52,425 nt of DNA, taken from the IMG/VR virus record IMGVR_UViG_3300012927_000008, positions 1 through 52,425 of that record. One strand, given 5' to 3'. Origin of the DNA: a virus. Below, piece by piece: positions 1 through 52,425 of this stretch. A program made the position numbers and the translations under genes. Position 1 is the stretch's first letter, and each line of letters opens with the position of its first letter. The notes beneath the pieces are model-generated. The model was given only the letters and a program-made list of their open reading frames with translations, searched no databases and was not told the origin of the DNA.

Positions 1-357
1 GCCGACGCAATCCTCTCCACCATCGCGCCGCCACGAACAGCCGAACCCTTGCATTTTCCGACCGCCGAAGAATGGCAGGCACACACCGAAGCTGATCGGG
101 CGGCATTTCTGGAGCAATATCGAGCCGCAGCCATCGCGTCGCCAGCGGACTTGCGAGGGTGGGTTGTGAAATCCGGTGACGGCAGACGGTTTCGCACATG
201 GCGCGATGGATTTTCAGCGTGGACTGACGACTGCGAGTGCGCGACGCGCTATGCCCGCCGACAAGATGCGGAAGCCGTTCATAAAGAAGACGAGGATGCG
301 TGGTTCGTCGTGCCCTTCCCCGCCCTCGCGCGCTCCGCAGATCGGGAGGTGGGGTGA
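1..357 (+). CDS. hypothetical protein, C-terminal part of a gene crossing the contig ends
   Basis: The frame is open from base 1 to the stop at 355-357. It joins in frame with the ATG at 52408, six codons before the right end, to give a protein of about 124 residues (MARVLS then ADAILSTI...). A TTG at 49 could be an internal start, but the upstream continuation looks coding. The product is acidic and rich in Trp and Arg, with no signal peptide or membrane segment. No family was recognised. The next gene overlaps its stop (TGATGA), so the two are probably translationally coupled. I am confident it is a gene; its function is unknown. Confidence 0.75.
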   Translation, partial: ADAILSTIAPPRTAEPLHFPTAEEWQAHTEADRAAFLEQYRAAAIASPADLRGWVVKSGDGRRFRTWRDGFSAWTDDCECATRYARRQDAEAVHKEDEDAWFVVPFPALARSADREVG

Positions 358-581
358 TGAAAGCGCATTACTTTGAGCTAGCCGAAGCCGATCAGGACGA
401 CTGGCAGTTAGGCATGGCAAAGATGCAGGGTTATGTTCCGCAAACATGCCTGCTCGGCGGTGTTGTCGTGATGGCCGAAGTATCGGCCGGCAGAAATCCA
501 TGTTGGGGTTGCGCGGGGCCACGGGCTCGGTGTCACGGGAAACCCATCTCCACTGTCGCGCGCGCGGAGGCGGGGGAGTGA
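357..581 (+). CDS. hypothetical small Cys-containing protein
   Basis: A 74-residue product. I chose the ATG at 357 because it overlaps the upstream stop, as is usual in this tightly packed early operon. The middle of the protein carries a CWGCAGPRARC stretch that could bind a metal; this is inference from cysteine spacing only. It ends in a 1-base overlap with the methyltransferase start at 581. No family was recognised. Confidence 0.6.
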   Translation: MKAHYFELAEADQDDWQLGMAKMQGYVPQTCLLGGVVVMAEVSAGRNPCWGCAGPRARCHGKPISTVARAEAGE

Positions 582-1447
582 TGGCGAAAATGCCCGCGTC
601 GTCCCGTCCGCTCCTCCGTTGGCATGGCGGCAAATGGCTCCTGGCGCCGTGGATCATCTCGCACTTTCCGCCGCATCGGACCTATGTCGAGCCGTTTGGT
701 GGAGCAGCCTCGGTCCTGATCCGCAAAGAGCGCTCCTATGCCGAGGTTTACAACGATCTCGACGATGACGTGGTGAACCTGTTTCGGGTGATCCGGGACG
801 ATGAGCAGTCGGAGGCACTCCACTTCGCCGTGCTGCACACACCGTTCGCCCGCACCGAATTTAATGAGGCTTATCTCCCGACGAACGATCCCGTCGAGAA
901 GGCGCGCCGGCTCATCATCCGGTCGTTCATGGGCTTCGGTTCGGGTGGGCATAACAACGCGCGCCCGACAGGCTTTCGCGCGAACAGCAATCGCTCAGGC
1001 ACCACGCCGGCCGGCGATTGGACGAACTACAATGAGGCGCTTGAACTGATCATATGGCGCGTTCGTGGCCTTGTAATCGAACATCGCCCGGCGATCGAGG
1101 TCATGGCCCAACAGGATCAGCCGACGACGCTGCACTACGTCGATCCGCCCTATGTCCACGCAACCAGGTCGAAGGCGAAAAACTCGACGCGGAAGAATTA
1201 CGCGCACGAGATGACGGATGACGATCACCGCAAGCTGCTCGACTTTCTGCCGACGCTCAAAGGTATGGTCGTCCTCTCCGGCTATCCGACACCGATGTAT
1301 GACCATGCCCTGACGGGCTGGGAGCGCGTCGAGCGTCTCGCACTGGCAGACGGTGCCCGCGAGCGCACCGAAGTCCTGTGGATCAACCAGCCGGCATCGG
1401 CGGCACGTCACATCGCTCAACCGTCATTTGCAGGAATCGCAGCATGA
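581..1447 (+). CDS. DNA adenine methyltransferase, Dam/D12 class
   Basis: A 288-residue N6-adenine methyltransferase of the alpha (D12, Dam-like) class. Near the N-terminus LLRWHGGKWLLAPWI matches the SAM-binding start of D12 enzymes, followed by EPFGGAASVL (motif I type). YVDPPY, around residue 188, is the catalytic motif IV. The start at 581 follows a GGGGGAGTG stretch and overlaps the previous stop; longer upstream ATGs in the same frame fall inside the preceding gene. There is no cognate restriction gene nearby, so it is best read as an orphan phage methylase that protects the genome or modifies regulation. The target sequence cannot be read from the DNA. Confidence 0.92.
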   Translation: MAKMPASSRPLLRWHGGKWLLAPWIISHFPPHRTYVEPFGGAASVLIRKERSYAEVYNDLDDDVVNLFRVIRDDEQSEALHFAVLHTPFARTEFNEAYLPTNDPVEKARRLIIRSFMGFGSGGHNNARPTGFRANSNRSGTTPAGDWTNYNEALELIIWRVRGLVIEHRPAIEVMAQQDQPTTLHYVDPPYVHATRSKAKNSTRKNYAHEMTDDDHRKLLDFLPTLKGMVVLSGYPTPMYDHALTGWERVERLALADGARERTEVLWINQPASAARHIAQPSFAGIAA

Positions 1448-1533
1448 CCACCCGCAAAACGAGCCACACCTGGGAATGGTGGGCCGGCGTCGTCGGGGAG
1501 CCGGGCTATCGGCGGAAGGGGGTTCGGTTGTGA
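1444..1533 (+). CDS. very small ORF, 29 aa, unknown
   Basis: An ATG overlaps the methyltransferase stop (ATGA) and the frame ends at 1531-1533, overlapping the next start. The product is MTTRKTSHTWEWWAG followed by a basic tail. The support is position alone: it fills the gap in an otherwise gapless operon. No family is known. Confidence 0.4.
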   Translation: MTTRKTSHTWEWWAGVVGEPGYRRKGVRL

Positions 1534-1691
1534 GCAAGGCTGATACCTGCATTCCGCTCGGCATATGCACCGTCGCCGCCACTATGGTTTCCGGCGGCTG
1601 TGCACAGAATGGCGGTTATTTCGTCGCCATCGCCGCAGCACTTGTTGCCGCTGGCTTAGCGCTGTTTCTTGTTGTGGAGTACAAGCGATGA
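1530..1691 (+). CDS. small membrane protein, 53 aa
   Basis: The GTG start at 1530 overlaps the preceding stop and follows a GGAAGGGGG Shine-Dalgarno-like run. The C-terminal half (YFVAIAAALVAAGLALFLVV) is a clear transmembrane helix, followed by a basic tail EYKR. The N-terminal half has three Cys. No function can be assigned; small single-span proteins are common among phage early genes. Confidence 0.6.
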   Translation: MSKADTCIPLGICTVAATMVSGGCAQNGGYFVAIAAALVAAGLALFLVVEYKR

Positions 1692-2101
1692 GTGATCGCC
1701 AGGCCATCGCTGCGGCCGATCTCAAGGGATGCCCGTTTTGTGGGGGTGAGGGACTCGTCCATCGCGGCCCGTTTGGAGGCAGCGCTTTAGGCTGTTGGAT
1801 CTCGTGCGTGGGGACTGACTGTCACGTCGTACCGCGCGCAAAAGGGTCGGACGAAGCATCTGCAAGCGCGGCTTGGAACGCTCGGGTTGAACGCTGCGGG
1901 CCAGATGGTTCGCAGTCTGCCGTCATGGGCTGGCGGCCCATTTCGAGCAGCCCCATCCCTGAATATATTGATGTCGTTGTTGGCTGGTGGTTCTCGGCAC
2001 CTGGCATGGGGTCATCGTGGGAAACCGACACTGACATACTGAATGATTCAGCCACCCACTGGACGCCCCTACCATCCCCGCCAGCTTCGGGAGCGGTGTG
2101 A
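1688..2101 (+). CDS. Lar-like zinc ribbon fused to DUF551 domain
   Basis: A 137-residue product. The N-terminus has KGCPFCGGEGLVHRG and a later C-x4-C pair, the pattern of the Lar/restriction-alleviation zinc ribbon family. It ends in the typical ASASAAWNARV motif. The C-terminal part (MGWRPISSSP ... THWTPLPSPP) is a DUF551 domain. In both families members are small phage or prophage proteins. Rac Lar relieves type I restriction by modulating the modification activity, but I do not infer that activity here. Start 1688 overlaps the previous stop. Confidence 0.8.
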   Translation: MSDRQAIAAADLKGCPFCGGEGLVHRGPFGGSALGCWISCVGTDCHVVPRAKGSDEASASAAWNARVERCGPDGSQSAVMGWRPISSSPIPEYIDVVVGWWFSAPGMGSSWETDTDILNDSATHWTPLPSPPASGAV

Positions 2102-2322
2102 TGAAAGACGTGCAGGCGTGCGGATGCGCGGCGATCGAATGCCTTACTTTTGGCTGCAAGCTCCAGCGCGCTCTGACGCCTGGTGTGCCTAACCTAAGTG
2201 GTGGCATCTTGATTCCACACATCCCGGCTGGGTGCATCTGTCCTCCAACTAGCGAGCAGACATGCCAGTCGCCGATATGTCCACGTAAGCCAATACCGAG
2301 CGTAGGAGGCCCGCGCCCATGA
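2101..2322 (+). CDS. hypothetical Cys/Pro-rich small protein
   Basis: A 73-residue product starting at the ATG that overlaps the preceding stop (GTGATG). It contains about nine cysteines, including CGCAAIEC, CKL, CICPP and CQSPICP. This suggests metal binding or disulfides, with no recognised family. It overlaps the next start by four bases. Confidence 0.55.
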   Translation: MKDVQACGCAAIECLTFGCKLQRALTPGVPNLSGGILIPHIPAGCICPPTSEQTCQSPICPRKPIPSVGGPRP

Positions 2323-2660
2323 CCGACATTGACGTGATGGTAGAGCGGTTGCAAGAGACCTCCACGGTCCGCGACGAGTTTGGGACTTGGACGCCACTTT
2401 GGAATCCCGATGGCCCACGCGCCGCCGAAATGCTCCTGGCACTGAAGGCTGAGCGAGATATGTTGCGGGAGAGGCTTCAACCTTTTGCGTCGCTGTGCGA
2501 ACAATTTCATCAGGCATATATGCACATCGTGGGCATTGGGATCGATGGTCTGTTAGACGAAACACCCTTGCCGGTCGGCGGCCAAGCAGCTTCGTGCTTC
2601 ATCTCAGTCGGAGACCTTATCCGCGCCCGCCAAGCACTGGAGGCCGATCGTGACGAGTAG
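2319..2660 (+). CDS. hypothetical protein, 113 aa
   Basis: The start ATG at 2319 has a GGAGG site about 10 bases upstream. The centre (MLLALKAERDMLRERLQPF) looks like a short coiled coil. The WNPDGPRAAEMLLALKAERD block resembles small ead/Ea22-type phage early proteins, but too weakly to name it. It overlaps the next gene by 11 bases in the same direction. Confidence 0.65.
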   Translation: MTDIDVMVERLQETSTVRDEFGTWTPLWNPDGPRAAEMLLALKAERDMLRERLQPFASLCEQFHQAYMHIVGIGIDGLLDETPLPVGGQAASCFISVGDLIRARQALEADRDE

Positions 2661-2955
2661 GGTGGTGGAGCAGGTAGCGCGAGCGATCCATCAGCATGTC
2701 CTGGACAATGAGGAACCCGGTGAAATCCGCACTTTTGATGATTGTCGCGAGGCCGCTTTGAGAATGGCCTCTGTCGCGATCGAGGCTATGCGCGAGCCTA
2801 CGCCAGAGATGGTAGAGATCGGCGCCAACATCACGTCGACCGTCCCGATACCAATCGCTGCCCTACAAATCTGGCGCGCCATGATCGATGCCGCACTCGT
2901 GAGGAGGCTAGGCATGGATAGGCACGAGACCGCCATAGGTCCACAGCCAAAATAA
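2650..2955 (+). CDS. hypothetical early protein, paralogue of the gene at 30867
   Basis: The GTG start at 2650 lies inside the end of the upstream gene. The 101-residue product has VVEQVARAIHQHV, VAIEAMREPTPEMVEIG and WRAMIDAAL. The same blocks in the same order appear in the product at 30867-31184 (MVEKVARTMYE, VAIETMREPTVEMLDAG, MSMIDEALK). This style of small protein is frequent in alphaproteobacterial phages; the function is unknown. Confidence 0.75.
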   Translation: MTSRVVEQVARAIHQHVLDNEEPGEIRTFDDCREAALRMASVAIEAMREPTPEMVEIGANITSTVPIPIAALQIWRAMIDAALVRRLGMDRHETAIGPQPK

Positions 2956-2990
2956 GCGTACACCGTCTCAGCCAATCAGGGAACGCCATC

Positions 2991-4919
2991 ATGACCACTC
3001 CAATCCTCACCGGGACTCCGCCCACGAAAGCCCCAGTCGGCTCAACCTACAGCGCCACATTCACCATCACGGGCGGAACACCACCCTATGTCGCAGCGGG
3101 CTTCAAAGGCTCCAATCCCGGCTTGATCATCACCGTCAATGGCAATGACGCGACCGTGACGGGTCCGCTCAAGAGCGCGGGTGCGTTCAAGAATCTGATC
3201 GCACAGGTCCGGGACAGCAAAGGCGCGGTCGGGCAGTCGCCGCGCTGGACGCTGACGGTTGCGGGGACGGTGCCGCCCGTGGTTGTGCCGCCGGTCACAC
3301 CGCCCGTCACGTCTCCCGGCACGCGCCCAGTTGGTGCTGGGTTCCGGCCGCCATTCCTGCCGCCCGTCTATACTGCGCCTCCAAGTCAGTTTCCGAAGCT
3401 ATCAACCTACAAGTCGCTGGGCGCCGCCCTCGATGCGAATGTCGGAAAGGCCATCATCGTTGACGTGGATATGAGCGTAACCTCGGCGGATCTATGCCGG
3501 CATCAGGTCGCGCTCTATGGGCAAGCAATAGGCGGCCGGAAGCCAAAGCTGACTTATACGGGCCAGATATCCCAACTCACGCCAGCATTGCTCTATGCGG
3601 TCGATGGAGACCATATCGCGCGCGGGATTGAGTTCGTCGGGTTTGGCGACATCTTCGACATCGCGATCCCATCGATCAATCCTGCCCCATACAGCTATCA
3701 TTCTGGTGACGCCTACGGGTTCGCGCGCGCGGTCCCGCAGGGCATGGGCATGTCATCGTCCAAGAATAAGGGTGTTGGCCTTTCAATCGACACGAAGAAA
3801 TATCCTCTCATTGTCGGCGGCGAAGGACCGACTTGGGACATCGTGGATTGTGATTTCACCAATTGCGAGCAGGTCGGACAGGCCAATTCCGATAGCCTTA
3901 CCCTCGCTCCCGTCATTGCAGGTGGCTGGCATCTGGTGGGCACATATGGCGGCCTACTGTGCAACACCACCGTCAATCCCGACCGATGGTTGGGCGACGT
4001 CTTGTGGGAGAAATGCACGGCAGCTAATGGGCGGCTCCAGCCGCTGAACAACAGCCACGGTCAGCACACGCTCTTCAAGTTCGGGATCGAAAATCCTGTC
4101 CACAAACTCATTCGCCGCCAGAATGGCGCCATGCATAATATCACGGGCTCCTATATCCAGGATGGGCCTGAGCATGTTGATACCAATAGCGCGGTCATCT
4201 GGGATTGGCGCAACGATCAGGCCGCGAGCTTTCCCTCGGTCTCGTCCCCCAAAGATTCAGTCGGCAAGGTTTGCGGTCTCGACATCGGCTGGATCTTATC
4301 CGACCATGTACAGGGCCTAGGCGGAAATGAGGACGCAAACGCGGGATATTGGAAGACGCTCGGCCTATCAATGCACGATATCGTGCTGAAATCTCCCGGT
4401 GCGGCTGATTTGCGGAAAGTCACAGGTGGCCCGGAGCAGGATGGTTGCGAGTTCGGCATTGGTGGAAAACAGCCGGGCGATTTCGATGGTGCGGCACAAG
4501 ATGCGAAGGTTCTTGTTTGGAATCTCGCGATCATCGATTCGCCGCCAGCCCTCATCGATCCTTGTGTTGGCCTGTTCGGCTTCAAGATGGATGGGTACGG
4601 GGTTCCGACCTATCAGTGCAATATCACGTTCGTGCGCGGCATGATCAAGACCAAGGGCTATGGCGGCCTACTGCGCAATTACGGCAATTTTCCCAAAGGT
4701 CTCTTCATGGATAATATCGGGTTCGTGGATTGCGAATTCGCACAGGATGGCGCTGGGGTTCGCAATCACCAGTTCTCCGGTACGGGAAGCCTGTCCAATG
4801 TCTGGTATTACGGTGGGAGCGGTGGTTGCCCGATCGACGCTGGCACGGGCATCAAGATCGATGGGCCGCCCAAACAGCTAACGGCTCTTCCGGTATATTT
4901 CGGTTCGGAGTATGCATAG
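2991..4919 (+). CDS. tail spike-like protein: Ig-like domain plus parallel beta-helix
   Basis: A 642-residue protein. Residues 1-95 look like a bacterial Ig/He_PIG fold (GSTYSATFTITGGTPPY ... WTLTVAG). About 40 residues of Pro/Val linker follow (VPPVVVPPVTPP). The rest has the short hydrophobic repeats and Gly/Asn turns of a right-handed beta-helix, as in tail spikes and pectate-lyase-like depolymerases. No catalytic residues can be assigned. A GGGAACGCC stretch precedes the ATG. It lies in the rightward early-oriented unit, far from the tail operon, beside a cell-wall hydrolase. Host surface binding or polysaccharide degradation is inferred from fold and context. Confidence 0.72.
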   Translation: MTTPILTGTPPTKAPVGSTYSATFTITGGTPPYVAAGFKGSNPGLIITVNGNDATVTGPLKSAGAFKNLIAQVRDSKGAVGQSPRWTLTVAGTVPPVVVPPVTPPVTSPGTRPVGAGFRPPFLPPVYTAPPSQFPKLSTYKSLGAALDANVGKAIIVDVDMSVTSADLCRHQVALYGQAIGGRKPKLTYTGQISQLTPALLYAVDGDHIARGIEFVGFGDIFDIAIPSINPAPYSYHSGDAYGFARAVPQGMGMSSSKNKGVGLSIDTKKYPLIVGGEGPTWDIVDCDFTNCEQVGQANSDSLTLAPVIAGGWHLVGTYGGLLCNTTVNPDRWLGDVLWEKCTAANGRLQPLNNSHGQHTLFKFGIENPVHKLIRRQNGAMHNITGSYIQDGPEHVDTNSAVIWDWRNDQAASFPSVSSPKDSVGKVCGLDIGWILSDHVQGLGGNEDANAGYWKTLGLSMHDIVLKSPGAADLRKVTGGPEQDGCEFGIGGKQPGDFDGAAQDAKVLVWNLAIIDSPPALIDPCVGLFGFKMDGYGVPTYQCNITFVRGMIKTKGYGGLLRNYGNFPKGLFMDNIGFVDCEFAQDGAGVRNHQFSGTGSLSNVWYYGGSGGCPIDAGTGIKIDGPPKQLTALPVYFGSEYA

Positions 4920-5004
4920 CCTTTAGCGCGTGATCCGTAGTTGTTTTGCTTCTCTGATTAAATGCGCCACCGGGAAATCCGGGGTGCTCAGGAGAGGATC
5001 GGAT

Positions 5005-5088
5005 ATGAGCTTGCGGATCATCATGCTGGCGTCGGTACTGCTTTGGGTAGGAATTGTCTCGATGTTGTGGCGAATGATCATCGCATGA
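5005..5088 (+). CDS. very small membrane peptide, 27 aa
   Basis: An AGGAGAGG Shine-Dalgarno (4990-4997) sits at good spacing before the ATG at 5005. The product (MSLRIIMLASVLLWVGIV then SMLWRMIIA) is one hydrophobic helix. It lies between the spike stop and a terminator, so it would be the last cistron of the early transcript. The strong ribosome site and clean helix support it, but its size leaves doubt. Confidence 0.5.
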   Translation: MSLRIIMLASVLLWVGIVSMLWRMIIA

Positions 5089-5148
5089 CAGTTGGTCGCC
5101 AGCCCGCTATACAGGTCGGGTCAATCTTGGCGACTGACGAAAATTAAG

Positions 5149-5182
5149 CGGCCCGCTGGATCAATCTCGCGGGCCGTTTTTT
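5149..5182 (+). terminator. rho-independent terminator
   Basis: A perfect 8-bp stem CGGCCCGC / GCGGGCCG (5149-5156 with 5169-5176) has a 12-base loop and is followed by six T (5177-5182). It ends the rightward unit that carries the spike gene, before the SleB-like gene. Confidence 0.9.
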
Positions 5183-5296
5183 GATTAACCCGATGTTTAG
5201 AGAACCGCCTTAAAGCGGATGAACCCGCAAGGGCGGCGATGCACCTAACGGCAAATTGGATGCACCGCCTAACCGACGATGAGGGAGATCATCGAA

Positions 5297-5884
5297 ATGG
5301 CTATCAGGACTATAGGCGCGTTCTGCGCTTCGTTTCTATCCCTTTTGACGCCGCACCATGAGGGACCACACGGGGTCACGATCGCGCTGGATGATGCGGC
5401 GCCCTATCGCGCGCATCACGAGCCATGGCGGTCCCCGTTGTCGCCGCATGACCAGCTCGTCTATGTCCTCACCCAGAACCTATGGGGCGAGTGTCGCGGT
5501 GCGAAGGATCGGAACGGCTGCTATATGGATGTCGCTAGCGTGCACCTCAATCGTGCGAAGGCCAATCTGCCGGGCCGCTATGGGTCTGGCCTGCGGGGCG
5601 TGATCGAGCACCCCTATGCCTTCTCATGCCGCAACGAGAACGATCCCGGCCGCGAGATGATGCGCCGCATAGCGCTGGGCCTCGTGCCCAAGAGCAGTCC
5701 TGACTTCATATCGTGGGTGCAGGCAAAGGGCGTGGCGCGCATGGCCGTCAATGGACATCTCAGCGATACCGTCCACCGCGCGACATTCTATCGGACGCGG
5801 GCCGTCAAGCCCGCATGGTTGCGCGAAGTTCGCTTGGTCGTGAGCGGTCGAGACCATGATTATTACGTGCTGCGGAGGGGATGA
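5297..5884 (+). CDS. cell wall hydrolase, SleB-like (Hydrolase_2)
   Basis: A 195-residue product. I chose the ATG at 5297 over 5279 because GAGGGAG (5282-5288) lies at proper spacing and the protein then begins with a signal-like segment (MAIRTIGAFCASFLSLLT). The pattern LWGECRG ... DVASVHLNR, with the conserved catalytic-type Glu, then HPYAFSC and HRATFYRTRAVKPAW, is that of SleB/Hydrolase_2 peptidoglycan hydrolases. It probably cuts peptidoglycan during lysis. It overlaps a small lipoprotein gene in spanin-like arrangement. A second, GH24-type endolysin lies at 10087-10650, so its exact role (lysis or entry) is open. Confidence 0.8.
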   Translation: MAIRTIGAFCASFLSLLTPHHEGPHGVTIALDDAAPYRAHHEPWRSPLSPHDQLVYVLTQNLWGECRGAKDRNGCYMDVASVHLNRAKANLPGRYGSGLRGVIEHPYAFSCRNENDPGREMMRRIALGLVPKSSPDFISWVQAKGVARMAVNGHLSDTVHRATFYRTRAVKPAWLREVRLVVSGRDHDYYVLRRG

Positions 5885-6027
5885 TGCGGATCATCGTCGC
5901 GCTCGCGTTGGTGCTGTTCATCATGTCGCTGCTGTCATGCGCCTCGGGTTCGGGACGGGAAGAGACTGGCAGATGCGCCATTGCTGTGCACCTGCGGTCA
6001 CAGCCCGAGGGGGAGTGGAGTTGTTAG
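5881..6027 (+). CDS. small lipoprotein, Rz1/o-spanin candidate
   Basis: A 48-residue product starting at ATG 5881, overlapping the hydrolase stop. MMRIIVALALVLFIMSLLSC ends in a lipobox-like LLSC, so the mature protein would begin at Cys20 and be about 29 residues long. That fits an outer-membrane lipoprotein of o-spanin size, although the proline richness typical of Rz1 is missing. It ends five bases before the convergent leftward gene. Confidence 0.55.
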   Translation: MMRIIVALALVLFIMSLLSCASGSGREETGRCAIAVHLRSQPEGEWSC

Positions 6028-6031
6028 CAGA

Positions 6032-7468
6032 TTAGAATGATGCAATCGTTCCTGGACCCCCAATGGTGGCTTTGAATATATCTTTTGTAATATAAATCGT
6101 GCTGCCAGTATTGGCATATGCGGCACGGCCAGAGGCTGGAAGTTCATCACTACAAGCGTAAAGCCAATATTGAGCGGTGTCATCGGTCATGTAGGCAGTA
6201 GGAGGAAGCGCTCCACCAAATATTATATCGCCAAAATCTCCTGATTTTGCTGCAACGATAAATGATTTTGTAGTGCCAATGGATCTAAACGAACCACCAT
6301 GGCTGTTTATAGATATATCTCCTAGTGAAATGGCAATTACCGTTTCATGAGTCGTCCAACCGTTATTTGATTGGTTGGTATATCTACCATTATTGTTCAT
6401 CGTACAGCGAACAGTGAGGCCAAATGTCAATGCTCCAGCAACTGCGGTATTATGCAGATTGAAGCCATCTGTCGTATTATCATCAATTGAACAATCGTAG
6501 CAGGCGAATATACCATGCAAGGCATCGAGCGTAACGCCGCGCTGGTTCGCTGAATTGTTGACGCCCCCCGCATATTTGAATGTTGAATTCAATAATACTA
6601 CCGCTTTCCGCGAGGCTGGTAGACTTGTGTATCCTGAATATAGGCATCCACCAGCTACTCCTCCGGTGCCACCCTCCAAATCAAATCCGTCTCCTGTCGT
6701 TTCTCCACCCATGAAGAAGCTACATTGCGTCGCGCCCAGCTTGATGTTGGCGCTATTAAGAAGAATGCGTGTATTGATATTAACGACAGGATCTCCAGCA
6801 GGCCGCCGAATATAAACAATACCGCCCGATTCGCACCACGAGCCCGGCGTGATGTTGGCAATGGCAGGCGTTGCGACATTAGTAAGATCGAGATAATTAC
6901 CGCTGATAGCTGGCGTGCGCATATCCATGACACGCTGTGTTGCTAATCCACTGGTATTTGTGACGGCATAGCAATTAGGATAAGTACCATCGAGTGAGGG
7001 AGCTGAAAAAGAGAAGAGAGTGCTCATCCTAATGCGACCATTGCGTGCAATAAAAGCAAGATCGACGGCAGGAAGAGTTCCGCCAAAAGACATGACTTTC
7101 GTATAGTCCCAGTCCCGACCATTGGCGCCATCCATGATGACCTTTGTCGGCACGCCAGCAGAATTTGCAGCTTGGACGGCTTTCTTTGGGGTGGCAAAAG
7201 GAGATCCTATTGTCCCTGGATTGCCATCAGAGCCTGTAACTGAAACATAAAATGTCGCGCCGGGGGCGGATCGCGCGGTAGAAAACATATCAAAAAGCGC
7301 TTCTGCACCAATGCCAGCATCGGCAATGGCGCGATTTCCGATCCATTTAATAAATGGCTTGATCGGATAATTAGTTGAATCCCATCCAAGCACAGTAGGA
7401 ATGGAAACACTTTGAGAAATGATCGGAGGGACGGCTGGCGCCGTTGGTGGAATCGAAGGCGCGCCCAT
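6032..7468 (-). CDS. tail spike/fibre with right-handed beta-helix
   Basis: A 478-residue product. ATG 7468 overlaps the stop of the upstream gene (TGATG) and has GGAG upstream; a TTG 15 bases earlier is the alternative. FYVSVTGSDGNPGTIGSPFATPKKAV, around residue 90, is the entry motif of pectin-lyase-like beta-helix proteins, and many short Gly/Asn turn repeats follow. The base composition is visibly more A+T-rich than its neighbours, which suggests recent exchange of this receptor-binding module. As the last gene of the leftward late unit, it is a likely host-range determinant. Confidence 0.75.
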   Translation of the reverse strand: MGAPSIPPTAPAVPPIISQSVSIPTVLGWDSTNYPIKPFIKWIGNRAIADAGIGAEALFDMFSTARSAPGATFYVSVTGSDGNPGTIGSPFATPKKAVQAANSAGVPTKVIMDGANGRDWDYTKVMSFGGTLPAVDLAFIARNGRIRMSTLFSFSAPSLDGTYPNCYAVTNTSGLATQRVMDMRTPAISGNYLDLTNVATPAIANITPGSWCESGGIVYIRRPAGDPVVNINTRILLNSANIKLGATQCSFFMGGETTGDGFDLEGGTGGVAGGCLYSGYTSLPASRKAVVLLNSTFKYAGGVNNSANQRGVTLDALHGIFACYDCSIDDNTTDGFNLHNTAVAGALTFGLTVRCTMNNNGRYTNQSNNGWTTHETVIAISLGDISINSHGGSFRSIGTTKSFIVAAKSGDFGDIIFGGALPPTAYMTDDTAQYWLYACSDELPASGRAAYANTGSTIYITKDIFKATIGGPGTIASF

Positions 7469-8106
7469 CAGTTTCCACTCCAAGAAATCCAGTCGCCAGC
7501 GGTGCCGTTGACATAGATCGCATTGCTGTTTGAGACGCCGAACGCGCGAGCCGCGCCCGGCTGGATAACATCGCCATTGCCGGTGCCGTCCACAGTGTTG
7601 GTTACACCAGACGGCCCAACCACGAGCGCCGCCGCATTATTGGGATTTGCGAATATCGAAATGCCGTTTTTCAAGGCGTTGGCCGGGAGTTGAATGGCTG
7701 TCCCGGTGACTGCGATCTTGACCTGTCCGGAAAGGATTGTGGCGGGATTTATAGGCAGAACCGGCGCTGCCATCGCGGTCAGGATGGCGGCCAACGTGGT
7801 TTGCGTTGCGGCGCCGGTTGGAAGTGGGAGTGATGCCGCTAGTGCCGCAGCAATGGTTGCTAGAGATGCATTGCCCGTTATCTGATTGGCGGCCGATGCA
7901 TCGCCCGCATCAAGCGTCGCAATAGCCGCCAGAACCGCAGCCAGCGTAGTCTGTGTTCCAAGCGTGCCGAGAACTGCAAGCAATTGCGGAAGCGACGGAT
8001 TGCCGCTTTCATCGACGTCTATTCCTTGCGGATACTGGACATTGCCTATTTCCTTGGAGGCAAAATCCGTGCCCGGCGCAACGGGTGTTGTGAAATTATC
8101 GCTCAA
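7468..8106 (-). CDS. fibre-associated structural protein with coiled-coil repeats
   Basis: A 212-residue product. The middle contains repeated Ala-rich heptad-like blocks (TQTTLAAVLAAIATLD, ASAANQ, PLPTGAATQTTLAAI), similar to blocks in the adjacent 8123-9229 product. The C-terminal 75 residues form a compact beta domain ending GTAGDWISWSGN. It is probably a trimeric fibre shaft plus tip, judged from context between two fibre genes. No exact family was recognised. Confidence 0.65.
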   Translation of the reverse strand: MSDNFTTPVAPGTDFASKEIGNVQYPQGIDVDESGNPSLPQLLAVLGTLGTQTTLAAVLAAIATLDAGDASAANQITGNASLATIAAALAASLPLPTGAATQTTLAAILTAMAAPVLPINPATILSGQVKIAVTGTAIQLPANALKNGISIFANPNNAAALVVGPSGVTNTVDGTGNGDVIQPGAARAFGVSNSNAIYVNGTAGDWISWSGN

Positions 8107-8122
8107 GGCCGATATCCTTATC

Positions 8123-9229
8123 TTAAAGGCCAGTGAAACCTTGAGCGTTGAAATAAACAGCGCCCGTGATAGAGGCCGTCAGAGTTACGACTTCCATTAA
8201 TGTGTTAGCGGTGCCTTTAAGTGGCACTGGAAAAACCACAGATTCACCGCCAGTAATGCCACCCGTTCCGATCTTACCACGCCATAGTACCGTGCCGGCA
8301 GCACCATCACGAACAGCGATCTCGGTCGCGGCACCAAGCGCATCGGAGAATATCTGAACGCCGGTTATGTAGTTACGAAGCGAGCCCCCGGCAGCGGATG
8401 CGATTGTCACCGCCGTCGTTGTGTTGCTGATACCACCCGATGCTGCTGCGTATTGCCAGCGGCTACTCGTCAACGCGAGTTGAGTAACAACCCCGCTGGC
8501 ATTGCCTGGCATGGGCTGGCCAGCGCCAGCACTGTCCAAAACATAATTGTATGAATAGACAAATGGAGCGTTTTTAGTACTGCCTGTTCCAGAAGCCCAA
8601 GAAGTGCCTGTAGAAACCCCTGCGCTGCCTATGGATAGCTGTACTGCGATTGGATTGGATAAAGACTGCTCACCCGCAGCAAGTCCCTTGAGAGGGACCG
8701 GATTGGTAATGGTCGCCAATGTACCGGATGCTTGAAGGGGCGATCCAAGAGCCGTGATGATCGTCGATTGATTGGCAGCGGTGGCAGCACCCGAAGGCAA
8801 TGGCAGTGCGCCACCGGCTTGGTATGGCGAACCGAGCGCAGTCAGCAACGAATCCTGCTTGGCAGACGTGGAGGCGCCGGACGGAAGGGGAAGGGCCCCG
8901 CCCGCCTGATATGGACTGCCCAGCGTCGTGTTGATCGTAACCAGCCGGCCGTTGACGGTATTGACACCGGGAGATGCGCCCGTGCCGAGGTCGATGATCG
9001 AGCCTAGCGCGTAGCTGTTCGCCGCAGCTGTGACGGCACCCCCGCCGCCTCCACCACCACCAGCCGCCACATAGGCACCAGTCTCATCGACAAGGATCGA
9101 TGGCACGGCGCCTTTGATCAGCCCCGCCTGATCACGGATTACCGGCACCACGACGGTCTGTTGAGCGGCAAGCGAACTAGCCGCCATCAGAAGAAATGCG
9201 AGAAGCCCAAACTTGGATCGAAACGTCAT
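8123..9229 (-). CDS. fibre-like protein with apparent Sec signal peptide and repeats
   Basis: A 368-residue product. It starts MTFRSKFGLLAFLLMAASSLAAQQ, a textbook signal peptide, which is odd for a virion protein. After a poly-Gly stretch come three copies of a block ending GSPYQAGGALPLPSGA or a variant, separated by AKQDSLLTAL or ANQSTIITAL heptads. The C-terminal half is a beta-rich domain (NAQGFTGL end). It is a structural fibre-family protein by context; export of the product is only suggested by the N-terminus. Confidence 0.65.
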   Translation of the reverse strand: MTFRSKFGLLAFLLMAASSLAAQQTVVVPVIRDQAGLIKGAVPSILVDETGAYVAAGGGGGGGGAVTAAANSYALGSIIDLGTGASPGVNTVNGRLVTINTTLGSPYQAGGALPLPSGASTSAKQDSLLTALGSPYQAGGALPLPSGAATAANQSTIITALGSPLQASGTLATITNPVPLKGLAAGEQSLSNPIAVQLSIGSAGVSTGTSWASGTGSTKNAPFVYSYNYVLDSAGAGQPMPGNASGVVTQLALTSSRWQYAAASGGISNTTTAVTIASAAGGSLRNYITGVQIFSDALGAATEIAVRDGAAGTVLWRGKIGTGGITGGESVVFPVPLKGTANTLMEVVTLTASITGAVYFNAQGFTGL

Positions 9230-9258
9230 GGATAATCTCCAAATTCGGGCGAAGGCGA

Positions 9259-9450
9259 TTAGCTGCTGGCGGTGCCTTCGGAGGCATTATACTGCGCATC
9301 CGCCTGCGCGTTGGCATCGTCCAGCATCTTCTGAAGCGTTGCCTGATCGCTGGTCCCGAATGCGGCCTTCACCTCATTGAAGAGCGCGATAAAGGCCGGG
9401 GTTTCGGTGCCCGCCAGTTGCAGGATGGCGAGGATGGCGGCGAGGTCCAT
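9259..9450 (-). CDS. hypothetical small protein, 63 aa
   Basis: The ATG at 9450 is preferred over the upstream start at 9483 because AGGGGAA precedes it at normal spacing. The product MDLAAILAILQLAG ... EGTASS is helical and Ala-rich. It lies in the lysis region just after a lipoprotein gene. No family was recognised. Confidence 0.6.
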   Translation of the reverse strand: MDLAAILAILQLAGTETPAFIALFNEVKAAFGTSDQATLQKMLDDANAQADAQYNASEGTASS

Positions 9451-9451
9451 G

Positions 9452-9775
9452 TCAATTCCCCTTGATGGCGTAGATGGCCGCAATCGCGATGGCGAGGTTC
9501 GCGGTTGCAGTCGCGATATCGGCCGTCGTGCCAGCGGTCTGCGCGGCCCGCAGCGCCGTCAGGGCGAGATAGGCCTTGCGGTTGAGATCGTGATAGGTGA
9601 CGGCGTCGAGCTTGCCGAGCGTGACCAGATCCTGCCCCGCCTTGGAGGCCGCGATATAAGAGTTATCCCATCCGATCACGACCTGCATGCTCGTGGTCTT
9701 GATGCTGCCGGTGGTCTGGCAGGCCCCCAGCGAGAGGGCGACGGTGATCGGGATGCAGGATTTCAGGAGCCGCAT
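9452..9775 (-). CDS. lipoprotein of the lysis region
   Basis: A 107-residue product. MRLLKSCIPITVALSLGACQTTGSIK has a clear lipobox (LGAC, Cys19). The mature part is helical and rich in Ala and Thr, with an AIYAIKGN end. It follows the lysozyme and holin genes, so it may be an outer-membrane spanin-type component or a superinfection-exclusion lipoprotein. Neither role is shown by the sequence itself. Confidence 0.7.
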   Translation of the reverse strand: MRLLKSCIPITVALSLGACQTTGSIKTTSMQVVIGWDNSYIAASKAGQDLVTLGKLDAVTYHDLNRKAYLALTALRAAQTAGTTADIATATANLAIAIAAIYAIKGN

Positions 9776-9784
9776 GGTATTTTC

Positions 9785-10090
9785 CTATTTCGGGGTCACG
9801 ACCGCGACACTGTTGGGTGCCTCTTCCGCGATCGTGACGATAGTTGCCTTGTCCTTGCGGGCCTTCCACTGGCGGTAGGCGAAGGTGCCGATCGTGATGC
9901 AGGCTGCAACGAAGGGCACGGCAGCGTTGCTCTGAAGCCAGTCGATCGCGCCGGCCAGATCATGCTTCGAGAGATATCCCAACAGCGCCGTTCCGCCCGA
10001 GAGCAGAATCGCGACATCGCGCAGGCCCGTATAGACCTGCGACGTGACGGGCGAGGGATTGATCTGGATAGGACCGGAATCAGCCATCAT
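9785..10090 (-). CDS. holin candidate
   Basis: A 101-residue product with two hydrophobic segments (DVAILLSGGTALLGYL and AAVPFVAACITIGTFAY). A basic QWKARKDK follows, then a charged tail. This matches the small phage holin families found beside lysozymes, in the style of the Pam3 holin. It overlaps the lysozyme stop (ATGA), consistent with a lysis cassette. The role is to permeabilise the inner membrane and release the endolysin. Confidence 0.75.
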   Translation of the reverse strand: MMADSGPIQINPSPVTSQVYTGLRDVAILLSGGTALLGYLSKHDLAGAIDWLQSNAAVPFVAACITIGTFAYRQWKARKDKATIVTIAEEAPNSVAVVTPK

Positions 10091-10650
10091 GCCACCCCCA
10101 AGATTTGCTTCAGCGTCGGAATGACATCAACCATCGTGCCCCCCACTGGTTTGTAGCTGGGCGCGCTTGCGGTGAAGACCCTCGTCCGCAAGTCGCTCGG
10201 CCACACACCGTCAAAAAACAAGTCCCGCTCACGTGTGGCGCGGTTCACTTCAGCCCCGTGATCCGTCCACTGCATATAGAGCGTTTTAGCGGACTTGAGG
10301 TCTCCCGACAAGAACGCCTCCACCCACTTGGCATGGCCCTCCTGTGCGGGTCCGTTGCGCCAGCTAAAGGACAGTGCGGCGGCCAGTTGGTTCTCTGTCA
10401 GGACGTGTCCGGGGAAGGCCGCGAGGGTTGGCGGCAGGAATGTCCGGCGCATCATGTCGATGGTGGCGATCAGGCATGTCCGCAGTGTCTGGGGCTTGTC
10501 CTTATAGAGCGCCTTCACGTCCACGCCGCTCGTTTGGGCGATTCCTCCTGCCCACGTCCAATAGCCGGCTGAATCCAAATATGCTGATAATCCAATGGCT
10601 TCCTCTGTCAAAACAAAAGCAATGACGCGAGGCGTGAGGATCATAGTCAT
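10087..10650 (-). CDS. endolysin, GH24-type lysozyme
   Basis: A 187-residue product. EEAIGLSAYLDSAGYWTWAGG, near residue 16, holds the Glu - Asp - Thr pattern of phage GH24 muramidases (E-x8-D-x5-T). LAAALSFSWRNGP matches the downstream QxxALxSFxxNxG region. The predicted action is hydrolysis of the MurNAc-GlcNAc bond. There is no signal peptide, so release would depend on the holin encoded next. The start overlaps the upstream fibre stop (ATGA). Confidence 0.82.
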   Translation of the reverse strand: MTMILTPRVIAFVLTEEAIGLSAYLDSAGYWTWAGGIAQTSGVDVKALYKDKPQTLRTCLIATIDMMRRTFLPPTLAAFPGHVLTENQLAAALSFSWRNGPAQEGHAKWVEAFLSGDLKSAKTLYMQWTDHGAEVNRATRERDLFFDGVWPSDLRTRVFTASAPSYKPVGGTMVDVIPTLKQILGVA

Positions 10651-11900
10651 GCATATTCTCGCACGATCACGATGCCGTTTGCCCCGGTTCCGCCAGCCTG
10701 CGCTGTCGCAGAATTCTGTCCGACTGCACCGCTGGCGCCGCCGCCTGGGCCCTGACCATTCTGGCCGTTCGCTGTTCCAGCAATCGCTGGGCCTCCGCCG
10801 CCAAGTGTGGAGTTGCCGCCCGAACCGCTGACGAGATTGGTTGAACCAAAGGCAATCGCCGATCCGCCGGCTCCGCCGATACTATTGAAGATAGAGCCTC
10901 CGCTTGCTGTCCCACCCCCGCCACCAAGTTGCGTTGATGCAATGGCGGCAGCATTGGCGAAAGAACCGCCTGCGCCACCATTGGCCGCTACAGAGCCAAA
11001 GGACGTTGCGGAGCCCGCACTGCCATTCGCAGCGCCCGTGCCGCCTGCACCGCCAGCCCCGATCGTCACGGCCACGCTGCTGAAGCCCGTGGTGAGGCGC
11101 GAGACGGAAGTGCCACCCGCGCCGCCGCCGCCGGCTGCTGCGAACTGGCTGGCCGACATAGCCGCAGACCCGCCGCCGCCGCCGCCGCCGCCCACTGCTG
11201 TGACCTCGATCGAGGTGGTGCCGGCCGTGGGTGTGTAGGTTCCGGAACTCGTGAATACGCGCAGCGCGATCAGACCACCGCTTGGACCGGCGGCACTCAG
11301 TAGCTCAAAGTTTGTCCCATCCCAGACGACCTCGAATATCTGGCTCGCTGGCAATTTCCCAGCCGGGATCGCGGCCCCGTTGATCGTCACGGCATGGACG
11401 CCAAGACCATTCACGTTGATCGTATATGCCCCCGTGTTTGCGGCACCTCCCTTGAAGATGCGGATCGGGGATAGAAGCAGTGAGGATAATCCCGCCGGCA
11501 CAGGTGCTAGCGTGACCACGCCCGCATTGGCGGTCCCACTATCGGTCGCGGAATTGCCAAACTGGGACTGGATATCCGTGATGGATGCAACGCCATTATA
11601 CCACGCCGCCGTGGGATAGTTGGCGAATGTATCCCCCACCGCCCACGCCTGCGCGGTCGTGCCTTCGCGGCCTCGCACAACCGTCATGGTATCGCCGGAA
11701 CGTGCTGTGCAATATACGATCTCATTCGGCGTACCAGTCGTACTGCCGGCCGCCCATAGGGTTGCGCTGAAGAACTGGCCGCCAGTCGGATTGGGGAATT
11801 CACTGCCGGTGCCGCTCGCGACCGTGATGGTGGTCGTGCCCGATGATGCGGACGAACCTAGCGTCGTAGTGGCGTTATTGGAGAACTGTTCAGTGCTCAT
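10647..11900 (-). CDS. tail fibre/tip protein with glycine-rich domain
   Basis: A 417-residue product. The N-terminal 130 residues (TTTITVASGTGSEFPNPTGGQFFSATLW ... MTVVRGREGTTAQAWAVGD) are typical of the virion-attachment part of phage fibres. From about residue 225 a Gly-rich region with poly-Gly runs (GGGGGGGGS, GGAGGTS) forms a polyglycine-helix-like tip, ending IVIVREYA. Such tips act as adhesins in some phages. It lies between the baseplate and lysis genes. Confidence 0.78.
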   Translation of the reverse strand: MSTEQFSNNATTTLGSSASSGTTTITVASGTGSEFPNPTGGQFFSATLWAAGSTTGTPNEIVYCTARSGDTMTVVRGREGTTAQAWAVGDTFANYPTAAWYNGVASITDIQSQFGNSATDSGTANAGVVTLAPVPAGLSSLLLSPIRIFKGGAANTGAYTINVNGLGVHAVTINGAAIPAGKLPASQIFEVVWDGTNFELLSAAGPSGGLIALRVFTSSGTYTPTAGTTSIEVTAVGGGGGGGGSAAMSASQFAAAGGGGAGGTSVSRLTTGFSSVAVTIGAGGAGGTGAANGSAGSATSFGSVAANGGAGGSFANAAAIASTQLGGGGGTASGGSIFNSIGGAGGSAIAFGSTNLVSGSGGNSTLGGGGPAIAGTANGQNGQGPGGGASGAVGQNSATAQAGGTGANGIVIVREYA

Positions 11901-11915
11901 GATTGCCTCGCTTGG

Positions 11916-12569
11916 TCACACCAACGTGATCGTGAAAATTATCTGGGTAGGCAGCTCTATTGCGCCGGTTTCGACGGCGGCCTTGAATATTTGCGATGAT
12001 GTGGAAGTGGGCAAAGTTACCGTCCACGCCTTGAATCCGGTCGGCGCAAACGAAATATCGAATGTCGTATCGTTGACGACATTCGTGCCATTGACGCCAT
12101 TCAGGAAGCGGTTGATCCGACGCTTGAGCCATCGCGGCGTGAAGGTCTTGCCGTCACCTTTATAGAAGGCCCATGTCATAACCCGCCTGAAGGTATCATC
12201 ATTCGTCGCCGTGAAGGTCTCGGGCAGGCCCGGCCGATAGCCATTGACCTGAAGGGCGTTGACCGGAAAACTATTGACCGGCCCTTCAGGGGGACTGCCG
12301 ATGCTGGTGGGAAGCCCCGGACGGATGATCCCATAGAGGCCAGCCGCCACCCAATCGAGCAGCGGACCCTGCACGGGATCGGTCGTGTAGATGGGCAGAT
12401 TCAGGGCATTGAACCAGTCCACATAGGCCTGCGCATAGATGTTGTAGGCGGTGAAGAATGCCGAAACTTCGTCGTCATATTGGTATGTCGTGTACGGATA
12501 CGAGGGAATCACGTTCTGGATCGACGTAGGGCCGGTGGGCGGCCAAACGGTGGTGATTCCGGCGGTCAT
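11916..12569 (-). CDS. baseplate/tail protein (P2 gpI position)
   Basis: A 217-residue product directly after the baseplate J gene, overlapping its stop (ATGA). It contains aromatic-rich DEVSAFFTAYNIYAQAYVDWFNALNLPIYT, GPLLDWVAAGLYG and TFTPRWLKRRINRFLNG. This is the pattern of the protein that follows J in DUF3383-sheath phages and links the baseplate to fibres. The family assignment rests mainly on position. Confidence 0.7.
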   Translation of the reverse strand: MTAGITTVWPPTGPTSIQNVIPSYPYTTYQYDDEVSAFFTAYNIYAQAYVDWFNALNLPIYTTDPVQGPLLDWVAAGLYGIIRPGLPTSIGSPPEGPVNSFPVNALQVNGYRPGLPETFTATNDDTFRRVMTWAFYKGDGKTFTPRWLKRRINRFLNGVNGTNVVNDTTFDISFAPTGFKAWTVTLPTSTSSQIFKAAVETGAIELPTQIIFTITLV

Positions 12570-14005
12570 ATCTGTGTGATCGTCACGGCGCTGGCCGTGA
12601 TGTTGAACGAGCTTTCGGGATCACCATGAATAAGCGATGTGCCCGCATCCGGCGCCGTCGAGACGCCGTTGATGCTGATGGTCCAATCCAGCGCACTAAT
12701 CAGCGAGGCATTGCCGCCGAACAGCGCCAGCACAGCCTGGATGAAGACTGCATCCATGGCGAGCAGATTGATGGGCGCCCCGACCGGAATGGCATTGACA
12801 TAGTTGACCAACGCTACCGTACCGAGCTGCGATACCGCCGTGTCGGAAACGAAGTTCGGGCTGATGCTGTTCCACGCAAGCTGGATGATGACCGTCTGGC
12901 TCGGCGGGTTCACGTAGGGGATCGTGTAGGTATCAGGATAATCGCTCAGACTCACCGAGATATTGCGGGCGTTGGGGGTAACGATGCCGCCCGAGGTATA
13001 GGTTCCGAAGCCCGTGGTATCGACACCGAAGCTGAAATGTCTCTCATCGATCACCGTGACCGTGTAGGGACCGCCATTAGCCGCCGTCATGCCCAGCACG
13101 CCCGCGATATGGACATTGGTCTGGCCGGTCACGAGGCCGTGGTTGAGGTTGGTCGCCACAACACCCGGATTGGCTTTCGTGATCGCGGTAATGCCGATGG
13201 TCGATCCCACCAGCGTCGAGATATCGAGGCCGCTGCTGTAGATGGCATTCGCGATAGCGTAGGGATCGCCGCCGCCGCAGATCACTTCCCAGCCGCCGCC
13301 ATTGATCTGACGGACGGATATCAGGCGCGGCTGCACACCCGGAATGCGGGATAACAGCGTCTTGGCCATGCTGGCATTGCCTTGACCCGAGACCAGACCG
13401 GCCTGCAACACCTGTGCGGCATATTGCTCCTGCGTCTGCGGGCCGGCGCTCGGAGTGCCCACCTGCGGGTTCGTGACCGTCAGCGTGATGCCGGGACGGA
13501 TGCTCGATATGATCGTCGTGACACTATTGGCTGGGACGGCAAAGCTGCCAGATAGGGTGGCGACACAGAATAGGGGAGCGGAATTGCCGTCCGTTTCGAT
13601 TACGCCTCCATCTTGGACTGCATATTGGTTCGTCCCATCGGACACCAGATAACCGATAGGTATTTGCACACCTGGGGTATTGGATGAGAATACCACGAAC
13701 ACAGATGTGTTGGCCGTTAGACCCGGCTGAACACCATAGATATTGCCAAGTTCTTGAAGGACATATGGATTGGCCGCGAAGGGCGTGAGCGAGTTGATGG
13801 TCTCAACGGCGGCGCTATCGATCAGCGCAATGGCATAGGTGGCCGTGCTGGCGAGATCCTCGATGAGACCGGCGGGCAAAATTGTATATCCCGGCACAAG
13901 TGCGGCCACGGTCGTAATTAAATTCGACCATAGTGTAACAGGTGGCGTCTGCTGCGCCCCCGTTGCCCCAACCGTGATTCCGATCGTGATCGTTGGATCA
14001 GCCAT
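12566..14005 (-). CDS. baseplate J-like wedge protein with inserted FCCH-type domain
   Basis: A 479-residue product. The N-terminal half (YVLQELGNIYGV, GVQIPIGYLVSDGTNQYAVQ, GPQTQEQYAAQVLQAGLVSGQGNASMAKTLLSRIPGV) is a baseplate J wedge. Around residues 275-345 it carries ITAITKANPGVVATNLNHGL ... HFSFGVDTTGFGTYTSGGIV, a small beta domain of the FCCH type seen as a mobile insert in phage structural proteins. The J fold resumes afterwards. It acts in baseplate wedges that trigger sheath contraction. Confidence 0.85.
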   Translation of the reverse strand: MADPTITIGITVGATGAQQTPPVTLWSNLITTVAALVPGYTILPAGLIEDLASTATYAIALIDSAAVETINSLTPFAANPYVLQELGNIYGVQPGLTANTSVFVVFSSNTPGVQIPIGYLVSDGTNQYAVQDGGVIETDGNSAPLFCVATLSGSFAVPANSVTTIISSIRPGITLTVTNPQVGTPSAGPQTQEQYAAQVLQAGLVSGQGNASMAKTLLSRIPGVQPRLISVRQINGGGWEVICGGGDPYAIANAIYSSGLDISTLVGSTIGITAITKANPGVVATNLNHGLVTGQTNVHIAGVLGMTAANGGPYTVTVIDERHFSFGVDTTGFGTYTSGGIVTPNARNISVSLSDYPDTYTIPYVNPPSQTVIIQLAWNSISPNFVSDTAVSQLGTVALVNYVNAIPVGAPINLLAMDAVFIQAVLALFGGNASLISALDWTISINGVSTAPDAGTSLIHGDPESSFNITASAVTITQI

Positions 14006-14011
14006 TTTTGT

Positions 14012-14443
14012 TCATATCGGTACTGGATCCATTAAAATGCTCCCTGGGTTCGCCGTCGCGTTAATGGCATATTTCGGTTCGGTTGCCGATAGCTTGGTGA
14101 CGATCAGCGCGATGAAGTAGGCGGCGAATAGCTGTTGGGTCACGGTCACATAATAATCCGGCAACACCTGCGTCACCACGCTCTGCTGAGCCGGGATGCC
14201 ATAATTACCGAACATGGGACTTTCATTCAGGCCGAGCTGCAGCACCTGCGCCAACGTGGTGAGCCACACAGCATCATTATAGCCGTTCGCGTCAGTCGAG
14301 ACCTCAACCCAAACATAATCCTCCGGGCTGTTGCCGATGGGGCTCAGGCCAATCTCAAAGGACCCGATCGCACTGCTGTACGGGTTGTTTGAGCCTTTCG
14401 GTACGCGCCCCCAGGTCCTAATGGCGTGTCTCCCCCATCTCAA
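14012..14443 (-). CDS. baseplate protein (gp25/W position)
   Basis: A 143-residue product. The TTG start at 14443 overlaps the upstream stop (TTGA); no better start lies within the frame. RTWGRVPKG, DAVWLTTLAQVLQLGLNESPMFGNYGIPAQQSVV and PDYYVTVTQQLFAAYF are characteristic of the small baseplate protein encoded just before J in DUF3383-type myophages. It probably attaches the wedge to the sheath initiator. Confidence 0.7.
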   Translation of the reverse strand: MRWGRHAIRTWGRVPKGSNNPYSSAIGSFEIGLSPIGNSPEDYVWVEVSTDANGYNDAVWLTTLAQVLQLGLNESPMFGNYGIPAQQSVVTQVLPDYYVTVTQQLFAAYFIALIVTKLSATEPKYAINATANPGSILMDPVPI

Positions 14444-15000
14444 TCCGCCAATCCAAGGAGGATGATATAGGATCGCATCGCATTCGCCAATGTGATCACT
14501 GTAGGCAGATCCGTGGCGGCGGGAGGCAGCGTGGCTTTCGATACTTTGGGTGCACCGAAAAAGCCAAGTTTGTCTGGTGTGGCCGTAATGTTGCGATAGA
14601 TCGTATAGGCTTCGGGATCAAGGAACTCCTCATCGGCGTGGCCGAGCCAGAAAAACGTCATGGCGGAGAGATTGCCGACTGTATCCTGAAGGTTCGGGGT
14701 GCCGCCACCTAGGCCCGTCAATGCGCCGGTTCGCAACCCAGCCGACAGCGCCACGCCCTTATCCCCGACCTGGATCGGCAACTGCACATAGGGGTCTTTG
14801 CTGACCGGCATCTTGATCTGGGGGAGCGTAAAAGGTGTGGTCGCGACCTCGAAGTTCACCAGCACGATGCCGGGCGAGATAACCTGCGCGACCGTGCAGG
14901 GCAGGCCCTTGCCGAGCATCTGCGTGGCATCGCGCGCCTTTGCGGCACCGAATTTATTAAGGCTCTGAGCGAGCGGAGTCTTTTGTTCATTGCTGCTCAC
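14440..15000 (-). CDS. membrane-puncturing baseplate spike, Gp138-like N-terminal domain
   Basis: A 186-residue product. The GTG at 15000 overlaps the previous stop (GTGA), so the longer frame reaching 15129 is not needed. GLPCTVAQVISPGIVLVNFEVATTPFTLPQIKMPV ... PIQVGDKGVALSAG matches the OB-like N-terminal domain of Gp138/gpV-type spikes. The protein ends without an obvious long beta-helical needle. It sits between the hub and the wedge genes. Confidence 0.75.
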   Translation of the reverse strand: MSSNEQKTPLAQSLNKFGAAKARDATQMLGKGLPCTVAQVISPGIVLVNFEVATTPFTLPQIKMPVSKDPYVQLPIQVGDKGVALSAGLRTGALTGLGGGTPNLQDTVGNLSAMTFFWLGHADEEFLDPEAYTIYRNITATPDKLGFFGAPKVSKATLPPAATDLPTVITLANAMRSYIILLGLAD

Positions 15001-16037
15001 GCCGATGAATTTTCCACAGAGGTAGCGGCCGGCGAGGCGCCATTGCTGAACGCCTGAAAGGTGCTGATCCAGCTCTGTGCATCGGGTGCGCGTGAGTTGC
15101 CGACGTGACGCATGTAGCGGACTGTCCAATTGCCCGCGAAGGTATTCTTAGCTCGCGCGTTGCTCTGGCTTTGCTGGCCGGTCACGGCTTGTAGACCGGC
15201 CAGTTGTGGAAGCGTGATGATCGATCCCACCTGCAAATCGGAGCGCATCACAGTGCTGAAGGAGATCGTGAAGGCGTCCAGCCACGTCACCTGTCCGACC
15301 AGGTCCTGTTCCGCGATCGTTATGCCGGGCGCCGTACTCGCCGCCGTGCTGTCGAAAACCTTCAAGGTGTCATTGGCGAGCGTGATACTGACGCCCGAAT
15401 AATCACCGCCGAGGATGTCCTGGCTCACGCCTTTCACATAGGCGGAGAATTGCTCGATCGTCTGATAGACCCCATGTTCATCCTGCGTCAGCACGAGGTT
15501 GGGACTGATGTTGACGCTGACCTTGTATTTCTTGTCCTGATAGGCCGTCTGCAAAACCTGCGTCACTACATCGCCCAGCTTCTGACCCTGCTTCCACGTG
15601 AAGGCCAGATTGGCTGGCTGTGACTGTGTGGCGCCCCCATCGGTGATGACCACAAAGTCCAATGTCTGATTGACGCCCTGCCAATTGCCAAATGCCTGAT
15701 AAATCTGGCCCTTGAGCAACAGTCCCGATTGGGATGCCGCTGCCGTGGCGAGAGGAAGACCGGCTTGCATACCGCCATAGACGCTAATCGGCGCGCCATT
15801 GAAATCCGAAGCCTGTCCGATCTGGGCCTTGGCTGGCCCCCAGATGCGCACGAAGGCCTGACCAGACGGGGCATCGAAAGCCACGACAGGGATATCGAAC
15901 TCAACCATCTGGGCACCGAGATCCGCCTTGCCGTTGACGAGATTGGTCCATGTCGCACCAGCATTATTGCTCGGGCTTGATCCGCCGATCGGTGTGGCCA
16001 CTTCTGGCCCTACGGTGATGCGATAGAAGCGTGACAT
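14997..16037 (-). CDS. baseplate hub protein (gp27-like)
   Basis: A 346-residue product. The N-terminal half (ADLGAQMVEFDIPVVAFDAPSGQAFVRIWG ... GLLLKGQIYQAFG) and the C-terminal half (TWLDAFTISFSTVMRSDLQVGSIITLPQL) resemble the two tail-tube-like beta barrels of hub proteins. Its position between the plug and spike genes supports this. It would form the trimeric hub that carries the spike. Confidence 0.72.
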   Translation of the reverse strand: MSRFYRITVGPEVATPIGGSSPSNNAGATWTNLVNGKADLGAQMVEFDIPVVAFDAPSGQAFVRIWGPAKAQIGQASDFNGAPISVYGGMQAGLPLATAAASQSGLLLKGQIYQAFGNWQGVNQTLDFVVITDGGATQSQPANLAFTWKQGQKLGDVVTQVLQTAYQDKKYKVSVNISPNLVLTQDEHGVYQTIEQFSAYVKGVSQDILGGDYSGVSITLANDTLKVFDSTAASTAPGITIAEQDLVGQVTWLDAFTISFSTVMRSDLQVGSIITLPQLAGLQAVTGQQSQSNARAKNTFAGNWTVRYMRHVGNSRAPDAQSWISTFQAFSNGASPAATSVENSSA

Positions 16038-16309
16038 CAGGGCGCAACGATGAAGTTATTGGAATCGGCCCTGAAGATCATTGTGCTGGTGGTGAAATAT
16101 CCCTTGATCAGGTCAATATCATAATCCGGCGGACTCCCGCGCAGAGGCTTCTGAAGCACCAGCGTTCCACCCAACGTATAGACATTAACCACCCAGCGCT
16201 GCCCGAACAGGTTCCAGGTCACGATGACATTATATTGCTGGCCATCCAGCGTCGGCAGGAAGCTGAAGTTCTGATTGATCGTCGGGGTGAATTGGGTGAG
16301 TGTCGCCAT
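16037..16309 (-). CDS. baseplate plug protein (Pam3 gp18-like)
   Basis: A 90-residue product. The ATG at 16309 starts MATLTQFTPTINQNFSFLPTLDGQQYNVIVTWNLFGQRW. The QxxxxxLDGxxYxxxxxWNxxxxxW pattern and the PLRGSPPDYDIDLIKGYF end are typical of the plug family described in cyanophage Pam3. A longer upstream extension of the frame overlaps the neighbouring gene and is rejected. It probably plugs the central tube channel. Confidence 0.75.
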   Translation of the reverse strand: MATLTQFTPTINQNFSFLPTLDGQQYNVIVTWNLFGQRWVVNVYTLGGTLVLQKPLRGSPPDYDIDLIKGYFTTSTMIFRADSNNFIVAP

Positions 16310-16310
16310 C

Positions 16311-17075
16311 TCAATTCCCCGGCGTAATCGGACTGACCGATGACAGATTGGTGGTGCCGATCGGTGTGGTAGTGGAGGCAACATTCGATCCCTGCGGACC
16401 ACTGGCTGCTGGCACGGTATTCTGGACGATGTTGGAAGATGGACTCGATATGCCGGTCTGGATAGGCTTGGATCCCGGCGGATCGCCAGCATTCTGGGTC
16501 TGCCCGGAAATCTTGGACATCACCTGATTCTGTGCCGCCTGTGCCGCCGCGAGCGTGATCAGGGGCTGTTCGAAATTCCAGATCCAACGTTCTTGCGGCT
16601 GAGAACCCGTGCCTTCCTCTGATCCATCTACCAAGGTTACGAGCAGGCATCCCTGATAGATGTAGCTCGGGGTCGAAACATTGTAATAGCCGCCCTGCGC
16701 GGTGTGGCTGTCCAGCGTGCCCTTGAGCGCCGTCATGATGGACTGCCGCTGGCTAAAAGTAATCTCGTCATTGGCCGGCACCAGCATTTCGAGGCTGACC
16801 CGCAACGGATTAGTGATGATCGCATTCGCAGCCACGCTCTGATTGGCGAGCGGATAATGAGCCGTTTCATTGTCCATGAGAGTACCGCCGCCCAGCACTC
16901 GGAAATGTCCAAAGGTATCGGCAATCTGAGCCGCATCCGAGCTGCTGAGGACGCCTGCCGAATAGTTCCTGGAATCCAGCAATGACACAATGGGCAGCAT
17001 GCCCGTGCCGGCAATGCCGCCAACCAAGATGATGGGCGAGACCTCATAGCTGAGTTGGAAATCACTGCGTGCCAT
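16311..17075 (-). CDS. baseplate or tail tube-associated protein
   Basis: A 254-residue product starting at ATG 17075 (MARSDFQLSYEVSPIILVGG), two bases after the tape measure stop. It contains the mostly beta-stranded QLSYEVSPIILVGGIAG and YYNVSTPSYIYQGCLLVTL. The C-terminal 80 residues are low-complexity Ser/Thr/Pro/Gln. In Pam3-like phages this position codes a baseplate hub adaptor. The name rests on synteny. Confidence 0.65.
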   Translation of the reverse strand: MARSDFQLSYEVSPIILVGGIAGTGMLPIVSLLDSRNYSAGVLSSSDAAQIADTFGHFRVLGGGTLMDNETAHYPLANQSVAANAIITNPLRVSLEMLVPANDEITFSQRQSIMTALKGTLDSHTAQGGYYNVSTPSYIYQGCLLVTLVDGSEEGTGSQPQERWIWNFEQPLITLAAAQAAQNQVMSKISGQTQNAGDPPGSKPIQTGISSPSSNIVQNTVPAASGPQGSNVASTTTPIGTTNLSSVSPITPGN

Positions 17076-17076
17076 A

Positions 17077-18804
17077 TCAGCCGCCCGCAACCGAGTTTGC
17101 GGTTGTGGCAACGCTCGCGCCTGTCTGGTTTTTGATATTGACCGTCACCGCCGCATTCACGCCTCTGCGCGCATCTTCAAGCCTGCTTTTGGGACGTTCA
17201 TATTCACGTGAAACAGTGCTGCCGGCCGCATAGGCGCTCATGGTCCTTTTCAAATCATCGCCTGCCCGCTTTTCGGTATGGTTCAGCTCCCAATGGATAA
17301 AGCCGAGCTGCTCCCGCAGTGCCTGGGTCGGATCTTTAACCGACTGCATAGTGTGGCCATACAGTTTGGCATATTGGGCCTGGCGATCGGCATGCCATTG
17401 CGAAAGCCCATAGGCTTTGCCGTTATCGCCAGATATAAAGGGATTGAAACCGCTCTCCGCCTCGACATTCGCAATAATGCCTCGGGTCTGATTGGCGGTC
17501 CATCCGGCTTTCTGTAACTGGCTACCGGCCCATTGGACCGCCATCGCGTCATATTTGTTCGTGCCGACAGTCGCGCCTTTGAAGTTTCCACTCCCGATCG
17601 GCGTTCCATCCGGCGCGCGATTCTCCAACGGGCCAGGATCATTTTTGTCTGGGATGAGTCCGAGAAACCGAAGCGCGGAAGCCATCTTGTGGGCGAACAT
17701 TCCTACATCATCGATAATTTCCTTAAAATCCTTCTGGAATTTCGGTGAGCCAAGATATTTGGCGAAGCTATCGGCACCATCGCCGAAAGCCTTCCAATCG
17801 ATGCGGTTCAACACATCATTGGCCAGATTGCCGAAACTCGTAACGATCCTGTCCAGGGCGCCGCTATCTTCGAGATGCGTCAGGCCCTTGATGAGCGTGT
17901 TTTCAAACTTCAGCTTCACCGTATCGAGCGTCACCATGAAGTTCTGCCACTTGCGGCCGACTTCATCGTTAAGGCCTTGATAGCGTCGGCTTTCTGAAAT
18001 CGACTGATTGAATTGACCATTGCTCTCACCAGCCATGCGCCGCAGATCATCAGGCGAGAAGAATTGTGTCAGACCCTGCGCACCCGCAAGCGCAAGATTG
18101 CCCTTATCGGCTTTGAACATGCGGCGTGCCGCTATGGCAAGTTGACGCGTCGTCTCGGCCGTTTCGCCATTGGGGTTGACCCCCATCATTTGGAAGGCAC
18201 CCCATTTTGTCGGGTCAGCCTGTGCGTTCGCGACATTCTCCAACGTCGAATTGACGTCAAAATAGCGCTGCATCTGTACACCCATGCCCTGCCGCTGGCT
18301 CATGGAGACGCCCATGCCCATCGCGGCACGGCGATCATTGCCCACACCAGCCAACATACTACCGAGACCAAATAATCCCATAGCGCTGCCGATCAGGCCG
18401 GTGGCACCGCCGAGGACGGTCCACTTGCCGAGACCAATGGCGAGATCCGTGACGGTTCGGCCAAAATCGCGCGCCTGATCGATCGTTTTCTTACGCCGCT
18501 CCGCCGCCTCTTCTTCGCGCTTCTTGGCCTCCATGTCCTCCTGACGGCGGCGCCGTGCAGCATCGGACATGGCCTTGTCTCGTGCGGTTTCCTCTTGAGC
18601 AAGCCGCCGTGTTTCTTCGGCCTGATGAGCAATCTCCGCTGCGAATGCCGCACCGGCCGCGACGGCAGAAGTGATGGCCTCAGTCGAACCCTTCCATGCC
18701 TCGGGCTGCGCCTTGACCTGCGCTTGATATTTATTGAACGTATCAAGGAAGCGCTTAAAGGCCCCGTCGTCCACCGGTATGCGAAGGATAGGCGTGCCGG
18801 CCAC
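17077..18804 (-). CDS. tape measure protein with C-terminal tail lysozyme domain
   Basis: A 575-residue product. Residues 60-110 form a highly charged coiled coil (ARRRRQEDMEAKKREEEAAERRKK). Hydrophobic Gly-rich stretches follow (WTVLGGATGLIGSAMGLFGLGSMLAGV), as in tape measures. Near residue 430, WTANQTRGIIANVEAESGFNP ... AYGLSQWHADR is a phage_tail_lysozyme domain with the ESGFNP catalytic-type Glu. The gene follows the tail chaperone. The protein sets tail length and locally opens peptidoglycan during injection. At 575 residues the tail should be short. Confidence 0.85.
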   Translation of the reverse strand: MAGTPILRIPVDDGAFKRFLDTFNKYQAQVKAQPEAWKGSTEAITSAVAAGAAFAAEIAHQAEETRRLAQEETARDKAMSDAARRRRQEDMEAKKREEEAAERRKKTIDQARDFGRTVTDLAIGLGKWTVLGGATGLIGSAMGLFGLGSMLAGVGNDRRAAMGMGVSMSQRQGMGVQMQRYFDVNSTLENVANAQADPTKWGAFQMMGVNPNGETAETTRQLAIAARRMFKADKGNLALAGAQGLTQFFSPDDLRRMAGESNGQFNQSISESRRYQGLNDEVGRKWQNFMVTLDTVKLKFENTLIKGLTHLEDSGALDRIVTSFGNLANDVLNRIDWKAFGDGADSFAKYLGSPKFQKDFKEIIDDVGMFAHKMASALRFLGLIPDKNDPGPLENRAPDGTPIGSGNFKGATVGTNKYDAMAVQWAGSQLQKAGWTANQTRGIIANVEAESGFNPFISGDNGKAYGLSQWHADRQAQYAKLYGHTMQSVKDPTQALREQLGFIHWELNHTEKRAGDDLKRTMSAYAAGSTVSREYERPKSRLEDARRGVNAAVTVNIKNQTGASVATTANSVAGG

Positions 18805-18816
18805 TCGTCAATCCCC

Positions 18817-19565
18817 CTACCTGCGCCGCGCCAAGATGGTCGCCAGTGCCGTCAGGCCATCCGCGAGATGCCGCTGGCGGAATGCCTCCGCCGTTGGATA
18901 TTCATCCCAAGGCTTGCCCTTGTCGGAAAAATACTCGCGCCAGCCCGATCCGGCAAGCCAGTCCAGAGTTGCGGATATTACGCTGGGACATTCTCGCCAA
19001 TAATCTCGTCTGGCATCGATGTCTTCAAAGAAGCCGCGTATTCCGTAGCATTCGAGAACGTAGTTAGCAGTTCGTATATCGCAGCCATTCCACGGACCAG
19101 ACGATCCCGGTCCGCTCGCGGCGGCACACGGGAGACCACTGTAAAAAAAGTCAGGATGTTCAGCACCTCGGACTTCTCTTCCGCATCGATCAGTTTGCGG
19201 TCCAGCGCCGTCTGAAGCGGCATCGTGGTCCAGCCATCGCCGCTGGCCGTGATGATGTTGCTGAGCCGCACCATCTCTGCCAACAGGCCGCCCTCGCCTC
19301 CGACGCCATCGGGGCCATCCCACCAGTTCAAGCCCGGACTGCGATAAGTCGATGTGGCAACGTCCTTCAACACCATCTGGGCAATGCTCGGCGCGCTCGT
19401 GACCACGATGCCATTTTCGGCGAAGGCGGAGAATGTTTTTGCGAGAACCAGATGATAGCGCTCGAAGGTTTCTGGCATGATCGGCGTGGAGTGGATGTAT
19501 AGCTTCTCCGTCTCTCCGCGCGAGATCGGGATGACGAGGTTTAGGTTGCGGTTGATCGTGACCAT
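18817..19565 (-). CDS. tail assembly chaperone, predicted -1 frameshift product (GT/E' type)
   Basis: Slipping back one base at T TTT TTT (19149-19143) continues as YSGLPCAAASGPG and then RDYWRECPSVISATLDWLAGSGWREYF, ending at 18817, 12 bases before the tape measure start. That gives about 249 residues: 141 in zero frame and 108 in the -1 frame. The DYW..CP..I.ATLDWL region looks strongly coding although it lies in the other frame. The arrangement matches lambda G/GT and P2 E/E'. A separate internal start for the second frame is the alternative. Confidence 0.65.
18978..19565 (-). CDS. tail assembly chaperone, unshifted product
   Basis: A 195-residue product in zero frame (MVTINRNLNLVIPISRGETEKLYIHSTPI ... 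EIIGENVPA). It is encoded between the tube and tape measure genes, the usual place for the G/E-type chaperone. A seven-T slippery run at 19143-19149 lies within it, after NILTFF. The downstream -1 frame stays open to just before the tape measure. Such chaperones bind tape measure during tail assembly and are absent from virions. Confidence 0.75.
   Translation of the reverse strand: MVTINRNLNLVIPISRGETEKLYIHSTPIMPETFERYHLVLAKTFSAFAENGIVVTSAPSIAQMVLKDVATSTYRSPGLNWWDGPDGVGGEGGLLAEMVRLSNIITASGDGWTTMPLQTALDRKLIDAEEKSEVLNILTFFTVVSRVPPRADRDRLVRGMAAIYELLTTFSNATEYAASLKTSMPDEIIGENVPA
19143..19149 (-). promoter_or_regulatory. -1 ribosomal slippery heptamer T TTT TTT
   Basis: The zero-frame codons are ACT TTT TTT ACA; after slippage the ribosome reads TAC AGT. 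The heptamer follows the X XXY YYZ rule and resembles the T TTT TTG site of P2. The overlap of the two frames downstream is about 165 bases. Confidence 0.65.
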
Positions 19566-20002
19566 CAGGCGAACAACGAATTGTTAACGGTATAGACGCC
19601 CTTGATCATGACAGGGAAATCGTTGCTTTCGCCAGTTAGGTCCAGATCAGCGATATTACCAAGAACACAATTTTGGAAATAATAGCTTCCCAACACTGCA
19701 GAGTCTGTCACGACGCTTACATCGCCAATAAGGGCATTGGTGAGGCGCTGCTGTTCCCACGCCGCCGCCAGGCTTTGTGACTTGTTAAGATAAAATGCGA
19801 TGGTTCCAATCTGGAATAATCTTGGAGATGGAACTGCGCCAGTCAAAGTCGGGATATAATCGCTTGTTTCTCCTTCAAAAGAGATACGAGCAAGCTTAGT
19901 CCCAAAAAATCCGCTTGTGCAATTCAAATTTGGAAATTGAATGACGCTCACGCTGACTAAACCGCGATTAAGCGTTCCTTGCTGTTGGAGGGGTGAGGCC
20001 AT
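19565..20002 (-). CDS. tail tube protein
   Basis: A 145-residue product between the sheath and chaperone genes. The C-terminus (LDLTGESNDFPVMIKGVYTVNNSLFA) and the short beta-rich body fit the inner tube protein of contractile tails. Its start codon is ATG 20002. It polymerises into the tube through which DNA passes. Confidence 0.8.
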   Translation of the reverse strand: MASPLQQQGTLNRGLVSVSVIQFPNLNCTSGFFGTKLARISFEGETSDYIPTLTGAVPSPRLFQIGTIAFYLNKSQSLAAAWEQQRLTNALIGDVSVVTDSAVLGSYYFQNCVLGNIADLDLTGESNDFPVMIKGVYTVNNSLFA

Positions 20003-20042
20003 CTTATTATTCCCTGTAAAGAAAAACCCGCATTATTACTTG

Positions 20043-21434
20043 TCAACCGCCAACCAAAAGCGTCGTGGCCTGAAGATTGAAGAAAATCGAAAGGAACGGC
20101 AACTGCGGAATCCAGACGCAAGACAGTCCGCCATACTTGCCTTGCCCATAATCATTCGGATTCTCATCCGTATAAGCAAGGAATGGCTCGGCATTGATGA
20201 CGATCTGGCCGTTATATGCGCCTGCATTGTAGTTCGCGAGGAAGTCATTGACCGGTAACTGCGTCGAGATGACCTGTCCATTGCCAAGCCCTGCCGCCAA
20301 GCCAGTATTCGCCACCCGGACAACGCGATTTTGCAACCTGTTGATACCCTGCTGATTATAATAAAGCGGATTCACACTCGACGCCGAACCGTTGATCACT
20401 TCATTGGCGAGCGCCAGCTTCGATTGAAGCTGCATCCAGTCCGTCGAATACCAGAAGTTCCAGAAATTGCCGTCCGACATCAGGCCCTGGAAAAGGATGT
20501 TGCCGGAAATCCCGCCTTCCTGGCCCGTCCCGATCCATCCCACCTTGGCGGTCGCAAGCTGCTCGAATATCGTCTGATTGCCCTTGATCGGATAGGCAGT
20601 CGTGCCGAAGCTCGGCGAGTAAGTGAGGGGCGGCAGCTTGTTGGTGCTGGACGGATTGGCCTTGAGCGCCGTCCCGAAGGCCGAGGCCAACGAGAATTCG
20701 GTAGCCGCGATCGAAGGCGCCTCCACCTCGGCATAGACGCACTTGTAGCCAGGCCCCGAATAGACGGCCCGATTCGCGACCGTGGTGGTGACATAGAAGT
20801 AGGTGAAGGCGTTCGTGGCCGTGCTATTGTTGCAGAGCGTCAAGAAGGCTGAATTGTCGTCCCACAGGCGCGGGATCAGGAAGGCGTAGATCTGAAACGT
20901 CGTGCCCAGCACGCTCGTCATATAGGCTGTCAGGTCCGCTACGCCCTCGGTCGCGGTTCCTTCACCGAGTTCGAGGATATAAACCGATGGCACGCCATTG
21001 CCGGCGAAATAGGTGGTTGCCATCGCGGTCAGTTCGGAGACCGATCCCAGCGTGACGCGGCCTGGTGTCGTCTCGGCTCCCGGATTCGCTACCAGCGGAT
21101 AAGTGAAAGTGCTAGCGCCCGTGACGGTGGCGGTGAAGCTGCCGTTGTAGCCGGTCGGGACCGCACCCGCGATCACGACCGGCAGGACATCGCCAGTGGT
21201 CCAGCCATGAGGGGCCGTTGTCGTCGCCGTCACGACGCTGCCAGACCATGCCAGACTGGTGAGGGTCAGCGGCGGAGCGATCAGCGCACTCCAGCTATCC
21301 TTGCTGACGAGCTGCGACGTCCCAGCCGCCAACGTGCTGCCGCCTTGCGAGATCAGCGCGCCGGTCTGCTGAAGATTATTGGGCTGTGGTGCGAGAACGA
21401 CCGAGGCATTGACGGTCACGATTGCGGTGGTCAT
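20043..21434 (-). CDS. tail sheath protein (DUF3383 family)
   Basis: A 463-residue product. MTTAIVTVNASVVLAPQPNNLQQTGALISQGG and the later VYILELGEGTATEGVADLTAYM ... YTDENPNDYGQGKYGGLSCVWIPQ match DUF3383 phage sheath proteins. An FCCH-like insert (SGSVVTATTTAPHGWTTGD ... GASTFTYPL) lies around residues 60-130. The sheath subunit makes this a myovirus; it contracts to drive the tube through the envelope. Confidence 0.88.
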   Translation of the reverse strand: MTTAIVTVNASVVLAPQPNNLQQTGALISQGGSTLAAGTSQLVSKDSWSALIAPPLTLTSLAWSGSVVTATTTAPHGWTTGDVLPVVIAGAVPTGYNGSFTATVTGASTFTYPLVANPGAETTPGRVTLGSVSELTAMATTYFAGNGVPSVYILELGEGTATEGVADLTAYMTSVLGTTFQIYAFLIPRLWDDNSAFLTLCNNSTATNAFTYFYVTTTVANRAVYSGPGYKCVYAEVEAPSIAATEFSLASAFGTALKANPSSTNKLPPLTYSPSFGTTAYPIKGNQTIFEQLATAKVGWIGTGQEGGISGNILFQGLMSDGNFWNFWYSTDWMQLQSKLALANEVINGSASSVNPLYYNQQGINRLQNRVVRVANTGLAAGLGNGQVISTQLPVNDFLANYNAGAYNGQIVINAEPFLAYTDENPNDYGQGKYGGLSCVWIPQLPFLSIFFNLQATTLLVGG

Positions 21435-21482
21435 CGGCGATACCTCGGTTGATCAGAATGCGTTCATACAACAGCCTAGCGG

Positions 21483-21887
21483 TTAGGTGAAGTTACCCAC
21501 CGCGACTACCGAGACCGCCGCACCCGTGGTCACATACCATCCGGGCGTCGCGACCGTGGCAGCACGGGACCGGATCGGCACGAAGAAGGGCTTGAGATCC
21601 GCAACCGAAGTCGCGCCGCCGGTGAAGAGTACGATCGCGGTGCTGCCGGAACCATCATAGAGCGAGATGGCGCCGGGGCTGGTGGTGGCCGGCACGACTA
21701 GGATGCCGTCGAGCTGATCGTTCACCGCGCCGGTGGCACCCAGCAGCGTCTTGGTCTGCGAGGCCGCGATCTGCTGATGGGTCTGATTGTTCAGCGACGT
21801 CGAGAGATTGCTTGCGGCGTCCAATGCCGGAAAACCGATGCCACCAGCGGCGAGGCGGGCGGTCTGTGCTGCGAGATTCTGGCCCAT
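21483..21887 (-). CDS. virion structural protein, unknown role
   Basis: A 134-residue product upstream of the sheath gene. After a helical N-terminus (LAAQTARLAAGGIGFPALDAASNLS) it has a beta domain ending PGWYVTTGAAVSVVAVGNFT. The style is that of small decoration or fibre-tip domains. Position suggests a structural role. Confidence 0.6.
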   Translation of the reverse strand: MGQNLAAQTARLAAGGIGFPALDAASNLSTSLNNQTHQQIAASQTKTLLGATGAVNDQLDGILVVPATTSPGAISLYDGSGSTAIVLFTGGATSVADLKPFFVPIRSRAATVATPGWYVTTGAAVSVVAVGNFT

Positions 21888-21901
21888 GATAGTGGCTCCT
21901 T

Positions 21902-22915
21902 CTAAGAAACGAATGACACGGTGGGGGTGATGAAGTGATCGATGAAAGCGCGGGTGATGAGCTGCTGCGACAATTCTCTCATGCGGCTCTGATAATAGCT
22001 GGCTTCGATCGTGATGACCTTCTTCTGCGCGAGCGCACTGATCTCGACCTGGCCCCGCTTGGCATCGCGCGGAATCGGTGAGTTCATGACGCCTAGGATA
22101 TCGGGATGGCCGAGCGTGTAATCATGCAGATCGTCGAGCCAATCCATGATGGTGTCGTTGCGGACTCCATAGGTCGTGATCTTGACCACGTCCTTGGCAA
22201 GCTGCCAGCGCGAGCCCGTCTTGTCATGGAAGGCCCCGGCCTGCATCGGTGTCGTGTCGTCCTCCCCGATATGGATCGCCGCATAGGGGGGCGTGATGTT
22301 GTCGGGGACCAGCATCGAGGGATAGGCGGGAAAGTATTTGTTGAGCCCGAGCCAGATCGGCAGCGAGTTCGAGACCACGGGATCGGTGACATTGAGATCC
22401 GCCGGGTTATCGATCACCTGCGTGGCGAGGGTCGGATAGACCGCATCGCCGGCATAGTGATAGAGCGCCGCCTGCCGATACCACATATTGCGGGACGAGA
22501 AGGCGAAGCGCTGGCCGTCGATCACGCCGATATACATCACGTCCGGGGCGATGTCGGACAGATCGTCTACCTCGTCCTTCGAGGTGAAGATGATCCGGTG
22601 GGTGGAAAAGCTTTCGTCCAGCCCTTGCGTGTTTACTGTCGTGCGGTGAAGCGAACCACGCGCGTCAAAGTTCGATGCCGGGACCGCCGCATAGCCGATC
22701 TGGTTCGGCGTCACGCTGTTGACGGCACCGCTGTTCGGCAAGGCGCTCGGATTCAGGATGTCGGCGCGGACCCAGAAGACGAAGCCATCGGCAGGCAGCA
22801 CCACGCGCCGGTAGCGGGTGAAGTGGACGAGTTGATCAAGGTCGATGACGTCCAAGCCGGCGGAGAGTGCGCCGGCCATCTGGCCTTGGTTTGAAGTGGA
22901 TTCGGAGACGCTCAT
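21902..22915 (-). CDS. virion structural protein (neck/tail completion region)
   Basis: A 337-residue product. It is rich in aromatic residues, with LVHFTRYRRVVLPADGFVFWVRADIL, SFSTHRIIFTSKDEVDDLSDIAPDVMYIGVIDG and PYAAIHIGEDDT. Proteins of this type lie between head-completion and sheath genes in DUF3383-sheath phages and are probably tail terminator or neck components. It overlaps the upstream gene stop by four bases. Confidence 0.6.
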   Translation of the reverse strand: MSVSESTSNQGQMAGALSAGLDVIDLDQLVHFTRYRRVVLPADGFVFWVRADILNPSALPNSGAVNSVTPNQIGYAAVPASNFDARGSLHRTTVNTQGLDESFSTHRIIFTSKDEVDDLSDIAPDVMYIGVIDGQRFAFSSRNMWYRQAALYHYAGDAVYPTLATQVIDNPADLNVTDPVVSNSLPIWLGLNKYFPAYPSMLVPDNITPPYAAIHIGEDDTTPMQAGAFHDKTGSRWQLAKDVVKITTYGVRNDTIMDWLDDLHDYTLGHPDILGVMNSPIPRDAKRGQVEISALAQKKVITIEASYYQSRMRELSQQLITRAFIDHFITPTVSFVS

Positions 22916-23424
22916 TCGACACTTGCTCTAAATGAGTTCTCATAGAGCGACGTGTCTACAAAACTCGGTCTCTCGTTCGGATTCTTACCGCTCTTGAACC
23001 GCGACGATTTACGCTCCTGTGCCGCCTTCGTCGGGACGCCGGGGATGCCAAGTGTTTCGATCTCACCGCTCATCAGGAAGTGACGGAAGCCTTCCATGAT
23101 TTCCTGCCCAGCCTCGGCGAAGGGATCGACGTTCGGCGAACCCGCATAAATGTCCTCAAGCGCGCCCTCGATCGAATGGACGAGCGCGCCCGTGATCTGG
23201 TCGGCATATTGTTCGTAGAAGGTGGCCATGACGCCATACTTCGCCTCAAGCGCCTGCGCGACCGTGACTGTGGTGGCAGGACCGCTGGCGCCATGCTCAG
23301 CCTCACGCGCGACCCGCTTGGCATCGCCCTTGTGAGTGCGACCGAGCTTGGTCTTACGGGGTTCGGGTGCCTTGCCGTCATTGCCATAGGCCGTCTCGAT
23401 GACCGCGAAAATGAGGTCTGTCAT
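22912..23424 (-). CDS. head-tail connector/tail completion candidate
   Basis: A 170-residue product. ATG 23424 overlaps the preceding stop (ATGA), so I prefer it to the start 12 bases upstream. MTDLIFAVIETAYG and GKNPNERPSFVDTSLYENSFRASVE at the ends, with a helical middle, resemble small connector-region proteins. No firm family was recognised. Confidence 0.6.
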   Translation of the reverse strand: MTDLIFAVIETAYGNDGKAPEPRKTKLGRTHKGDAKRVAREAEHGASGPATTVTVAQALEAKYGVMATFYEQYADQITGALVHSIEGALEDIYAGSPNVDPFAEAGQEIMEGFRHFLMSGEIETLGIPGVPTKAAQERKSSRFKSGKNPNERPSFVDTSLYENSFRASVE

Positions 23425-23993
23425 GAGATCCCCCATTGTGTTCCGATTTTTTGGGCTATTCCTAAGTATGATCTCCCGTATGGCGTGCTCATGAGTTGGA
23501 GCTGATCAAGCGTCATGTTTTTTGCCTGCTCGGGCACGACCAAGGCCACACTCGTTCCCTCATCGCTGGACGAGGAGACGGTGCCGGTCGTGAAGCCCAA
23601 CACATTGTTCTGCTTCCGGATCCACTCGAAATACCCATAAGGCACCCCGTCCACGACTTTGTAGGGATAAGGCGGTGTCGTGGTGATGTCGGGCGCCCAG
23701 GTAATCAAAAGATGGCCCGCAAGATTGTAGGTAGCATTGGCCAGAATCGGACCCGGAATGCATTCAAACCAGTCGTTAACCGTCGCGACCGCCGTATTGT
23801 AGGCGTAGAAGAACGCATCGGAATCGGTCGGCAACCACTCGACCGGCACGCCCATGACCCGGTAGACCCACCCCTGAAAGCCTGGAAAGGTCGGCTTCAG
23901 CGTGACGGGGAAACTGGGCGGTGTCGGCGGTACTGGCGCGGGCACGACCTGGGGAATGACACCTAGCGCCAGATAGGTGGCAGTCGCGTTCAC
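23421..23993 (-). CDS. head completion/adaptor protein (DUF4054-like)
   Basis: A 190-residue product. The block ILANATYNLAGHLLITW, then GFTTGTVSSSSDEGTSVALV and LMSTPYGRSYL, is the DUF4054 pattern: helix, YxxAHLL, GxVxSxSxGxVS, and a final TPYG. It lies downstream of capsid and would be a head-tail adaptor ring protein. A Pro-rich N-terminal 45 residues is additional. Confidence 0.75.
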   Translation of the reverse strand: MNATATYLALGVIPQVVPAPVPPTPPSFPVTLKPTFPGFQGWVYRVMGVPVEWLPTDSDAFFYAYNTAVATVNDWFECIPGPILANATYNLAGHLLITWAPDITTTPPYPYKVVDGVPYGYFEWIRKQNNVLGFTTGTVSSSSDEGTSVALVVPEQAKNMTLDQLQLMSTPYGRSYLGIAQKIGTQWGIS

Positions 23994-24554
23994 TTATGCG
24001 ACTTTCCGGGGACGTCCGCGCTTCGGGGTCGGACGATCGATTTCGGGATGACGGATGCGGAGGCCTTCCTTCAACATGCCGGGCAGATCTGCATCTTCCT
24101 CGACTTGCTCGAACTCCATCTCCAGCTTGGGGAGCGGACGTTCGACCAATTGCGTCAGACCAGCATCGGCCGCGACCGCGAGACTGCGGCGGCGTTCGGC
24201 GCCCTGATCGGACAGGATGCCGACATTGTGATTGACCACGTCCTCAAGGATCGGGCGCGGGACGGGACGGTCCTGCGACCACACCAGCTTGACGACACCG
24301 CGCGCCTTGGCGGTACGGATTTCTTCGGTGCTGACCGCGCCGCAGGTCGCTTCAAGCTGCTGGATGATTTCATGCAATTCCTGGGGATGAAGTTCCCCAC
24401 CGAACTGCATCTGCTGCCGCGCCGGAATCGTGATCATCTTCGGCGGGACAAGCCGCGTGTCCGTGCGGCGTCCCTGATCGTCCACCGTGAAATCCAGACG
24501 ATAGTAAATCTGGCGATTCTGGCCGGTAGCGTTCACTACATAGAGCTTTGACAT
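23994..24554 (-). CDS. hypothetical head-region protein with C-terminal AT-hook-like motif
   Basis: A 186-residue product just after the capsid gene. The N-terminal part (YVVNATGQNRQIYYRLDF ... KMITIPARQQMQFGG) is a small beta domain often seen encoded after capsid in these phages. The C-terminus PTPKRGRPRKVA is a classic AT-hook-like RGRP core, implying contact with DNA; that is inference from the motif alone. Confidence 0.65.
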   Translation of the reverse strand: MSKLYVVNATGQNRQIYYRLDFTVDDQGRRTDTRLVPPKMITIPARQQMQFGGELHPQELHEIIQQLEATCGAVSTEEIRTAKARGVVKLVWSQDRPVPRPILEDVVNHNVGILSDQGAERRRSLAVAADAGLTQLVERPLPKLEMEFEQVEEDADLPGMLKEGLRIRHPEIDRPTPKRGRPRKVA

Positions 24555-24586
24555 GGAAGGCTTTCTCTTAAGCGGGTTCAGTCAAA

Positions 24587-25609
24587 TTAGGCGTAGAGGC
24601 AGGACAAAATCGTCAGTGCCTGCGGACGCGGTGCCCAGCCCGGCGTCAGGCGCCATTCCGTCAGCACGTCCGTTGCCCCACCCGCCAGCGGCGAGATGAT
24701 CTCGCGCGGTGCCGCCATGTCGCAATACTGTGTCAGGCAGCAGGGATTGTTGGGGGTCAGCGAAGCGAACACGTTGGTGTTGACGGCGGCAGGTCCTGAT
24801 GGAACCGCGACTTCCGGCATCGCGATCAGGATGATGTCCGTGTTCGTGGTCCCGCCCGCACCCTGCAGGGTATCGTCATAGGCCCAGACAAGCTCATCGC
24901 CGTTTGCCATCAGGATACCCTTGAGGGTCTCGACGGTGGAAGCCGAACCAGCACCGGGACGCTGATACTGGGTCAGTTCGACGATATTGTATTCCCACTG
25001 CGAGAGCGTGCGCTGGGGGCCCAGCACCACGAAGCGGCGGCCGATGCCGAGCTGCAGGGTCCGCGTCTTCAACTGCGCGATCTGCTGCGCGAAGAAGAAA
25101 GCCGCCTGACCATTGTCATAGGTCAGGACGGTCGTGTTGCCGAACTGGTCGGGCGGCAGGTTGGTCGCGGTGGCGCCCGGCGCGTTGATGAAGCCCTCGC
25201 CATTCTGGGGCTGTAGGCCGAACAGGGCCGCATCACGGGCCTGCTGAAAATGCGCCTGCCGCATCCCGAGCCGATAGGCTTCCGGGACCGCAAAGCCCCA
25301 GCGGCCACCCGCTGCCACGTCGTGGTGATCATATTGCGACCGGACCCGGAACTGATAGGTCATGGTGCTGATCATCGAAGCCGCGATATCGACGCCCGGC
25401 AGTTCGTTGGCGCTAGCCTGCGATCCGGAAATCTTGGTCCGGATATTGAGCTGCTTCATGTAGACGACGAGATCGTCTTCCGCGAGCCGCGTGCGGAGCC
25501 TGCCATCCGCCAGCAAATCAACAAAGCCCGAGGCTTGATTGAATTGCATAAGGATTTCAGGCTCTTGAAAACTCGGCTCTACAATTTTGTATGCCCCGGC
25601 GTTTAGCAT
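24587..25609 (-). CDS. major capsid protein (DUF2184 family)
   Basis: A 340-residue product. ANELPGVDIAASMISTMTYQFRVRSQYDHHDV, PEAYRLGMRQAHFQQARDAALFG and LLNPPG-like INAPGATATNLPP followed by FVVLGPQRTL are the DUF2184 capsid pattern, of HK97-type fold. It lies after the decoration and scaffold-type genes. It forms the icosahedral shell. Confidence 0.85.
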   Translation of the reverse strand: MLNAGAYKIVEPSFQEPEILMQFNQASGFVDLLADGRLRTRLAEDDLVVYMKQLNIRTKISGSQASANELPGVDIAASMISTMTYQFRVRSQYDHHDVAAGGRWGFAVPEAYRLGMRQAHFQQARDAALFGLQPQNGEGFINAPGATATNLPPDQFGNTTVLTYDNGQAAFFFAQQIAQLKTRTLQLGIGRRFVVLGPQRTLSQWEYNIVELTQYQRPGAGSASTVETLKGILMANGDELVWAYDDTLQGAGGTTNTDIILIAMPEVAVPSGPAAVNTNVFASLTPNNPCCLTQYCDMAAPREIISPLAGGATDVLTEWRLTPGWAPRPQALTILSCLYA

Positions 25610-25645
25610 GTCAGTCAGTCCCTTCTAATAGAGCGATGCGGTCGA

Positions 25646-26551
25646 TCAGGCCGTTGTGCCGCCGGTGAGCTGGATCTTGGCGCAGGCGCCGCTGTAGTTG
25701 TAGGTGATGACGCCAGCCGTATTGACCACCGTCATGTTGCCGGTCGGCTGCACGTCCAGGACCGTGACCGGAAGCGCACCACCACCCGCCAGCACGATGC
25801 CGCCAGAGGCATAGGTGCCCGGCGAGGCTGCGGCCAACTGCGTGACCACGATGGTGGTGGAGGTGATGCTCACCACCGTGAAGGCACCATTGAAGGCTGA
25901 GGTCGAAGTGCCGCCGGTATTGACCACGCCCGAGACGTTGATGTCGTCGCCGGCATTGATGAAGCTGGTGAGATCTGTCCCGACCGTGAATGTGGTCTGG
26001 CCGCCACTGGTGGACGCCCACACCGCACCCGTGATCGTGGTCTGGGGATAGGTGGCCGAAAAGGGAATGAGCCGCTGGCCGGTGAAATCCCAACTGACCT
26101 GCTGGTTCAGTTCACCGCCTCGCAGATTGATGAGGGCTGGATCACACGCCACCGCGATACGGGCACGCGAACCGAGCGGATACCAGTTGAGGGACTGGCC
26201 GGAGCCGGACGTCGGCACCGGATTGCTCGGATCATTGACCATGTTGTAGCCCTGATCGAACACGCTGAAGCCAACGAGCCCAGTCGAACCCGTCAGGGCG
26301 GTGGCGCGGCCGAGGCTCATGCCGAGCGCACTGCGGGGACCGGAGGCGCTGATCGGCGGGATATAGGCATAGATGCCGATACCGCCCCACATGGGGACGG
26401 TCTCGTTATTGCTGACGATACCGGCCCGCAGTGCGAAACGGGTCGCGGGATCGGGGTCCGCCTGACCCTGAATCATGCCAACGGACGATGCCCCGTTGAA
26501 CAGGCCCTGACCGGCGGTCGTCAGGTTCGGAAATCCGTTGGTGGCAACCAT
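25646..26551 (-). CDS. head decoration/structural cement protein with FCCH-type insert
   Basis: A 301-residue product. The N-terminal half (QGLFNGASSVGMIQGQADPDPATRFALRAGIVSNNETVPMWGGIGI) is typical of the structural protein encoded just before DUF2184 capsids. Around residues 180-255 it carries TFTVGTDLTSFINAGDDINVSGVV ... GTYASGGIVLAGG, a small beta domain like the inserts in the J and sheath proteins here. It is probably a capsid surface protein. Confidence 0.7.
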   Translation of the reverse strand: MVATNGFPNLTTAGQGLFNGASSVGMIQGQADPDPATRFALRAGIVSNNETVPMWGGIGIYAYIPPISASGPRSALGMSLGRATALTGSTGLVGFSVFDQGYNMVNDPSNPVPTSGSGQSLNWYPLGSRARIAVACDPALINLRGGELNQQVSWDFTGQRLIPFSATYPQTTITGAVWASTSGGQTTFTVGTDLTSFINAGDDINVSGVVNTGGTSTSAFNGAFTVVSITSTTIVVTQLAAASPGTYASGGIVLAGGGALPVTVLDVQPTGNMTVVNTAGVITYNYSGACAKIQLTGGTTA

Positions 26552-26588
26552 GTTAAGTGACTCCTGCGATCAAGTGTTTGTCGGGCGA

Positions 26589-27449
26589 TCAGTGCGGGCG
26601 ATGCCAGGTGCCGGTAGCGCGCAGCGTGTGGCCCGCCATGTCGTTCATCCAGCTTTCGGGCTGACCCTCCCATTCGATGATGGTGTGGCCGCCGGACTGA
26701 CGCTCGATCTTGCGGAGATGACCGGCTGGGACATCGACGCCGCGCCGCGCCGCCGTGATGCTGTCGGCATAGACATCGTGCAGGATCGTATCCAGCATCG
26801 CGTCATCGCTGACCGCCGACAGTCGCGCATCCTTCCACTTGGGCGAATGGCTCTGCAGCTTGGCACCGAGACGGCGCTTATACTGGGTCGGGGTCTCGCC
26901 TTCGAGCGGGCCCGGCGCACGATCGCCGAAAGCTTGAAAGGCCGGATCTGCCGATTCTTGGATGGTGGCGAAACGCTCGCGGTCGGCATCGGCGATGATC
27001 GAAGGCGCGCGGGCATTCATGCCGGCGATCTGGGCACGCAGCGCAGCGGCTTCGGCGCGGCTGATCGGAGCATGGTCGGCCATCGAACCCTCGTCCTCAT
27101 CTTCGTCCTTGCGCTTGGCATCCTTGCGGTCCTCACGCTTTTCGGACTTCTCTTCCTTCTCGTCCTCATCCTTGCGATCGGCCGCAACCTCCTTGGGTTC
27201 GCCCTTCTCTTCGATCTTTTTCTCGTCCTCGGCGTCGGCCTTGGGCTCTTCCTTCTCGGACTTCTCCTCCTCGTCCTTCTTGGCCGAGTCCTTGCGGTCC
27301 TTCTCTTCGAGCGCATCCATGCGGGCATCGAGGCGGCGCGAGCCCTCATCCATTTTCGAACAAGCGTCCTTGATCATGTCGGCGAGCGCGCCGAGCATCT
27401 TTTCGCTGTCGGAAATCTCGGTGTTCTTATCGCCCTGCTCTTCAGCCAT
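26589..27449 (-). CDS. highly charged head protein, scaffold candidate
   Basis: A 286-residue product. Residues 45-125 are almost entirely Lys, Glu, Asp and Arg (EEKSEKEEPKADAEDEKK and so on), forming a long charged helix. The C-terminal 150 residues (GALRAQ-type helix, ETPTQYKRRLGAKLQ, MLDTILHDVYADSITAA) are helical. It lies between the DUF2213 gene and the capsid genes, where scaffolds are found. No signature proves scaffolding. Confidence 0.6.
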   Translation of the reverse strand: MAEEQGDKNTEISDSEKMLGALADMIKDACSKMDEGSRRLDARMDALEEKDRKDSAKKDEEEKSEKEEPKADAEDEKKIEEKGEPKEVAADRKDEDEKEEKSEKREDRKDAKRKDEDEDEGSMADHAPISRAEAAALRAQIAGMNARAPSIIADADRERFATIQESADPAFQAFGDRAPGPLEGETPTQYKRRLGAKLQSHSPKWKDARLSAVSDDAMLDTILHDVYADSITAARRGVDVPAGHLRKIERQSGGHTIIEWEGQPESWMNDMAGHTLRATGTWHRPH

Positions 27450-27461
27450 GGTAATGCTCCG

Positions 27462-28568
27462 TCAAAGATGCGCGTTGGACCGAGCCTGCGCCTTCATGGC
27501 GAAAGCGGCGGCGTGGAGGTGAAGGATATTGAGACTGTTCGATTTTTTGGTGGTGACGATCTGGATGATTTCGGCATCCATGACGATGCCTTCCATTTGG
27601 GCGTCGGCGCTCTCGATGCCGGTCGGAGGACCGGCCTTGTCCCAAACACCTGCTGGACATATTGCGACGTGATCCAGCAGTGAGGGCTTCCCCTCTATCA
27701 ACATCACTTTGCCATCATCCAGCTTGATCCGTTCGTTCGCGGTCGGATCTGCGAAATTGACTGCAGGCGACGTAGACATGGGATTTTCCTGCATTTCCTT
27801 CGCCACATCATCATCGCGGATTTTAGCGATGCCCCAAACCTCATCGGGCTTGTCAGCGCGGAAATAAGGCAAGAATATCGCCCCGACCTTACGATCATGA
27901 AATTCATCGTGGTTGAGTAATGATTTCTCAGGATGCTCATAAATCACGTCAAGGCCATTGCAACGAGCAAGGAAATCATCGGTCATATAGATCGATGGAT
28001 CGCGCCAGCAAAACTCCTTGCGGTTATGTCGGTATGCGATGCCGGTCCCCGTGATCCTGATCGCGAACAGCCAGACATTCTCGTACCGTTGCGGGCTCGC
28101 GAGCTGGCCGGCCGCCATTGCGCGCGCTACGCCCAGTTCATCCATGTCGAGGCGATCGAGAGCCACACGGACACCGGGATGCAGGGGTTCTGGAGCGCCG
28201 CCTACGGGAGCCCAACTGTAGCCGTCATGTTCCGCCAGATCGAGTTTCGGCATGAACTGTTCGGGCAAGCGGCACAGGAAAGTCGAGAAGTCTACATCCT
28301 CGGGTTCTGCCGGCGCCTCACCCTCAATGGCCGGAACACCCATTTGCGCAGGAGCGATCGTGCGCGTCCACAGACGCAAATCCTTGGCCTCAACTTCAAT
28401 GTCGGCCTCTTCCAATGTCTCGCGGATCGCGGCCTGTTCGGCGGTCTCGTCGCCCTCTAGCTTGCCGCCGGGCAGGCACCAAAAATCGGGATAATCTCCG
28501 CCATTGCCCCTCCGCAGAAACAACGCGGTATCGCCAACCAGGAATAAAATGCCGGCAGCGCGGATCAC
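27462..28568 (-). CDS. Nudix hydrolase domain fused to DUF2213 head protein
   Basis: A 368-residue product. GTG 28568 starts VIRAAGILFLVGDTALFLRRG, as Nudix phage proteins begin. The frame upstream is only the reverse of tnpB. GKLEGDETAEQAAIRETLEEADI is a Nudix box (G-x5-E-x7-RE-x2-EE), with Asp in place of its last Gly. From about residue 160, RYENVWLFAIRITGTGIAYR ... GLDVIYEHPEKSLLN ... DHVAICPAGVWD matches DUF2213, a head-gene family proposed to contain the prohead protease. It thus combines predicted pyrophosphohydrolase and head maturation roles. It lies beside the scaffold-like gene and only 24 bases from the tnpB stop. Confidence 0.82.
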   Translation of the reverse strand: MIRAAGILFLVGDTALFLRRGNGGDYPDFWCLPGGKLEGDETAEQAAIRETLEEADIEVEAKDLRLWTRTIAPAQMGVPAIEGEAPAEPEDVDFSTFLCRLPEQFMPKLDLAEHDGYSWAPVGGAPEPLHPGVRVALDRLDMDELGVARAMAAGQLASPQRYENVWLFAIRITGTGIAYRHNRKEFCWRDPSIYMTDDFLARCNGLDVIYEHPEKSLLNHDEFHDRKVGAIFLPYFRADKPDEVWGIAKIRDDDVAKEMQENPMSTSPAVNFADPTANERIKLDDGKVMLIEGKPSLLDHVAICPAGVWDKAGPPTGIESADAQMEGIVMDAEIIQIVTTKKSNSLNILHLHAAAFAMKAQARSNAHL

Positions 28569-28591
28569 GACAAAGACTATCCCCCGAGGAT

Positions 28592-29724
28592 TTAGGCGGT
28601 TACTATTACCTTTGAACCGCCAAGGGAGCAAGTGGCACTTAATGCATCCATTTCCATGAAGGATTTGGCTCCCCCAACGGGAGGCTGGCACTCCAGCCCG
28701 ACACGGAGAATATTTCGAGCCGCATTGACGTCGCGATCGTGCGACGCCCCGCAGTCCGAACATTCCCAATGCCTCATTCCAAGCCCTGCGATACCTCTCG
28801 GCCTCGACGCTGGCAAAGAGCCGCACGCCGAACAGGTTTGGGAACTGTATCGCTCATCGGCCTCAATAAACACTGCTCCGTGCCTTCTGGCCTTGTACTG
28901 GAGCATATGCCGGAACGCCGACCAGCTTGCATCCAGAACGGATTTGGCCATTCTGGTTTTTGCAAGTTGGGCGGCGTTCACATCGCCGATAACGATCAAA
29001 CTATTTTCACGGGCAATCTTGGTGGATTGTTCGTGGAGGTGGTGCCGCCTGGAATTGGCGATCTTGGCATGGATGGCAATGACACGACGCCTATTGCGCG
29101 CTCGCTGGGCAATAGCGAGGATGGTTTCATACTGGCGGTAATGTTGAAGCGCTGGAATTTTACGGCCATCACTGAGCGTGGCGAGATCTTTAAGACCGAG
29201 GTCGATCCCGACGGCGTCACTACCGAGCGGCAGATCATCCATAACCTCGCATTGGAAGGTGACATACCAATGCCCGCGCGCATTTTGTACGAATGCACCA
29301 GCCTTGAACTCACCCCCGATCTCGCGGGATTTCCAGAATTGGAAGCGGCGCTTGAGATAGATCGCTGCATCCCCATCGACCTTAACGGCGCGCGGGATGA
29401 ACGGAATCCATCCGAGCGAGCGCTTTGAACCGAAACTAGTCCGGAAATTAGGGCATTTTTGTTATTATCTCTGGAGGTAATAAAATTACGACAAATTGTC
29501 TGAGCAGTATCAGAATGTATTCCAAGTTCAGATGCTGAACCTGTAACCAATTTTATCAAATCAAAGGATGCAGGTCGATAAATTTTACATCCAGCACGCC
29601 ATCTACGTTCATATTCGCGTTGCGTGGAAACACAGAAGTTCCATACTTGATTACAAGCTATGGCATGACGATTAAGATATTTATCTCCTCTCTTGACCCT
29701 GTACTTGAATGTGAGGATGCTCAC
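28592..29724 (-). pseudogene. tnpB: tnpB (IS200/IS605 OrfB-type RNA-guided nuclease), frameshifted
   Basis: The N-terminal part (from 29724: MSILTFKYRVKRGDKYLNRH ... NFITSRDNNK, 89 residues) is in one frame. After a run of five A on the coding strand (29456-29460) the homology continues in the -1 frame (KCPNFRTSFGSKRSLGWIPF ... to 28592). The joined product is about 377 residues, a normal TnpB length. Visible features are GIDLGLKDL (RuvC-I Asp), GDVNAAQLAKTRMAKSVLD where most TnpB have Glu, a CSACG ... CSDCG zinc ribbon, and HDRDVNAARNIL (RuvC-III Asp). No tnpA lies nearby. It is either a broken gene or one relying on frameshifting. Confidence 0.8.
28592..29724 (-). mobile_element. tnpB-only element (IS200/IS605 superfamily), ends not fully resolved
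   Basis: The tnpB gene stands alone between the rightward island and the Nudix-DUF2213 head gene. The right end probably lies near the hairpin at 28595-28621, which overlaps the tnpB stop region, as IS605-type right ends and guide RNAs do. The left end cannot be fixed by eye. Elements of this type lack terminal inverted repeats and target-site duplications. Confidence 0.6.
28595..28621 (-). repeat. hairpin at the 3' end of tnpB
   Basis: A perfect 7-bp stem GGCGGTT / AACCGCC with a 13-base loop covers the last codons of tnpB. In IS605-type elements a subterminal hairpin marks the end, and the guide (omega/re) RNA overlaps the tnpB 3' end. That role here is inference. Confidence 0.5.
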
Positions 29725-29761
29725 TTTGGGTCCGTCCTGTTGTAATCAGGCTGATCAAGAG

Positions 29762-29791
29762 CGCACCACTGAATTGGCGTTCGGTGGTGCG
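29762..29791 (+). repeat. inverted repeat upstream of the rightward island
   Basis: An 8-bp stem CGCACCAC / GTGGTGCG, extendable by a U-G and a G-C pair, is followed 6 bases later by ATTTTTATCAT. TATCAT (29803-29808) resembles a -10 box. It may be an operator or terminator-like hairpin in the leader of the gene at 29844. No good -35 box is seen. Confidence 0.4.
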
Positions 29792-29843
29792 TTCGCAATT
29801 TTTATCATGCTAGAGATAGAAGCGCAATGCAGGAGATAGATTG

Positions 29844-30194
29844 ATGATCAAGACCAGAATCGTCGAAGTCGCGCAGGTCAACGGCCAGACGGTCGAGACC
29901 GAATTGGGCTATACGCTATTGGCCGAGGTGCCGATCGAGAAGAAGGCACCGCCCGTCCCGAAGGATGGCGAACTGCCGCCATCGCCCTTAGTCGTGCGCG
30001 TCAATGGCGAGCCATTCTTCGTCATCGGCCACACCTGGGACATGACAGCGAGCCGGGAGATTTCCCGCGCCGAGGCGGCAACATTGGTCCTGATCGTCCA
30101 GAAGCTACCATCCGCACCCAGCATCGTGCGGGCACCATCCGGGACGCTCGACAAGCTCAAGCTGATCATCCCGGAGCCAGGCATCTCGAATTGA
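29844..30194 (+). CDS. hypothetical protein, first gene of the rightward island
   Basis: A 116-residue product. ATG 29844 is preferred to TTG 29841 because AGGAGAT lies just upstream. It has a small beta domain (VRVNGEPFFVIGHTWDMTASREISRAEAATLVLIVQKL). No known family. It is read rightward, against the surrounding late genes. Confidence 0.65.
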   Translation: MIKTRIVEVAQVNGQTVETELGYTLLAEVPIEKKAPPVPKDGELPPSPLVVRVNGEPFFVIGHTWDMTASREISRAEAATLVLIVQKLPSAPSIVRAPSGTLDKLKLIIPEPGISN

Positions 30195-30358
30195 CCACCA
30201 GCCGCATCTACCGCTCCCGCTGGCTTGTCGGGGCCTTCATCCTGACGCTGCCGATCTGGCTCATCCCGGCATTGCTGTGGATTGGCTGGCGGGAAGCAGG
30301 CCGCGATCTGTTTCGGGAATTGCCGGCCGCGATCCGCTGGACGATACGCGGTAAATAA
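30191..30358 (+). CDS. small membrane protein, 55 aa
   Basis: The TTG start overlaps the previous stop (TTGA). The product has one or two hydrophobic helices (WLVGAFILTLPIWLIPALLWIGW) and a basic C-terminus (RWTIRGK). Function unknown. Confidence 0.5.
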   Translation: MTTSRIYRSRWLVGAFILTLPIWLIPALLWIGWREAGRDLFRELPAAIRWTIRGK

Positions 30359-30402
30359 ACTGCACGTTGGGCGTTGACATGATGTCCGACGTGCAGTATC
30401 TC
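30359..30402 (+). promoter_or_regulatory. candidate promoter inside a 9-bp inverted repeat
   Basis: ACTGCACGT (30359-30367) and its exact complement ACGTGCAGT (30389-30397) flank a perfect -35 box TTGACA (30374-30379). Seventeen bases later comes TATCTC (30397-30402) at the -10 position. The -10 match is weak, but the spacing is ideal. It lies 44 bases before a small gene followed by an HTH regulator, which makes autoregulation plausible. Confidence 0.5.
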
Positions 30403-30445
30403 CAGTTTTAGAGCGGCGAATGGGCCGACAGTCTGGAGACGAGAG

Positions 30446-30619
30446 ATGGTCAAAACCCGCGAGATATTCACCTTTCTCCGCCCGAACGGCGAGGAGGTCA
30501 AAGCCGAGATCGTGGTGGACATGCGCTCGCTGGCGTTTGGCCTTGCCAACAAGGCATTCCGGGCTGGCCGCGAGCGAGCAAAGATGGCCGAGGGCGCTGT
30601 CATAGTGACGCTGCTGTGA
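30446..30619 (+). CDS. hypothetical small protein, 57 aa
   Basis: The ATG follows GGAGACGAGAG. The product MVKTREIFTFLRPNGEEVKAEIVVDM ... VIVTLL resembles in style the N-terminus of the 29844 product (MIKTRIVEVAQVNGQTVE). It overlaps the HTH gene start (TGATG). No family was recognised. Confidence 0.6.
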   Translation: MVKTREIFTFLRPNGEEVKAEIVVDMRSLAFGLANKAFRAGRERAKMAEGAVIVTLL

Positions 30620-30870
30620 TGACCGGCCCTGAGTTCAAATCCATCCGCCAATCCCTTGGCCTCTCAGTCAGCGGTCTGGCCATGGCGTTAGGCTGCGGCA
30701 AACGCACCGTCATGCGGATCGAAGCGGATGGTCCGACGCGGATGGCCGAGCTGGCGATGCGGTATTTTTTGATAGCGCGCACATATCGAGAATATCATGC
30801 GGCTGAGGATATCGTGACGCAGATATATTTGGCCAACAAAATGGACGATTTGATGGAGGATACGCCGTGA
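30619..30870 (+). CDS. HTH (XRE-like) DNA-binding protein
   Basis: An 83-residue product. FKSIRQSLGLSVSGLAMALGCGKRTVMRIEADGP is a helix-turn-helix of the XRE/Cro type; GLSVSGLAMALGCGKRTVMRIE aligns with the two central helices. The rest is helical. It probably regulates the small island genes, perhaps through the inverted repeat at 30359-30397. Confidence 0.75.
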   Translation: MTGPEFKSIRQSLGLSVSGLAMALGCGKRTVMRIEADGPTRMAELAMRYFLIARTYREYHAAEDIVTQIYLANKMDDLMEDTP

Positions 30871-31184
30871 CTGGCATGGTGGAGAAAGTTGCGCGGACGA
30901 TGTATGAGAGTAATGCGCTCCGGGCCACCCAGCTCGCCGATCCCATATCTATCGAAATGCCAGACTGGCCTCATGCCTATAATGCGTTGAAAGAACACTG
31001 GCGCGGACATGCTCGTGTCGCGATCGAGACCATGCGCGAACCTACCGTTGAAATGCTTGACGCTGGCCTCTCTGGCTTCTGGGCATACGATAAACTTGAG
31101 GGGTCGCCATTTCCGCCCACATCACAGCGCCGCGTTGCAATGCGCCGCGCTCACATGTCCATGATTGATGAGGCATTGAAATGA
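30867..31184 (+). CDS. hypothetical protein, paralogue of the gene at 2650
   Basis: A 105-residue product from GTG 30867, overlapping the HTH stop. MVEKVARTMYE, ARVAIETMREPTVEMLDAG and MSMIDEALK match the order of blocks in the 2650-2955 product. It is a member of the same unknown phage family. Confidence 0.72.
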   Translation: MTGMVEKVARTMYESNALRATQLADPISIEMPDWPHAYNALKEHWRGHARVAIETMREPTVEMLDAGLSGFWAYDKLEGSPFPPTSQRRVAMRRAHMSMIDEALK

Positions 31185-31381
31185 GCGAGGAAACAATGGC
31201 CTATCCAGAGATAGCAACTGGTTCTAATTTGGATCAAATCGGTCTGATTTTTGGCATTGAACCTAGATGCTATGGCGAAACAGATGATGAGTATCGGAAG
31301 AAGATTTTAGATTTGATTAATGTCACCCCTGTATCAAGGGCAAATGCATTAAGACGCCTGTGGTTGTTCTTTAATATATAA
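31181..31381 (+). CDS. hypothetical protein, 66 aa
   Basis: The ATG overlaps the preceding stop (ATGA). GSNLDQIGLIFGIEPRCYGETDDEYRKKILDLI resembles the small LDxIGxxxG ... ETDxEYRxRIL motif that also occurs in baseplate J-type proteins. A relationship is possible but not claimed. The codon use is more A+T-rich than in its neighbours. Confidence 0.6.
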   Translation: MSEETMAYPEIATGSNLDQIGLIFGIEPRCYGETDDEYRKKILDLINVTPVSRANALRRLWLFFNI

Positions 31382-31413
31382 TATCCTGTTTGTCGAACTT
31401 GGGAGTATGAATC

Positions 31414-31620
31414 ATGATAATCTTCGCCGCCTTCATGTGCATGGCCACGGGCTCAGGCACGCACTGTAACCAACTAGATCCCGGCCGCATGACTTTTGGC
31501 GGATACGCGCCCGGCGCCGTCTATCGCAGTGCGGCCGAGTGCCGACGCTCGCTGCCCCGCCACATCCCGTCCGACATTCGGTTCATATGTCTGAGCCGGC
31601 ATATCGATACTTGGAACTGA
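31414..31620 (+). CDS. hypothetical protein with possible signal sequence, 68 aa
   Basis: ATG 31414 follows GGGAG. It begins with a short hydrophobic stretch (MIIFAAFMCMATGSG) and has four Cys in total, which fits a small exported protein. No family was recognised. Confidence 0.55.
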   Translation: MIIFAAFMCMATGSGTHCNQLDPGRMTFGGYAPGAVYRSAAECRRSLPRHIPSDIRFICLSRHIDTWN

Positions 31621-31630
31621 GGAGGCCGCC

Positions 31631-31804
31631 ATGCAGAACTTCACCATCACGATGCAGAGCCAATTGCTGATTAAGGATGATGATCGCCCCCACCAGATCA
31701 TCATCGAGACCGTTGCGGCCGAAACGCTCGCTGAGGCCATCGCGGCTAGCCAGAAACGCTGGGCGGCACCGGATTATGTGCTGGTTAGTGCGGTGGTGGC
31801 GTGA
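31631..31804 (+). CDS. hypothetical small protein, 57 aa
   Basis: ATG 31631 has GGAGG ten bases upstream. The product is MQNFTITMQSQLLIKDDDR ... ETVAAETLAEAIAASQKRW, an alpha/beta miniature domain. It overlaps the next start (GTGATG). Unknown function. Confidence 0.55.
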   Translation: MQNFTITMQSQLLIKDDDRPHQIIIETVAAETLAEAIAASQKRWAAPDYVLVSAVVA

Positions 31805-31908
31805 TGTGGCGCCTAGAAGCATTCGTGATGGGCTGCGGTTATTACACCATCGCTCTCATCATCATTCAAGCCGTTCGATGGGTCTATCACAGATACGTGG
31901 GGCTATGA
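31804..31908 (+). CDS. very small membrane protein, 34 aa
   Basis: The ATG overlaps the previous stop. One transmembrane helix (FVMGCGYYTIALIIIQAVRWVY) ends in basic residues. A further 16-codon frame at 31905-31955 overlaps its end but is too short to call. Confidence 0.45.
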   Translation: MWRLEAFVMGCGYYTIALIIIQAVRWVYHRYVGL

Positions 31909-32014
31909 TGATCCATATTCTCATTATGCCCGGTGGTGCTACCCTGTTCGGATAAAGCATGTATCGCATGCTCGGCGGACGATAACCCATTCTATAGCCA
32001 AGAGGATAAAAACG

Positions 32015-32191
32015 ATGAAAAGCAGTCGTGAACTACAGCTATTGATTGATCTGGCGCGCAGTGAAGGCCGCCGTGAAGTCGCATTTCCCGATGGCGAGTA
32101 TCTGCTTGATGCGACCATCAGGCTGACCGGCATACGGGCGGTCTCTGGCCGGAATGTGCGGTTTGTGTTGCCATCTCAGGTGGCAGCGTGA
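32015..32191 (+). CDS. hypothetical small protein, 58 aa
   Basis: ATG 32015 follows AAGAGGAT. The product MKSSRELQLLIDLARSEGRREVAFPDGEYLLDATIR ... VLPSQVAA is compact alpha/beta. It overlaps the next start. No family was recognised. Confidence 0.55.
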   Translation: MKSSRELQLLIDLARSEGRREVAFPDGEYLLDATIRLTGIRAVSGRNVRFVLPSQVAA

Positions 32192-32385
32192 TGCATACCC
32201 TCATCCACAACGCGCGGCAGACCGGTCTATGGCTGTGTGCGCTCGCCCTGTTCATCGGATACTGCATCTTGTGTGCGATTGGCGTGATTGCGGTTGCGGC
32301 ATCGGTTCTGATCCGCGTGGCTGTCTTTTGCGCTGTCTGGGTGGTTCGTTTGGTCGCCATGCACCGGGTCTTGCCGGCGAGTTGA
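32191..32385 (+). CDS. small membrane protein, 64 aa
   Basis: ATG 32191 overlaps the previous stop. A long hydrophobic region (LWLCALALFIGYCILCAIGVIAVAASVLIRVAVFCAVWVV) would span the membrane twice. Function unknown. Confidence 0.55.
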   Translation: MHTLIHNARQTGLWLCALALFIGYCILCAIGVIAVAASVLIRVAVFCAVWVVRLVAMHRVLPAS

Positions 32386-32897
32386 GACTGGGCTAAACAA
32401 ATGGGGCCGCAGAGGTGATGTCTCCACGGCCCCGGTATGTGTGCCAGGCCGTATTAGGCCTTCATTCCGGGAAACTCAAGCCCGGTTTTTGATTCCTATC
32501 TCAACCGCGACATCACCGGAAAGAATGGATCGGCCGACGTGGGACGCCGAGTTAATTCCGGCAAATCGCGAGAGCCACAACGAGATGGGCATTCTCGTTA
32601 AAAGGCCGGAAAACGCTCGGCAACTTTGCCCCGTGATGAACGGGATCGGTTCCGGCTCCCGATGCCCCGATAGGCTAAGGATAACTGCGGCTCTACAAAT
32701 GGCGTAAATCCAATAACGCGGCTCCCGGCAGACAGGGAGGGCCACCCATCCCGGCGAGATGTAATCGCACCGCAGCACAAAGAGCGTTCGGTAATCGGTA
32801 GGTGTGATCCCCTCTGGTCGATACGGGAACTAGCCCCGTAGCAGCGGCCACCTAGAGCGGAACCCGAGGAATGTTCTTTTGAGATGGAGACCTGATC
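32386..32897 (+). other. 512-base non-coding stretch rich in hairpins
   Basis: No frame here has convincing coding character; the open frames on both strands are composition shadows. Visible hairpins are GGGGCCG/CGGCCCC (32403-32433), a bulged nine-bp stem at about 32641-32669 (CGGG-ATCGG with CCGAT-G-CCCCG), and ACGGG/CCCGT near 32821-32838. It lies between two rightward genes. A structured leader or non-coding RNA is possible; no known family was recognised. Confidence 0.45.
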
Positions 32898-33164
32898 GTG
32901 ACCAAGGAAGAAATCGAAGCCGGCAAAACTCCTGCTGGCGGATATACCCGCAAGCAGCTCGAAGCATGGGGCGTGGCATGGCCAGCTCAAAAGGGTTGGC
33001 GGAAAGCCCTGCTGCGTGGCGAGCCATCAGACTTGGAAAAAGCCGTCGTGGCGTTGCGAACGATTGAAGATGTCATCTTCGCGAAAGGTGCGCCGCTTGG
33101 ATCGGCTGAATATTTCGCGATCAGGAAAGCATGCGCAGATATTCTGAACGTGGCCGGCCGCTAA
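32898..33164 (+). CDS. hypothetical phage protein, 88 aa
   Basis: GTG 32898 follows GAGATGGAGACC. GGYTRKQLEAWGVAWPAQKGWRKALLRG is a pattern frequent in small phage proteins of unknown function. It is the last gene of the rightward island and meets the leftward gene at 33165 tail to tail with no gap. Confidence 0.7.
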   Translation: MTKEEIEAGKTPAGGYTRKQLEAWGVAWPAQKGWRKALLRGEPSDLEKAVVALRTIEDVIFAKGAPLGSAEYFAIRKACADILNVAGR

Positions 33165-33422
33165 TTAATCCACCTCATCCCAATTCCCCGTCGCAACCGC
33201 ATCAGACCGCGCATAGAAAGCATCAGCGGCACGAAATATCCGCTCTAGCGGATGCTCCATCTGGTTGATGGGGGACGGCCCTGTGGCGAAGAGTTCGGCA
33301 TCGCCTCGGGCTTTGGCGTATGCGATGGCGGCCGCTTGCTTCGGATCTTTGCCGGCATTCACTTCGGTCGCGACGTTGCGTGAAAAGCCGGCCGATCCGA
33401 CTGGGGCTTTCTCAAGTGGCAT
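33165..33422 (-). CDS. hypothetical protein, 85 aa
   Basis: ATG 33422 starts MPLEKAPVGSAGFSRNVATEVNAGKDPKQAAAIAYAKARGD, a short basic motif common in phage proteins near head genes. I prefer it to the longer frame, which overlaps the neighbour. It follows the gene at 33412 with an 11-base overlap. Confidence 0.65.
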   Translation of the reverse strand: MPLEKAPVGSAGFSRNVATEVNAGKDPKQAAAIAYAKARGDAELFATGPSPINQMEHPLERIFRAADAFYARSDAVATGNWDEVD

Positions 33423-33687
33423 CGACAGTCTCCCATTTTGGAAAGTGCAGGCTGGCATGCTCACTCAACCAGTCACCAGCATCGGCAAAACTTGGCGTGT
33501 CCATATTATATTGGGATGCAGGCCAAAAACACGTTTCCGCCAAAATGCCATTTATTTCATCGCCAAGCCAAACGTGAAAACCACTGTCCCAGAAAGATGA
33601 GCATCCGCAGTTGATTTCTGCGAGATAAAGAGAGGTCATCACTTCATGGAGAGATCGGCCTGATTTGACATGGCCTTCAAGCGGCAT
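33412..33687 (-). CDS. hypothetical protein, 91 aa
   Basis: ATG 33687 overlaps the end of the upstream gene. The product has GRSLHEVMTSLYLAEINCG and GFHVWLGDEINGILAE, an alpha/beta domain. It is probably a small accessory of the head operon; no family was recognised. Confidence 0.6.
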   Translation of the reverse strand: MPLEGHVKSGRSLHEVMTSLYLAEINCGCSSFWDSGFHVWLGDEINGILAETCFWPASQYNMDTPSFADAGDWLSEHASLHFPKWETVDAT

Positions 33688-33925
33688 GTTCGACCTCGCC
33701 AATCAGTTTGGAAGTGATTTTGATCAGCACGGCATTATCGCGCTCGGGAGATACTAGCCGCTCAAAATGATATGCAGCCGCCTCAAATTCGATGGCTATC
33801 AGTACACCATTATCGAAGATCGGGTTGCATATAAGCTGGCTGCGAAATCCACCCTCGCGCGTATCCGTAACACCAGGAGAGGCAGTGGGAATGGCGCCAC
33901 GGATTTCGATCATGTGCTTAGGCAT
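33677..33925 (-). CDS. hypothetical protein, 82 aa
   Basis: The ATG overlaps the head morphogenesis stop by eight bases. MPKHMIEIRGAIPTASPGVTDTREGGFRSQLICNPIF ... HFERLVSPERDNAVLIKITS is beta-rich. No family was recognised. Confidence 0.6.
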   Translation of the reverse strand: MPKHMIEIRGAIPTASPGVTDTREGGFRSQLICNPIFDNGVLIAIEFEAAAYHFERLVSPERDNAVLIKITSKLIGEVEHAA

Positions 33926-34763
33926 TTGCCATCACCTTTCGCTTCGCCTCGGCCAGCGCCTCGCGGCCCTTCTCTGTCAGGCATTCGGGCGGGATCGATC
34001 TCAAGCTCATCTTCCAGACCCAATGGCATTTACAGAAGGGGAGAACGCTCGGCTGAACCACGTCTTCCGTATATCCCGCTGGACCCGGTTTCACCAGTCC
34101 GGCTTCATGAGCCCAGCTCGCCTTCAGAATGAAGAATTTACCATCGAGCGCGTTGTGATCAGGCCGCCCATTATAGCCAGCTTGGAATTTATGCGACTGC
34201 CAAGTTGCCCCGATCGCGCCGCCATTCGTGGCCACGGTAGTATTGATCGATTCGAATAATTTGGCCGATTGATCGATAATTACCCTCCGGGCCTCGAATG
34301 GTTGGGAGGCCAGTGCCTTCCGGATCTGCGTCTTCTCCGCCACCCGATCGACGGTTTCGCTGCCGCCCGCAGGGACCGATGTGGCCCATCCCTTGAACCG
34401 CTGTTCAGTCTTGCGGATCGATTCCTCGCGGTGGAGCGTGATCAAATCGATCGATGCAGCAATCCGCCGCCCCAACTCCGCATGAAGCTCCGGCCGCATC
34501 CGCTGCATCGTATAGGCGCTAACCCCCGGCACATGTCTGAGGACGCCGGCCTGATCCACCTGGCGGCGGAAGATGCTCGCCAGGGCATCGCGCACTGCGG
34601 CATCGATCTCGGCTTGTGATCGCATCGAGCGCTCGGCGGCTCGGCGGAGTTGTTCGGACCAATAATCAACGCGGGCCTGATCATCATAGCCATGCGCGGC
34701 TATGTCATTCACCGCCGCAGTGACGGTTTCATAATAGGTCAGCGAGCCATCAGGGTTGGGCAT
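33918..34763 (-). CDS. head morphogenesis protein (SPP1 gp7-like)
   Basis: A 281-residue product downstream of the portal. The C-terminal part has ATWQSHKFQAGYNGRPDHNALDGKFF, then a paired CKCHW near the end. This is the Phage_Mu_F/SPP1 gp7 pattern (W...D..VR..H..LDG, then C.C.W). The N-terminal half is helical. Such proteins are minor head components acting in DNA packaging and ejection. Confidence 0.8.
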   Translation of the reverse strand: MPNPDGSLTYYETVTAAVNDIAAHGYDDQARVDYWSEQLRRAAERSMRSQAEIDAAVRDALASIFRRQVDQAGVLRHVPGVSAYTMQRMRPELHAELGRRIAASIDLITLHREESIRKTEQRFKGWATSVPAGGSETVDRVAEKTQIRKALASQPFEARRVIIDQSAKLFESINTTVATNGGAIGATWQSHKFQAGYNGRPDHNALDGKFFILKASWAHEAGLVKPGPAGYTEDVVQPSVLPFCKCHWVWKMSLRSIPPECLTEKGREALAEAKRKVMANA

Positions 34764-34769
34764 AATGTC

Positions 34770-35159
34770 TCATTCGCTAGATTCTATCATTATTCCAGCA
34801 ATGTCCCGAGCCCGCAAAACAGTTCCCATTTCACGCTCAATCTTTCGGGCGAATGCAGCAGGGGAGCGAACCAATCCATGTCTTTCGGCAATTTCACTTT
34901 CCAGATCATCAGCCAATTCTGCAACGAGGGACTTGAGAGTTCCGACCTCATTAACAGCAAGTTGCCGTTCCGATTCCGCCTTTTGGTAGTCAAGGTAAAT
35001 TTCTTCGAGTTTGCGAGGATAGTTATATCTCTCTTCAATTACCTCGCGAAGAGCATCGATAACATCATGTGCGGCCGCATCTGGCGAGACTGATATCCGC
35101 TCGATCAAGTCTTCGATATTCTTCGCTTTCGATATGGTGTCCGCCATAGGATGGGTCAT
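34770..35159 (-). CDS. coiled-coil protein of the head operon
   Basis: A 129-residue product. Residues 45-95 (YPRKLEEIYLDYQKAESERQLAVNEVGTLKSLVAELADDLESEIAE) form a clear coiled coil. It ends seven bases before the head morphogenesis gene. Unknown role; a more A+T-rich codon choice than its neighbours is seen. Confidence 0.65.
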   Translation of the reverse strand: MTHPMADTISKAKNIEDLIERISVSPDAAAHDVIDALREVIEERYNYPRKLEEIYLDYQKAESERQLAVNEVGTLKSLVAELADDLESEIAERHGLVRSPAAFARKIEREMGTVLRARDIAGIMIESSE

Positions 35160-35177
35160 AGCACTTCTCCTTCAAAA

Positions 35178-35405
35178 TCAGCCACCGGCCCGCTCCAACG
35201 CCTGTTGCGTCCGGCAGGCGCTCACGAACGCATCCATGCCGGCCTCCAAGCTCGTCACCACGGCCAGATACTGATGCGCCACATGCTCCCACTCATAGGC
35301 CTGCGCGGCGACCAAGAACCCCCGATAGGTCGAGCAATGGAGGCTGAGCGCGTTCTGCATCCGCGAGAGATCAGACTGCATACCGAGAAAGGAGGGTTCC
35401 GCCAC
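35178..35405 (-). CDS. hypothetical small helical protein, 75 aa
   Basis: It is encoded directly after the portal stop. MAEPSFLGMQSDLSRMQNAL ... AAQAYEWEHVAHQYLAVVTSLEAGMDAFVSACR is all-helical. No family was recognised; it is a likely accessory of the head operon. Confidence 0.62.
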   Translation of the reverse strand: MAEPSFLGMQSDLSRMQNALSLHCSTYRGFLVAAQAYEWEHVAHQYLAVVTSLEAGMDAFVSACRTQQALERAGG

Positions 35406-36959
35406 CTAGATGGCCCCACCGTCGCCCACGGCCTGCCCACGGACGAGCCTGAGCCCATCCATGGCCTTTCTGCGAACTTCATCATCAACGCCATCTAGGA
35501 TTTCTTTTGTCACTTTGAATCTCTTTGGAGCAGAGTCACTAGCGCTTTCTGGTTTTGGTTCAGAAGGGGCCTGCAATGGAACTGGCGGTTCGTAATTTTC
35601 TATCTCGTCAACGTCCAATAGGAGAGGAGACGTGAAAAGCCGCTTTTTCTCATTGATACACAGGCACATCCAATCAATTACCTTGGCCTTCTCGCTAGGC
35701 GGAAGTGCGGGAAGCAAAACCTCCACGACAGCAATGATGGCCTTGAGAACAACATCCTCTGCCTTAGCCTTCTCACTGTCAGGCTCATCAAGGAGATTGG
35801 GCCATGTCGCAGTGAAACTGTTACGCCATTCGTTGAAGGCGGCAGCGTAGGAGACGCCCACATACTCATCCGGGTATCGGCTCTGGACCGTGGCGTAAAA
35901 GTCTTCATTCCAGGCCCTGTATTGTACGATCTGGTCCATAAAGGTGTAGAGAGGATCAAGCCAGGAGCGGATGGATTCGATGAATTGCGCGACCGCTTTG
36001 GCATCTTCGGTTCCTTCGCCAAAGCCTTCCGCATAGGTTTCCGCCAGCACGATCTTGGCCGGGGTGCCGCAGGCTGCAGCCTCGTTCTCGATGATGTTCT
36101 TGCGCGCTAGCTCGTAGGGGCCTTCGAGGTTCTGCATGTTGAGGCTCTCTATGTCCTCATCCACCCCGATGTTGATGACATTGCCGACCTGAGCCTCTTT
36201 GACGATCTCGCGTTTCTTGCCTAGCATTCGCGACATGATGCCATCGACGGCGGACGACTGCATCTGCATCTTGGCCACCAGAACCCCGGCCTTGAGCGCG
36301 ATCATCATATCAGTCGCCATCGTCATGACGAAGGATTTCAACGGCATGAGGCCGCGCTGATAGACCGAACGGCCCACAAAACCGAATCCCGAACTCTGGT
36401 ACGCGATGTAGATCGGCGCTTCGTTCATCAGCACACAGACGCGCGAGCGATGATAGGACTGTCCGTTCACACTCACACCCGTCGGCTTCTGGTAGTCCAG
36501 CGCATTTGGATCCTGGCTAAGGACCAGCGAGCCAGCGGTGTTAAGTGGATCCCAGACATTGAAGGAAACCGTTGCCTTGTCGAGCTTTTTGAAATCCAAT
36601 TCGATTGCTGAGTTATCATCCTTCACGACCGCACCAAGGGTCGAGACGCCATAGACCCGCGCCAGTCTGCCGGTATTGAAGATATTGAGGTCCGCGTGGA
36701 CGTTCTTCCACTCGGTCAGGAACGCCTCGACCAGCATCTCCCCATCGTCCGGCGCCTTCGGGATTGTGATCTTGCGCGGCTTATGCTGCGCCATGGAAAT
36801 GGGGAAGTCCGTCAACTTTGCCCCATGCGGATGATTCAGATAAATTTCGCGGCAAAGTTCATAGCCGGGCTGCGCGCCGGGTTGGATGCTATCCGCCATC
36901 AGGAGTGTCTGGAGCGCGGTTCCCAGGTACTCGAAGCCATTGATAGTATTCTGTGCCAT
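35406..36959 (-). CDS. portal protein (DUF1073 family)
   Basis: A 517-residue product between the terminase and head morphogenesis genes. REIYLNHPHGAKLTDFPISMA, SVYQRGLMPLKSFVMTMATDMMIALKAGVL, and IIENEAAACGTPAKIVLAETYAEGFGEGTEDAKAVAQFIESIRSWLDPLY are the DUF1073 portal signature. It forms the 12-fold ring at the packaging vertex. The same DUF is sometimes labelled Acb1-like in databases, but position makes portal the right reading. Confidence 0.87.
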   Translation of the reverse strand: MAQNTINGFEYLGTALQTLLMADSIQPGAQPGYELCREIYLNHPHGAKLTDFPISMAQHKPRKITIPKAPDDGEMLVEAFLTEWKNVHADLNIFNTGRLARVYGVSTLGAVVKDDNSAIELDFKKLDKATVSFNVWDPLNTAGSLVLSQDPNALDYQKPTGVSVNGQSYHRSRVCVLMNEAPIYIAYQSSGFGFVGRSVYQRGLMPLKSFVMTMATDMMIALKAGVLVAKMQMQSSAVDGIMSRMLGKKREIVKEAQVGNVINIGVDEDIESLNMQNLEGPYELARKNIIENEAAACGTPAKIVLAETYAEGFGEGTEDAKAVAQFIESIRSWLDPLYTFMDQIVQYRAWNEDFYATVQSRYPDEYVGVSYAAAFNEWRNSFTATWPNLLDEPDSEKAKAEDVVLKAIIAVVEVLLPALPPSEKAKVIDWMCLCINEKKRLFTSPLLLDVDEIENYEPPVPLQAPSEPKPESASDSAPKRFKVTKEILDGVDDEVRRKAMDGLRLVRGQAVGDGGAI

Positions 36960-37255
36960 GTGCGTCCCGCCTGTTTGGGAGGCACCTTACTAGATGCGGG
37001 GGGGATGGGGTAGGGGCTAGGTGAAGGGTCAAAGAGATCGAAGAAATTCTTTTGCGCTAGCCCTACGGCTAATTTCCTTTCGGCCATACGACGAAACCGC
37101 CAAGGGATGCGACCCCCTCGACGGCTTCTGGATTCGGACCTTTCCCCTAACCGGTCGGGCTGAGGAAGACCATGTCGTTAGACTCAGAGAGAGTATTCCT
37201 GATCGGCTGAATGTCAAGGGTTTGGGAGTTAGACCGCTAGCGCAGCGATTCCATA
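36960..37255 (-). other. 296-base non-coding leader between terminase and portal
   Basis: No coding frame or tRNA fold was found. On the leftward strand a TTGACA (near 37212-37217) is followed after 16 bases by TACTCT, a weak candidate promoter for the portal and head genes. Short repeats of GTCTAAC and GCTAGCG occur. Nothing else was recognised. Confidence 0.4.
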
Positions 37256-38647
37256 CTAGAAACCGTGTGACCCTCCAAGGGCCAAGGCGGCTCCATAGAC
37301 AAATCCGTCCAAAAGGTCGTCTGCCCGTCGTGCAGCGTCCTTGTCGCCAATTCGATAGCCGGTCACCTGTCCAATAAGATGGTTTCGTGATGTTCCCTTG
37401 TAGATCATCGTCTTATCAAATGCGTATTGGCTTATCTTTATCTTACCCTGGAAATGATGGCTTGATACGGCAATAGCCCTTTCGTCTTTTCCAATTGCCG
37501 TAAATGCCGCATCAATGGCATGCATTTGCCACTCGTGCCTTTTGCCATGCTGAATTAATGTTTGGCCGCTGGCGCGGTCCTCCACGAAAATTCCAACCGA
37601 TCCCTCGCGCGCGCCACACATGCGGGACAATTCCTCAAGTCGCGGATATACAACGCCAGGCACCCACGTATTGAGAAGGTCTGACTCTATCTGGATAATT
37701 TCCCAATCTAGAATAACTAAAGGAGTTCCAAAGAACTGATTTCTCGCGAAGTAAATTACCGCTGTGCCGTCATTTGCAGTACCTGTCTTCACTGCGCTAT
37801 CAATTACCGCGAATACACGGTCGCATTTATCGGGATATGGAACGGGCTTATTGTTATCATCCAGCCATTTATCTATGGCAAAAAAGGCAACACCACTCCA
37901 GTCAATGAAATCTGCACCATATTCTTGTGCGTATACAAGGGGAGGCGTCTTTTTTCTTAGGTCATCGAAATATAGCTGGCGATCCAATTCATGCTGCTGA
38001 TTGGTCCGCTCGGAATAGCGTCCAGGCACGAGCGGATTATTCCAGCTTGGCTCATGGACCTCGATGAATTTATGTTCCGGCTGGTTGCAAACCTGCCAAA
38101 GGAAATTATCCGGATCTATACCATTTGTATTGCTAGCCGCGACACAGCTTCCGCGCAGATCCAGCAGCGTCGGATAAATGGCCTTATCCCAGATATCCAT
38201 CATGTTGGGCTTGGTGAAGGCCACCTCATCCAGCAGAACGCGCTTATATTTCCGCGATCGGCCAGCATGCTCGTCTTCGAGCGTCCAGAAATCAATACGG
38301 CCACCCGTGTTGAGCCGGATCACACCATCCGTCTTATTGGCACCGCCTCTTGTTGGAATAACTGGCGCCAAAGTAACGCTAAGCTCTTGATACACCTCTA
38401 TCATTCTCTTGTAATCGGGGGCAAAGATGCCACAAGGAAACCCCTTTAGGGCACCATCTCCGATCCATGTTTGACCATAGGCCGTTTTCCCCCACCGTCG
38501 ACCGCACCTAATGGCCTTTAGGCGGCCACCCGCATTCTGCGCAAAGGCTGAGTTGAGAGCTAGTTGCCGCTCAGATGGCTCCGTAGCCCAAAAGGCCCGT
38601 ACCTGTCCCGGATGCAAAGTCGGCAGCTTGACCCGGACCTCACTCAT
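37256..38647 (-). CDS. terminase large subunit
   Basis: A 463-residue product; ATG 38647 lies within the end of the small upstream gene, and MSEVRVKLPTLHPGQVRAFW is a normal terminase start. AIRCGRRWGKTAYGQTW is the Walker A region, RKYKRVLLDEVAFTKPN the Walker B (LLDE), and VFAVIDSAVKTGTANDGTAVIYF with later IFVEDRASG the RNase H-like nuclease motifs. It drives DNA packaging and cuts concatemers. Confidence 0.9.
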   Translation of the reverse strand: MSEVRVKLPTLHPGQVRAFWATEPSERQLALNSAFAQNAGGRLKAIRCGRRWGKTAYGQTWIGDGALKGFPCGIFAPDYKRMIEVYQELSVTLAPVIPTRGGANKTDGVIRLNTGGRIDFWTLEDEHAGRSRKYKRVLLDEVAFTKPNMMDIWDKAIYPTLLDLRGSCVAASNTNGIDPDNFLWQVCNQPEHKFIEVHEPSWNNPLVPGRYSERTNQQHELDRQLYFDDLRKKTPPLVYAQEYGADFIDWSGVAFFAIDKWLDDNNKPVPYPDKCDRVFAVIDSAVKTGTANDGTAVIYFARNQFFGTPLVILDWEIIQIESDLLNTWVPGVVYPRLEELSRMCGAREGSVGIFVEDRASGQTLIQHGKRHEWQMHAIDAAFTAIGKDERAIAVSSHHFQGKIKISQYAFDKTMIYKGTSRNHLIGQVTGYRIGDKDAARRADDLLDGFVYGAALALGGSHGF

Positions 38648-38819
38648 AACCCCACCGAAACCCACAGATCAGACCACCATTCCAGCAAGCCCACCTCACG
38701 TCGCCCTCAGTCGCCAGCGGAAACCCATTGCCCCGCAGCCACCGCACCGCGTCCGCAAGCGTGTCGAAGGCCATCTCCATATCCAAGCCGGCCGCAACCG
38801 GCCGCACGCCCTCAGCCAT
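38640..38819 (-). CDS. hypothetical small protein, 59 aa
   Basis: ATG 38819 overlaps the end of the upstream gene and the stop at 38640 overlaps the terminase start. The product MAEGVRPVAAGLDMEMAFDT ... WACWNGGLICGFRWGYE is compact and Trp-rich. Tight packing on both sides supports it. No family was recognised. Confidence 0.6.
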   Translation of the reverse strand: MAEGVRPVAAGLDMEMAFDTLADAVRWLRGNGFPLATEGDVRWACWNGGLICGFRWGYE

Positions 38820-39252
38820 GCTTGCTCGCGCGATCCGGAGCGCCCTGCTGGGCCGGTGGTGCCATGATCACCGTGGGATTGTCCTGCGGTAGATGGATGA
38901 GCCCACTGGCGCGTGCGAGCAGATACAGGACCGTCATCAACACTCCGATCGCCGGCCACCACGTGATGACGGCCCGGCGCATCCTCGAACCACCATCGCG
39001 CCGATCCTTGTCCTGCTCCAGTATGTCGATGCGTTTGTCCTGGCTTTCCATAATGAGTTGCAGCCGCGCCACATCCTCGTTGACGCGGTTGCTCTCGATG
39101 CGGGCGAGGCGCTCCAGCATCGTGATCTGGGTCTGCTGGACCCCTCGGACGGTTTCGGTAAGCGACTGAATGCTTTGGGCGAGCTGCTTAATGATCTCGA
39201 ACTGGAATCGTAAATCCCCCTCAGAACCACCCGTAAAAGCCTCAGGCATCAT
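38812..39252 (-). CDS. coiled-coil membrane protein (XhlA-like)
   Basis: A 146-residue product. Residues 15-85 form a coiled coil (IIKQLAQSIQSLTETVRGVQQTQITMLERLARIE ...), followed by a basic DRRDGGSRMRR. One transmembrane helix follows (AVITWWPAIGVLMTVLYLLA), with a short periplasmic or cytoplasmic tail. This is the layout of XhlA-type accessory proteins of phage lysis systems, though it lies in the packaging region here. Role uncertain. Confidence 0.65.
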   Translation of the reverse strand: MMPEAFTGGSEGDLRFQFEIIKQLAQSIQSLTETVRGVQQTQITMLERLARIESNRVNEDVARLQLIMESQDKRIDILEQDKDRRDGGSRMRRAVITWWPAIGVLMTVLYLLARASGLIHLPQDNPTVIMAPPAQQGAPDRASKHG

Positions 39253-39307
39253 GCCACATTTCCTTTGGGTGCGCAGTCTCGGAAGATGCGAGCGAAGCGG
39301 AGGAAGA

Positions 39308-41740
39308 TCATGGCGTGCCTCCTCCCACGGTATTGCTTGTTCCGCTGTTATTCACATTCGTGGCTGTGTTGACGTAGGCGTTGCTCTGTACATTGGCGAG
39401 TTGAGATCCAGATTGCAGAAAGACCGCCGTATTGAATCCGCTGAAGGTGTTGCCGGTGATGGTGCCCGCATCCAGACTGTAGGTGCCGATCGATATGCCC
39501 GTTGACGGCGTGCCTGAGAATTGAATGAAGGCGTTACCCATAATCGCGTATTGAACGCCTGGGATATCGACCGATGCAGTGGCAGTGCCTGAGGTATAGA
39601 AGGTATTTCCAGCGAGCGTCACGCCGTCGATAGGTGCCTGAAGAAAGATATTTCGCGTGCCGCTGTTGAATTGACTTGCACTGATGGCGAGCTGATCATT
39701 GCCGACATTGGCCGATGGTTGGGATATTGCCGTGCCGTTTCCGACAAAATTTGATGCGGAGATTTGGATCCCCTGCGCATAAGTCCCATACAATATACCG
39801 ATGCCACAGTCATTGAACTGGCTGGCAACAAGATTGAACTGCACTGGCAACAGAATCGATGAGCCCGCTATCTGCAGACATGTTCCCGCACTGCCATAAG
39901 CGGCACCATCAGTGCTGCCGATTACGGCAACATTCTGAAAATTGACATTCGAGGCTCCGAAGATGCTGATGCCTATTCCGAAACGAAAGGCGGAATTGTA
40001 GCCGTCGTTGCCACGCACCGTCACACCGCTAATGTCATTCTGCGCCGGATTAGATCCACAAGTGCCGGATTGCGCGACATTGATTCCAACCGTCGTGGTG
40101 CTTTTGTTCCCAGCCAGGATCGAGAAATCCCTTAGGTGGAAACTTTGGGTGCAGTCATTGAGAAAGATATTGAGCCCATTGATCGCCGACGCCATCTTGA
40201 CGCGTGTAAGATCAGCGCCATCGCCCACGACCATCAGGCTCGCAGCGACATCGGAGGATGTTCCGGCCTGTAGAGAAATCGCAGTATTGAACAGATAGGT
40301 TCCCGCTGGCATGTAAAGACAGATATTCTTGGCGCCAAAAATCGAAGCCACCAGCGCCACAGCAGAACTGTTGTCTACCGCACCTGTTCTGTCTCCGCCG
40401 AAATCCAAGAGATTATGGCAATTATAAGAACCAACGATCGCGCCGGTAGAACTTTTGTAAACGGCCAACCCTGTCGTACTATCGACATAGAACCGCTTAT
40501 AACCGGACGCGGGATTAGCGACGCTGGCCCCGCTCACCATCGGCAAATCCAGACCGCCATTCTTGATCGTGACGCCACCTGTGCCTTTTGGGGTCAGGGC
40601 CATGTCGATGTTGGTATCAGTGCCTCCCGCCGCAATCTGCGGTGCCGAACCCACTGTGCCGCCAGTGACATCGAAGCGATTGACCGCGCTAGCGACCCAA
40701 CCAACACGCATGGCTTCCAGTGTCTGCGGACCCCCGAGCGACACAAACTTACCATAAGCGGCAAGTTCCATGACGTCCTGATATTCCGATGAGAGATAGA
40801 GTGATTTGAGGCGCCCGATACCCGATTGTTGAGCCCCAATCCGATAGCCGAATGGAGTTGAGTATGCGCTGAGATTTTCTTCATCTTGTCCGGTCGTTAA
40901 CTGGATGCGAAGCGTCGTGATCTGGTTATTAATATTGGTCGAATAGGAATAAGCTGCCGAACTGGTATCGCCCGGAGCACTTGCGAGCGTGTAGGTATCA
41001 GGATTGATATAGGTAACGCCGATGGGCACGCCATTGAGGAGTAGCTGGAATCCAGCACCGAATGCCTGCGATATGAAGGGATCACCATGAAGACGACTAA
41101 GCGTCGTGCCGGTGATCGAGGCCGTGCCGGAGCCTGTGGTAAGGGAATAACTCCAGATCTTAGTTCCAGCAGGCGGCGCAGCGCTCAGAGTTAGGCTGTT
41201 GGCATTATTGAAAGTTGAAACCGTGTAAGCGATGCCATCGAACCAGAAGAAATGACCCACCATCTGAGCGACCCATGCGGCGCCAGTTGATCGTGTGACG
41301 GTAGTTGTTCCGGTTGAGACAGCTTCTCCGCCTGTGCCATTGGCATAGATATTGAACTCGGTCGGATTGAAAGGCTTGGTTGATTGAATCGCCGTCCAGT
41401 TCGGATGTCCATCTTGGGCAAGATATGAACCATTGCCACCATCGCGTGGCCCGGCACCGCCAAGCTGGAGAACGCCGCCGCCGCCAAAAGAAACATTGCC
41501 GCCGATCGTCGAATTGGTAAATGTCTGAGCCGCCGTCCAGATATTGGGGGTAGTGAGCAGTGCGGATGCGCCAAGATCGGCGATCTGCCCAGTCGTGCAG
41601 GTGCGGGGCACGCCGCCCTGAATGCAGGTGACCTTCTCAGCCCCTGTGGCGGGTGGCGTGATGGGCGGCGGCGTCTGGGCGAACGCAGGGGCCGCGCGAG
41701 CTACTAGCAATGCCCCTGCGAGGATGAACGGAACACGCAT
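39308..41740 (-). CDS. large tail spike with signal-like N-terminus and beta-helix
   Basis: An 810-residue product. It begins MRVPFILAGALLVARAAPAFAQT, a clear Sec-type signal. Next come a fibre-like middle (AQTFTNSTIGGNVSFGGGG, TPKGTGGVTIKNGG) and, from about residue 445, DFGGDRTGAVDNSSAVALV ... YMPAGTYLFNTAISL. That is the entry of a pectate-lyase-3-like parallel beta-helix, and many Asn/Gly turn repeats follow to the end. It is probably a receptor-binding or depolymerase spike. It overlaps the upstream fibre gene stop by one base. Confidence 0.78.
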   Translation of the reverse strand: MRVPFILAGALLVARAAPAFAQTPPPITPPATGAEKVTCIQGGVPRTCTTGQIADLGASALLTTPNIWTAAQTFTNSTIGGNVSFGGGGVLQLGGAGPRDGGNGSYLAQDGHPNWTAIQSTKPFNPTEFNIYANGTGGEAVSTGTTTVTRSTGAAWVAQMVGHFFWFDGIAYTVSTFNNANSLTLSAAPPAGTKIWSYSLTTGSGTASITGTTLSRLHGDPFISQAFGAGFQLLLNGVPIGVTYINPDTYTLASAPGDTSSAAYSYSTNINNQITTLRIQLTTGQDEENLSAYSTPFGYRIGAQQSGIGRLKSLYLSSEYQDVMELAAYGKFVSLGGPQTLEAMRVGWVASAVNRFDVTGGTVGSAPQIAAGGTDTNIDMALTPKGTGGVTIKNGGLDLPMVSGASVANPASGYKRFYVDSTTGLAVYKSSTGAIVGSYNCHNLLDFGGDRTGAVDNSSAVALVASIFGAKNICLYMPAGTYLFNTAISLQAGTSSDVAASLMVVGDGADLTRVKMASAINGLNIFLNDCTQSFHLRDFSILAGNKSTTTVGINVAQSGTCGSNPAQNDISGVTVRGNDGYNSAFRFGIGISIFGASNVNFQNVAVIGSTDGAAYGSAGTCLQIAGSSILLPVQFNLVASQFNDCGIGILYGTYAQGIQISASNFVGNGTAISQPSANVGNDQLAISASQFNSGTRNIFLQAPIDGVTLAGNTFYTSGTATASVDIPGVQYAIMGNAFIQFSGTPSTGISIGTYSLDAGTITGNTFSGFNTAVFLQSGSQLANVQSNAYVNTATNVNNSGTSNTVGGGTP

Positions 41741-42192
41741 CAGACGATCATCCTCCAGGAAGTAGCATTGACCACCAGCAGCACCCGTACGCCCGCCACA
41801 TCCAGCGTCTGGGAACCGGCACTGCCATCATACAGGGCAATCTGGTCCGTCCCGTTCGCCGTCACGGTCACCGGATTGGTCTCAGCATTGAAATCCACAT
41901 CGTAAATCTCGATCCAGTCCCCGGGCGTGAGACCGCTCAGGGGCGGCAGGAAGAGCGAGAAGGCACCAACAGACGTCTGGACGCCATAGCTAGTCAACAT
42001 CTGCAGCGACGTGCTGACGGCCACCAGCGCCCGTTGCTGGATGTTATAGTTGGCCCCGTAGGCGGTCGTGGAGCTATTGCCCCCTTGCGCGATCGGGACG
42101 GGGTAATCGGCCTTGCCGCTGAAGGTCGCGGACCATTCGGCCGCGCTAGGCACATAGCCGGTAGGCCAGCCTGGATTGGATGGCGTGGCCAT
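41740..42192 (-). CDS. short tail fibre-type protein
   Basis: A 150-residue product. MATPSNPGWPTGYVPSAAEWSATFSGKADYPVPIAQGG is a common fibre N-terminus (xxxEWNxxFxxKxDY). The C-terminal beta domain has SLFLPPLSGLTPGDWIEIYDVDFNAETNPVTVTANG. It probably attaches or caps the spike encoded next. It lies between the terminase small-like and large genes. Confidence 0.7.
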   Translation of the reverse strand: MATPSNPGWPTGYVPSAAEWSATFSGKADYPVPIAQGGNSSTTAYGANYNIQQRALVAVSTSLQMLTSYGVQTSVGAFSLFLPPLSGLTPGDWIEIYDVDFNAETNPVTVTANGTDQIALYDGSAGSQTLDVAGVRVLLVVNATSWRMIV

Positions 42193-42195
42193 GCG

Positions 42196-42771
42196 TCAAG
42201 GCTCCTGTGCGTCGTGGGCCGGTGGCGGCGGGTCGTTGTCGGGCAACCCACCCTCGATGACGAGCCGGGGCGCGACCTTGTTGGGATCCTGATGATCGGG
42301 AATCGGCTGTTGCAGGCGATCAGCCCAGAGTTGCGGGTTCATCTTGGCCGCCGCCTTGAGATAGGTCTCGATCTTGAGCGCCCGGTGGCCCAGCATGTCC
42401 TTGCGAACCGTCCGGATCTTGACCCCGATCTTGGCCCCTTCCGCAATGATGTCCTCGGCTGTCTCTTCCGTCCCCATCTCGACATTGCGCGCAATCGTGA
42501 CCGTTTCCTCGATCCAGTATTGTTGTTGCCGAAGCTTGGCGAGCGCGAAGGGTTCTAGGAACTCCGGAATGAATTGCGGGCGCGTCGAATCCGCCCAATT
42601 GTAGATCGAGGCGACGGCAGGGAAGCTTCCCCGTTCGCGCACATTGCCGTCGATGTCGTGACGGACCACCTCCATCAGGGTCTCGCCGGCCGAGATGCGT
42701 TCGCAGATTTCATGCGCCAAGGCTTCGCTGTAAAGCGTGGGGCGGCCAATCTTAGCTGGCTCATCAGACAC
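42196..42771 (-). CDS. terminase small subunit-like protein
   Basis: A 191-residue product. GRPTLYSEALAHEICERISAGETLMEVVR ... PAVASIYNWADSTRPQFIPEFLEPFALAKLRQQQYWIEETVTIA matches the Sf6-type small terminase HTH family (GRPxxYxxExxxxIxxxIxxGxSLxxI). LKIETYLKAAAKMNPQLWADRL is the conserved C-terminal helix. It would recognise the packaging site. The large subunit is 3.5 kb away, with fibre genes in between. Confidence 0.82.
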   Translation of the reverse strand: MSDEPAKIGRPTLYSEALAHEICERISAGETLMEVVRHDIDGNVRERGSFPAVASIYNWADSTRPQFIPEFLEPFALAKLRQQQYWIEETVTIARNVEMGTEETAEDIIAEGAKIGVKIRTVRKDMLGHRALKIETYLKAAAKMNPQLWADRLQQPIPDHQDPNKVAPRLVIEGGLPDNDPPPPAHDAQEP

Positions 42772-42792
42772 GCGCTTGCCCCCACGCCCACA

Positions 42793-42948
42793 CTAAATGC
42801 GCCCGAGCAGCAACAGCACAACCAGGACCACGATGATCAGACCTAGCCCGCTGGACGGATATGGACCCCATCCCGCGCTATGCGGCCAAGTCGGAAGTGC
42901 GCCCAAAAGCATAACGACCAGGAGGATAATCAAGATCATGCCAAGCAT
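42793..42948 (-). CDS. DUF3309 family small membrane protein
   Basis: A 51-residue product from ATG 42948. Two hydrophobic helices (MLGMILIILLVVMLLGALP and LGLIIVVLVVLLLLGRI) are joined by TWPHSAGWGPYPSSG. This is the DUF3309 pattern, in which proteins of about 50 residues carry HSxxWGYxPSxG. Function unknown. Confidence 0.8.
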   Translation of the reverse strand: MLGMILIILLVVMLLGALPTWPHSAGWGPYPSSGLGLIIVVLVVLLLLGRI

Positions 42949-43085
42949 GGGAAGGCCCTCCGCTGAATGCTATTTCCACTCCGCGCGCGATGGCTCGCCA
43001 AACGGATGGACAAGAGAAGGCCCCATAGCATCCTCCCACATAGCCCCTAAGCCCTCGAAGCGTCAACGCACCCAGAAACGCAACC

Positions 43086-43109
43086 GGCCCCGAGATTTCT
43101 CCCGAGGCC
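43086..43109 (-). terminator. strong hairpin, possible terminator or processing site
   Basis: On the leftward strand GGCCTCGGGA - GAAA - TCTCGGGGCC forms a ten-base-pair stem (two wobble pairs) closed by a GNRA-type GAAA loop. No good T run follows, so termination is uncertain. It lies in the 286-base gap 42949-43234 between the DUF3309 gene and the coiled-coil gene, in which no other feature was seen. Confidence 0.45.
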
Positions 43110-43234
43110 AGTTGGGCGGTCAATGTTCACGATCAGAAGGGGAAACCGCGCCCATTCCCTTCTCGCCTACTCCCGTCGCCCCCTTGGTCCTTGCGCGGAT
43201 TTCCGGATCGACACGAACGGTTTCGCTGGGAATA

Positions 43235-43498
43235 TCAGGCGGCAGGCGCAGCCGGTTCGGCGGCATCGAGCTTGGCGGTCAGGCCATCGACGGTATCGGC
43301 AAGCGCATTCACGGCGGTGTCGTCGCTGCCGGGCAGTGCGGTGATCTTCGCCACAGCGGCATCGACGGAAGTCGAGAGCGTGGTCACAGAAGCGGTGAGG
43401 CGATCGAGAGCGGCGGACATGAGTTCAATCCTTTCGATGAGGGCTCGGTGATGGCCATCCAGCAAACGGCATAGCAGGTTTTCGATTCCCTTGAGCAT
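43235..43498 (-). CDS. coiled-coil protein, 87 aa
   Basis: ATG 43498 is preferred (MLKGIENLLCRLLDGHHRALIERIELMSAALDRLTASVTTLSTSVDAAVAKI). The body is one long Leu/Ala/Val heptad coil ending in AEPAAPAA. It may be a small structural or accessory protein. No family was recognised. Confidence 0.6.
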   Translation of the reverse strand: MLKGIENLLCRLLDGHHRALIERIELMSAALDRLTASVTTLSTSVDAAVAKITALPGSDDTAVNALADTVDGLTAKLDAAEPAAPAA

Positions 43499-43553
43499 CG
43501 TCCGTCCGATCAGGTTGGCTAAATGCCACAACGCACGGCGATGTCAAGCGGGC

Positions 43554-43676
43554 TCAATCATAGGGCTCGTAATCGTCCTCGGGCCGATCCCGGAGCAGCC
43601 GCAGCGCGGAGCCCATGATCACGAAGGGAAGAGCAGCCAATATCGCTACGGCTGCGATGACAAGACTAGCGACCAT
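43554..43676 (-). CDS. very small membrane protein, 40 aa
   Basis: ATG 43676 overlaps the end of the upstream membrane gene. One helix (LVIAAVAILAALPFVIMGSAL) is followed by an acidic tail RDRPEDDYEPYD. It is supported by the overlap and its clean hydropathy. Confidence 0.5.
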   Translation of the reverse strand: MVASLVIAAVAILAALPFVIMGSALRLLRDRPEDDYEPYD

Positions 43677-43893
43677 GACGTTTCTCCCATGTCTCGATGC
43701 GTTCGAATGTCCAGTTTTCTAATTCAGCGGCCACTTCGAATAATGTTCTGATGCTCCATCCCAGAATTGCGAATGCCGCCAATATTGCGATCAGGAATGG
43801 GGAGACGATGAGGATGATTAGCCATGCGACCGGGCCACACAGGACTAGGAATGCTATCAGCATCAGGGCTAGGAAGAGGTTTATTGGTTTCAT
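43666..43893 (-). CDS. membrane protein, 75 aa
   Basis: Two or three hydrophobic segments (LFLALMLIAFLVLCGPVAWLIILIVSPFLIAILAAFAIL) are followed by an amphipathic helix ending TWEKRHGR. It lies in the early leftward operon downstream of the replication genes. No family was recognised; holin-like hydropathy is noted but not sufficient. Confidence 0.6.
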   Translation of the reverse strand: MKPINLFLALMLIAFLVLCGPVAWLIILIVSPFLIAILAAFAILGWSIRTLFEVAAELENWTFERIETWEKRHGR

Positions 43894-43916
43894 GCGGTGT
43901 CTCCTTGGCGGTTCTA

Positions 43917-44528
43917 TTAAAAATCAGGCAGATCCAAGACATCGGGTTCGCAATATCGGCCATCGTTCATCTGGACCAGCCAGCCTTTCGAAACACCCAT
44001 ATCGAAAACACCTCGCTGAAGTTCGGTTCCGTCCCGCAGCGCTTCGATTTCAGCGATCGATAGCGGTGCGGAATTCATCGGTTTCGAGGGCTCGATGAGG
44101 TTTCCACCAATCCATCGAACGCTCCGACCTTCGGCTTCGAGCAAGCGATTGGCGCGGCTCCAGCTGGTTTCGCCGGGACGATGTTCGCGATCCTCGTTGA
44201 TCCGTCGTTTCATAATTTCGCTGGCCAATGCAAGCAGTTCGCTCGCCTTTGGCATGAAGGCCTTGGCGCTGACCCACTGGCGCGTGGCCTGGTCCAGTAC
44301 GCTTGGCGAAAGGTGTGCGACGTCCGTGGTCAGAAGTCCGATCAAATGGGCATGGGCCTCCAGATCAGCCGCTGCCGCTGGGCGGTAGCGTAAGCCAAGT
44401 TTCGCGATGATTTTCTTCGTTTCGGGATCGATCTGCGATTTCGCGTTCGGCTGCTCGGAGGAGGTCGAGGCTTGGGTCAGGGCGTGTGCCCCGAAGGGTT
44501 TGGTGGTTATAATGCCCGTTTGATCCAC
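43917..44528 (-). CDS. hypothetical protein of the replication region
   Basis: Up to 203 residues from GTG 44528. The true start may be later, because the first 55 codons overlap the gene at 44365-44844. AHLIGLLTTDVAHLSPSVLDQATRQWVSAKAFMPKASELLALASEI is a pattern seen in prophage proteins encoded after DUF1376 genes, possibly a replication accessory (lambda P position). That role is inferred from position. Confidence 0.6.
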   Translation of the reverse strand: MDQTGIITTKPFGAHALTQASTSSEQPNAKSQIDPETKKIIAKLGLRYRPAAAADLEAHAHLIGLLTTDVAHLSPSVLDQATRQWVSAKAFMPKASELLALASEIMKRRINEDREHRPGETSWSRANRLLEAEGRSVRWIGGNLIEPSKPMNSAPLSIAEIEALRDGTELQRGVFDMGVSKGWLVQMNDGRYCEPDVLDLPDF

Positions 44529-44844
44529 GTCCGTCTCTCCGATCCTGTTCGATTACCCAATTTGCCCATGCCGCTTGCCAATCAAGTTTCGCCGCACCCT
44601 TGCCGGTTGCATTGCGCCAGTGATTTTCGAATGTCTCGAAGGCGCGGCGCATCCAATCTTGGCCACGTGCATCTGCGATCTCGCCCGACACGGTATCGCG
44701 CTTCAGGGTCTCGGGCCTCCAGCCATCCGGCAGCCGCCGACCGCGTTTTGTTAACGGGGGCCTTCCAGTATCTAATATATCCCTTCCCTTCTCTTCCTTT
44801 CCCTTCTCTTCTCTTGGAGGGGTTTCGGCGCGTGACAAAGGCAC
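44365..44844 (-). CDS. C-terminal part of a DUF1376-type replication protein, in the -1 frame
   Basis: A 159-residue frame from GTG 44844. RRLPDGWRPE ... AFETFENHWRNATGKGAAKLDWQAAWANWVIEQDRR is the classic C-terminal tail of DUF1376 proteins (FxxYWxxxxGKxxxKxDWxxxWxNW). The N-terminal DUF1376 domain is in the adjacent frame and ends at 44772, so the two halves overlap by 73 bases in a purine-rich repeat. It could be translated separately from the GTG, or joined by frameshifting or error correction. Confidence 0.65.
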   Translation of the reverse strand: MPLSRAETPPREEKGKEEKGRDILDTGRPPLTKRGRRLPDGWRPETLKRDTVSGEIADARGQDWMRRAFETFENHWRNATGKGAAKLDWQAAWANWVIEQDRRDGRGSNGHYNHQTLRGTRPDPSLDLLRAAEREIADRSRNEENHRETWLTLPPSGSG

Positions 44845-45401
44845 TTGTTGCGCGTGACACCAAGGTTTGTTGCGCGTGACAAATCATGCTCAAGAGGCAG
44901 ATTTTCCTGTTGCATTGGCGGATTTCCGCGCTTTACAGCGGTAGGCTGTCCCGATTCCAGCCAATCTTCGAACGAAGGTGCCTCTTTTTGCTCATCGGGG
45001 TGACGAGAATTGTGCTGACGAATAGCTGAGCAGTAGGTCCGGTGGCGCTGTTTAAGCTTTGACAACCAACTGTCACGAACCTTTTCGGCCACGACGGGAT
45101 GATATAAACGACCATCGCTGCACTCCACCCAGCCACGCAAAGCACCCTCCCGAATAATCTCCCACTCACGCGGTGCGCGTCCATAACCTGCCTTACGGGC
45201 AAGGGCCCTTTCATCATTTGAGAGGCTACCAGCCGGCCTTTCGTGCCAGCTCGCACCCCACAAAAGCAGAGCCGCGATGACTGCTGCGGGTTCCTCAAAT
45301 GCGACCAGGTCAGAGCCTGCAAAACGCACAACTTCAAGCGGCATGGATTTGAAATCTGTTAGGTCAGATTCTGGCGGAGTGAGAGGCGGCGGCCTATTCA
45401 T
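44772..45401 (-). CDS. DUF1376 (YdaU-like) replication protein, N-terminal part
   Basis: A 209-residue frame from ATG 45401. MPLEVVRFAGSDLVAFEEPAAVIAALLLWGASWHERPAGSLSNDERALARKAGYG ... WIIREGALRGWVECSDGRLYHPVVAEKV is the winged-helix DUF1376 domain. Its end (LQEKRRERKRREGIY) runs into a polypurine repeat. YdaU-type proteins sit in the place of lambda O and are presumed to act at the origin. Three iterons lie inside its 3' part. Confidence 0.78.
   Translation of the reverse strand: MNRPPPLTPPESDLTDFKSMPLEVVRFAGSDLVAFEEPAAVIAALLLWGASWHERPAGSLSNDERALARKAGYGRAPREWEIIREGALRGWVECSDGRLYHPVVAEKVRDSWLSKLKQRHRTYCSAIRQHNSRHPDEQKEAPSFEDWLESGQPTAVKRGNPPMQQENLPLEHDLSRATNLGVTRNKCLCHAPKPLQEKRRERKRREGIY
44828..44881. 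repeat. three 22-bp-phased iterons, candidate replication origin
   Basis: GCGCGTGACA occurs at 44828-44837, 44850-44859 and 44872-44881, exactly 22 bases apart. Copies 2 and 3 extend to TTGTTGCGCGTGACA. Next to them are a polypyrimidine tract (about 44781-44815) and an A+T-rich TATCTAATATAT (about 44769-44780). This layout, iterons then an A+T-rich block within the replication gene, is that of lambda ori. Origin function is inference. Confidence 0.65.
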
Positions 45402-45912
45402 GGACGCCAAATCTCTTATTGGCGGCAATGCGCGCTTGGTCTACTATTGGATAAGGCACTCCACCATATTCGCCTATGGAGCCCCTAATAACTATTGAAA
45501 AATTCTGGCAATGACTTGTAATGAAAACATTATTACAGCCACATCCGGTAAATCCGACATCAATGATATATCTGCCGTGATGATAGGCTAAAATGTTAAA
45601 TTCTTCATTTGTCGATGGAGCGCCAATTGCTATCAGAACTGGACACCCCGTAGCAAGAGATAGGCGACATGCCAGTTTTTCTTCTCGAATATTAGGCTTT
45701 ATGCCTTTTACTTCTAGCCAAACATTTGCCGAAGGTATCCAAAAATCAGGAAGATACCATTCTCCACCAAGATCGAAACCCTCTGGTTCGTAGGTGAAAG
45801 ATACCTGGCATTCGTCAAGAAAAACGGCCCATCTCGCCTCTGTACGAGATCGATATTTTACACCTCTATATTCTGTCGGAAGTGGTTTGATCTTGTTAAT
45901 CATTTCGATCAT
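45394..45912 (-). CDS. PD-(D/E)XK nuclease-like protein
   Basis: A 172-residue product. YRGVKYRSRTEARWAVFLDECQVSFTYEPEGFDLGGEWYLPDFWIPSANVWLEVKG holds the spaced Glu, Asp (PDF) and E-x-K (EVKG) of the PD-(D/E)XK fold. Similar proteins occur in many phage replication regions, with unknown substrates. GGAG precedes ATG 45912, which lies within the upstream gene end. Confidence 0.75.
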   Translation of the reverse strand: MIEMINKIKPLPTEYRGVKYRSRTEARWAVFLDECQVSFTYEPEGFDLGGEWYLPDFWIPSANVWLEVKGIKPNIREEKLACRLSLATGCPVLIAIGAPSTNEEFNILAYHHGRYIIDVGFTGCGCNNVFITSHCQNFSIVIRGSIGEYGGVPYPIVDQARIAANKRFGVHE

Positions 45913-46201
45913 CTGACTCCGCCATCTTCAGCACGCCGTGCATAACGGTTGTGCGGTCACGGTTCATAATTTCGCCGATTTTGGTATAATTGAAACCGAT
46001 CCGGCGCAGTTCAGAATAAGCCTGCCAGCGCGGCAACACGAGGCGGCGCGAACGATCGTTGCTCAATAACTCGCGTAGCGGAATTTGATGTCGGCGCGCC
46101 ACTTGCTCAACGAGCTTTTGGGCATCATCAAGCGTAGGGCCAGAAGGCTTTGGTTCTGGCTTGTAACCGCAACATGGGCAAGCTAAATCAATCTCAGTCA
46201 T
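45896..46201 (-). CDS. DnaA domain IV-like protein with N-terminal zinc ribbon
   Basis: A 101-residue product. The N-terminus has CPCCGYKP. From residue 30, LVEQVARRHQIPLRELLSNDRSRRLVLPRWQAYSELRRIGFNYTKIGEIMNRDRTTVMHGVLKM follows the DnaA C-terminal (domain IV) HTH signature, with DRTTVMHG in place of DHSTVLHA. The AAA+ domain of DnaA is absent. It may bind DnaA-box-like sites at the phage origin. It lies in the replication operon. Confidence 0.82.
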   Translation of the reverse strand: MTEIDLACPCCGYKPEPKPSGPTLDDAQKLVEQVARRHQIPLRELLSNDRSRRLVLPRWQAYSELRRIGFNYTKIGEIMNRDRTTVMHGVLKMAESDDRND

Positions 46202-46282
46202 CGCCTAATCTCCTAGGCTTTTGATCAGGGCGGCTCGTCGCGTTCGCACCGCTTCGACCGCCCGTCTTTTCATTCCATTATT

Positions 46283-46681
46283 TCAGATCAATGGCAAGTG
46301 GGCATCCACACGCTTTAATAATTTATCCACATCATTAATAAGCCCATGCTCCCGCGCCGCCGCAAAAAACGCCACCCTCCCCATCCCCAGATCCACCCCA
46401 TGGCGAATCCCATAGCGGATCAACGCGCCCCGCAGCTCATAGCTGGCATCGCACGCAATACCCGTGGTTTCATTGTCGCGATGCTCGATCGGATCGGCGA
46501 TGACCTGCGGCACCCTAGGCTGAAGGATCACGCCCTTGCGCCTCAGTGCGGCGATGCGTCCGTGAAGGGCGGCCAGACTGATTTCGCCAAAGAGATGGAT
46601 TTGCATCTGGCGTGTCGTCATACCGCGCCGATATGCGCCGGCCAGAACGCGATCGTCGTCCTCGGTCCATTTGCTGATCAT
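46283..46681 (-). CDS. HTH DNA-binding protein (GcrA/SANT-like N-terminus)
   Basis: A 132-residue product. SKWTEDDDRVLAGAYRRGMTTRQMQIHLFGEISLAALHGRIAALRRKGVI fits the GcrA-like W-T-x-D-x-x-L...G.S...IA......S..AV.GRI.RL pattern only loosely. The C-terminal half is of unknown fold. It overlaps the RusA stop. DNA binding is likely; its target is unknown. The 81-base gap to the DnaA-like gene holds no feature. Confidence 0.6.
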   Translation of the reverse strand: MISKWTEDDDRVLAGAYRRGMTTRQMQIHLFGEISLAALHGRIAALRRKGVILQPRVPQVIADPIEHRDNETTGIACDASYELRGALIRYGIRHGVDLGMGRVAFFAAAREHGLINDVDKLLKRVDAHLPLI

Positions 46682-47244
46682 GCCCCGTCCTTCGCCAGCG
46701 CCCGCGAGACCGCCTCTTCTAGACGCGTCAGGGGCTTGGCAGATGGTTTGCGGCGCGGTTTGGCGGCCGTCAACTTGTCATCGGCAATACGGGCTTCCAA
46801 GCGGCGCTGGCCCGGCGTGGCGGGAACATCGAGCTGTTCGATATGCCAGATCGTGACATCGGTGCGCTCGGGATGGCCATAACGCTTTCGGCACATCAAC
46901 TCAGCGACCTGGCAATCATCCATGAATGCAATCCCGTTCAGCGCATCCAGCAAATTCTTTTCGAGATTGTCCAAATCAGGACGTGAGACGTGGAAAATCT
47001 CACCGCGTTGGGCGGCTTCTTTCAAGGCCGGCGACCAAGATGCGGGAATGGCATAGATCGCCATCATCTGGATTCGCACCGGTCCCGTGATAGGCCCCTG
47101 CGTTCCCATCGCGCGCCTGCACTCGGTCGATATCGCCTGTTTGGCCACCTTCATCTTTTTGGGCGTGAAACGTCTTTCGCCACTTGAGCCTGCGCGCATC
47201 CACGCCGTTGGGCGGCCGGGGATCGAGAATATAATCTTGGTCAT
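46678..47244 (-). CDS. RusA-like Holliday junction resolvase
   Basis: A 188-residue product. IIFSIPGRPTAWMRAG ... SRPDLDNLEKNLLDALNGIAFMDDCQVAELMCRKRYG holds the conserved Asp residues of RusA (PDxDN..K...DALNG....DD.QV). It is a metal-dependent nuclease that resolves Holliday junctions and branched replication intermediates before packaging. The C-terminal 60-residue basic extension is longer than in E. coli RusA. Confidence 0.85.
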   Translation of the reverse strand: MTKIIFSIPGRPTAWMRAGSSGERRFTPKKMKVAKQAISTECRRAMGTQGPITGPVRIQMMAIYAIPASWSPALKEAAQRGEIFHVSRPDLDNLEKNLLDALNGIAFMDDCQVAELMCRKRYGHPERTDVTIWHIEQLDVPATPGQRRLEARIADDKLTAAKPRRKPSAKPLTRLEEAVSRALAKDGA

Positions 47245-47789
47245 TAGTACGCCTGCATCTTGTCGCGCCGTTGCCGTTCAATCTGCTTGCGCATGATCTC
47301 GGCAATCGCTTCGCGGGCTTGCTCAACAGGATTGGGCTCGGGTCGAATGCTCGCCTCGATGATGGCGCGCGCCTCGGCCGCCGACAGCCCCTTGCGCCGT
47401 ATCAAATCGCGATAATGTTGCCGTTGATCGACCGGACACCAGCCCAGTCGAGTTTCCGTAACCGCAGCTCCGCGCTTGGCCTTGGCACTGGGTGTCACCA
47501 TAGTGGCACGGATTTCAGGACTGGACAGGATATCGCGCTGCAACCGCCGGCCATTCTCACGCTGCCATGCTTTGAAATCTGGGTTCTGCATCGCAATGGC
47601 GTGCGAGACACGCATTTGCGCCGCTAATTTTGCTTTGGTTTCGGGTTGTGCCAAATAGGTTTGCTGCGCGCTACGCCGCCGGGCATCGATCGCCGGATCT
47701 GTGCGCAATCGAATGGCGGAACAGGATCGGCAATGAGAGGTGGGCTTAGCTGCCTTGCACGCCTGAATGTTCAAACAATAGGATCTCAT
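47244..47789 (-). CDS. hypothetical basic protein, 181 aa
   Basis: The N-terminus has CLNIQACKAAKPTSHCRSC, a possible zinc site. The long middle is rich in Arg, Ala and Gln, and the C-terminal helix (AREAIAEIMRKQIERQRR) is basic. DNA binding is possible. LAQPETKAKLAAQMRVSHAI and DILSSPEIRATM resemble the NUMOD-like repeats of phage DNA-binding proteins. No firm family was recognised. Confidence 0.6.
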   Translation of the reverse strand: MRSYCLNIQACKAAKPTSHCRSCSAIRLRTDPAIDARRRSAQQTYLAQPETKAKLAAQMRVSHAIAMQNPDFKAWQRENGRRLQRDILSSPEIRATMVTPSAKAKRGAAVTETRLGWCPVDQRQHYRDLIRRKGLSAAEARAIIEASIRPEPNPVEQAREAIAEIMRKQIERQRRDKMQAY

Positions 47790-48070
47790 GCTGTTATCGG
47801 TGCCTTTATGGTGCGTCTGATCAGAGCTTCGAAGGATGCTTCTGCGGGTTCGTGAATGTGAAGGATCTTTCTGAAATTGCCGGCGAAATAGCTTTGCAGA
47901 GGACAGGCAAAAACCAAATAGGATTTTTGCTTAAATCTTGGGCGATAAAAACGAATCGATGTTACACGCCGAATCTCGCCCAGCACGGGTGGTCGTTCGT
48001 TCAGTCCGCGTGGATAATTGCCCCATTGGTCATTGATACATTCAGCTAGATCGCCGACAGACCATGCCAT
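47786..48070 (-). CDS. hypothetical protein, 94 aa
   Basis: ATG 48070 follows GAGGGG. MAWSVGDLAECINDQWGNYPRGLNERPPVLGEIRRVTSIRFYR resembles small proteins with an SH3-like DxxxC...W......P..G.I..V pattern found in prophages. Function unknown. Confidence 0.65.
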   Translation of the reverse strand: MAWSVGDLAECINDQWGNYPRGLNERPPVLGEIRRVTSIRFYRPRFKQKSYLVFACPLQSYFAGNFRKILHIHEPAEASFEALIRRTIKAPITA

Positions 48071-48121
48071 TTTGCCCCTCCTGATTATGGCGCCCATCCA
48101 TCGCACGAATGAGCGAACAAA

Positions 48122-49300
48122 TCAGGTGATTTCGGCCGTGGCCTCATGCTCGATCGCCAGTTCCACGGCACGCCCCTCATCCCAGCGGCCGGCGACATTC
48201 TTGTCATCGGTCCACGCATCGGTCTCCGCCGTCAGCCATACCTGCTCAACCGGATCATAGACGACGTGCGTGGCGGCAGGTTCGTCCTCCACGATCTCAT
48301 CATCTTCCTCGACGCCGCCGAAACCTGCATCGGATGCACCGTCACCCGCCAGATCGGTATCGTCACCGGGATGATCGGGATTCGGGTCCGTGTCGGCGAT
48401 GCCGTATTCGCGCTTGCGTTTCTCGACGGCGGTTTCCTCGGCATCGGCAAAGGCAAGCTCCGGTTCCTCCGCCTCCACGGCCTCGCGCTTCACGCGATCA
48501 TAGGCGCTCCAGTCGGCTGGGACGATGATCACGTCCTGCCGCAGGCTGTCGTGCAGCGCGTTTTCGTCCTCGCGTGACGTGGTGGCGACATTGACCTCCA
48601 TCGTCAGCGTCATCTTTGCTCCGTCCGAACCGAGCTTCTTGAAATGCGCCGGGATGGAGGGGCGGTTCTTCGCCGCGACCGCGATTACCATTTCCTGGAT
48701 GATCTTCCGGCCTGCATAGTCGATTGCGGTGACGATATCGCGCTGTTCGGCCGGCGGCATCGCGACCCATGGTGAGCGACGATTCCGAAACAATTCCAAG
48801 ACTACGTCACGGAAGCTGCCAAGCAGTGCGGACTGGTCTGCGATATAGGCGTCGGCGATGTCAGAGAGGTGGTCGAGGTTCGCCTCATGGCCACGGTGCG
48901 TGCGGTCGGAAAGGTCATCAGAAGCGGTGTCGGCAGATGCCTCAACAGGGTCGGAAACGGCGGTTTCCTGCGAATCAGAGATGGTGCTCTCATCGGTCAT
49001 ATCGGCTTCCTCGCCGACAGGATCCGGTCCCGGCGTGTTATCTGCCTTGGGCGGACGGCCACGCTTTTTCTTCTCGGCCTTATGGTCCTCCGATAGGCCC
49101 ACAGCTAATTCGGCAAATACATTATCGTCCGACATTATTTTCTCCATGGTTGAAATATCAGCATATTCGCCGTCGCGATCGGCTTGTGCGTGCAGAAGCG
49201 CTTCGCCTATTCCGATGTCGGATTGCTGGGCGGCATGTTCGGTTGGGGTGCCGGTTCGGATCAGAGTTAGGAATTGGCGGAGTTGGGTTGAGCCTTTCAT
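48122..49300 (-). CDS. large acidic protein of unknown function with AT-hook-like motif
   Basis: A 392-residue product. ATG 49300 overlaps the methyltransferase stop (ATGA). After an N-terminal helical segment (STQLRQFLTLIRTGTPTEHAAQQSDIGIGEALLHA), KKRGRPPK is an AT-hook core. A conserved-looking middle follows (IADQSALLGSFRDVVLELFRNRRSPWVAMPPAEQRDIVTAIDYAGR). The C-terminal third is rich in Asp and Glu. Possibly a DNA-mimic or recombination-associated protein; no family was recognised. Confidence 0.65.
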   Translation of the reverse strand: MKGSTQLRQFLTLIRTGTPTEHAAQQSDIGIGEALLHAQADRDGEYADISTMEKIMSDDNVFAELAVGLSEDHKAEKKKRGRPPKADNTPGPDPVGEEADMTDESTISDSQETAVSDPVEASADTASDDLSDRTHRGHEANLDHLSDIADAYIADQSALLGSFRDVVLELFRNRRSPWVAMPPAEQRDIVTAIDYAGRKIIQEMVIAVAAKNRPSIPAHFKKLGSDGAKMTLTMEVNVATTSREDENALHDSLRQDVIIVPADWSAYDRVKREAVEAEEPELAFADAEETAVEKRKREYGIADTDPNPDHPGDDTDLAGDGASDAGFGGVEEDDEIVEDEPAATHVVYDPVEQVWLTAETDAWTDDKNVAGRWDEGRAVELAIEHEATAEIT

Positions 49301-49948
49301 GCGAACAGCCTTCCTTGTCGCAGTGCGGCCTCGATTCTCCGGCAAGCGATGTCGAAATAGCCCTCATCCAACTCAACGCCGATGGACGGACGGCCAAGTT
49401 CGTTAGCTGCGATGATCGTTGCGGCGGATCCCATAAAGGGATCTACTATGGTGCCGCGCGTCCATTCAATGATAGCACGCATCAGTTGCACGGGCTTCTC
49501 GGTCGGATGATGCTCATTACCGGTTCGTGGTGCCCGAATGACATCGGCCGGACGCGCTCTGGGAAAATCGTGCTGCGGGCCGGGATAGAATAGGATGCTC
49601 TCGGTTTGACGCCCATGCTCATGTTCAAGATCGCCCATTGAGTGATTGTCCTTGACCCAAGTCACCAAAGATTTTGGCTTCGGCACGGCAGTAAGATTAT
49701 CCCATCTACAGAATAGATAAGAGGAATGAGAAGGCCTTAGACCGCATGCCCAAAGCAATAACTCATCATCCTTGTCGTTTGCGATGGCAGCGTGCTTTTC
49801 GATTCGATAGTTTGAACGGAATGCCATTCCAAATGGCGGATCAGAGACTACGGCCCACATACCAAGCCCCCCCCCCTGCTATGTCAACCACATCGCGGCA
49901 ATCGGCTAAATGCAGGGTTGCAAGACCGATGGTCTCGATGCGGCTCAT
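49297..49948 (-). pseudogene. beta-class DNA methyltransferase, out of frame at a G10 tract
   Basis: The natural start ATG 49948 overlaps the stop of the partner gene (ATGA) and gives MSRIETIGLATLHLADCRDVVDIAG. A run of ten G (coding strand, 49876-49867) follows, and translation ends at 49841 after 35 residues. With nine G the frame runs on as GGGLGMWAVVSDPPFGMAF ... HHPTEKPVQLMRAIIEW ... DPFMGSAATIIAANELGRPSIGVELDEGYFDIACRRI, giving 216 residues. DPPF is motif IV and DPFMGS motif I, the beta-class order. An internal ATG at 49860 could still give a shortened protein. Confidence 0.85.
49867..49876 (-). repeat. G10 homopolymer in methyltransferase coding sequence
   Basis: Ten consecutive G on the coding strand, 24 codons after the start. 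Nine (or twelve) G restore the frame. Long G tracts of this kind are classic slipped-strand phase-variation switches in bacterial DNA methyltransferase genes; a sequencing error is the alternative. Confidence 0.8.
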
Positions 49949-50661
49949 CCGAACAAAACTCCTTGGCGTTGTGCATCTTCGATGCGCTTGCAGGCGACTG
50001 AGAACCATTTTTCGCACTGCTCTATGCCAATGAAACGACGTCCCTCAAGCATTGCGGCCACCCCTGTCGTCCCACTTCCCATGAAAGCATCGCAGATCAT
50101 CTGATCCGGATTGCTGTAGAGAGCGACAAGTTCGCGCATTAATCGCACGGGCTTTTCCGTAGGATGGCCGCCGGGCCGATCGCCGTTGACGTTGTGCGTG
50201 AAGACCCCACGACGTCCCCCCCCGTTCCATGAGCGATATCCCGGCGCACACCATGCGGTAACGGCGCACTCAAAACCGCGCGCAGCGCCTTGGCCGTTGA
50301 AACGCGGGGCAGAGTCTGGCTTCACCCAAGCAAGGCAGGTATCGTATTTCGCGCCCGCTGCCTGCAGATCGTCACGCCATGCTCGCACACCCTCGGCTAG
50401 AGTAAACAGGATAACCCAACCATTCGACGTCTCTACACAGAGTTTTGCGATGTCCGATCGCACGGCGTTGATGCCCGCGAAGCCAATATCTTCGATCATG
50501 GCCTGCCCATCGTTTCGCCGGATGCGGCCAATCGCGGCGTGCAGCTCGTCCTCATAAGGCGGGTCGCTGATGATATGGTCAACGCCCTGAATCGTCTGCA
50601 GAATATCCAGACAGTTGCCAAGATACAGCGTCGCATTGCCAATCACTTCCGTGCGGATCAT
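49945..50661 (-). CDS. beta-class DNA methyltransferase
   Basis: A 238-residue product. ATG 50661 overlaps the Cro-like gene stop (ATGA). DHIISDPPYEDELHAA holds motif IV (DPPY). GHPTEKPVRLMRELV and CDAFMGSGTTGVAAMLEGRRFIGIEQCEKWFSVACKRI hold motifs I and X at the C-terminus, the beta-class order (N6-adenine or N4-cytosine). It is paralogous to the next gene (HPTEKPVxLMR). A run of eight G lies in the codons for WNGGGRRG, in frame here. Confidence 0.9.
   Translation of the reverse strand: MIRTEVIGNATLYLGNCLDILQTIQGVDHIISDPPYEDELHAAIGRIRRNDGQAMIEDIGFAGINAVRSDIAKLCVETSNGWVILFTLAEGVRAWRDDLQAAGAKYDTCLAWVKPDSAPRFNGQGAARGFECAVTAWCAPGYRSWNGGGRRGVFTHNVNGDRPGGHPTEKPVRLMRELVALYSNPDQMICDAFMGSGTTGVAAMLEGRRFIGIEQCEKWFSVACKRIEDAQRQGVLFG
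50216..50223 (-). repeat. G8 homopolymer in methyltransferase coding sequence
   Basis: Eight G on the coding strand encode part of NGGGRR in the first methyltransferase. The frame is intact at eight. It is the second long G run in this tandem gene pair. Confidence 0.7.
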
Positions 50662-50843
50662 GCCAGCCATGCCTCGGTCTTGACGGCTCCGCGCGTCGCA
50701 ATCTCAATCTGATGAGCCATTTCTAGCGATGGCCTCAGTTTTCCACTGACAAGACGCGAAACCGTCGCAGGCGTTGTTCCAAGCGTGAGAGCAAAATCGC
50801 GCTGCTTGATGCGGCGCTCCGCCAAATATGATTTGAGGTTCAT
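50658..50843 (-). CDS. Cro/CI-like HTH repressor, small
   Basis: A 61-residue product. LKSYLAERRIKQRDFALTLGTTPATVSRLVSGKLRPSLEMAHQIEIATRGAV is a complete XRE/Cro helix-turn-helix fold. It is read leftward from the divergent control region, and the inverted repeat at 50857-50897 lies just upstream of its start. It probably represses its own and the opposing promoter. Confidence 0.85.
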   Translation of the reverse strand: MNLKSYLAERRIKQRDFALTLGTTPATVSRLVSGKLRPSLEMAHQIEIATRGAVKTEAWLA

Positions 50844-50856
50844 AATCCACCACCTA

Positions 50857-50897
50857 AAGCGCTAAAATAAATTACGCAACATGCAATTTTAGCGCTT
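50857..50897. promoter_or_regulatory. operator candidate in the divergent control region
   Basis: AAGCGCTAAAAT (50857-50868) and its exact complement ATTTTAGCGCTT (50886-50897) are separated by 17 bases. Each arm contains the palindrome AGCGCT. The repeat is A+T-rich and lies between the leftward Cro-like gene and the rightward early genes, where overlapping promoters are expected. Binding by the Cro-like protein is inference. Confidence 0.7.
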
Positions 50898-50966
50898 GCA
50901 ACTCGAACGCCCATCGGGCATCAATGCCTCATCGAAACCGGAACAACCGATCGAGGAACAGCCAAG

Positions 50967-51206
50967 ATGCTTATCGCCATCCCAGCCGGAACTGATCTCC
51001 GCTCATCTCCTGAGCACTATGATGCGAAGACTGAGCGCATGGTTGAGGATTTCCGTGCTCGCTACGCCAAGATCGACGCCGCTTACGGAGATCGCGCTGC
51101 CGCAACGATACGGAATATATGTGCGATCTGGCGCCCAGCCTTGGTGAAGGACGATATGCCGGGCGTCAGCGCCCTCAACGAAAAACTGGCAGGAGTGAAA
51201 CTATAA
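50967..51206 (+). CDS. hypothetical early protein, 79 aa
   Basis: The first rightward gene after the control region. ATG 50967 follows GAGGAA. The product MLIAIPAGTDLRSSPEHYDAKTERMVEDFRARYAKIDAAYGDRAAATIRNICAIWRPAL is helical. No family was recognised. Confidence 0.65.
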   Translation: MLIAIPAGTDLRSSPEHYDAKTERMVEDFRARYAKIDAAYGDRAAATIRNICAIWRPALVKDDMPGVSALNEKLAGVKL

Positions 51207-51475
51207 TGTTCGTCACCAAGAAACGCTACGATGTGGCGCGCGCCCATGCTGATTATGCCTCTTCGGTATCAAAGGGGCTGGCTGAAAAACTCGATAAGGT
51301 TTCGACTGAACTGGAGAAATTGCGCAATGCTCACCGCGCACTCGGTTCGGCCGCTTTCGATTCTCAGCAGCTCGCCAAGGCGCTCCAGATTGAACTGGAC
51401 ACCATCAAGAATCAGCGCCTCGCCAATCTGGCAAACGCCAACGCTAAGCGCCGGGCAGCAAAGGAGAAAGCGTGA
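51206..51475 (+). CDS. coiled-coil early protein, 89 aa
   Basis: ATG 51206 follows AGGAGTG and touches the previous stop. SVSKGLAEKLDKVSTELEKLRNAHRALGSAAFDSQQLAKALQIELDTIKNQRLANLANANAKRRAAKEK is a coiled coil with a basic end. Function unknown. Confidence 0.65.
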   Translation: MFVTKKRYDVARAHADYASSVSKGLAEKLDKVSTELEKLRNAHRALGSAAFDSQQLAKALQIELDTIKNQRLANLANANAKRRAAKEKA

Positions 51476-51822
51476 TGTTTGCGACCATCTATGGCGCCAA
51501 CAGTCCGCTGGCCCGCTGCAGCAGGTGCGGGAGTCAAAAGCAATTCCATGGTCGCGTAGGTCACTACTGCACCAACTTCACCGCCGAGACCATCCACGAC
51601 ATCGACGCGCCGGATCTGAACAACGCCGACCTGTATCGGGCCATCTCGTGGGCGGACAAGCGCTATGGCGAACTGACGGCCGGGAGCGCATCCGATCCCG
51701 AATGGGACGAGGCTGAGGAGCATAGCGACCGCGCCAAGGCCTGCCGTGCTGAATTGCAGGCCCGCGTCAAGGCGACGTTCGGGCTGGAATGGGACGCGCT
51801 CATGCGGGTGATGGAGGGATGA
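51475..51822 (+). CDS. hypothetical protein with N-terminal zinc motif, 115 aa
   Basis: ATG 51475 overlaps the previous stop. ARCSRCGSQKQFHGRVGHYC is a CxxC ... HxxxC zinc-binding pattern; the rest is helical and acidic. It could be a nucleic-acid- or protein-binding early factor. No family was recognised. Confidence 0.6.
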   Translation: MFATIYGANSPLARCSRCGSQKQFHGRVGHYCTNFTAETIHDIDAPDLNNADLYRAISWADKRYGELTAGSASDPEWDEAEEHSDRAKACRAELQARVKATFGLEWDALMRVMEG

Positions 51823-51974
51823 CCGTGCCCCAACCCATCGAGCCCACGGCTAAGCAGCCCGGCGATCTGATTTTGACTTCTCAGGGATTGGTACGGGTCC
51901 AGCCGGACGGCAGCACGCGGCCTTGGAAGCGCACGAGACGACATCCGGCGCAATCATGCGTGATCGGCCAGTAG
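51819..51974 (+). CDS. hypothetical protein, 51 aa
   Basis: ATG 51819 overlaps the previous stop (ATGA). MTVPQPIEPTAKQPGDLILTSQGLVRVQPDGSTRPWKRTRR is a short beta piece with a basic tail. No family was recognised. Confidence 0.55.
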   Translation: MTVPQPIEPTAKQPGDLILTSQGLVRVQPDGSTRPWKRTRRHPAQSCVIGQ

Positions 51975-52025
51975 TCGTCCCCACCAACTGCTGGCCGCAC
52001 CCCATAATTTCACAAGGAGGCATAA

Positions 52026-52406
52026 ATGATTGACATCAATTCTCTCACTATCGGACAGGCGAAAGAGCTGGCCACGTTGCTCGCACCTATTGCGTTTTCC
52101 GCTCCCATCGCGCCAGATGATGGTGAGGTCACGCCAGTCGTCGTCTGCACAGACAAGCGCGGCGTTGTGTTCGGCTATACCACGAACGCCCACGCTCGCC
52201 CGATCGTTCTGACAACGGCCCGTATGTGCCTCTACTGGTCGAGCGATGTCGGTGGCGTGTTCGGCCTCGCCGAGAAGGGGCCAACCAAAGATTGCAAGAT
52301 CAGCGCAACCGCACCGAAACTCTCGCTTGAGGGCGTGACGGCAGTTTTCGAGGTTGATCCTATCGCAGAGAAAGCGTGGGCCAAGGCTCCCGTCCAAGGC
52401 CGCTAA
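52026..52406 (+). CDS. DUF6948-like early protein, 126 aa
   Basis: ATG 52026 follows AAGGAGG at ideal distance. MIDINSLTIGQAKELATLL, then PVVVCTDKRGVVFGYTTNAHARPIVLTTARMCLYWS ... GGVFGLAEKG matches the pattern of the DUF6948 phage family (VVVRTYxxGVxFG ... V.L..AR.IW.W). Function unknown. Confidence 0.7.
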   Translation: MIDINSLTIGQAKELATLLAPIAFSAPIAPDDGEVTPVVVCTDKRGVVFGYTTNAHARPIVLTTARMCLYWSSDVGGVFGLAEKGPTKDCKISATAPKLSLEGVTAVFEVDPIAEKAWAKAPVQGR

Positions 52407-52407
52407 A

Positions 52408-52425
52408 ATGGCGCGCGTGCTTAGC
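52408..52425 (+). CDS. start of the gene that continues at base 1
   Basis: ATG GCG CGC GTG CTT AGC fills exactly six codons to the end of the window. The next codon is GCC at 1-3, in the same frame as the 1-357 product. AAGG lies about 10 bases upstream. Confidence 0.65.

What the first reader, a model, noticed from the sequence alone, without database searches (positions are those of the whole stretch)
49867..49876. G10 tract puts a phage DNA methyltransferase out of frame: possible phase-variable methylation
The gene starts at 49948, coupled to its partner. After 24 codons it meets ten G, and the frame then stops at 49841. One G fewer joins MSRIETIGLATLHLADCRD exactly to the catalytic DPPF and the rest of an intact enzyme. 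Long G tracts in methyltransferase genes are known switches (phasevarions) in bacteria; on a phage genome this would vary the modification of virion DNA or host promoters. The run also looks like a ribosome site for the internal ATG at 49860.
Basis: partly seen in the sequence, partly recalled or inferred. Interest (0 to 1): 0.8.

Follow-up and report, generated by a model that had tools for sequence, protein, structure and literature searches.

The report
Poly-G switch in phage DNA methyltransferase
A run of ten G bases puts a phage DNA-methylating enzyme out of frame, and the same kind of run sits at the same spot in many unrelated phage enzymes, sometimes with different lengths in almost identical phages, so it probably works as a random on/off switch for DNA methylation, although switching was not seen in this phage itself.

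Summary
A G10 tract (49867-49876, minus strand) splits a beta-class N6/N4 DNA methyltransferase after codon 24; the frame stops at 49841. A tract one G shorter joins the N-terminus to the catalytic DPPF and an intact enzyme, aligning with 21 tract-free homologues plus three glycines. A structure model puts these in a loop just before motif IV.

For this virus only G10 is known: one other record, the same virus, also has G10. The class is strongly supported. At least 119 viral stretches carry G9-G13 5-35 nt before a DPPYG motif, against 13 at 65-95 nt and 6 for C9. They fall into 91 lineages, about half out of frame with undamaged downstream ORFs. Two contigs from different samples, differing by 3 substitutions in 4.5 kb, differ in both of their long poly-G tracts.

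Best explanation: a phage-borne contingency locus switching methylation on and off by slippage. Assembly error, decay, internal start and programmed slippage are less likely. I found no paper describing such tracts in phages, but the search was limited. Switching and methylation remain unshown.

The parts
49867..49876 (-). G10 homopolymer tract inside the methyltransferase gene (the proposed switch)
   Evidence: only G/C run of 9 or more in the window; expected number of runs of 10 or more is 0.014-0.033 (Markov order 2-4)
49841..49948 (-). N-terminal part of the methyltransferase as encoded with G10: 35 aa, start ATG overlapping the partner's stop, ends at TGA 49843-49841
49297..49860 (-). 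C-terminal part of the beta-class N6/N4 methyltransferase (187 aa from internal ATG 49860), with DPPF (motif IV), the HPTEKP block and DPFMGSA (motif I)
   Evidence: PF01555 E 1.6e-17; phrog_67 DNA methyltransferase E 2e-33; best solved relatives M1.HpyAVI, M.BceJIV, CcrM
49945..50670 (-). Partner methyltransferase, intact and in frame, same family (phrog_67), overlapping the start of the switched gene by ATGA
   Evidence: PF01555 E 4e-22; phrog_67 E 5e-44
50216..50223 (-). G8 run in the partner gene, in frame, encoding the Gly of a WNGGG motif; probably coding constraint rather than a second switch
446..1447 (+). Third DNA methyltransferase of the virus, D12 (Dam-like) class; context
   Evidence: PF02086 E 6e-20; phrog_56 E 2e-65
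1565..2101 (+). Lar-like restriction alleviation protein; context showing investment in anti-restriction
   Evidence: PF14354 E 6e-8

Best explanation
The G10 tract is a contingency (phase-variation) tract. Shown: with G10 the gene makes a 35-aa stub, and the rest of the enzyme is intact in another frame. Shown: the joined enzyme aligns with homologues plus three glycines in a loop between the helix after motif III and the strand leading to catalytic motif IV. Shown in other phages: poly-G tracts recur at this place, are about half in and half out of frame, and differ in length between nearly identical phages. Inferred: replication slippage in the tract switches the enzyme ON (tract length a multiple of three, such as 9) and OFF (10, 11), so each burst contains virions with different methylation. 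The intact partner, a Dam-like enzyme and a Lar-like protein supply constitutive anti-restriction. The switched enzyme would be a bet-hedge, useful against hosts whose restriction is blocked by its mark and harmful against hosts with methyl-dependent (type IV) restriction. The target motif and the benefit are unknown.
For: Frame anatomy. Homologues and three-residue insertion. Loop position: model pLDDT 82; helix 17-24, loop with GGG at 25-27, strand 32-35. No general decay: the window protein departs from only 2 otherwise invariant residues, like its peers. Complete control scans gave 13 at 65-95 nt, 6 for C9 at 5-35 nt and 52 for G9 just 3' of the motif, many of these also frame-breaking. 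There are 91 lineages at 90% nt identity: 45 OFF, 38 ON, 2 mixed; the tract-to-motif gap peaks at 21-24 nt, and the window's is 24. OFF copies are as open downstream as ON copies (median 216 vs 207 codons). Natural length variation: L081 vs L183, different samples, 4.5 kb, 3 substitutions; 2 of 3 indels fall in the two long poly-G tracts, G10/G9 and G9/G10. Isolate prophages with G9, G10 and G11.
Against: Only one tract length (G10) is known for this virus, in two records that are the same virus and may share reads. No homologue at 76% identity or below carries a tract and none closer was found, so the history of this tract cannot be traced. Motif I reads DPFMGSA where the 16 closest homologues end this motif in GSG, so the enzyme could be weakened even in frame. 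Methylation was not observed. The 52 hits 3' of the motif show that the position is not unique; poly-G tracts gather on both sides of motif IV. In the best-matched pair (L081/L183) both tract lengths leave the gene out of frame by the heuristic used, so that pair shows mutability rather than an ON/OFF switch.
Confidence: 0.7

Rival explanations
1. Assembly or sequencing error: the true tract is G9 and the gene is simply intact.
For: Homopolymers are the commonest indel site in assemblies. The window assembly has another suspicious length difference: a 22-bp tandem repeat with one copy fewer than in the other record, which breaks a replication protein.
Against: Two records of the virus, differing in that repeat, both give G10. 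Errors cannot explain why such tracts cluster 5-35 nt before motif IV (at least 119) rather than at 65-95 nt (13). Even with G9 the tract would remain as a likely hypermutable site.
Confidence: 0.1
2. Plain decay: a neutral frameshift has killed a redundant methyltransferase (the partner and a Dam-like enzyme remain).
For: Out of frame in both records; motif I G to A change at a position invariant in the 16 closest homologues.
Against: 187 codons after the break are open, and only 2 otherwise invariant residues have changed, no more than in peers. In the class, OFF copies are as intact downstream as ON copies, and tract lengths move in nature.
Confidence: 0.1
3. Programmed slippage: RNA polymerase or the ribosome slips on the G run, so both products are made from one fixed G10 genome.
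For: Long G runs are slippery. OFF copies in the class are mostly one G too many (48 vs 7), although the G9 search threshold favours that bias.
Against: A programmed site should keep one fixed out-of-frame state; instead 38 lineages are in frame and 45 out, and length differs between near-identical phages.
Confidence: 0.06
4. Internal start: the G run is the ribosome-binding site for ATG 49860, and a 187-aa enzyme is the real product.
For: G run 6 nt from an ATG, overlapping the stop of the upstream frame, a layout that would allow reinitiation.
Against: All 21 aligned homologues keep the N-terminal residues, including the invariant Asp (D16) of the GDC/ADC motif, which this product would lack. 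Most other tract-bearing genes show no ATG at this place.
Confidence: 0.04

Closest known systems
Phase-variable bacterial DNA methyltransferases (phasevarions), e.g. type III Mod of Haemophilus, Neisseria and Helicobacter, and type IIG Cj0031 of Campylobacter jejuni with a poly-G tract (PMC4889913, PMC12003011)
   Same: Simple repeat inside a methyltransferase ORF; a one-base change moves the gene between full length and truncated.
   Different: Those are chromosomal genes of restriction-modification systems; this is an orphan-type enzyme on a phage, with the tract between motif III and motif IV. Switching has not been measured here.
Prophage methyltransferase M.Btr192IV / M.Btr189ORF5700P of Bibersteinia trehalosi, with 12 CAAG copies 63 bp after the start codon (PMC4996451)
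   Same: Phage-borne orphan adenine methyltransferase with a frame-changing repeat near the 5' end; the closest published precedent found.
   Different: Tetranucleotide repeat in a different, non-specific enzyme; the paper found it unexpressed in its native host and called the repeat's significance unclear.
PHROG 67 phage DNA methyltransferases / Pfam PF01555 beta-class enzymes (M1.HpyAVI, M.BceJIV, CcrM as solved relatives)
   Same: Family membership by profile, motif order and fold.
   Different: The aligned homologues lack the poly-G and its three-glycine insertion.

Membership tests
Beta-class N6/N4 DNA methyltransferase (PF01555) | Profile match above curated cut-off | tested here: met
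   64.7 bits against a cut-off of 26.7 for the part after the tract
Beta-class N6/N4 DNA methyltransferase (PF01555) | Motif IV (DPPY/F) before motif I (FxGxG), Rossmann-type fold | tested here: met
   DPPF at 36-39 and DPFMGSA at 169-175 of the read-through; Foldseek hits to M1.HpyAVI and M.BceJIV, E about 1e-12. The last Gly of motif I is Ala
Phase-variable DNA methyltransferase | Simple sequence repeat within the ORF whose unit is not a multiple of three | tested here: met
   G10 after codon 24
Phase-variable DNA methyltransferase | Intact coding sequence restored by a tract-length change | tested here: met
   Read-through aligns along its length with homologues
Phase-variable DNA methyltransferase | Tract length varies between individuals: this virus | tested here: inconclusive
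   Two records of the same virus, both G10
Phase-variable DNA methyltransferase | Tract length varies between individuals: same class in other phages | tested here: met
   L081/L183, 4.5 kb with 3 substitutions, differ in both long G tracts; further variable clusters
Phase-variable DNA methyltransferase | ON and OFF states differ in DNA methylation | not testable with these tools
   Needs long-read methylomes or enzyme assays
Phasevarion | Switching changes expression of a set of genes | not testable with these tools
   Needs transcriptomes of ON and OFF variants

The most novel reading that the evidence does not exclude
Phages of many lineages have repeatedly evolved poly-G contingency tracts around the catalytic motif of their own DNA methyltransferases, so that virion populations carry mixed DNA modification states: phage-encoded epigenetic bet-hedging against host restriction, with the window as one case.
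Probability: 0.5. Interest if true: 0.8.

Novelty: new variant of a known kind. Interest (0 to 1): 0.62.

Why it matters
Phase-variable methylation is studied almost entirely as a bacterial trait. If phages use the same trick on their own modification enzymes, a clonal phage stock is epigenetically mixed, which would change how restriction, host range and phage-host co-evolution are measured. Annotation pipelines would also be miscalling many phage methyltransferases as pseudogenes or truncated genes. The tracts give a directly testable set of loci.

Tried and rejected
Nearest relatives by protein: 48 viral loci; among those whose region before DPPY could be read, none has a tract except the same virus. 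A DNA pattern across the tract allowing a range of tract lengths found only the same virus. DNA similarity in the phage collection: no match for the region. Named phages near tract-bearing loci: none close; the two Porphyromonas phage methyltransferases fetched are annotated as single CDSs. A second switch in the partner (G8) was considered and rejected as coding constraint.

The bare count of 119 hits was first suspected to be chance, given the size of the collection; the positional and C-run controls answered that, though the 52 hits 3' of the motif weaken the claim of one unique site. Tracts lying at contig ends (for example L118, L142, L167, L201) were given little weight.

A read-through with the word GCAG shifted frame a second time, and GCTT did so near the C-terminus, so the fold used only residues 1-200. 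Ten literature searches and targeted reading found no description of poly-G tracts in phage methyltransferases; the library holds open-licence PMC papers only, so this is weak evidence of novelty.

Full report
WHAT IS THERE. The window is a whole 52,425-bp virus record with portal, terminase, tail sheath, tape measure, baseplate and tail fibre genes, so a contractile-tailed phage. At its right end, on the minus strand, an intact DNA methyltransferase (49945-50670) overlaps by ATGA a second one that starts at 49948. After 24 codons the second gene meets ten G (49876-49867), and its frame ends at 49841 after 35 aa. The rest of the enzyme, with DPPF and all later motifs, is open in the frame reached by one G fewer. 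The finding is correct in every coordinate. G10 is the only G/C run of 9 or more in the window. Markov models of order 2-4 expect 0.014-0.033 runs of 10 or more; order 1 expects 0.13.

WHAT THE GENE IS. The part after the tract matches PF01555 (E 1.6e-17) and PHROG 67. The joined protein folds like M1.HpyAVI, M.BceJIV and CcrM. It aligns with 21 tract-free phage homologues (32-71% identity in alignment A2; the 16 closest are compared) except for three extra residues, matching the three glycines written by nine G. In the model (mean pLDDT 82) these lie in the loop between helix 17-24, after the GDC/ADC motif, and strand 32-35, which leads into DPPF. That is a place where extra glycines can plausibly be tolerated. 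The protein departs from only two otherwise invariant residues among 17 sequences, no worse than its peers. One of the two is the last glycine of motif I (DPFMGSA), a reservation about activity.

IS THE TRACT AN ARTEFACT OR A PRIVATE ACCIDENT? For this virus I found one other record (70,695 bp). Over the compared stretches, window 25409-52425, it is identical apart from one 22-bp repeat copy, and it also has G10. It is the same virus and not an independent sample. A pattern spanning the tract with a range of lengths found nothing else.

THE CLASS. I then asked whether such tracts recur. Nearly all are real methyltransferases, with the tract between a GD(S/C/A) motif and DPPY. Completed controls gave 13 stretches for G9 at 65-95 nt upstream, 6 for C9 at 5-35 nt upstream and 52 for G9 within 5-35 nt downstream. 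The downstream hits are mostly also methyltransferases, with the tract in a loop after DPPYG and often frame-breaking. Poly-G tracts thus gather around motif IV, most strongly just before it; the tract-to-motif gap peaks at 21-24 nt, and the window has 24. Elsewhere in the same loci G9 or more is rare: 13 in 1.05 Mb, and none in 0.47 Mb of loci not chosen for tracts. There are fewer G8 runs (5) than G9-or-longer runs, which is not the shape of a chance tail. Some of the 13 lie in other methyltransferase-like genes.

FRAME STATE. Of 119 tracts, 54 are in frame, 55 out of frame and 10 unassigned. In lineages (90% nt identity) the split is 38 ON, 45 OFF, 2 mixed, 6 unassigned out of 91. ON exceeds the one third expected from random frames (38 of 83, two-sided p 0.02). 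OFF genes are as open downstream as ON genes (medians 216 and 207 codons), so they show no sign of decay. OFF-by-one-too-many (48) outnumbers one-too-few (7), at least partly because the search requires nine G. The ON/OFF call rests on a motif heuristic.

DIRECT LENGTH VARIATION. L081 and L183 come from different samples and align over 4.5 kb with 3 substitutions and 3 single-base indels. Two of the three indels are exactly the two long poly-G tracts (G10/G9 and G9/G10), the first being the tract before DPPY. By the frame heuristic both lengths of that first tract are OFF, so the pair shows mutability rather than a caught ON/OFF switch. Other clusters with different lengths on near-identical flanks are five isolate prophages with G9, G10 or G11 (95-98% flanks, both in-frame and out-of-frame members), L221/L238 (G10/G9), and L167 against L255/L273 (G9/G13; L167 lies near a contig end). 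In 84,980 prokaryote genomes the same pattern occurs only 28 times, about half of these in recognisable methyltransferases, mostly out of frame.

MECHANISM. The most economical reading is slipped-strand phase variation of a phage methyltransferase. Anatomy, class-wide position preference, the frame mixture without decay, and length differences in nature are shown. Switching in this virus, methylation and benefit are inferred. The phage also carries an intact partner methyltransferase, a D12 (Dam-like) methyltransferase and a Lar-like restriction alleviation protein, so anti-restriction is the likely setting. A switchable mark would let part of each burst survive restriction that the mark blocks, and another part survive restriction that attacks methylated DNA (inference from established knowledge of type I-III and type IV restriction).

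KNOWN OR NEW. Phase-variable methyltransferases are well known in bacteria (PMC12003011, PMC4889913), and one prophage methyltransferase with CAAG repeats is on record (PMC4996451). A paper on phage-encoded methyltransferases in the human gut phagenome mentions neither phase variation nor homopolymers (PMC10477858). I found no paper describing poly-G contingency tracts as a recurrent feature of phage methyltransferases, but most subscription journals were not searchable. I rate it a new variant of a known kind.

Noticed in passing
window 44844 (G001 has one extra 22-bp copy, TTGTTGCGCGTGACATTCTCCG): A 22-bp tandem repeat with one copy fewer in the window breaks a replication-protein-like gene into two frames; the other record of the virus has a single 365-codon ORF. 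It may be an assembly collapse, real variation, or origin iterons inside the gene.
   Followed up: partly
L139:10533-10541 and L142:841-849; L214 (minus strand, 11203): G9 tracts also interrupt what look like C5-cytosine methyltransferases (for example GYKLCGCDVIGCCEID after the tract), so the switch may extend to other methyltransferase classes.
   Followed up: no
L081:3891-3899, L174:1190-1199, L183:7727-7736: A second variable poly-G tract (G9/G10) about 840 bp after the methyltransferase tract, before an ORF starting EHMPETITRKEYEAVRENKERYPEW; it varies between samples too.
   Followed up: partly
L192-L243: 52 viral stretches, mostly methyltransferases, with G9-G17 just after DPPYG, a good part of them out of frame.
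   Followed up: partly
window 45899-46201: A small protein with a DnaA C-terminal helix-turn-helix domain (PF08299, E 2e-11) next to the replication gene.
   Followed up: no
window 27465-28826: A 454-aa phage protein with a NUDIX domain (PF00293) and a weak match to a portal profile.
   Followed up: no
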